Positions 1 to 36,467 of a DNA stretch of 36,467 nt are shown here, piece after piece; position 1 is the first letter of the stretch; every line of letters starts with the position of its first letter. This DNA is from Roseomonas sp. (lineage in GTDB: Bacteria; Pseudomonadota; Alphaproteobacteria; Acetobacterales; Acetobacteraceae): NCBI GenBank assembly GCA_020249825.1, contig JADCEX010000131.1:1-36467 (forward strand), written 5' to 3'. The notes under the pieces are model-generated. The model did no database searches and was not told the DNA's origin. It was given only the letters and a program-made list of their open reading frames with translations. Position numbers and translations under genes: made by a program.

Positions 1-64
1 CCCGCCGTTACCAAGGAACAGCGCGCCGCCCTTGCGGTGGCGAAGAAGCGCCTGGGGTGCAAAG

Positions 65-421
65 CTAGTCGCCCACCGCATCCAGCACATGCAGCGCATA
101 GGTATAGGCCGCGCCGGCATTGAGCGCGATGGCAACGCCAAGCGCTTCGGCGATTTCTTCCTTGGTGGCGCCGGCAGCCTTGGCCTTGCGCGCATGCGCA
201 TCAATGCAGCCGTCGCATTTCGTGGTGATGGCAACGGCAAGCGCGATGAATTCGCGCGTCTTGGCATCCAGATGCTTGGTCTGCGCGGCGCCATTTGAAA
301 GCGCTACAAAACCCCTGACGATATCAGGGTGCAATTGCCCCAATTCCTTGCCGCGTGCCTTCAGCCCTGCGCTGTATTCGGCCCAGTTCTTCACTTCGGT
401 CATGGTTCGCAATCCTTTCAA
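65..421 (-). CDS. Carboxymuconolactone decarboxylase / AhpD-like family protein
   Basis: ORF track; AhpD-core pattern E-x-IALAVAITTKCDGCIDAH (CxxC...H). Start may be the internal Met (MTEVKNW) at about 403. Confidence 0.88.
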   Translation of the reverse strand: MKGLRTMTEVKNWAEYSAGLKARGKELGQLHPDIVRGFVALSNGAAQTKHLDAKTREFIALAVAITTKCDGCIDAHARKAKAAGATKEEIAEALGVAIALNAGAAYTYALHVLDAVGD

Positions 422-1836
422 TGCATCACGGCGGCGGCTGCGCTGGCATAACCCACACGGCGTTCCGGCGGTACAGGATGGCGCCCCGCCACGCGTTCCA
501 GCAGCAGCCGCGCATCAGCAATCATGCCGGCCTTCATCGCCGCATCCAGAAAAAGCTGTTCCAGCACATCCTGCTGCGCATGGCTGCCGCCCATGCGGTG
601 CATCACGCCAATGGCAGGGCGCATCACCGCCACCGCGCGGGCGTAATCACCACGCCCATGCGCCAATACTGCCTCACACACCGGCAGTGCTGCATCGCGC
701 AGGATGGGCGCCAGTGTACCGCAAGAGGCAATGGCATCGCGAATACCGTCCAGAAGCCTCGTTGCAGCCGGAAAACGACCGGCCGCCACCAATGCCATCA
801 TCCAATGCGGCAGTGTGAAGGCGGAAAGGCAATCGCCAATCCGTGCTTCCGCCTTATCAGCCAATTCTTCCCAACGCGCGCCGACATTCACGCCCTGGCG
901 CTGCAAGCGAAACAGCATCGAAGCGGCATTCTGCACATCAATGTAAAGATCAGGCGCCGCTTCCGTCAGCGGACTTTGCAAATTGCGAAAGCCCTTGTCG
1001 TAAAGCGCCAGCACGTCGTCGGATTCCGCGCGTTCCAGATGATACATCGCGCGGTGCCAGAACAAATGATGCGCCAAATTCGAAGCGCCTGCCCAATGCT
1101 TTTCCAGGCCCGAGAGCCAGGCAATGCCTTCCCCCCTGCGGCCTTGCATTTCCATCACATGCGCCACCGCATGCGCGGCCCATAAATCGCCGGGGTCGAG
1201 GTCAATGGCGGCGCGGCCACTTTCTTCGGCCACCTGGTAATTGCCACATTCCTCATGTGCGAAGCAGCGACAGGCCAGAATACTGCCAAAGGCCGGCAGC
1301 GCTTCGGTCCAATAAGGATAAACACTATCCACCACGCGCTGCATCAAGCCCGCGCGCCCCAGCCAAAAGGCATTGAAGTGGTGCAACCGAAACGCCAGGA
1401 TATCATGCGGGCGGTCGCGCAAAATCGCCTCCCACCCTGCCAGCGCCTGGTCCAAATCTCCCTCGGCCCAGGCGGTCACGGCAGCCGCATGCGCCGCTTC
1501 CCGCGCGCTTGCTGTCGCGGCAAGCCGCGTGGCGGCCGCGGCCGCTTCCCGCGCGGCGGGCAGCAATGCGGCCTTATAGCCAAGCAATAAAAGCGCTGAC
1601 TGCAACACCCGCGCCATCGGCATCTCGCCATCCGCTTCCAGCAGCGCCTTCATGCGCGCAGGCGTATCGGCGCGATATTTCAGATAGCCCGTTACCACAT
1701 GATCATAAGCGCGTGTTGCGCCATCCGATGCGCTGGTGATGGCAAGGCCGTGCTGATCCTGGTGCATGGGGAAACTCCAATATTCAAGCCCAAAGCTTGC
1801 CAGCCTTGGCCAAGCCGTGTCGAGTATTCTTACCAC
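418..1836 (-). CDS. Tetratricopeptide-repeat (TTC38-like) protein
   Basis: 472-aa ORF with helical repeat pattern (GDLDQALAGWEAILRDRPHDILAFRLHHFNAFWLG, CGNYQVAEESGRAAIDLDPGDLWAAHAVAHVMEMQGR). Start probably the downstream Met (MHQDQHG). Confidence 0.75.
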   Translation of the reverse strand: MVRILDTAWPRLASFGLEYWSFPMHQDQHGLAITSASDGATRAYDHVVTGYLKYRADTPARMKALLEADGEMPMARVLQSALLLLGYKAALLPAAREAAAAATRLAATASAREAAHAAAVTAWAEGDLDQALAGWEAILRDRPHDILAFRLHHFNAFWLGRAGLMQRVVDSVYPYWTEALPAFGSILACRCFAHEECGNYQVAEESGRAAIDLDPGDLWAAHAVAHVMEMQGRRGEGIAWLSGLEKHWAGASNLAHHLFWHRAMYHLERAESDDVLALYDKGFRNLQSPLTEAAPDLYIDVQNAASMLFRLQRQGVNVGARWEELADKAEARIGDCLSAFTLPHWMMALVAAGRFPAATRLLDGIRDAIASCGTLAPILRDAALPVCEAVLAHGRGDYARAVAVMRPAIGVMHRMGGSHAQQDVLEQLFLDAAMKAGMIADARLLLERVAGRHPVPPERRVGYASAAAAVMH

Positions 1837-1851
1837 ATGCAGGAGAGAGAA

Positions 1852-2319
1852 ATGCCCGAAGACACCCCCGAAGCCCGCCTGGCAGCACTTGGCTTGGTCC
1901 TGCCGCCGGCACCGAAGCCGCTTGGGACTTACGTGCCCTTCCGGCGCGATGGGAATATCATCTATCTGTCAGGCCAGGGCCCGCGCGATGCGGAAGGCAA
2001 ACCCATCAGCGGCAAGGTACCAACGGAAATCGGCATTGATGAGGCCTATCAGCTCGCGCGCCGCGTTGGGCTTTCGCTGCTGTCAGTCGCGGCATCCGCT
2101 GCAGGCGGGCTTTCGCGCCTGCGTGCGCTCAAGGTGCTTGGCATGGTGAATGCGGTGCCGGAATTCCGCGAACATCCGCGCATCATCAATGGCTGTTCTG
2201 ATCTTTTCGTCGCGGTGCTGGGCGATAATGGCCAGCATGCACGCTCAGCTGTGGGGTTTGGCAGCCTGCCCAATCAAATCCCGGTCGAGATCGAAGCGAT
2301 CTTCCGCGTGCTTGACTGA
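1852..2319 (+). CDS. RidA/YjgF family protein
   Basis: ORF frame 1699..2319 with start at ATG 1852 after AGGAGAGAGA; YLSGQGPRDAEGKPISGKVPTEI...LFVAVLGDNGQHARSAVGFGSLPNQIPVEIEAIFRVLD is typical of RidA-like proteins. Confidence 0.88.
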   Translation: MPEDTPEARLAALGLVLPPAPKPLGTYVPFRRDGNIIYLSGQGPRDAEGKPISGKVPTEIGIDEAYQLARRVGLSLLSVAASAAGGLSRLRALKVLGMVNAVPEFREHPRIINGCSDLFVAVLGDNGQHARSAVGFGSLPNQIPVEIEAIFRVLD

Positions 2320-2325
2320 AACAGA

Positions 2326-2778
2326 TCAAACCTTGGTGCCGGTGCTGCCGAAACCGCCCGCCCCGCGCGCGGAATCCGGCAGTTCGGCCACTTCGCGCCA
2401 CACGCCCCGCGTCACTGGCGCCAGCACGGCTTGGGCAATGCGCATGCCGCGTTCCACGGTGAAGGGCTCATTCCCCGCATTCATCAGGATCACACCCAAT
2501 TCGCCGCGATAATCCTCGTCTATCGTTCCGGGGCTATTGGGCAGCGTAATGCCGTTCTTCAGCGCCAAGCCTGACCTGGGCCGCACCTGAATCTCATACC
2601 CCGCCGGGATCGCCATTTTCAGCCCCGTCGGGATCAAGGCGCGCCCGCCCGGCGGGATCACCACCGGCGCGCTGATCGCGGCCAGCAAATCCATCCCCGC
2701 CGCCCCTTCCGTGGCATAGCCCGGCAACGGCAAATCCGCGCCATGGGGCAGGCGTATCACAGCAATTTCCGGGGTCAT
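2326..2778 (-). CDS. dut: dUTP diphosphatase
   Basis: Dut motifs: [68 protein letters not shown]. Confidence 0.96.
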
Positions 2779-3965
2779 GCCAAAGCCTCTGCAATGCGCG
2801 CGGCAAGCCTTGCCGCGACCTCTTCCTTTTTCATGCGTGGCCAGGCTTCTGTGCCCTTGGGCGTGATCAGCAGCACGGTATTCTCCGCACCCCCCATCAC
2901 ATCGCCCGATACATCATTCGCCACAATCCAATCGCAGCCCTTTTTCTTCTGCTTGGCCCGCGCATGGTCTTCCAGCTTTTCGGTCTCTGCCGCGAAGCCC
3001 ACCACCAGCTTGGGGCGGCGCGGCCCGGCGGCGGAAAGTGTCGCCAGAATATCGGGGTTGAGCGCCAAGGCGATTGGCGGCGGCACCTCGCCCGCGATCT
3101 TTTTCATCTTCTGATCGGCGGCGGCGGCGCTCCGCCAATCCGCGACCGCCGCGGCGCAAATGGCGACATCGGCGGGCAGTGCCGCTTGGCAAGCCGCCAG
3201 CATATCGCGCGCCGATTCCACGCGCCTTACGGTCACGCCGGGCGGATCAGGCAGCGCGACAGGGCCGGAAACCAAAGTCACCCGCGCGCCAAGTGCGGCG
3301 AGCGCTGCCGCAATCGAATGGCCCTGCTTGCCGCTGCTGCGATTGGCGATGTAGCGCACCGGGTCAATCGGTTCATGGGTCGGGCCACTTGTCACCAGCA
3401 CATGGCGGCCTTGCAGGGGCTGCGGGGCGGGGGCCAGAGCCGCCGCGACTTCTTCCAAAAGCGCCGTCGGTTCAATCAACCGACCGGGGCCTGATTCGGG
3501 TTCCGCCATGGCGCCTTCCGCCGGCCCGGCCAGCATGATGCCGCGCGACCGAAGTGTTGCGATATTCGCCAGCGTCGCCGGATTTTCCCACATGGCGGGG
3601 TTCATCGCCGGCGCCACCATGATCGGCGCGCGGGTCGCCAGCAGCACGCAAGTCGCCAGATCATCCGCCAAGCCATGCGTGATTTTCGCGAGCAAATCGG
3701 CGGAGGCCGGCGCCACCAGCACCAGATCAGGCAGGCGCGCGAGGCGGATATGGCCGATCTCGGCCTCGGCCGCCCAAAGATCATCATGCACCGCCTGGCC
3801 GGTAATGGCGGCGAGCGCTTCCTTGGTGACAAACCGCGCCCCGCCTGCCGTCAGGATGGCGGTCACACTCGCCCCCGCCTTGCGCGCAAGCCGGGTGAAT
3901 TCCAGCGCCTTATAGGCCGCGACGGAGCCCGAGACGATCAGCAGGATTTTACGGCCGGCAATCAT
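2775..3965 (-). CDS. coaBC: Bifunctional phosphopantothenoylcysteine decarboxylase/phosphopantothenate-cysteine ligase
   Basis: [75 protein letters not shown]; 4-nt overlap with dut. Confidence 0.96.
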
Positions 3966-4227
3966 GGCGCAAGCCTAACCCAGAAGCCGCGTGAAGCATA
4001 TGCTGAAGGGCGCGATGAAGGCGCTGGCCTTTTCAAGGCATGCTGTCTGGTTGGGGTCGAGACGCTTGGCGGCAGTCACCTGGGCTTGGCCGCTGCCTAG
4101 GCGCCCAGACCGGAGCAGGCAGCAGTCGGGTTAAAATCCTGCAAAATCAGGGCAATTCCCCTGCTGCGCATGCGCCAGCCATGCGAAGCCGCTGGGGCAA
4201 TCAGGCTTTCATGCCATCGCCCTGGGC

Positions 4228-4881
4228 TTACCCACCGCGCCCCTTGCGTTCGATCTGTTCCACCTTGGGCCAGATGGATTTGAACAAGGCCTCACGCAGC
4301 GGAAGATCGGCACAATCCGCCGGCGCGTAATCCGGGTGCAATTCACGCGCGAGCACGCGGCGCAGCGCATCAAAGCGGTGGCGATCCATTTCATCGGCCT
4401 CTTCGGTCAGCATGCGCGCCTCGGCGGCCAAGGCGCGGCGCTTCCAGGCTTCGCGTTCGGCGATCAGCAGCCGGCAGGCATCACGGAGTTTTTGCATATT
4501 CTCCCGCTCGGCCATCAACACCCGGGCTGCGTCACGCAGTTTTTCCAGTAGTTTTTGCTGATCTTCATCATTGGATTGGCCAAGGGGCGCCCCGGCGACG
4601 AGAGTTTCTTGAGGTCTTTCGAACTTGGGTGTGGGGCTTTGCTGCGGCGTAGCAGCCTGGGCCGCCGTGGCTTTGCGAACGGCAGGCGGACCCTGAGGCC
4701 GGCACACAGGCCACCAGCCGTGATCGTCTATGGCGCCAACAACGCCCGCTTGCTCCATGCGCTGCAGGTAGTCGAGAGCCAAGCTCCAGCGGATCCCAAG
4801 GCCATCCGCCAGGGCGCTGGTATTGATCCGCGGCTGGCGGCGCACATAGCGCACCGCATCTGCGTAGCTTGGAATCGGCAT
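4228..4881 (-). CDS. Stand-alone protein with N-terminal FtsK-gamma-like winged helix and C-terminal coiled-coil/charged region
   Basis: SYADAVRYVRRQPRINTSALADGLGIRWSLALDYLQRMEQAGVVGAIDDHGWWPV resembles the FtsK gamma wHTH (EAVxxV...ASxSxxQRxLxIGYNRAAxxxExMExxGxV). No FtsK motor domain is present. Confidence 0.7.
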   Translation of the reverse strand: MPIPSYADAVRYVRRQPRINTSALADGLGIRWSLALDYLQRMEQAGVVGAIDDHGWWPVCRPQGPPAVRKATAAQAATPQQSPTPKFERPQETLVAGAPLGQSNDEDQQKLLEKLRDAARVLMAERENMQKLRDACRLLIAEREAWKRRALAAEARMLTEEADEMDRHRFDALRRVLARELHPDYAPADCADLPLREALFKSIWPKVEQIERKGRGG

Positions 4882-4979
4882 GGTCCACCATCAGGCGATC
4901 CCGGGTGGATCACCTGAAGGCATTTTCGCCTGACCCGGTTAAGTTACGGTGAAGCGCGCCATCGCCTGCGCCCGAAGGG

Positions 4980-5963
4980 TTAACCAGCGGTGATCCTGGC
5001 TGCCCGCACAACCTCGACCCAGGCGGCGGTTTCGCGTTCCATGCGGGCCGCGAGCGCTTCCGGCGAGGAAGGCACCACCAGCGCCCCCGCATCAAAGGCG
5101 CGTTTGCGGATGGCGGGATCAGCCAGCACTTCGTTCAATTTCTGCGCCAGCAGCCGCGCCACGGGTTCCGGCGTGCCGCGCGGGGCGAAAAGGCTGAACC
5201 AGACATTGAGGTCCAGATCCGCCAAGCCTTCTTCCTTGGCTGACGGAATATGCGGCATGCCGGGATGGCGTTCATTGGAACTGACGCAAAGCGCGCGCAG
5301 CCTGCCATCCGCGACCAGCGGCGTGAGTGGTGGCGGGGAATTCATGTAGAAATGCACGCGCCCCGCGATCAGGTCGCGAATGGTTTCGCCCGTGCCGCGA
5401 TAGGGCACATGCAGCATGTCAATGCCCGCGCGCAGCTTCAGCAATTCTGCGCCCAGATGATGCATGGACCCAACGCCCGCCGAGGCATAGGTCAGATCGC
5501 CCGGCCTTTGCTTGGCATAGGCGATGAATTCACGCATGGAAGTGACCGGCACCGAAGGGTGCGTCACGAAAAGCTGTGGTGTGTCGGTGATCTGACCGAT
5601 AGGGACGAAATCGCGTGCCGGAACAATCCCGCCAAGCGTGCCAACTGCGACCCGCCCTGTCATGGTGCCGCAATAGCCACACAGCAGCGTATGGCCATCA
5701 GGCCGCGCTTGCAGAACGGAAGTCAGCCCCACCACATCATTCCCGCCGGGGCGATTTTCCACCACCATGGAACCACCCAAAGCGCGGCCCAATTGATCAG
5801 CGATCAGCCTGGCGCTGAAATCCGTGCCCCCGCCGGCGGGGGCGGGCACCACCAGCGTGATGGGACGATTGGGGAAGGCGTCTTGCGCGCGTACCAGCGC
5901 GGGCGTGCTGAGCAGGCCAAGCGCCGCACCCGTCAGCGCGCGGCGGGAAAGGGTTTGCGTCAT
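4980..5963 (-). CDS. Bug-family tripartite tricarboxylate transporter substrate-binding protein
   Basis: Tat-like signal MTQTLSRRALTGAALGLLSTPALVRAQ then FPNRPITLVVPAPAGGGTDFSARLIADQLG...VVENRPGGNDVVG; TctC/Bug family hallmarks. Confidence 0.93.
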   Translation of the reverse strand: MTQTLSRRALTGAALGLLSTPALVRAQDAFPNRPITLVVPAPAGGGTDFSARLIADQLGRALGGSMVVENRPGGNDVVGLTSVLQARPDGHTLLCGYCGTMTGRVAVGTLGGIVPARDFVPIGQITDTPQLFVTHPSVPVTSMREFIAYAKQRPGDLTYASAGVGSMHHLGAELLKLRAGIDMLHVPYRGTGETIRDLIAGRVHFYMNSPPPLTPLVADGRLRALCVSSNERHPGMPHIPSAKEEGLADLDLNVWFSLFAPRGTPEPVARLLAQKLNEVLADPAIRKRAFDAGALVVPSSPEALAARMERETAAWVEVVRAARITAG

Positions 5964-5987
5964 CGCGATGTCCTCCTGTTTCTGTTT

Positions 5988-6791
5988 CTAAAGGGCGCCG
6001 GCAGCGGTGACGCCGCCATCCACGATCAATTCGGTCCCCGTGATGTGCTTCGCCTCATTGGACACCAGGAACAGCACCGCATGGGCAATATCCCAGCCAT
6101 CGCCCATTTTGCCGAGCGGTACTTGCGCATCACGCTTGGCGATCAGCGCGGCGGCATCATTGCCGCCCAATTGGCGCACCAGCCGATGTTCCACCAGCGG
6201 CGTATGCATCAGCCCTGGCACCACCGTATTGCAGCGCACGCCCGCCTTGGCGTTTTCGATGGCAACCGATTTGGACAGTGCGACAATGCCGTATTTGGTC
6301 GCGCTATAGGCCACATGCGGCCGCGCCGCCTGCATGCGATAGCCGGCGATGGAGGAGATATTCACAATCGCACTCCCCGGGCGCTTCTTCAGATGTGGCA
6401 ATGCGAATTTGCAGCCCAGGAAAGCGGATTTCAGGTTGAAATCCACCTGGCGATCCCAGACTTCCTCAGGCATGGATTCCGCGCCACCGGGGTGCGAGCC
6501 ACCGACATTATTGACCATGATGTCCAACTGGCCATAGCGCGCAACGCAGGCTTCCACCGCCGCCTGGAAGCTTTCGGAATCAAGCACATCACAGATATGC
6601 GCTGTCGCTTCCCCGCCTTCGGCTTTGATGATGCCGATGGTTTCCTCGACCGCCGCCGGGTTATTATCCAGGCCAAACACCTTGGCCCCCTGGCGCGCGA
6701 GCAGCACGGCTGTCGCCTTGCCATTACCCCAGCCGGGGCCGACCGAACCCGCGCCGGTGACGATGGCGACCTTGCCTTTGAGACTGAGCAT
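5988..6791 (-). CDS. SDR family NAD(P)-dependent oxidoreductase
   Basis: KVAIVTGAGSVGPGWGNG, NNVGG, YSATKYGIVALSKSVAIE, IVDGG. Confidence 0.92.
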   Translation of the reverse strand: MLSLKGKVAIVTGAGSVGPGWGNGKATAVLLARQGAKVFGLDNNPAAVEETIGIIKAEGGEATAHICDVLDSESFQAAVEACVARYGQLDIMVNNVGGSHPGGAESMPEEVWDRQVDFNLKSAFLGCKFALPHLKKRPGSAIVNISSIAGYRMQAARPHVAYSATKYGIVALSKSVAIENAKAGVRCNTVVPGLMHTPLVEHRLVRQLGGNDAAALIAKRDAQVPLGKMGDGWDIAHAVLFLVSNEAKHITGTELIVDGGVTAAGAL

Positions 6792-6912
6792 GTGTTCCTC
6801 CGATTTGCTTTGGCGCGAAGCATCCGCGCTTCGCGCGGCCCCGTCCAGACCCCTTGCTATGAGGGCGCCGATTTTGCGCTAAGCTGATCCAACCCGAACC
6901 GGAGAACCCGCC

Positions 6913-8454
6913 ATGGCCGTCACCTTGGTGCGCAGCCGCGCCATGATCACCAAAACCCTCTCGGCCACCGCCTGGGAGGAAATCGCCGATGGTGCGCTGA
7001 TCCAGGAAGATGGCATCATCACTGAAATCGGCACCCATGATGATCTGCGCCGCAAGCACCCGCATATCCCCGTGGTGGGGTCTGGGCGGGAGGTGATGCT
7101 GCCAGGCTTCGTCAATGCGCATCACCATGTCGGGCTGACGCCGGTGCAATTGGGCTCACCCGATATGCCGCTGGAGCTTTGGTTCGTCACGCGCATGGTC
7201 GCGCGCAATGTGAACCCCTATCTCGATACGCTCTATTCCGCCTTTGAGATGATCGGGTCTGGCATCACCACCGTGCAGCATTTGCATGGCTGGGCGCCGG
7301 GCAGGCTGCCCGATGTGGAAAAGCGCGCCGGCGAGGTGATCCGCGCCTATGAAGATATCGGCATGCGCGTTTCCTATTGCTTCGCGCTGCGTGATCAGAA
7401 CCGGCTTGTCTATCAGGCGGATCAGGATTTCGTGGCCAGCCTGCCGCCTGAATTGCGCGGGCCGATGCAGCGCTGGTTTGATCGTTTTCAGTTGTCGCTG
7501 GAAGATAACCTCGATCTGTTCCGCAACCTCCATCGCAACCACAACGCCAAGCGCCGCGTGCGCGTGCAATTGGCGCCGGCCAATCTGCATTGGTGTTCCG
7601 ACAAGGCCCTGGCGGCGATGGCAGAGCTTTCACGCAGCCATGATGCGCCGATCCATATGCATCTCGTGGAAACCGCCTATCAGAAGGAATATGCGCGCCG
7701 CCGCGGTGGTGGCACGGCGGTGGAATATCTTGATCGCTTCGGCTTGCTAGGGCCGAATATGACGCTTGGTCATGGTGTCTGGCTGAATGAGAAGGATATT
7801 GACCGGCTGGCCGAGACCGGCACCTGCATTTGCCATAATTGTTCTTCCAATTTCCGGCTGCGTTCCGGTGTGGCGCCGCTCAATCGCTTCGAAGCCAAGG
7901 GTATCACTACCGCGATTGGGCTGGATGAGGCCGGCATCAATGATGACCGCGATATGCTCCAGGAATTGCGCCTGGTGCTGCGCGCCCATCGCGTGCCTGG
8001 CATGGGCGTTGATGAGGTGCCAGGCATGGGCCAGGTGCTGCGCATGGCAACGGTGGGTGGTGCGCGCACCACTTCCTGGCGCGAAAGCCTGGGCACGCTG
8101 GAAGTGGGCAAGGGGGCGGATTTGTCGCTGATTGATTGGGACAGCATCGCCTACCCGTATCTGGATGAACTGACGCCCACGCTTGATGCACTTGTGCAGC
8201 GCGCCAAGGCCAACGCGGTGCGCGCTGTGTTATGTGATGGCGAAGTGATCTATCAGGAAGGCCGCTTCACGCGGGTGGACCGTGATTCCGCGCTGAAGGC
8301 TTTGCATGATGATCTGTCCCGCGCTTTGGCGGATGATGAGGTGGAACGGCGCCAGCTTTCCAAGGCGCTGCTGCCCCATGCCAAGCGCTTCTATGCCGAA
8401 TATATTGATCCTTCCCGGCATGAACCCTTCTATCGGCCAAGTTCCAGGGTCTGA
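6913..8454 (+). CDS. Amidohydrolase family protein (TRZ/ATZ-like cytosine deaminase/amidohydrolase superfamily)
   Basis: VMLPGFVNAHHHVGLTPVQ metal site, IHMHLVETAYQKEYARR, GHGVWLNEKDIDRLAETGTCICHNCSSNFRLRSG, GLDEAGINDDRDMLQE. Confidence 0.9.
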   Translation: MAVTLVRSRAMITKTLSATAWEEIADGALIQEDGIITEIGTHDDLRRKHPHIPVVGSGREVMLPGFVNAHHHVGLTPVQLGSPDMPLELWFVTRMVARNVNPYLDTLYSAFEMIGSGITTVQHLHGWAPGRLPDVEKRAGEVIRAYEDIGMRVSYCFALRDQNRLVYQADQDFVASLPPELRGPMQRWFDRFQLSLEDNLDLFRNLHRNHNAKRRVRVQLAPANLHWCSDKALAAMAELSRSHDAPIHMHLVETAYQKEYARRRGGGTAVEYLDRFGLLGPNMTLGHGVWLNEKDIDRLAETGTCICHNCSSNFRLRSGVAPLNRFEAKGITTAIGLDEAGINDDRDMLQELRLVLRAHRVPGMGVDEVPGMGQVLRMATVGGARTTSWRESLGTLEVGKGADLSLIDWDSIAYPYLDELTPTLDALVQRAKANAVRAVLCDGEVIYQEGRFTRVDRDSALKALHDDLSRALADDEVERRQLSKALLPHAKRFYAEYIDPSRHEPFYRPSSRV

Positions 8455-8515
8455 GGGGCTGCCTACCCGTAACTAGTGCTTGACCTTGGCCCCCGGGGGC
8501 GGAAGAGATGCTACC

Positions 8516-9370
8516 ATGCAATTCCGCCGCCTTTTGCCGATTCTGAGCGCCCTGGTGCTGGCCACGCCGGCCTTTGGCCAATCGAGCCTGGGCGGCGCGC
8601 AGAATGTGCCGCCGCCGCGCCAGGCGGCGCCCGCCCCGGCCCAGCGTTCAGAAGCGCGCCCGCCGGTTGTTAATCCGCCGGCCAAGCCCCAGGCCACGCA
8701 GCGCAACACCCAAGGCCAGCAGCAGCGCCCGCCCGGCCAGCAGCAGCAGCGTCAGGCTGGCCAGCCACAGCGCCCCGCCGGTCAGCCGCAGGCGGGCCAA
8801 GGCAATCGCGCTGCCGCCGGCGCTGCCGCGGGTGTCGCCGCCGGTGCCGCTGCCGGGGCCGCTGCCACCGCCGGCGCCGCCAAACCGCCCGAGCCTGCAC
8901 CCACGCCCCCGGCAGAACGCGCGCCTACCACCGGTTCCGTCACCGGCCTGCCGCTGCCGCGCTTTGCCGCGCTGCGTTCCGATGAGGTGAATATGCGGAG
9001 CGGCCCGGGCACGCGCTTTCCCATTGAATGGACCTATCAGCGCCGCGAATTGCCGGTGGAGATTGTGCGCGAATTCGAACTCTGGCGCCGCATCCGCGAC
9101 CCGGAAGGCACCGAAGGCTGGGTGCATCAATCAACGCTGATGGGCAGGCGGTCCTTTGTGGTGCGCGGCGCGCCGGGGTCTGAAGTCATGCTGCGCCGCC
9201 GGGCAGAGGATCAGGCAACCCCGGTTGCGCGGCTGCGCCCAGGCGTGGTGGGCCGCTTACGCGCCTGTGAGGCTAATAACCCCTGGTGTGAGGCGCAAAT
9301 CGGCGAATTCCGGGGCTATATCAAGCGCGCCGATATCTGGGGCGTAGGGCCGAATGAGGAAGTGAAATAA
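8516..9370 (+). CDS. Secreted SH3-domain protein with long Q/P/A-rich low-complexity linker
   Basis: Signal peptide MQFRRLLPILSALVLATPAFGQ; low-complexity QQQRPPGQQQQRQAGQPQRPAGQ...AAAGAAAGVAAGAAAG; bacterial SH3 motif LRSDEVNMRSGPGTRFPIEWTYQRRELPVEIVREFELWRRIRDPEGTEGWVHQSTL. Confidence 0.88.
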   Translation: MQFRRLLPILSALVLATPAFGQSSLGGAQNVPPPRQAAPAPAQRSEARPPVVNPPAKPQATQRNTQGQQQRPPGQQQQRQAGQPQRPAGQPQAGQGNRAAAGAAAGVAAGAAAGAAATAGAAKPPEPAPTPPAERAPTTGSVTGLPLPRFAALRSDEVNMRSGPGTRFPIEWTYQRRELPVEIVREFELWRRIRDPEGTEGWVHQSTLMGRRSFVVRGAPGSEVMLRRRAEDQATPVARLRPGVVGRLRACEANNPWCEAQIGEFRGYIKRADIWGVGPNEEVK

Positions 9371-9412
9371 CGCCCCTTTCGCGCCCTGGCTTTTCCATAT
9401 TAAGCTTTCGCC

Positions 9413-9706
9413 ATGACCGAGGAATCTCCCAACCGCGCGCTGCACGATATTGGCGGGATCGCGCGCTTCCGCTGCACCCCAGTTGAGCATGATGAGGCGC
9501 CGCCCGATGCCTTCGGCAAGAAGGTGGATGCCATTCGGCAAATCCTGGCGCAGAAAAAGATGATGACGGTGGATGAACTCCGCCGCGGCATCGAAAGCAT
9601 CCCGCAGGATGAATATTTCGCGCTTGGCTATTACGAACGCTGGCTGCGTTCCATCGCGGCACTGATGGTCGAAAAAGGCGTGATCCGGCAGGAGGATTTG
9701 GCATGA
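9413..9706 (+). CDS. Nitrile hydratase beta-subunit N-terminal-half protein (SCNase beta / NHase split beta)
   Basis: RALHDIGGIARFRCTPVEHDE... DEYFALGYYERWLRSIAALMVEKGVI resembles the NHase beta N-terminal domain; ATGA overlap with the next gene. Confidence 0.85.
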   Translation: MTEESPNRALHDIGGIARFRCTPVEHDEAPPDAFGKKVDAIRQILAQKKMMTVDELRRGIESIPQDEYFALGYYERWLRSIAALMVEKGVIRQEDLA

Positions 9707-9996
9707 CCACCGCGCCACGTTTTGCCCCCGGCGCGCGAGTGCGCGTGAAGGATGATTGGCCGGAAACCCGCGGCCCCTGCCATATCCGCACGCCTCATTA
9801 TGTGCGCGGGCGGCTCGGCCGCGTGGTGCGCCCGCTGGGTGCCTTCCCGAATCCGGAGGATTTGGCCTTTGCCCGCCCCGCGCCGCGCCGGCAGCTCTAC
9901 CACGTGCTGTTCGAACAGCCGCCCATTTGGAATGAGGGTAAGGCCGGCGATACGGTGATGGTGGAGATCTTCGAACATTGGTTGGAGGAAGCCTGA
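9703..9996 (+). CDS. Nitrile hydratase beta-subunit C-terminal (SH3-like) half protein
   Basis: PRFAPGARVRVKDDWPETRGPCHIRTPHYVRGRLGRVVRPLGAFPNPEDLA...QLYHVLFEQPPIW...VMVEIFEHWLEEA matches the NHase beta C-terminal barrel. Confidence 0.88.
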   Translation: MTTAPRFAPGARVRVKDDWPETRGPCHIRTPHYVRGRLGRVVRPLGAFPNPEDLAFARPAPRRQLYHVLFEQPPIWNEGKAGDTVMVEIFEHWLEEA

Positions 9997-9997
9997 C

Positions 9998-10579
9998 ATG
10001 GCCGCCCCCCCTTCTGGCGCGAGCCTCGCGCTGCTGGATAAGCTGGTTGCTGCCCTTGGTGCCAAGGGATTGGTGAGTGAAACCGAAATCGCCGAGCGTC
10101 AGGCGATCACCGATCGCGCCAGCCCTGAGATTGGCGCGCGCATGGTGGCCCGCGCCTGGACTGACCCTGACTATTACGCGATGCTGATGCGTGATGGGAA
10201 AGCAGCGGCCGAGACGATGGGCGCTTCCATGGCTGGCGCGCCGGAATTGGGTGTCTTGGAAAACACGCCAAAGCAGCATCATTTGGTGGTCTGTACGCTC
10301 TGTTCCTGTTACCCGCGGGCACTTCTGGGCTATCCGCCTGGTTGGTACAAATCCTTCGCCTATCGGTCACGCGCTGTGCGCGAACCGCGCGCGGTGTTGG
10401 CGGAATGGGGCACGCAAATCCCCGATGATGTGGAAATCCGCGTGGTGGATAGCACGGCGGATTACCGCTGGATGGTGCTGCCGATGCGGCCCGCTGGGAC
10501 TGAGGGGTGGAGCGTGGAGAAGCTGGCGGCGATTGTGACGCGGGATGCTTTGGTTGGGGTGGCGGTGCCGCGGGTGTGA
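9998..10579 (+). CDS. Nitrile hydratase alpha-subunit family protein (Co-type metal motif VCTLCSC)
   Basis: VVCTLCSCYPRALLGYPPGWYKSFAYRSRAVREPRAVLAEWG is the NHase alpha metal-claw region; CTLCSC is the cobalt-type variant. Confidence 0.93.
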   Translation: MAAPPSGASLALLDKLVAALGAKGLVSETEIAERQAITDRASPEIGARMVARAWTDPDYYAMLMRDGKAAAETMGASMAGAPELGVLENTPKQHHLVVCTLCSCYPRALLGYPPGWYKSFAYRSRAVREPRAVLAEWGTQIPDDVEIRVVDSTADYRWMVLPMRPAGTEGWSVEKLAAIVTRDALVGVAVPRV

Positions 10580-10705
10580 GGCCCTTTGGTAATCCTAGCT
10601 CAAAGCCTTGAAATGCTAAAACTATCGTCATACTCATAGCCTGTCTTAATGATTTGGTAATTGCGTGGAAGTAGCTTGGCGTTATGTCGAAGGAACGTGC
10701 TGGTC

Positions 10706-11590
10706 GTGTCTAGTCAAGTTGATCCTTCAGAACTTGCGCTCGTATTTCTCCATCTGCCGAAGACCGGAGGGACTACCCTGCATCATCATTTTTCAGCCCA
10801 TTTCACCCCGGAAGAAACATGCCCCGAGCGGCATTCAAATCTGAAGTCCTATAGCGTGGATGAACTGCGTCAGTGGCGGTTTTTTTTCGGCCATTTCAAC
10901 GCGGATGAGATCAGGCGAATTCCAAGGCCACTTTTTGTCGTGACTGTATTGCGCGATCCGATCAACCGGCAGCTTTCCAACTACTATTTCTGGAAACGGC
11001 ATAAAGCCGATTATATTGAATTGAGTGGCCTGATCGGCCTGCAAATCACCAAGGCCGGAACGCTGCTCGATTTCTTGCGCAGTGATAACCCGCATATCTT
11101 TCCAGCGGCCACCAATTGGATGACTTCTCAATTGGCAGGCGCAGTCTTGGCGACGCCAGATGGATACGCCTTGATAAGGGACGGCGAACAGACTGGGTGG
11201 TTGTCTGAAGCGCAACTTGTCAGCCGCGCACTACAGAACCTTCTGTCTTTCGATGTCTTTGGTGATATCTCTCAACTCGCAGTTGTATATGGCACGGTTG
11301 CTCAAAAATTCGGGATGGCACCGCTTAGCGAGGTCGCGCGCCTGAACGCCAGAGAAGACGCGCACGAATTGATGGACCCCTACGTCCCGGAACCGATCAC
11401 GCCGGAAATCCAGTCGCTACTTGAGGAGAAGACCCGCCTTGATCGGGTGCTTTACAAGCTTGCGCGCGGTCATTGGGATTTATGTTTTGATGAAGTAACG
11501 TACAACAAAAAGAGCAAGGAGAATTTTCTTCCTCTCAAAAATGCACCAGGCAAGCGCTCATTGCAAGAATGGTATGCGTCCTTGGTTTAG
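10706..11590 (+). CDS. Sulfotransferase family protein (PAPS-binding P-loop HLPKTGGTT)
   Basis: ORF frame 10661..11590; LVFLHLPKTGGTTLHHHF, FVVTVLRDPINRQLSNYYFW. Start uncertain (TTG 10661, GTG 10697 or GTG 10706; AAGGA precedes 10706). Confidence 0.8.
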   Translation: MSSQVDPSELALVFLHLPKTGGTTLHHHFSAHFTPEETCPERHSNLKSYSVDELRQWRFFFGHFNADEIRRIPRPLFVVTVLRDPINRQLSNYYFWKRHKADYIELSGLIGLQITKAGTLLDFLRSDNPHIFPAATNWMTSQLAGAVLATPDGYALIRDGEQTGWLSEAQLVSRALQNLLSFDVFGDISQLAVVYGTVAQKFGMAPLSEVARLNAREDAHELMDPYVPEPITPEIQSLLEEKTRLDRVLYKLARGHWDLCFDEVTYNKKSKENFLPLKNAPGKRSLQEWYASLV

Positions 11591-11937
11591 TGGCGAAACT
11601 GGTCAGTGAGGCGGCGTAGCCCACAACCCGTGAACCAAACCATCACTGCCCTGCCAGCAATCAGCAGCATATGACTAAAGGGCACCGCTGCCGTCATGGT
11701 CTGCGCGCCGGAAAGGGCGCCCAGCAGCAAAAGCGGATTCATGCGCAGCATCTAGCGCCCTGCAAATAGCGCAACGAATTGCGGCATCAGTGTCACGAAA
11801 GCCACGGCAATCAGCAGGCCCATGCCCACTTCCCGCACCGCCTCCACAAATACAGGGCCAGCATGCAGGCCGATCATGCCGACAAATCCAGCCAGGGACA
11901 TCAGGGCAGAAAACGCTAACTCAAAGTGATCCAGCGT
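11587..11937 (-). pseudogene. Decayed C-terminal fragment of an AspT/YidE/YbjL-type antiporter
   Basis: Minus-strand conceptual translation ELAFSALMSLAGFVGMIGLHAGPVFVEAVREVGMGLLIAVAFVTLMPQFVALFAGR*MLRMNPLLLLGALSGAQTMTAAVPFSHMLLIAGRAVMVWF; internal TAG (plus-strand cta at 11752-11754), no intact ORF. Confidence 0.7.
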
Positions 11938-12130
11938 TCAGGAAGCAAAGCAGCGTGGGCCATTAGATCAACGCAAAACCATCTTCAACCAACTGCTCAC
12001 CCGTCGTCGCATGGCTGAGGTAGAGGATTTCTGATTCAGCTTCATCTCCCTTGGGGTTAGGCTGGTCCAGATTCATCCCTTATTCCACTTATTGATTTAG
12101 CCACATGGGCGCTGATCCCGAAAAGAAGCC

Positions 12131-12688
12131 TCACCACCAGGGAATCGCGGACCCTTCTGGCGGTTCAACGCGAAACACATTCAACTGCATTGCCAGCAGC
12201 GAATAATAACCGATCAGCCCTGTCAGTTCGACAGCCCCCTTGTCGCCCAGCAGATCGCGTACCGGCTGGTAAAGCGCATCAGGCGCCTTGCCCGTGCGTA
12301 GTACGGCGCGCACAAATTCCACCACCACCCGATCAGCATCGGAATCGAAGGGGATTTTTTCTGAATCTCGCCCGATTGCCGCAATCACCGCCGCAGGTAC
12401 GCCCTGCTTTTCGGCAATCGGCGCATGGGCAAACCATTCATAGGCCGCCTTCCAATGATGGCCGACGCATAGAATGGCCAGTTCCCGCAAGCGCATCGGC
12501 ACGCTGCATTCAAAGCGCACAAAAACGCCAAGCTGTTCCACCCGCGCGCAAAGCTCAGGACTTGTAATCAGCGCCTGGAAGGGGCCTTTCACACCGCCGC
12601 GCGCGCCGGACGTCATCCGATCCCAGACCGCCTGCTGCGCCGCATCCAGGCTTTCGCGCGTTTGCGCGGGCAGGCGCGGCGCGCTCAT
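12131..12688 (-). CDS. Carboxymuconolactone decarboxylase-like protein (lacks CxxC)
   Basis: AhpD-fold type sequence MRLRELAILCVGHHWKAAYEWFAHAPIAEKQGVPAAVIAAI; overlaps the LLM oxidoreductase gene by 4 nt. Confidence 0.82.
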   Translation of the reverse strand: MSAPRLPAQTRESLDAAQQAVWDRMTSGARGGVKGPFQALITSPELCARVEQLGVFVRFECSVPMRLRELAILCVGHHWKAAYEWFAHAPIAEKQGVPAAVIAAIGRDSEKIPFDSDADRVVVEFVRAVLRTGKAPDALYQPVRDLLGDKGAVELTGLIGYYSLLAMQLNVFRVEPPEGSAIPWW

Positions 12689-13680
12689 TCCGCGGCGGCC
12701 GCGACGGCGGGATAGGCGCCGAAATGGGGCATGATTTCCCGCGCGAAGCCGCGGAGATTGGCAACCGATGCATTAGGGTCCACGATCAGGATGGTCGCCA
12801 CCCCGCCGGCCTTGAGCTTTTCGATGCGCGCGATGATTTCTGCCGGCGTGCCCAGCAGTGGCGCATCATCGGTTTCAATACTGTCGGCACGCTTGCCCTT
12901 ATGCAGATCACCAATCACGCCAACTACGCGCCGACGCACCTCATAAGCGGCAGCGCGTTCTTCTTCCGAATGGATCATCTGCAGCGCGCGCGCCACCGCG
13001 ACATCATGCGGCTGCCAGGCGCGACCCTGCTTTTCGCATTCCTCACGGAAAATGCCCACACGTTCGATGATCTGATCAACGGATGCCAATTGATCAAGCA
13101 GCAGGTTAAAGCCTTCTCGCGCGGCGCGGCGAATGCTCTCCTCACTGCCGGCAGCCAGCCAGAAGGGTGGATGCGGGCGCTGCGCTACCGCAGGTTCCAC
13201 CACGATATTCTCATAATGCCAGCGCTTGCCATGATGGCTGAAGCGATCTTCCGAGGTCCAGGCCTTGCGGATCACTTCAATCGCTTCGTCAAAACGTTCG
13301 GTCGCTTCTTCGGGCGGGATGCAGAAGCCGCTGAATTCAGAGGCTCGATACCCCTTGCCCACGCCAAAATCGAAGCGCCCGCCGGAGAGCAGATCAAGTG
13401 TCGCGGCCTGTTCAGCAATCAACACGGGATTATGCCAGGGCAGCACCACCACCGCCGTACCAAGCCTGATACGTTCTGTCTTTGCCGCAAGGTAGGACAG
13501 CAAGGTCATGGAGGCAGAAACCTGCCCCTGGCCGGTGAAGTGGTGTTCCACCATGAACATATGCGCAAAGCCAAGCCTTTCGGCTTCCTGCACATAGTCA
13601 ATGAAATCCTTATAGCTATGGCTATCACCAAGGCCGACCGAACGCTTTGTCCGCGCCCCTCCAAACAGACCAAAGCGCAT
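12685..13680 (-). CDS. LLM class flavin-dependent oxidoreductase
   Basis: Luciferase-like: AERLGFAHMFMVEHHF, RIRLGTAVVVLPWHNPVLIAEQAATLDLLSGGRFDFGVGKGYRASEF. Confidence 0.92.
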   Translation of the reverse strand: MRFGLFGGARTKRSVGLGDSHSYKDFIDYVQEAERLGFAHMFMVEHHFTGQGQVSASMTLLSYLAAKTERIRLGTAVVVLPWHNPVLIAEQAATLDLLSGGRFDFGVGKGYRASEFSGFCIPPEEATERFDEAIEVIRKAWTSEDRFSHHGKRWHYENIVVEPAVAQRPHPPFWLAAGSEESIRRAAREGFNLLLDQLASVDQIIERVGIFREECEKQGRAWQPHDVAVARALQMIHSEEERAAAYEVRRRVVGVIGDLHKGKRADSIETDDAPLLGTPAEIIARIEKLKAGGVATILIVDPNASVANLRGFAREIMPHFGAYPAVAAAAE

Positions 13681-13861
13681 GGCAAGACCCTCCTGATCAG
13701 GAAGTCGTATTTTGAGGCTTCAGGCCGCCGCGGTAAAGGGGTTTGTGGCATTGTTTTTCTTGAACAAATTTCAGCCTTTTGCCCTGTAGTGGCCCTGGCC
13801 GGTTGCCAGTCAGGCCAAAGCCTGCCCAAACTTGGCTCGGAAACTGTTCAGGAAAACGCCC

Positions 13862-14644
13862 ATGGAATGGCACCCCAAGCCGCTTGACCCCGGCATGATC
13901 ACCCTGCACCGCCGTGGCAAGGGCGAACCACTCATGCTGCTGCATTGCCTTGGCATGTCCTGGCGCTTTTGGGATGTGCTGGAACCGCTGACAGATCGCT
14001 TTGAGCTGATCGCCTATTCCTTCCCGGGCCATCACGATACCCCGCTGCCTGGCCATCAATACGGCGTCCCGGAATTGACCGAGCAATTGCGTGCTGTTGC
14101 GCACCGCGAAGGGCTTTCGCAGTTTCACCTGATGGGTATTTCGCTTGGCGGAAGTGTGGCGCAGCATTTCGCCGGTACCTATCCCGATATGGTGGATAAG
14201 CTGATCCTGGCTGATTGCACGCCGCGTTATGATGATGACAGCCGCGCCAATTGGCCGGTGCGCGCAGCGGCGGCGCGCAAGGATGGCGTTGCATCACTGG
14301 TGCCGACCCTGATGAAAACCTGGTTCAGCCCGAATACGCTGGCCGCCGATGGCCCCAATGTGCGTTTTGCCAAGGCAACGCTGGAAGCCTGCTCGGGCGA
14401 AGGCTATGCACTGGCCTGCGAAGCACTCGCGACCCTTGATGCGCGGGAAGAAACCAAGCGCGTCAAGGCGCCAACGCTGATCCTGGTGGGTTCCGAAGAA
14501 CGGAAATCCTTCCAGGATGCGGCTGATTGGATGCAGGCCACGATCCCTGGCAGCCGCAAGGTGACTGTGCCGGATGCGGGCCATGCTTCGGTGCGCGATC
14601 AGCCGGATTTCGTTGTGCGGACGCTCCGCGACTTTCTGGGCTGA
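13862..14644 (+). CDS. Alpha/beta fold hydrolase
   Basis: LMLLHCLGMSWRFWD, HLMGISLGGSVAQHFA nucleophile elbow (GxSxGG), PDAGHASVRDQPDF. Alternative upstream ATG at 13832. Confidence 0.9.
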   Translation: MEWHPKPLDPGMITLHRRGKGEPLMLLHCLGMSWRFWDVLEPLTDRFELIAYSFPGHHDTPLPGHQYGVPELTEQLRAVAHREGLSQFHLMGISLGGSVAQHFAGTYPDMVDKLILADCTPRYDDDSRANWPVRAAAARKDGVASLVPTLMKTWFSPNTLAADGPNVRFAKATLEACSGEGYALACEALATLDAREETKRVKAPTLILVGSEERKSFQDAADWMQATIPGSRKVTVPDAGHASVRDQPDFVVRTLRDFLG

Positions 14645-14647
14645 CCC

Positions 14648-16330
14648 ATGGCGCAACAGGCGGCGAAGCCGGGACGCTGGCCGCAATATCTGCCCGTGGC
14701 GGGTGTCGTCGCCGGCTTTCTGCTGGTGATTGGCCCGTTACTGGCAACGGTTTTGCGCAGCCTTTTGGTGTTTGAAGGGGATGATGCGCGGCTTTCGCTT
14801 CATCATTTTATCCGCATCTTCAAGGACCCTGCCATCCATGCGGCGCTTGGCAATACGCTGATTTGCGGCCTTGCCACCACCTTCTTCAGCCTGATCCTTG
14901 GCTTTACCTTGGCCTGGCTTGTGGCGCGCACCGATATGCCAGGGCGGCAATGGTTTGAAGTGGGCAATCTTATTCCCTTTTTTCTCTCGCCCTATGTGGG
15001 CGCCATCAGTTGGATTTATTTGGCCGCGCCCAATAGTGGCCTTGCGATCAATTTCTTCAAGGATCACTTCGGCGTCGACCTTTCCTTCATCAATATCTAC
15101 AGCCTGCCTGGCGTGATTTGGGTCTTGACCATCTTCTACACGCCCTATGTCTATCTTTTCGTCATCGCGCCCCTGCGCCGCATGGATGCCGCGCTTGAGG
15201 ACGCCGCCCGCGTGCATGGCGCTGGCTTCTGGTTCACGCTTCGCCATGTGACGCTTCCCTTACTGAGCCCTGCATTGTTATCCGGCGCCTTGGTGGTTTT
15301 CGTGACCAGCGCTGGGCTTTTTGATGTGCCGCTGGCGCTTGCCTCACCAAGCGGCATCCGCACCATGCCGACCGAGATTTTTGCCTCGGTTCAATACCCA
15401 TCCGATTTTGGCCGTGCGGCTGCCTTTGGCGTGATTGTGCTTTGCGTGACAGTGCTTTTGGCCTTGTTGCAGCGCCGCTACCTGGCTGGTCGGCGTTATG
15501 AAACCGTCACGGGCAAGGGCTATCGCCCCAGGCTTCTGGCGCTTGGCACCTGGGGGCGCGCTGCGGCGCTGGCCTTTCAATGCTTCTATATCGGCATCGG
15601 CGTGATCCTGCCGACTATTGCCCTGGTCTTGGTATCGCTCACACGGCTTTGGACCGGGCGCTTTGTTCCGGCGCGCGCCTCGCTCGCGAATTATGAATAT
15701 GTGCTGTTCAATTACCAGCTTACGCAACAGGCCATCATCAATAGCCTGATCCTGGCTGTGGTTGGTGCCACCTTGGGTGTTGGTCTCAGTGTCTTGCAAG
15801 CCTATTACCTCAATCGCGGCGCGCCAAAGCGGAGATCCTTCGCGGATGCGGTGCTGTCGCTGCCGCTTGGCATCCCCGGCATTATCCTGGGGCTTGGCTT
15901 CCTGATCCTTGCGGTGCGTACACCGCTTTACAGCACGCTCACGATTGTGCTGATCGCCTATATTGCGCGCTTTTTCCCCTTCGCAACGCGCACCATCTCG
16001 GCCATGTTCGGCTCGCTCAACCCTGAATTGGAACAAAGCGCACGCGCCGCCGGGGCAAGCTGGGCGGAGACCTTGCGCCATATCATCCTGCCACTGCTGC
16101 GCCCGGCCCTGATTGCCGCCTGGATTATGCTGTTCGTGATTTTCATTCGTGAACTGGGCGCCACCGTCCTACTTTATGCGCAGGGCACTGAAACCATCAG
16201 CGTGGTGCTGGTTGTCTTGAGTGATCGCAGCTTTGGTTATGCGGCCGCCCTTGCCATGGTGCAGCTAATTCTGCTGCTGGGGGCCTTCGCCATCATGCGC
16301 GCCACTAAGACCAGCATTGTGCAGTCATGA
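14648..16330 (+). CDS. Iron(III)-type ABC transporter permease (fused two-domain, FbpB-like)
   Basis: 560 aa with two permease domains; EAA loops LEDAARVHGAGFWFTLRHVTLPLLSPALLSG and LEQSARAAGASWAETLRHIILPLLRPALIAA. Confidence 0.93.
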   Translation: MAQQAAKPGRWPQYLPVAGVVAGFLLVIGPLLATVLRSLLVFEGDDARLSLHHFIRIFKDPAIHAALGNTLICGLATTFFSLILGFTLAWLVARTDMPGRQWFEVGNLIPFFLSPYVGAISWIYLAAPNSGLAINFFKDHFGVDLSFINIYSLPGVIWVLTIFYTPYVYLFVIAPLRRMDAALEDAARVHGAGFWFTLRHVTLPLLSPALLSGALVVFVTSAGLFDVPLALASPSGIRTMPTEIFASVQYPSDFGRAAAFGVIVLCVTVLLALLQRRYLAGRRYETVTGKGYRPRLLALGTWGRAAALAFQCFYIGIGVILPTIALVLVSLTRLWTGRFVPARASLANYEYVLFNYQLTQQAIINSLILAVVGATLGVGLSVLQAYYLNRGAPKRRSFADAVLSLPLGIPGIILGLGFLILAVRTPLYSTLTIVLIAYIARFFPFATRTISAMFGSLNPELEQSARAAGASWAETLRHIILPLLRPALIAAWIMLFVIFIRELGATVLLYAQGTETISVVLVVLSDRSFGYAAALAMVQLILLLGAFAIMRATKTSIVQS

Positions 16331-16346
16331 AATCGGATAGCTCCCC

Positions 16347-17438
16347 ATGAAGGCAACGCCCCCTTTCCTGAGTGTTACCGGGCTTGAGAAAAGCTATGGC
16401 CCGCTCAAGGCCGTGAATGGTGTTTCCCTGACGGTGGAGGAAGGCCATACGCTTGCGCTTTTGGGGCCGAGTGGCTGCGGCAAGACCACCATGCTCCGCT
16501 GCATTGCCGGGCTTGAAACGCCTGAAGCCGGCCGCATCGAAATCGGCGATGTCTGTGTTTTTGATGCCGCGCAGCGCATCAATCTGCAACCGGAAGCGCG
16601 CGGGCTTGGCATTGTGTTCCAATCCTACGCCGTCTGGCCGCATATGACTGTGGCGGAAAATGTCGGCTTTCCGCTCAAGGTCAGGAAAATCGGCAGTACG
16701 GAACGTGATCAGCGTGTCGCACGCATCCTGGATATTGTCGGGCTCGGCGCTTGGCATGACCGTCCAGCCACTAATCTTTCCGGCGGCCAGCAGCAGCGCG
16801 TGGCGCTGGCGCGCGCCCTGATCCATGAGCCGCGCTTGGTGTTGTTCGATGAAGCATTGTCCAATCTTGACGCGCAGCTTCGCGAACAGATGCGGCTGGA
16901 ACTGAACTTACTCCAGGATAGGCTTGGCTTCACCGCGATTTACGTGACGCATGATCAGGCAGAGGCCTTCGGCCTTGCCGAGCATATCGTGGTGATGAAT
17001 AAGGGCCGTATCGAAACCCAAGGCCCGCCGCGGCGGATTTTTCATGAACCCGATACGGCCTTTGTTGCGCGGTTTCTGGGCTTTAATTTATTGCCTGGCA
17101 GTATCACGAGGTTGGACGGTGCGCAGGCGGAAGTCACGCTTGCGGGCGGTGCCCGCATTCGCGGCCATATCCCAGCCAAAGCAGGCAAACTTACCGAAGG
17201 CGATGCCGCGATTGCCTGCATCCGCAAGGAACATGTGCAGCTGAGCGCGACGCCCGGCAGCATAATGGCGCGTATTCGCGGGTCATCCTTTCTTGGTCTT
17301 GCTGATGAATTCATCCTGGATTTCGGCGGGCAGGAATTGCGCGCCATCCAGCATTTTCCCGAAGCCCGCGCAGATATGATGGTGGGTGTGGATATCCCAT
17401 CTGCCCATTGCGTGATCCTGCCGCCAGAAGATCAATAG
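16347..17438 (+). CDS. ABC transporter ATP-binding protein (FbpC/PotA-like)
   Basis: Walker A GPSGCGKTTML, signature NLSGGQQQRVALARAL, Walker B LVLFDEALSNLD, C-terminal TOBE-like region. Confidence 0.95.
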   Translation: MKATPPFLSVTGLEKSYGPLKAVNGVSLTVEEGHTLALLGPSGCGKTTMLRCIAGLETPEAGRIEIGDVCVFDAAQRINLQPEARGLGIVFQSYAVWPHMTVAENVGFPLKVRKIGSTERDQRVARILDIVGLGAWHDRPATNLSGGQQQRVALARALIHEPRLVLFDEALSNLDAQLREQMRLELNLLQDRLGFTAIYVTHDQAEAFGLAEHIVVMNKGRIETQGPPRRIFHEPDTAFVARFLGFNLLPGSITRLDGAQAEVTLAGGARIRGHIPAKAGKLTEGDAAIACIRKEHVQLSATPGSIMARIRGSSFLGLADEFILDFGGQELRAIQHFPEARADMMVGVDIPSAHCVILPPEDQ

Positions 17439-18190
17439 GCTGTCAGGCCACCATCCACTGGCAGGATCTGACCTGTCACCGCAGCAGCCAAGGGGCTCAC
17501 CAGATAGGCGACGGCGGCAGCCACTTCCTCAGCGGTTGGGAAGCGGCCAGTTGGGATGCGGTCCAGCATGCGTTGGCGCCGCGCAGGGTCCGCCAAAATA
17601 CGCGTGCGTGATGGCGTCAGCACCGTACCAGGCGCTACGGCATTTACGCGTATGCCCTTGGCGGCCCATTCAATCGCCAGCGCGCGGGTCATTTGCACAA
17701 TACCGCCCTTGGAAATGCTATAGACGGAACGATCCGCAATGCCGATCAGCCCATGGGTGGAAGCGATGCTGACAATTGCGCCTGGCCGTCCCGCGGCGAT
17801 ACAGCGCGCGGCCATGCGCGCGGCAAGAAAATAGCTGCCTTTCAAATTCACATCCATCACCTGATCATATTCATCCCAGCTGACATCAATTACTGGCTTG
17901 TTCAGCGTGCAGCCGGCATTATTCACCAAAACACCAATGGGGCCGAAGGCAGCCTCGGCCCTCTCCATCAGGGCGTTGATACTGCCTTCTTCGAGCAGAT
18001 TGAGCGGCAATCCCAGCGCGCGCCGGCCGCGCGCTTCAATACCTGCAATGGTTTCCACCAGACTTTCGGTTGCAAGGTCAGTGACAATGACGTCATGGCC
18101 CGCTTCAGCCAAGGCCCAGGCGGTGGCTTGGCCAATACCCTCGGTAGCGCCGGTGACGATAGCGGTCTTGGTAGGGAGTGGATCATTCAT
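17432..18190 (-). CDS. SDR family oxidoreductase
   Basis: TAIVTGATEGIGQATAWALAEAG, VNNAGC, YSISKGGIVQMTRALAIEWAAKGIRVNAVAPGTV, PVDGG; start MNDPLPTK overlaps the upstream stop (ATGA). Confidence 0.93.
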   Translation of the reverse strand: MNDPLPTKTAIVTGATEGIGQATAWALAEAGHDVIVTDLATESLVETIAGIEARGRRALGLPLNLLEEGSINALMERAEAAFGPIGVLVNNAGCTLNKPVIDVSWDEYDQVMDVNLKGSYFLAARMAARCIAAGRPGAIVSIASTHGLIGIADRSVYSISKGGIVQMTRALAIEWAAKGIRVNAVAPGTVLTPSRTRILADPARRQRMLDRIPTGRFPTAEEVAAAVAYLVSPLAAAVTGQILPVDGGLTAY

Positions 18191-19284
18191 GACTTGAAAA
18201 TACGCGTCCAATCCTCGCGATGCTTTTGCAGATCAGCGGTGGTCATGCCGCGCCAATCCAGATCCAGCAGCTTCAACTGCTCAATCGCCGGTGCATATTC
18301 CGGCAGCGGGCTGCGAAAGCCTGAACGGCCAGAGATCAGCGCTTCACGCCGCGCCAGGATTTGCTGGCCCGCCTCCGAATGGATGAAATCCGTCCAAAGC
18401 CGTGCGGCATTCGGGCTTGGTGCCTTTTGCAGAATGAAACTGCTTTGCGGCATCAACACCACGCCTTCCTGTGGCATGAGGAAGCGGAGCTTCGCACCTT
18501 GCGCGTTATTCTGAAAGGCGCGCGTCGGCATGCCGGAAAACGCCATCAGATCCTGCCCTGTCACCAGCCGCTGCGCCACCTGTTCCGACCGCAACAGAAA
18601 GGCCGGCTTCATCGCAGCCAGATCAGTGAAAAACCGTGTCGGCAGCGCCTTGGTTTGGCCAATATAGGTCGCAAGGTAGGAGGCTGAGACCGCCGCATCA
18701 CCAATGGAAATCCGCCCCTGCGGCACGGCATTGATCACATCCAGCCAGGATTTGCCTGAAAAATTCAGCCTTTCCGCATTCCACATGGGCACAAACACAT
18801 AAGCGCCATTGAAGGCAAAAACGTCCTTCTCACCAAGCCCCGCTTCAAATACACGCCCATACTGCGCCAATTCCGGGCTGGCATAACGCGCGACATGGCC
18901 GGCGGCAAGTTTTTCAAACACCCAGGTCGGTGAGGCAATGGCCGCAACGTCAATCGTGACGCGATCAGCGGCCAGTTCCTGTTCAATGCGCGTCACCAAG
19001 GCGCCGGTGCCGGTCAGCGTGTAATTCACGCGAAAAGCACTGGACAGGCCGTAATGGCGCCTGAAGGCCGCTTGCAATTCATCATGCGTTTCAGGCTGGA
19101 TCACCGTATCCCAATAGGTCATGCGCCCTTCGCGCCTTGCGCCTTCAATCAATGGCGCCAGGCGTTCACGTTCCGCGGGCGTGGCAGCCGCAAGGGCGGG
19201 TGCCTGCTGCGCCCAGGCCGTGCCGATATTGAAGACACCAAGCGCGCCCGCACCCAGTGCAAAATTGAAGCCCCGACGTTTCAT
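18187..19284 (-). CDS. Extracellular solute-binding protein (iron(III)-type ABC)
   Basis: Tat-like signal MKRRGFNFALGAGALGVFNIGTAWAQ; GARREGRMTYWDTVIQPE, IDVAAIASPTWVFEKLAAG... of SBP family 6/8 type. Confidence 0.88.
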   Translation of the reverse strand: MKRRGFNFALGAGALGVFNIGTAWAQQAPALAAATPAERERLAPLIEGARREGRMTYWDTVIQPETHDELQAAFRRHYGLSSAFRVNYTLTGTGALVTRIEQELAADRVTIDVAAIASPTWVFEKLAAGHVARYASPELAQYGRVFEAGLGEKDVFAFNGAYVFVPMWNAERLNFSGKSWLDVINAVPQGRISIGDAAVSASYLATYIGQTKALPTRFFTDLAAMKPAFLLRSEQVAQRLVTGQDLMAFSGMPTRAFQNNAQGAKLRFLMPQEGVVLMPQSSFILQKAPSPNAARLWTDFIHSEAGQQILARREALISGRSGFRSPLPEYAPAIEQLKLLDLDWRGMTTADLQKHREDWTRIFKS

Positions 19285-19297
19285 CCCAGCACCTTTA

Positions 19298-20275
19298 TTA
19301 GTTGAGAGTTGCCCGCGTTTCATTCACCAAAGTGGTCCATAAGCGGCGTTCTTCCGCCCAATAGGCGTCCATGGCTTCAGGCGTGCCCACCATTGGTTCA
19401 TGCGCGCCTTCCGCCATGCGTTGGCGAATAGCGGGGCTTTCAATCCAGCGATTCGTCTCGGCATTCAGTCTTTCGACAATCGCACGCGGCGTGCCGGTGG
19501 GGGCATAAAGCCCGAACCAGACGGTTTCATAAAAGCCAGGATAGCCTTCTTCTTCCAAGGTCGGCACCTCGGGCATTTGCGGCGCGCGGTTGCGGCCCGT
19601 GAGTGAAAGCCCGCGCAGCAGCCCATCACGAATCATGGGTCCCGCATTGCCAATATTGTCGAAGATGTAATCGCTCTCGCCTTGCGAAACTGCCAGGATC
19701 CCCGCTGGCCCACCACGATAGGGCACATGCACGCGCCGAAACCCGGCACGCTGATGAAAGCGTTCAGCCATCATATGCCCGACGCTGCCAATGCCCTGGC
19801 TTGCCATATTCACTTCGCGATTCCCGGCCTTGGCCCAGGCAACAAATTCCGCCGTATTCTTGACAGGCAATTTGGGCGAGACAATCAGCATCATGCCATA
19901 ACGATAAATTGCCGCCACGGCGGTGAAGGCGCGCACCGGATCATAAGGTACGCTTGGCAGTACAAGCGGTGAGACGATATGCGCCGTATTCGATGAAAGC
20001 AGGAGAGTCCAGCCATCCGGCGCGGCCTGCGCAACGGCGGCGGTGCCGATAGTACCGGTGCCGCCCACGCGGTTTTCGGTGACAAAGGTGCCGCCGAAAA
20101 CACGCGAAAAATGCTCACATAACAGGCGCGTGTAGATATCACCCGGACCACCCGCTTGGGATGGGTGAATGATCCTGACCGGGCGTGTGCCGGGCCAATT
20201 TCCGACAGCCTGCGCCTGCACGATTGCAGGCGCGGCCAAGAACGCGGCACCTGCGAAGAACCCTCTGCGTTTCAT
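19298..20275 (-). CDS. Bug-family tripartite tricarboxylate transporter substrate-binding protein
   Basis: MKRRGFFAGAAFLAAPAIVQAQ; RPVRIIHPSQAGGPGDIYTRLLCEHFSRVFGGTFVTENRVGGTGTIGT; Bug hallmarks. Confidence 0.92.
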   Translation of the reverse strand: MKRRGFFAGAAFLAAPAIVQAQAVGNWPGTRPVRIIHPSQAGGPGDIYTRLLCEHFSRVFGGTFVTENRVGGTGTIGTAAVAQAAPDGWTLLLSSNTAHIVSPLVLPSVPYDPVRAFTAVAAIYRYGMMLIVSPKLPVKNTAEFVAWAKAGNREVNMASQGIGSVGHMMAERFHQRAGFRRVHVPYRGGPAGILAVSQGESDYIFDNIGNAGPMIRDGLLRGLSLTGRNRAPQMPEVPTLEEEGYPGFYETVWFGLYAPTGTPRAIVERLNAETNRWIESPAIRQRMAEGAHEPMVGTPEAMDAYWAEERRLWTTLVNETRATLN

Positions 20276-20538
20276 CCCTGCTTCCTTTTTTTGTTGCAAG
20301 AAGCCATTCCCGAAAGGCTAGATTTGATTGGGGCGCTACGCAAGCGGTTGGTCGTCCATAAGCCTGATGGGCGCTACTCCCCGATCTGACACCAAATCCT
20401 TTGAGGTCGACTGGCTGGCTATCGGATTGATTGGTCCGTCGGCAGGCGGGGCTATGCCGCATTTTTGTGATTTATCAACCGACAATGCTGTCGAAGCTTC
20501 CCCCTCATCCTGCAGTTTTGCGTCTTTTGTCATGGGCA

Positions 20539-20544
20539 TTGACA
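20539..20544 (+). promoter_or_regulatory. Putative -35 element TTGACA
   Basis: Perfect TTGACA hexamer upstream of the operator palindrome; no convincing -10 match at 17 bp spacing. Confidence 0.35.
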
Positions 20545-20571
20545 ACCGCGCCATTTGTCCGCGAAGCTACC

Positions 20572-20585
20572 TGAAAGCGCTTTCT
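20572..20585. promoter_or_regulatory. LacI-family operator-like palindrome TGAAAGCGCTTTCT
   Basis: Perfect 12-bp palindrome GAAAGCGCTTTC (20573-20584) with central CG, in the intergenic region upstream of an operon that encodes a LacI-family regulator. Confidence 0.75.
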
Positions 20586-20646
20586 TTCGCGCGCAAGCTG
20601 AAGCGATACTGCGCAAAGCACATCGCTATCGAAGGAGGAAACAGGA

Positions 20647-20718
20647 ATGGGCGCACAGCCCCTTACCCTGCGCGGGGCTCTGCGGCCTCTCGCATGCGCG
20701 CGGAACTGCGGCTCGTGA
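20647..20718 (+). CDS. Short leader ORF (23 aa, MGAQPLTLRGALRPLACARNCGS) overlapping the thiolase start
   Basis: Strong Shine-Dalgarno GAAGGAGGAAACAGGAATG; TGA stop overlaps GTG start of the downstream gene (GTGA). Confidence 0.4.
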   Translation: MGAQPLTLRGALRPLACARNCGS

Positions 20719-21845
20719 ACGCGCTGCACCGCCTCAAGGACCGCATTGCCATCGTCGGCGTCGGCAACACTGCCTACGGCAACTTCCCTGATATAGATGA
20801 TTATGGCCTTGGCGCCCGCGCCTTCCGCAGCGCCATTGAGGATTGCGGACTGGACAAAAACAAGATTGACGGCCTGCTCACTTGCCGCGTGCCGTATTAC
20901 GCGCGCATGGGTGAAATTCTTGGGCTCAATCCGCGCTGGACAATCCAGCTACCGCCGCACGGAAGAATGTCCGGCATGGCAATCATTGAAGCTGCGGCGG
21001 CACTTGATGCAGGGCTTTGTGATTATGCGGCCCTGATCTACGGTAATATCGGCCGCTCCCGCCGCGTGAATTACGGTGGCGACGAAAGCCCCGGCATTTG
21101 GGACCCTTGGGGGTTCACCTCCCCAGGTGCGGCACATGCGCTGATGTTCCAGCGCCACCGCGCGCTCTATGGCACAACGACGCGCCAATTGGCCGAAGTG
21201 TCTGTGGCCTTTCGCCATCACGCCTGCCTCAACCCTTCGGCAGTGATGAAGCAGCCCATCACCATTGATGATCATGAATCTGCCCGTTTCATCACCGAAC
21301 CGCTTCGCCTGCTTGACTATTGCCTGATCAATGATGGCGCCGTGTGCATCATCATGACCACGAAGGATCGTGCGCGTGATCTCAAGAAGCGCCCCGTGAT
21401 GATTTCCGGTATCGGCGCGCGGGAAGCCTTCAGCACGGCCTCCATCTCAAATTTCGACCTCAATTTCTGGTATGATGAAATGCAGGATGTGGCCGCCCAG
21501 GCCTATGGCATGGCGGGCGTCGGGCCTTCTGATGTTGATGCGCTGATGTGCTACGACAATTTCAGCCCAACGGTGCTGTTCAGCCTTGAGGGCCTTGGCT
21601 TCTGCAAACAAGGCGAGGCGGGTTCCTTTGTGGAAGGCGGAGCGCTTAAGCTCGGTGGTCGGCTGCCGACCAATACCGATGGCGGGCATCTGTCGAACTC
21701 CTACATGCAGGGCTGGGCGCTGAACATTGAAGCAGTGCGCCAAATCCGCGGCGAATGCGGTGCACGCCAGGTGCAGGACGCAGAGGTCGTGCAGTATTGC
21801 GGCGCCACGCCGTGCTCACGATCCATCATCTACACACCGGGCTGA
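20715..21845 (+). CDS. Thiolase-family (SCP2/Ltp-like) protein lacking the nucleophilic Cys
   Basis: LKDRIAIVGVGNTAYG...; PPHGRMSGMAIIEAAAALDAG where CxSG is expected; NTDGGHLSNSYMQGWALNIEAVRQIRGE. Start proposed at GTG 20715 (alternative ATG 20694). Confidence 0.88.
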   Translation: MNALHRLKDRIAIVGVGNTAYGNFPDIDDYGLGARAFRSAIEDCGLDKNKIDGLLTCRVPYYARMGEILGLNPRWTIQLPPHGRMSGMAIIEAAAALDAGLCDYAALIYGNIGRSRRVNYGGDESPGIWDPWGFTSPGAAHALMFQRHRALYGTTTRQLAEVSVAFRHHACLNPSAVMKQPITIDDHESARFITEPLRLLDYCLINDGAVCIIMTTKDRARDLKKRPVMISGIGAREAFSTASISNFDLNFWYDEMQDVAAQAYGMAGVGPSDVDALMCYDNFSPTVLFSLEGLGFCKQGEAGSFVEGGALKLGGRLPTNTDGGHLSNSYMQGWALNIEAVRQIRGECGARQVQDAEVVQYCGATPCSRSIIYTPG

Positions 21846-21856
21846 GGGAGGATTCC

Positions 21857-22273
21857 ATGCAGCCAGCAATGCCCGCCAAGCCCCGTCCGCGGATTGATAC
21901 CGTCAGCCGCGGTTTCTGGGACAATGCCCGCGAAGGTCGTCTTTCCGTACAGCGCTGCGACGACTGTTCGGATATTCATTTTCCGGGATCGCCGGTCTGC
22001 CCAAAATGCTTATCAGAAAAGCAATCCTGGGTCCCGGTCTCTGGCCGCGGCACGGTGCTTTCCTGGGTCCGTTTCCACCGTGCCTATTGGGATTGTTTCC
22101 GCGCCGACATTCCCTACCTGGTCGCGCTCGTAGGCCTTGAGGAAGGACCGATGTTGATGACCAGCATCGTGAATGCGCCTGCCGATGGGCCAAAGATCGG
22201 TGCATCCGTCACCGCTGTCTTCGAGCAAGCCGATGACGAGCTGACGTTGCCGAAGTTCCGCGTCGTTCTCTGA
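21857..22273 (+). CDS. Zn-ribbon OB-fold (DUF35) protein
   Basis: RCDDCSDIHFPGSPVCPKCLSEKQSWVPVSGRGTVLSWVRFHRAY...PYLVALVGLEEGPMLMTSIV. Confidence 0.93.
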   Translation: MQPAMPAKPRPRIDTVSRGFWDNAREGRLSVQRCDDCSDIHFPGSPVCPKCLSEKQSWVPVSGRGTVLSWVRFHRAYWDCFRADIPYLVALVGLEEGPMLMTSIVNAPADGPKIGASVTAVFEQADDELTLPKFRVVL

Positions 22274-22321
22274 ACAAAGCCTCGGCCGGGACCGGGGAGT
22301 TTCCATGGAAGGAAAAACAAG

Positions 22322-23914
22322 ATGATGCGTATCTTAAGGGTGGCAACCCTGGCGCTGGCCATGTTGGGACCGCTGGTCGCGTCAGCTCAAACGCAGCCAC
22401 CGGCTGCGACGCGCGCCAATACCTTGCGCGTGGTGGTGCATGCCAACCTGCAAATTCTTGATCCGGTCTGGACCACGTCCTTCATCTCCGGGCGCCATGC
22501 CTACCTGATCTATGACACGCTTTACGCGATGAATTCGCGCTTCGAGCCCCAACCGCAAATGGCGGAGGGGCACGAGATGCTTGAAGGTGGTCTGGTCTAT
22601 CGCATCCGGCTGCGCGACGGCCTGCGTTTCCATGATGGCAATCCCGTCCGGTCACAGGATGTTGTCGTATCATTGCGGCGTTGGATGAGTCGCGATGTCA
22701 TGGGCCAGCAAATGGCCGCCGTGACCGACACGATCACCGCGCTGGACGACCGCACTTTCGAAATCCGCCTCAAGGAACGTTGGGGCTTGGTGCTGGATGC
22801 GCTGGCGAAGCCTTCCAACCCGCCCTTCATCATGCCGGAACGCATTGCGCAGACGCCCGCCACCACGCAGGTGACTGAAACGATCGGTTCGGGCCCCTTC
22901 ATCTTTGTGCGTGAGGAATGGCGTCCGGGTAACCGCGTTGTCTACCGGCGCAACCCGGATTATGTGCCGCGTGCCGAACCGGCGGATTACCTCTCGGGTG
23001 GCAAGCGCGCCCTCGTTGAGCGTGTTGAATGGCTCTATATGCCGGACCACAATACGGCGCTTGCCGCGCTGAACGCCGGCGAGATTGACTATTTCGAGGC
23101 GCCGCCGCTGGACTTCATCAACGTCCTTGCGCGCAACCGCAACATTCGCCTCATCAATATTGATGCCATCGGCACTTCGGGGGTGATCCGTCCGAACCAT
23201 ATTCATCCACCGTTCAACGACCCCCGTGCACGCCAGGCACTCGCGCATCTTGTGCGCCAGGAAGATTATATGCGCGTGGTGGTGGGTAATCCGCAGCTTT
23301 ACAGGCCTTTCTGCGGCTCCTTCTTCATGTGTGGTTCTGGGAACGGAACTGAGGTAGGCAGCGAGCCCTTCCGTGAGCCCAATGTCGAACGGGCGCGTCA
23401 GCTATTGCGCGAAGCCGGCTATAATGGCGAGCCCATCGTTGTGCTGCAGCCAACCGACCGTGCACAGTACAATGCCGCAACCATGGTGCTGATCCAGGCG
23501 CTGCGCCGTGCCGGTGTCAATGTCGATGTGCAGGCGATGGATTGGAGCACGCTGCTGTCACGCCGCGCCAACCGCAATGATCCTTATCAGGGCGGCTACC
23601 ACCTGTTCGTGACCACGCATGGCGGCCCCACCACGGCGCTGCCGCCTTCCAACACCTGGTTCAATACCCGTTGTGAGCGTGCCAATCCGGGCTGGGCCTG
23701 CGACCAGGAACTGGTGCAGATGGTCGCCGATTGGTCGCGGGAAGCCGATCCGGCGGCCCGCAAACCGATCCTGGAGCGCATCAACCGCCGCGCCTGGGAA
23801 GTGATCCCATATGTTCCCTATGGTCAGTACAGTCAGCCGGTGGCCGTCCGTGCGAATATTCACGGCGTTCTGGAAGCCGGCATCCCGGTTTACTGGAACA
23901 TCGAGAAACGATGA
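22322..23914 (+). CDS. ABC transporter substrate-binding protein (DppA/OppA family 5)
   Basis: Signal peptide; PQPQMAEGHEMLEGGLVYRIRLRDGLRFHDGNPVRSQDVVVSLRRWMSRD; family 5 SBP. Confidence 0.94.
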   Translation: MMRILRVATLALAMLGPLVASAQTQPPAATRANTLRVVVHANLQILDPVWTTSFISGRHAYLIYDTLYAMNSRFEPQPQMAEGHEMLEGGLVYRIRLRDGLRFHDGNPVRSQDVVVSLRRWMSRDVMGQQMAAVTDTITALDDRTFEIRLKERWGLVLDALAKPSNPPFIMPERIAQTPATTQVTETIGSGPFIFVREEWRPGNRVVYRRNPDYVPRAEPADYLSGGKRALVERVEWLYMPDHNTALAALNAGEIDYFEAPPLDFINVLARNRNIRLINIDAIGTSGVIRPNHIHPPFNDPRARQALAHLVRQEDYMRVVVGNPQLYRPFCGSFFMCGSGNGTEVGSEPFREPNVERARQLLREAGYNGEPIVVLQPTDRAQYNAATMVLIQALRRAGVNVDVQAMDWSTLLSRRANRNDPYQGGYHLFVTTHGGPTTALPPSNTWFNTRCERANPGWACDQELVQMVADWSREADPAARKPILERINRRAWEVIPYVPYGQYSQPVAVRANIHGVLEAGIPVYWNIEKR

Positions 23915-23931
23915 CCTGACGGAAGCCTTTC

Positions 23932-24873
23932 ATGTGGTACTACGTCACCAAGCGCATCCTCGCGACCCTGCCTGTCATGGGCGTGGTCGCGGTCATAGTG
24001 TTCCTTTTGCTGAGGCTAAGCCCCGGCGACCCGGCGGCGATCATCGCCGGGGATGACGCAACCAGCGAAGACATCGCGAAGATACGGGAGCATCTCGGCC
24101 TGGATCGGCCTTTGCTGACGCAATTCGTGCGGTGGATCGGGCAGCTCGCGACCGGCGACTTTGGCAATTCCATCTACCTTGAACGGCCCGTGCTTGGCCT
24201 GATCCTGGAAAGGGTGGAGCCGACCCTGGCGCTGTCGGTGACGACCATCATCTTCGCTGTTGTGCTGGCAGTGCCCATCGGCGTCCTGGCCGCTTGGCGC
24301 GCCGGCACCTGGATTGACCAGACCATCATGGCGCTGTCGGTCCTGGCCTTCTCCGTGCCGGTTTTTTTGATCGGCTACGGCCTGGTGATCGGCTTTTCCC
24401 TGACGCTGGAACTGCTGCCGGTACAGGGCTTTGTCAGTTTGTCCGAAGACCCGGTCGCGTTCCTGCGCCACCTTGTGCTGCCGACCGTGGCGCTTGGCCT
24501 TGTCTATACCGCGCTGATCGCCCGTATCACGCGCGCCACCATGCTTGAAACCCTCAATGAGGATTTCATCCGTACCGCCCGCGCCAAGGGCCTTGGTGAG
24601 CCGCGGGTATTGATCCTGCACTCGCTCAAGAACGCCTCGGTGCCCATCGTCACCACCATCGGTACCGGGATTGCGCTGCTGATCGGCGGTGTCGTCGTCA
24701 CGGAAAGCGTCTTTGCCGTGCCCGGGATCGGTCGCCTCACCATCGATGCCGTCATGCAGCGGGACTATCCGGTGATCCAGGGCGTGATCCTGGTTGTCGC
24801 CGGTGTTTACGTGCTTGTGAACCTTCTGATTGACCTGACCTATTCCTTGCTTGACCCGAGGATACGCTACTGA
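23932..24873 (+). CDS. ABC transporter permease (DppB-like)
   Basis: MWYYVTKRILATLPVMGVVAVIVFLLLRLSPGDPA; RTARAKGLGEPRVLILHSLKNASVPIVTTIG. Confidence 0.95.
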   Translation: MWYYVTKRILATLPVMGVVAVIVFLLLRLSPGDPAAIIAGDDATSEDIAKIREHLGLDRPLLTQFVRWIGQLATGDFGNSIYLERPVLGLILERVEPTLALSVTTIIFAVVLAVPIGVLAAWRAGTWIDQTIMALSVLAFSVPVFLIGYGLVIGFSLTLELLPVQGFVSLSEDPVAFLRHLVLPTVALGLVYTALIARITRATMLETLNEDFIRTARAKGLGEPRVLILHSLKNASVPIVTTIGTGIALLIGGVVVTESVFAVPGIGRLTIDAVMQRDYPVIQGVILVVAGVYVLVNLLIDLTYSLLDPRIRY

Positions 24874-25760
24874 TGGCTGCCACCGACATCACCGCCGCAG
24901 CCGCCATCGTCCCGCGGTCGCGCAGTGCGACAGGGCTGATGCGCCGCGCGGCCCGGCGCCCGCTGCCCGTGCTGGGCAGCGCCCTCCTGATTGTCCTGAT
25001 TCTCTCTGCGCTGTTCGCGCCCTGGCTCACGCCATATGACCCGTTTGAGATGAATGTGGTGGACCGGCTGCTGCCACCGAATGAGACATATTGGTTCGGC
25101 ACGGACGCCTTTGGCCGCGACATCTTCACCCGTACGCTCTACGGGGGGCGCGTTTCGCTCGTGATCGGCGCTTCTGTCGCGGTTGCGGCGACTGTGGTCG
25201 GTCTTTTGATCGGCGTTGTTGCAGGTTATTTCCGCACGGCTGATGCCATTCTGATGCGGATCATGGACGGGTTGATGGCCATTCCGGGCATTCTGCTCGC
25301 CATCGCGCTCATGTCACTCACGCGGGCCAGTATCTGGATCGTGATCCTGGCCATCACCATCCCTGAAGTGCCGCGCGTCGCGCGCCTCGTACGTTCGGTG
25401 GTCCTCTCGGTGCGCGAACAAGTCTACATCCAGGCAGCGAGTGCCGTTGGCACGCGGTTTCCGCGGCTCATGCTGCGCCATATACTGCCCAACACCTTTG
25501 CGCCGCTGATAGTGCAGGCGACGTATATCGCCGCTTCTGCCGTATTGGTCGAAAGCTACCTCAGCTTCCTCGGCGTCGGAACCCCGCCGGAGATTCCGTC
25601 CTGGGGCAATATCATCGCAGAAGGCCGGCTTTATGTGCAGATCGCCTTCTGGAATATCCTGTTCCCGAGTGTCTTTCTTGCGGTCATGGTGCTGTCCATC
25701 AACATTCTTGGCGATGGGCTACGCGACATGCTCGACCCCCGCCTGGCGCGGAGGATCTGA
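24873..25760 (+). CDS. ABC transporter permease (DppC-like)
   Basis: FGTDAFGRDIFTRTLYGGRVSLVIG; QAASAVGTRFPRLMLRHILPNTFAPLIVQ; overlaps dppB-like gene by one nucleotide (TGATG). Confidence 0.95.
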   Translation: MAATDITAAAAIVPRSRSATGLMRRAARRPLPVLGSALLIVLILSALFAPWLTPYDPFEMNVVDRLLPPNETYWFGTDAFGRDIFTRTLYGGRVSLVIGASVAVAATVVGLLIGVVAGYFRTADAILMRIMDGLMAIPGILLAIALMSLTRASIWIVILAITIPEVPRVARLVRSVVLSVREQVYIQAASAVGTRFPRLMLRHILPNTFAPLIVQATYIAASAVLVESYLSFLGVGTPPEIPSWGNIIAEGRLYVQIAFWNILFPSVFLAVMVLSINILGDGLRDMLDPRLARRI

Positions 25761-26752
25761 TGGCCGCCGATCCTGTCCTGCGGGTCGAGGGGCTGCGCAC
25801 GGAATTCGCGACCGGCGATGGTCCACCGGCGGTCGCGGTCAACGACCTTTCCTTCGAGGTAAACCGCGGCGAGACCCTGTGCATTGTGGGCGAATCCGGT
25901 TGCGGCAAAAGCCTGACGGCGTTGTCCGTTTTGCGCCTGCTGCCGCGGCCTTATGGGCGGATCGGCGCCGGGCGCGTGTTGCTTGAAGGCAGGGACCTTG
26001 TGCAGGTGTCGGAACCCGAAATCCGCGAAGTCCGGGGCCGAGCTGTCTCAATGATTTTCCAGGAACCGATGACAAGCCTGAATCCAGTGCTGAACATCGG
26101 TCGCCAGATCGCCGAGACGGTGATGGTGCATGAAGGCCTGCCCTGGCAAGCCTGCATGGATCGCGCACTCGAAATGCTGCGCCAGGTGCGCATACCCGAA
26201 CCTGAACGTCGCCTGCATGAATATCCGCATCAATTATCGGGCGGCATGCGCCAGCGCGTTATGATCGCGATGGCGCTGGCCTGCCGCCCACGCGTGCTGC
26301 TGGCCGACGAACCGACCACGGCGCTTGATGTCACTATCCAGGCGCAGATCCTCGATCTGATCCGCGATCTGCAGCGGGAGACTGGTACAGCCGTTCTGCT
26401 GATCACCCATGATCTTGGCGTTGTTGCGGAAATGGCCGACCGCGTGCTGGTGATGTACGCGGGAAGCAAGGTGGAAGAAGGCACCGCTGAGGAAATCTTC
26501 GACGCGCCCACCCACCCCTATACGCGTGGCCTGATGGGTGCGATGCCGCATTTGGGGGGTGCCCATGGCGGGCGGCTGGCCGAAATTCCTGGTGTGGTGC
26601 CGGCGCTGAAGGCACTTCCTCCCGGTTGTCCTTTCGCGCCCCGTTGCAGCCTTGCGACATCGCGCTGCCATGTTGAAGCGCCGCCTCTCCGCACTTTCGC
26701 AGGTAGCCACAACGTCGCCTGCTGGGAAGTCGGCCAAGGAGCTGCCGCATGA
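25760..26752 (+). CDS. ABC transporter ATP-binding protein (DppD-like)
   Basis: Walker [50 protein letters not shown]-terminal oligopeptide/dipeptide domain GCPFAPRC. Confidence 0.96.
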
Positions 26753-27732
26753 AGGCGCAGATCCCGGTCCTGGAGGTCCGCGACCTTGTCAAGCATTACA
26801 GCGTGGGTGGCGGCTTCTTTGGCCGCGGCCGCAAGCAGCTTCGCGCAGTGGATGGTGTTTCTTTCAGTATCGGGCAAGGGGAAACGCTCGGCCTGGTGGG
26901 GGAGAGTGGTTGCGGGAAGTCCACCGTCGGCAAGGCGGTACTGCGCCTGGTGGAACCGACCTCTGGCCAAGTTACCTTGGAGGGTGAGGAGATCACGGGT
27001 CTCGGCAGCGCCGCCCTGCTTGACCGGCGCAAGCGGATGCAGGTCATCTTCCAGGATCCCTATTCCTCGTTGAACCCCCGCATGACGGCGGGTGAAATCG
27101 TACAAGAACCGCTGATCAACTTCGGCATCGGCTCGCGCGCTGAGCAACGAGATCGCGTCGCCTTGCTTTTCGCCCGTGTGGGGTTGCGTCCGGACCAACG
27201 CGGCAATTATCCGCATGAATTTTCCGGTGGGCAGCGGCAAAGGCTCGGCATCGCGCGGGCCCTGGCGCTCGGCCCCAGCGTGATTATCGGGGATGAGCCG
27301 GTCTCCGCGCTCGATGTCTCGGTGCAGGCGCAGGTCATCAACCTGATGATGGACCTGCAGCAGGAATTCGGCTTGAGCTATCTTTTCGTCGCGCATGATC
27401 TTGGCGTGGTCGAGCATATCAGCCATCGCGTTGCCGTCATGTATCTCGGCAAGATCGTGGAGATCGCCGCGCGGGCGTCATTGTTCGAGACGCCACGCCA
27501 TCCTTACACCGAGGCATTGCTGGCCGCTGTGCCGGTCTCTCACCCCCGGGCGAGACGGGCGCGCACCGTTCTGGCGGGTGATGTGCCGAGCCCGATCAAC
27601 CCGCCCTCAGGGTGCCGTTTCCATACGCGATGCCCAATCGCGGTCGCGCGCTGCCGGCAGGAGGAACCGCCGCTGGTGGTGGACGCGTCAGGTCACGGCG
27701 TCGCCTGTCACCTTCGCGCCGCAACCGCGTAG
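26749..27732 (+). CDS. ABC transporter ATP-binding protein (DppF-like)
   Basis: [69 protein letters not shown]. Confidence 0.96.
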
Positions 27733-27748
27733 GACCTGTGCCGCGCAG

Positions 27749-28840
27749 ATGAAGACCAAGGCAAGCACGCCGCAGCCGGGGGGCAAAAGACGCAGGAAAA
27801 CCGGCGCCCCCAAGGTGCGGCTGGAAGAAGTGGCGCTGGAAGCCGGCGTTTCTGCCGCCACCGTGTCACGCGTGCTCAACAATGCCTCATTGGTCACGCA
27901 GGATTTGCGGGAAAAGGTACTGAAGGCGACATCGAAGCTCGGTTATGTCGCGCATGGCGCGGCAAGGGCGCTCGCGTCGCGCCGATCGCGCGTGCTGGGC
28001 GCGGTGGTGCCCAACCTTTCAAACACGATCTTTTCCGACATGATTGAAGGCTTTCAGCAGCGGCTGGAACCGCAGGGCTACACCATGCTGCTGGCCACCT
28101 TCAATTATGATGAGGCGGCGGAATTTCGCAGTGTCCGCACCATGATCGAACGCGGCGTGGATGGGCTTGTGCTGGTTGGTGTGACCCACAGCAAGGAACT
28201 TGAACTGCTGCTGAATAGCTCTGGCATTCCCTTCGTACAGACCTGGGCGCCGGCACGGGCCAGCGCACACCCCACCATTGGCTATGACAACGCGACTGCC
28301 GCGCGGCTACTGGTGGATCACCTTGTCGGGCTGGGGCACCGCGATATCGGGGTTGTGGCAGGGCTTACCCAGCATAATGACCGCGTGCGGGCGCGCATCG
28401 CCGGTCTGCGCGCAGCGATGCGCCGCCACCGCATTTCGCTGCCGGCCGACCGCATCGTCCAGACCGAGTATCGCATCACCAAGGTACGAGAGGCTTTCCG
28501 CGTGCTTCAGCGAAACGGCGAGTTACCGACAGCCTTGATCGCCAATAATGACGTCGTAGCGCTTGGCCTGCTGCTGGAAGCGCAGGCGCAGGGCATCCGC
28601 GTGCCAGCGCAGCTTTCGATTGTCGGAGTCGGCGATCTTGAGATCGTGACGCATATGCGGCCACCGCTGACGACGTTGCGTTCGCCGAAGCATACAATCG
28701 GCGCCATGGCAGCCGACTACCTGCTTGCCCGCATCAGCGGGCATGACTTCGCCATACCCGAAGAACTCCCGCTTGAACTCGTGGTCCGGGGTTCTACCGC
28801 CCCGCCGCGCACGACCCGCCGCAAGGATATTTCAGCATGA
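27749..28840 (+). CDS. LacI family transcriptional regulator
   Basis: VRLEEVALEAGVSAATVSRVLNNASLVTQDLREKVLKATSKLGYVAHGAARALASRRS; periplasmic-binding-like C-terminal domain. Confidence 0.95.
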   Translation: MKTKASTPQPGGKRRRKTGAPKVRLEEVALEAGVSAATVSRVLNNASLVTQDLREKVLKATSKLGYVAHGAARALASRRSRVLGAVVPNLSNTIFSDMIEGFQQRLEPQGYTMLLATFNYDEAAEFRSVRTMIERGVDGLVLVGVTHSKELELLLNSSGIPFVQTWAPARASAHPTIGYDNATAARLLVDHLVGLGHRDIGVVAGLTQHNDRVRARIAGLRAAMRRHRISLPADRIVQTEYRITKVREAFRVLQRNGELPTALIANNDVVALGLLLEAQAQGIRVPAQLSIVGVGDLEIVTHMRPPLTTLRSPKHTIGAMAADYLLARISGHDFAIPEELPLELVVRGSTAPPRTTRRKDISA

Positions 28841-31449
28841 CAACTGCGCCGAGCACCCTGCCACTCACGCGCGACAAGGCTGGGCACCTACCAGGCATGC
28901 TGGAGGGTTTGCGTGTTGTGGAAATGGCTGATGAGACAGCCGAATATGTCGGCATGGCACTCGCCGGCCTGGGTGCTGAGGTCATCAAGGTTGAACCGCC
29001 GCAGGGTGCTTCCACCCGTGCCATCGGACCCTTCCTGGATGATGAACCCGGCCCCGAGCGTTCGCTGCATTTCTGGGGCTATAATCGCGGCAAGCGGTCT
29101 GTCGTGCTCGACCTTGACACGCCGGACGGCCAGCAGAAATTCCGACAGCTTCTTGCTTCCGCCGATATCTACCTTGATGCGAGCGAGGGAAAGGCGGCTT
29201 CTGCACTGGGCATCGCGGCGCGCAATATCGCGGCGGAGTTTCCCGGCCTGATCGCCGCACGCATGTCGCCTTTTGGTGATGAGGGGCCCTGGAAGGATCA
29301 CAAGGCATCGGACCTGATCCACCTGGCGCTGGGCGGAATCATGATGAATTGCGGCTATGATCCTGATCCGTCCAAGCATTACGATTTGCCGCCGATCGCG
29401 CCGCAGCTTTGGCACGCCTACCACATCGCCGGTGACCAGATGGTTGTGGGTATCCTCGCCGCGCTGATCCATCGCCTGCATACGGGCGAAGGCCAGGATC
29501 TGTGCGTGGCGATTCACGAAGCGGTCTCAAAGAATACTGAGCTTGATATCATGTCCTGGGTGATGCGGCGCGCGCCGTTATTCCGCCAGACCTGCCGGCA
29601 CGCAATCGAAAAACCGACGCATGTGCCAAGCATTGGCCATACCAAGGATGGGCGCTGGTACATCGCTGCCGGTGTGTCGGTACGCGACCAGACAAGTCTT
29701 GTGCCCTTTCTAACGGGCTATGGCATGGCAGCCGACCTACAGGCGCCGGGTGGAAATGCTGATACCAAGGCGCGCAACGTTCCCGGCTCGGGCGCGGATG
29801 ACGAGAAGAAGTCTCATGTGCTTGAGATCGTGCAGCGCTTCATCCGATCCTTTCGCTACGAAACAATGCCGTGGCGGGAAGCGCAGGCGGCTGGGCTGCT
29901 GTGGTCGCCGCTGCGCAAACCGCACGAAAACGTGCTTGACGCGCATTGGCAGACGCGCGGCACCTTTGCCGAGGTAGAGCATCCCGAACATGGGCGCGCC
30001 TACCACTATCCGGTTAGCCGATGGCTCTCATCCGGGACGGTCTGGAAATCCGGCCGCCGCGCCCCGCTGCTGGGCGAGGATACAGCAGCCGTGCTTGGCG
30101 CGCTGGCGCCGAGGAAGCCGCTGACGCAGCCGGCAAGGCCGCGCAGTGATGCACCGCCGCGGCCTTCCCCGCACGCAAAGCCGTTTCCCTTGCAGGGCGT
30201 GCGGATCTTCGATTTTTCCTGGTTCCTTGCCTCGGCTGGCGGTACGCGCTTCGCCGCGGCGCTGGGTGCGGATGTCATCAAGGTCGAATGGAAGGACAAT
30301 CCCGACACGCGCCTCGCGGCCATGTCGCCCGTTGGCGGGCGTGCAGCGCGAGAGGCAGCGACGGCACCGCTCAAGGGTGTCACCGATTCCGACATGGGCG
30401 GGCAGTTCAACAATAAGAATTCAGGCAAAAGCGGCATCTCGCTCAATATCCGCCATCCCAAGGGCATGGAGATTGCGCGCCGCCTGATCGCGATGTCGGA
30501 CGTGGTGGCGGAAGGTTTTTCACCTGGTGTGCTTCAGCGCCTTGGCCTGGGCTACGATGTTCTGCGGTCGCTCCGGCCCGACATCATCTATGTGCAGCAA
30601 TCTGGCATGGGCGGCATTGGCACCTATGGGCGTTTCCGCACCATTGGCCCTGTCGCTGCGGCCTTTGCCGGCACTTCTGAGATGTCGGGCCTGCCCGAAC
30701 CAGCCATGCCCGCGGGCTGGGGTTATTCCTTCCTCGACTGGATCGGCGCCTATAGCTTCGCAACAGCGATCATTGGCGCGCTTTATCACCGCGACCGCAC
30801 CGGCCAGGGGCAATGGATTGATAGTTCGCAATGCGAGTCTGGCATTTTCCTGAAGCCGGTACCGATCCTCGACTGGTCGGCGAATGGGCGAAGCTGGAGC
30901 CGCATCGGCAACCGTTCTCCCTATAAGCCGGCCGCGCCGCATGGCGCCTATCGCTGCGCCGGGCAGGACCGCTGGATTGCCATTGCCGTCTTTGACGAAG
31001 CCCAATGGCATGCACTTGTTCGCGTGGCAGGTCGCCCGGCATGGCTGGCGGAGCCGCGCTTTGCGACGCTGGAGAGCCGCCTGTTGCACCAGGGCCTGCT
31101 GGATATTGCGATAACGGAATGGACGCAGGATCAGGATGCCTATGCCTGCATGGCGGCGCTGCAGGCGGCTGGCGTGCCGGCGGGTGTCTGCCAAACGGCA
31201 GAGGACCGGTGCGACAATGACCCGCAACTTCCGGCACTCTCCTGGCTCACGGAAGTAACCGGCACCAAGATCGGCCGCTGGCCGGTAACCGAGATTCCAA
31301 CGAAGCTTTCTGCAACGCCGCCCTATAGCGGCGGCATCATCAACCGCGGCGCACCTGGCTATGGTGAGGATAATGCCCGCATCCTGGGTGAGTTGCTCGG
31401 TTACTCCTCCGCGCAGGTCGCGGCGCTGGCCGAAGAAGGGGTAATTTGA
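28837..31449 (+). CDS. Tandem (two-domain) CaiB/BaiF-type class III CoA-transferase
   Basis: Two copies of the fold: LEGLRVVEMADETAEYVGMALAGLGAEVIKVEPP and LQGVRIFDFSWFLASAGGTRFAAALGADVIKVEWK in a single 870-aa ORF. Confidence 0.93.
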   Translation: MTTAPSTLPLTRDKAGHLPGMLEGLRVVEMADETAEYVGMALAGLGAEVIKVEPPQGASTRAIGPFLDDEPGPERSLHFWGYNRGKRSVVLDLDTPDGQQKFRQLLASADIYLDASEGKAASALGIAARNIAAEFPGLIAARMSPFGDEGPWKDHKASDLIHLALGGIMMNCGYDPDPSKHYDLPPIAPQLWHAYHIAGDQMVVGILAALIHRLHTGEGQDLCVAIHEAVSKNTELDIMSWVMRRAPLFRQTCRHAIEKPTHVPSIGHTKDGRWYIAAGVSVRDQTSLVPFLTGYGMAADLQAPGGNADTKARNVPGSGADDEKKSHVLEIVQRFIRSFRYETMPWREAQAAGLLWSPLRKPHENVLDAHWQTRGTFAEVEHPEHGRAYHYPVSRWLSSGTVWKSGRRAPLLGEDTAAVLGALAPRKPLTQPARPRSDAPPRPSPHAKPFPLQGVRIFDFSWFLASAGGTRFAAALGADVIKVEWKDNPDTRLAAMSPVGGRAAREAATAPLKGVTDSDMGGQFNNKNSGKSGISLNIRHPKGMEIARRLIAMSDVVAEGFSPGVLQRLGLGYDVLRSLRPDIIYVQQSGMGGIGTYGRFRTIGPVAAAFAGTSEMSGLPEPAMPAGWGYSFLDWIGAYSFATAIIGALYHRDRTGQGQWIDSSQCESGIFLKPVPILDWSANGRSWSRIGNRSPYKPAAPHGAYRCAGQDRWIAIAVFDEAQWHALVRVAGRPAWLAEPRFATLESRLLHQGLLDIAITEWTQDQDAYACMAALQAAGVPAGVCQTAEDRCDNDPQLPALSWLTEVTGTKIGRWPVTEIPTKLSATPPYSGGIINRGAPGYGEDNARILGELLGYSSAQVAALAEEGVI

Positions 31450-31453
31450 GGCC

Positions 31454-32245
31454 GTGATGCAGGGCCCTGCCTGGGAACAGGATATTGTCTTCATCGGCGA
31501 TATCCATCGTCAGTGGCGGCATGTCGCGCAGGGCCTTGCCAAGGCCAGGCGGCGGCCCCGCGTCGCGGTACTGCTCGGGGACATGGAATGCGACCAGCCG
31601 CTTGATGTTGCGGCGGCGCCGCTGCTCGATGCCGGGATCGAAGTGCACTGGATCTGGGGCAATCATGATTATGATGGCGGGCCCGAAATGTGGACCAACC
31701 TGGTGGATGCGGGCCGCAATCCGCGCACCCGCCAGGGGGAACTCAATGCGCGTGTCACCGATATTGGCGGGCTGCGCATCGCCGGGCTGGGTGGCACCTT
31801 CCGCCGCCGTGTCTGGGAACCGCCGGGGGCACCTCAGTTACATTCTCGCAATGATCTACCGGCAGACATGACCCGCCTTGGTCCCGACTGGACCGAGGCG
31901 CAGCGCCGCTCAATGGCCGATGCGTTGGCCGCCATGGCAATCTGGCCCGAGGATGTGGAGGCGCTGTCTGCCCTACGTGCCGATGTGCTGGTGACGCATG
32001 AGGCACCATCGAGCCATCCACAGGGCGTTTCAGCGCTCGACGCATTGGCGCGACGGATGGGCGCGCGGCTCGTCATCCATGGGCACCATCATGTCTGTTA
32101 CCGCGCGCGCGCTGAGGATGGGCTGGAGGTGCAGGGCGTCGGTGCTGGATGGGGCATGGGGATTGATGGCCGGCCTTGGTGGCCGGGTGAAGCTGATCGC
32201 TGGTTGGGCCAAGCACCCGCCGGCTGGTCGCATCTTCAAGGATAG
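31454..32245 (+). CDS. Metallophosphoesterase family protein
   Basis: IVFIGDIHRQW, VAVLLGDMECD, WIWGNHDYD, DVLVTHEAP, LVIHGHHH calcineurin-like metal motifs. Start GTG 31454 or ATG 31457. Confidence 0.93.
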   Translation: MMQGPAWEQDIVFIGDIHRQWRHVAQGLAKARRRPRVAVLLGDMECDQPLDVAAAPLLDAGIEVHWIWGNHDYDGGPEMWTNLVDAGRNPRTRQGELNARVTDIGGLRIAGLGGTFRRRVWEPPGAPQLHSRNDLPADMTRLGPDWTEAQRRSMADALAAMAIWPEDVEALSALRADVLVTHEAPSSHPQGVSALDALARRMGARLVIHGHHHVCYRARAEDGLEVQGVGAGWGMGIDGRPWWPGEADRWLGQAPAGWSHLQG

Positions 32246-32250
32246 GTTCC

Positions 32251-33018
32251 ATGCGAATAACTGACCTTGCCGGCAAGGCCGTTCTCATCACCGGTGCATC
32301 CACCGGCATCGGGGCTGCCGTGGCCAAGGGCTTCGCCGCGCAGGGCGCGCGCGTTGCGGTGCATTATAATTCCAGCGAAGCCCAGGCGTTGCAGGTGCTG
32401 GAGGAGATCCGCGCCGCGGGCGGCAACGCCATCGCATTGCGGGCCGATGTCCGTTCCGTTGATTCTTGCCGGGGCTTGGTTGCTGAGGCACAACAACGTC
32501 TTGGGGCGCTTGATGTGTTGGTGAACAATGCCGGTGGTGTGGTGAAGCGGCACCCGTTGCACGAGATTGATGACGCGCTCTATGACGATATCGTTAACCT
32601 GAATGCACGCTCAGTCTTCGCCTGTTCGCGCGCTGCGGTGCCGATCATGCAGGCGCAGGGTGGTGGCGCGATCATTTCCACCACATCCATCGCAGCGCGT
32701 ACCGGTGGCGGCAGCAAATCCACGCTCTATGCCGCTTCAAAGGCATTTGTTTCGACCTTCAGCCGCGGATTGGCGAAGGAGGTCGCGCGTTACGGTATTC
32801 GCGTGAACGCCATTGCGCCGGGTGTGATCGGCAAGCCAGACAAGGCGAAGACAACGCCAAACCATCAGCTTGAGGCTTCGATCAAGCTGACACCCATGCG
32901 GCGAATCGGCACCGTTGAGGAATGCGTCGGCGCCTATCTTTTTCTGGCTTCCCAGGAGATGGCGGGCTTCATCACCGGTCAGGTGATTGAGGTGAATGGC
33001 GGGCTTCATATGCCCTGA
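32251..33018 (+). CDS. SDR family oxidoreductase (3-oxoacyl-ACP reductase-like)
   Basis: AVLITGASTGIGAAVAKGFAAQGARVAVHYNSSE, NNAGG, YAASKAFVSTFSRGLAKEVARYGIRVNAIAPGVI, EVNGG. Confidence 0.94.
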   Translation: MRITDLAGKAVLITGASTGIGAAVAKGFAAQGARVAVHYNSSEAQALQVLEEIRAAGGNAIALRADVRSVDSCRGLVAEAQQRLGALDVLVNNAGGVVKRHPLHEIDDALYDDIVNLNARSVFACSRAAVPIMQAQGGGAIISTTSIAARTGGGSKSTLYAASKAFVSTFSRGLAKEVARYGIRVNAIAPGVIGKPDKAKTTPNHQLEASIKLTPMRRIGTVEECVGAYLFLASQEMAGFITGQVIEVNGGLHMP

Positions 33019-33115
33019 ACGCGGGGGGCGCGGCCAGACGCAGCTTTGAAGGCAGCCGGTTTTGCGCAGCAGAGCAAAGAAGGTGTGGCAAAGCGGAAAT
33101 CCAAGGTCAGACCAC

Positions 33116-33765
33116 TCAGCCCGCTGTCAGGCGTGCAAGATCCTTGATGATAATCCGCTGCCGACCGCAAACGATGACCCCGGCATGCGCCAGCCGAGAC
33201 AATTCGCGTGAAACCGATTCCCTGGTTGTCGCCAGGCGTGCCGCCAAGGCCTGATGGGTCGGCGCCGGGTGGATAAGCGCTTCACCCGAAACAAAGCCCT
33301 GCAAAAGAGCAAGCCGTCGCAATTCCAGCCGCAACCTGTCGCCAAGTTTCAGCGTGGCCATTTCATAAAGCTGCGCGGACATGGCGCGCGCACGCTTGGT
33401 GATCATTTGCGCCATCGCCATGGCGAAATCTGGCTCGCTGCGCATCAAACCAAGAAAGCGTTCACGCGGCAGGCGGACAAGAATTGCCTGCGTGATGGTC
33501 TCCACGCTTGCTGAGCGGGGTAGCCCGTCAATGGCGGCGAATTCACCGAAACAATCGCCCGCTTCCATGACACGAAACGCAACCTCCACCCGTTTGCCGA
33601 CAAGGCACGGACAAGTAGCTGCCCCTGCTGCAAAAAATAAAGATCCTGATCGAGCGAGTTCTCCTCGATCACGGTTTTTCCGGGACCAAAGGAAAGGGGA
33701 ACACAAGCGGCAAGCACCTTTTCGCGAAGGGCGGGTGAGAGCGATTGCAGGATTTCAGGAACCAT
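33116..33765 (-). pseudogene. Frameshifted Crp/Fnr family transcriptional regulator
   Basis: cNMP-domain N-terminus (MVPEILQSLSPALREKVLAACVPLSFGPGKTVIEENSLDQDLYFLQQGQLLVRALSA) is in one frame; KRVEVAFRVMEAGDCFGEFAAIDG...HQALAARLATTRESVSRELSRLAHAGVI is in another; junction near 33590-33600. Confidence 0.85.
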
Positions 33766-33916
33766 TTTCTTTGTCCGGACTCGGCTTGGGTTGGCCCCAT
33801 CGGCCAGGAAACAAATGATTAGCGCGCTTTGTACCAAAGGTCACAGAGCAGATCACCGGCCTGTGCTGAATGTCTCCCTGCGGGCCGAGGCCCGGGGCAA
33901 CCAGGGGGGGCAGGCC

Positions 33917-34129
33917 ATGTATTCCGAATTCAACTCACCACTTCTCGGCCATGCGCTGCTTGGCGCGGTCTTGGCGATCTTTGCGCTGGGGATGGTGTTC
34001 TGGCTCCTTCTCGCCTTCCGCTCCGTCTGCGCGGTGGTTTGGAAGCTTTCCGCGCTTGAAGGCGCATTGCTCGGCGGCCTGACAACAAAAGCCGAACCGG
34101 CACCTCAACTGAAAACCAGCGCGCCATGA
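33917..34129 (+). CDS. Small putative single-pass membrane protein
   Basis: 70 aa MYSEFNSPLLGHALLGAVLAIFALGMVFWLLLAFRSVCAVVWKL; one hydrophobic segment; ATGA overlap with the following ORF. Confidence 0.5.
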   Translation: MYSEFNSPLLGHALLGAVLAIFALGMVFWLLLAFRSVCAVVWKLSALEGALLGGLTTKAEPAPQLKTSAP

Positions 34130-34380
34130 TTACGGCGGTCTTCCTGATGCATTTCTTCCTCTGTGGCCCCTTCGAAATGTACTGCGAGGAAGGGCGCATG
34201 ACCCATCATTCCTGCGCCGCCGCCGAGGCTTGGCTGCGTGCCGGCCTCAAGCCTGATCAGGCGCTGTTGATCGCTGGTTGTGAAGCCACTGACCAACACA
34301 ACCCCAGCGCTGCCTCACTGTTGGAGGAACCAGCGGTGCCCCTGCTGGCTGCCCGGAAAGTCACGGCAGGAGGTAATTGA
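34126..34380 (+). CDS. Small hypothetical protein with N-terminal hydrophobic segment and several Cys
   Basis: 84 aa MITAVFLMHFFLCGPFEMYCEEGRMTHHSCAAAEAWLRAGLKPDQALLIAGC; starts in the stop of the preceding ORF. Confidence 0.45.
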   Translation: MITAVFLMHFFLCGPFEMYCEEGRMTHHSCAAAEAWLRAGLKPDQALLIAGCEATDQHNPSAASLLEEPAVPLLAARKVTAGGN

Positions 34381-34381
34381 T

Positions 34382-34978
34382 ATGCCGCCGGGCCTTTCCT
34401 TATGGGTGAGCCATCGCGGCTGGCTGGTCGTGCTTGGTGCCTTCCTTATTCAGGTGGTTGGCTTTGGTGCGATTTACTCGAGTTCTGCCTTCTCGGCGGA
34501 AATCGCGGCAAGCCTCGGCCTGGATCACGCGGATGGCCTACGCAAAATGGCGACGGCAAATGAACCCGCACCACTGGCCCATCGCGTCGCGTGGATAGGC
34601 GAAGTGGGCATTCGCGACTTTATTGGTCCAGCGGAATATGCCTGGAACTACAACGTCTCAGGCGGCGCGCCTGGTTTCGCCTTGCCGCACAGGAATGCGG
34701 CGATCCTGCTGCTGCATGGCGCGGAAGATCCGGCCAACCCGGCCGAGGCTTGCGCTTCCTTATGCGAAGGCCTGCGTGCCACGGGCGCCGAGGTTGGTCA
34801 TCAGGAAGTGCCAGGTGCCGGCTATGCCTGGGATTATCCGCAATTTGGATCAACGCGGGAAGTGATGCTGCCCGCACCCGGCACGGCTGGGCGCGTCGCT
34901 GCCCGCCCCTGGCCCGCCATGGCAGCGCAAACGGCGGCAACAGTGGCCGGGTTTTTCGCCATGACCCTGGCGCGGTAA
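34382..34978 (+). pseudogene. Chimeric remnant: MFS transporter N-terminus joined to dienelactone hydrolase C-terminus
   Basis: SHRGWLVVLGAFLIQVVGFGAIYSSSAFSAEIAASLG (MFS TM1) continues directly into a DLH-like C-terminal half (AAILLLHGAEDPANPAEACASLCEGLRATGAEVGHQEVPGAGYAWDYPQFG). Confidence 0.65.
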
Positions 34979-35053
34979 TCCCATGAGACCCGCAATGCAC
35001 CGCACGGCGCCCACCCGCCATGAACGCCCCATGGATGGAATGTTGAGGACGTC

Positions 35054-35698
35054 ATGACCCTTGAAGCGACCACCCTTTCCTACACGCTACTGCTGAATTT
35101 CGCCCTTGGCTATTTCGCCATCTTGGCCACGCCGGGACCGAATATGTTGACCATTGGTACCATGGCAGCGCTGCGCGGCTTTCGGGCCGCCTTGCCCTTC
35201 TGCCTTGGCGTCGCACTCGGTGCCGGCTTGGTGGCTGACGCGACTTCGCTGCTGCTTGAAGCCTTTGCAGGCTCCCATAGCCTGGAAATGGTGGGGCGCG
35301 TTGTGGCGGGCACCTTTTTGATGGCGCTCGCGTTTCGCATCATCTGCGCCCGCGCGCCGCGTCTTTCAAACCAATCCCTGTTTTCCGAGCCGCAGATGCT
35401 GAACAACTGGGCGGTTGGACTTGGGACGGGCTTTTTCATTGCGCTTACCAATCCGGTCACGGCGGCTTATTGCTTTGCGCAATTCATCGGCCCCTTGGCG
35501 CAGAGTAATGTGGCACCCTGGGCAATTTTACTGGTTGCGACGCAGGCGCTGCTTTTCGGCCTGCTGACGGCGACACTTTTTGCGCATCCCTTCATGCGCC
35601 ACGTGGCCTTCACCTATCATCGCCCAGTCTGCGCCCTTTCCGGCATGGTATTGATGAGCCTTGGCCTGCTGATGCTTCTGCCGGTTACGCTGGAATGA
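35054..35698 (+). CDS. LysE family translocator
   Basis: LNFALGYFAILATPGPNMLTIGTMAALRGFRAALPFCLGVALGAG...FFIALTNPVTAAYCFAQF. Confidence 0.9.
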   Translation: MTLEATTLSYTLLLNFALGYFAILATPGPNMLTIGTMAALRGFRAALPFCLGVALGAGLVADATSLLLEAFAGSHSLEMVGRVVAGTFLMALAFRIICARAPRLSNQSLFSEPQMLNNWAVGLGTGFFIALTNPVTAAYCFAQFIGPLAQSNVAPWAILLVATQALLFGLLTATLFAHPFMRHVAFTYHRPVCALSGMVLMSLGLLMLLPVTLE

Positions 35699-35894
35699 CA
35701 TGATTGGCGCTGAGGGTTGCATTTTCCGTCGTCAAATCACGTGAGACCCTTTGGCGCGCTGGTCAACAGATTATCTGAACCGCCCCAAGTTTGCCGGAGG
35801 CTGTTTTGCTTAAGTTACGCTGCCATGGCTGGTTGTGCCAGTGAGGCAAAGGTGCGTTCCTCGGCTTCCGCGGGCGGAATATACCCGATTGGTG

Positions 35895-36455
<561 letters not shown>

Positions 36456-36467
36456 GACCAGGCGGAA

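Follow-up and report, generated by a model that had tools for sequence, protein, structure and literature searches.

The question raised by this locus is what kind of enzyme is encoded by three adjacent genes in Roseomonas sp. that resemble both nitrile hydratase (NHase) and thiocyanate hydrolase (SCNase), and in which the NHase beta subunit is divided between two genes. The window, which is the whole stretch of DNA that was analysed (36,467 nucleotides), is contig C37 of a freshwater MAG of 4.17 Mb in 420 contigs (96.6% complete, 7.8% contaminated). An earlier note on this DNA had described the genes in the order betaN-betaC-alpha, and the order, coordinates, subunit lengths (97, 97 and 193 aa), 4-nt overlap and 1-nt gap that it gave are exact to the base. 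The features of the locus are as follows.

8513-9370 (8480-9370 with the alternative start), + strand: gene for an SH3_4-domain protein (PF06347, 88.2 bits), 42 nt upstream of betaN
9413-9706, + strand: betaN, 97 aa, N-terminal half of an NHase beta homologue, AnhD-like (PF21006, NHase_beta_N, 60.7 bits, cut-off 21.5)
9581-9583, + strand: codon for betaN Arg57, aligned to beta-Arg56 of the Fe-NHase 1AHJ
9703-9996, + strand: betaC, 97 aa, C-terminal SH3-like half of an NHase beta homologue, AnhE-like (PF02211, NHase_beta_C, 63.9 bits, cut-off 27.7)
9787-9789, + strand: codon for betaC Arg29, aligned to beta-Arg141 of 1AHJ and invariant in every group aligned
9998-10579, + strand: alpha, 193 aa, AnhA-like NHase alpha subunit (PF02979, NHase_alpha, 250.8 bits, cut-off 27.2)
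10292-10309, + strand: metal motif CTLCSC of the cobalt type, alpha Cys99-Cys104, invariant in the window's clade
10316-10318, + strand: codon for alpha Arg107, the SCNase-type residue directly after CSCYP, which is Trp in fused-beta NHases

All three Pfam matches are well above their cut-offs, which upholds the description of an NHase/SCNase-like operon of three genes, two of which share beta between them. BetaN can be aligned with chains 4FM4_B and 2DD4_B of solved structures, betaC with 1AHJ_B 122-211 and with 2DD4_A, and alpha matches solved NHase alpha chains with E-values down to 4e-56. The stop codon of betaN and the ATG of betaC share the sequence ATGA (9703-9706), and the spacing between betaC and alpha is 1 nt. 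In comparisons with the three closest relatives, betaN, betaC and alpha have dN/dS values of 0.01-0.13, which indicates that each is a gene in its own right, and purifying selection acts on all of them.

The alpha motif VCTLCSC (residues 98-104) had been taken to predict cobalt together with cysteine oxidation. That the motif is of the cobalt type stands, and the metal and the oxidation are expectations drawn from it. If the subunits act as their homologues do, alpha would bind Co(III) through CTLCSC, and the second and third Cys of the motif would be expected to be oxidised to a sulfinate and a sulfenate. BetaN Arg57 (invariant in the alignment of 42 of 42 split and 12 of 12 fusion betaN sequences) and betaC Arg29 would close the oxidised metal site, much like beta-Arg56 and beta-Arg141 in a one-chain beta, and the enzyme would then hydrate a substrate with a C-N triple bond, converting R-CN to R-CONH2.

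The phylogeny of alpha against SCNase gamma and NHase alpha, suggested earlier as a check, places the window on the split-beta side and outside the SCNase clade. In the tree of 92 alpha subunits, which is midpoint-rooted for drawing only and does not include the S. canus, ToyJ and eukaryotic sequences, a 100/99 branch parts the fused-beta NHases, of the Fe and the Co type alike, from a side made up of betaN-betaC-alpha operons, betaC-alpha-betaN operons, SCNase gamma and betaN-alpha fusions. The window belongs to a 100/100 clade of 34 rows that is made up of Acetobacteraceae split operons and has a long stem (0.84), and the nearest Streptomyces split operon in the tree (L058) lies outside this clade. 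A recent split among ordinary fused-beta NHases, which the earlier note had considered, does not agree with an alpha subunit that lies beyond the 100/99 branch, though the tree does not settle the ancestral state of beta because its root is a midpoint. A second, independent split of beta is found inside the fused-beta side, in alpha-betaN-betaC operons (L120, L121, L124, L128, L130 and L138 from other Acetobacteraceae, and L193 from an Agrobacterium vitis plasmid) whose beta halves have a TGATG stop/start overlap and are mostly followed by an activator-like gene.

Taken with the residues described above, this placement makes it probable that the operon encodes a cobalt-type three-subunit NHase of the AnhD-AnhE-AnhA kind and not a thiocyanate hydrolase. 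The beta halves are separate and upstream of alpha, the CXLCSC motif and both beta active-site arginines are present as expected for such an enzyme, there is no activator gene, and alpha groups with other split-beta alphas. AnhD-AnhE-AnhA of Streptomyces canus CGMCC 13662 likewise has the betaN-betaC-alpha order, subunits of matching sizes (10.4, 11.4 and 21.3 kDa), the cobalt motif and no activator gene (PMC7329996); the window is likened to it by order and sizes, not by sequence, and activity and a chaperone role are demonstrated for the S. canus enzyme only. The three-subunit layout that had also been compared with ToyJKL of Streptomyces rimosus is upheld by description, ToyJKL being an antibiotic-pathway enzyme, a toyocamycin NHase whose alpha subunit is, as cited in PMC7329996, active alone. 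The split NHase of the Microvirga/Rhizobium type (cited for Microvirga flocculans in PMC11573777) also has beta in two parts, the same side of the alpha tree and Arg at the position of alpha 107, but its order is betaC-alpha-betaN, with alpha between the beta genes, and aquaporin and CbtA/CbtB or NiCoT genes are often nearby.

Classical two-subunit Co-NHases with a P14K-type activator share the fold, the metal motif and both beta arginines with the window, but they have a one-chain beta, a dedicated activator and Trp at the Arg107 position, and they fall on the opposite side of the alpha tree. The window has neither the single-chain beta nor the dedicated activator of this type, and its alpha narrowly misses the cut-off of the NHase alpha equivalog TIGR01323 (242 bits against 249.85). 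Besides this score, the evidence that runs counter to an NHase includes the long stem of its clade, the SCNase-type Arg107 and the lack of a neighbouring gene for an amidase, aldoxime dehydratase or cobalt transporter; given the score and the stem, the substrate may differ from that of other NHases. Cobalt, oxidised cysteines, a chaperone function for betaN, activity and substrate are all attributes that we infer.

The lack of an activator gene need not mean that the enzyme is inactive. The earlier note saw neither an activator nor an amidase gene next to the operon, and this agrees with the open reading frames and profile matches around the locus. The search for an activator that it proposed for the genome gave the same answer, since the P14K-type activator (TIGR03889) was found in none of 35 genus genomes by a profile search that recovered it from 6 of 6 genomes chosen for activator-bearing operons; with the control working, a distant activator gene elsewhere in the genome was therefore discounted. 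The S. canus enzyme likewise does without an activator gene, and there betaN (AnhD) is itself a metal chaperone and self-subunit-swapping chaperone that acts via AnhD2A (PMC7329996). The missing activator is thus no argument against activity, and the suggestion that the enzyme is inactive for want of a maturation factor loses its force. By analogy with AnhD, the window betaN may double as the maturation chaperone, in which case it would deliver metal and swap subunits through a betaN2-alpha intermediate. Three-subunit NHases have been characterised in few strains only; here is a genus-wide set that is common across the family and has no P14K-type activator in the genus, and it lets one test whether free betaN proteins in general act as chaperones for the maturation of their own enzyme.

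The split operon is present in 35 of 35 genus genomes, either intact or as contig-end pieces. Among a drawn sample of Acetobacteraceae genomes, an NHase alpha occurs in 181 of 300, and nearly all of the further, lower-scoring family loci that were fetched have the order betaN-betaC-alpha. Searches of the literature for nitrile hydratase together with Roseomonas or Acetobacteraceae turned up no report linking them. The split layout is already known from Streptomyces; in the Acetobacteraceae it is a conserved, activator-less, family-wide trait in a divergent, uncharacterised clade.

This distribution bears on an unlikely alternative, in which the operon is a core gene set of the Acetobacteraceae encoding a hydratase with the NHase fold for an endogenous small molecule, such as cyanide, a nitrile derived from an amino acid or some other compound with a C-N triple bond, and not for ordinary nitriles. 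Retention throughout the genus and the broad spread in the family are what such a role would predict, as are the absence of degradation genes beside the operon and a conserved neighbour. The gene for the SH3_4 protein is directly upstream of betaN at 13 of 13 genus loci and 11 of 20 other family loci, and is possibly an operon partner of betaN-betaC-alpha. Downstream genes differ between loci (transglutaminase-like, gamma-glutamyltranspeptidase or MFS), that in the window being sulfotransferase-like. Many NHase operons include a gene for an amidase, an aldoxime dehydratase or a cobalt transporter, and none of these adjoins the operon here. The long stem also fits such a role, as do alpha residues Ala108, Tyr112, Asp155 and Trp158, which are nearly fixed in the alignment of the window's clade and are its own. 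Against an endogenous substrate, the active site has the same residues as in ordinary NHases. The preferred reading of an AnhDEA-type NHase also makes testable a role of NHases as core and not degradation genes.

Two observations concern the same neighbourhood. The SH3_4 protein has an N-terminal part rich in Pro, Ala and Gln, and genes of the ThiF/MoeB family and DsrE-like genes precede the SH3-NHase block at many family loci (L041, L197, L205, L207, L214 and others).

It is very unlikely that the operon encodes a thiocyanate hydrolase with the order scnB-scnA-scnC, converting SCN- to COS and NH3. The likeness that the earlier note saw in the split and the gene order is real, and ScnBAC (2DD4) shares with the window the fold, the side of the alpha tree and an equivalent of alpha Arg107, SCNase gamma Arg136; the identity with SCNase does not hold. 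Arg at the alpha 107 position is common to SCNase and to the split alphas of Streptomyces, Rhizobium and Planktothrix in the alignment. It is not by itself diagnostic of thiocyanate activity, because a Streptomyces split alpha has it and a Streptomyces three-subunit enzyme hydrates nitriles. The residue has been exchanged both ways in solved structures, which according to their entry titles are SCNase R136W (3VYG) and NHase alpha-W116R (3VYH). Alpha scores only 195.7 bits with the SCNase gamma model TIGR03887, far under the cut-off of 291.45, differs at many SCNase-specific positions and lies outside the SCNases, which form a separate 100/100 clade. The subunits are, as had been remarked, shorter than those of SCNase (97, 97 and 193 aa against 157, 126 and 243 aa for the chains of 2DD4), betaN and betaC lacking the extensions of the SCNase beta and alpha chains, and no P15K-like activator was found. 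The score, the separate clade and the subunit lengths are together the grounds on which SCNase was rejected. In an Azospirillum ramasamyi plasmid (L062:2985-3836), an annotated thiocyanate hydrolase gamma follows a single gene whose product joins betaN and betaC, which shows that SCNase beta halves occur fused too.

It is hardly credible that the split arose in assembly or that the genes are inactive. The MAG is in 420 contigs with some contamination and there is no activator gene, but every module begins at a start codon of its own, the active-site residues are intact, and purifying selection together with a split operon throughout the genus and in numerous Acetobacteraceae outside it means that the split can be neither artefactual nor of recent date. 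Contig C72 of the same MAG (3.9 kb, L039) carries a near copy of the SH3-betaN-betaC-alpha block with 87% DNA identity to the window, the same upstream genes and different downstream genes. This copy is probably a co-binned relative, which is the simplest explanation since the other genus genomes have one split copy each.

The operon's more unusual counterpart elsewhere in the genome is a fusion of betaN and alpha that lacks betaC.

C392:62273-63274 (L038:6274-7275), - strand: fusion paralogue, a single chain (about 334 aa) of betaN, an alternating His/Asp run and alpha

Such fusions occur in 23 of 35 genus genomes, each of which also has the split operon; named carriers are Roseomonas MAGs, Falsiroseomonas, Neoroseomonas and Elioraea, and a split operon accompanied the fusion wherever this was checked. 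The fetched flanks of the fusion contain no betaC gene. All 17 genomes checked have one betaC each (two in one of them), located in the split operon wherever the locus was read; the window's MAG has two betaC places, on C37 and C72, and the other genus genomes have at most one, in the split operon. A plasmid search did not find the fusion as one piece. A fold search with a model of the fusion (pLDDT 77.7, linker of low confidence) re-found only NHase alpha and beta chains, and so does not reveal how betaN packs on alpha. Eukaryotic NHases are beta-(His)n-alpha fusions in which beta is complete (PMC2603476, PMC3323583), and an archaeal NHase, as cited in PMC11573777, has alpha fused to its own activator; the betaC-less form was not met in the literature searched.

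The fusion could be a stand-alone hydratase, a sharer of the betaC of the split enzyme, or a partner in cobalt loading. It cannot be generally required, because none was seen in 12 of the 35 genus genomes, and several of those 12 are close to complete. A more elaborate and distinctly unlikely proposal is that the window enzyme belongs to a hydratase subfamily that is spread across the Acetobacteraceae and acts on an endogenous substrate, and that in fusion-bearing genomes such as this one it would be loaded with cobalt in trans by the fusion, the latter being a covalently locked betaN-alpha swapping complex with a metal-binding linker of its own. The fusion offers a natural experiment on whether metal loading or catalysis depends on betaC.

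Similar fusions are present in two genomes of another alphaproteobacterial family, one of which also has a split operon, and an alpha at a contig end suggests that the second does too. One alphaproteobacterium of another family has betaN next to a His-rich alpha as two distinct open reading frames (L220:5505-6492) with no betaC in the 12 kb read, and this pair is perhaps an unfused form of the betaC-less paralogue.
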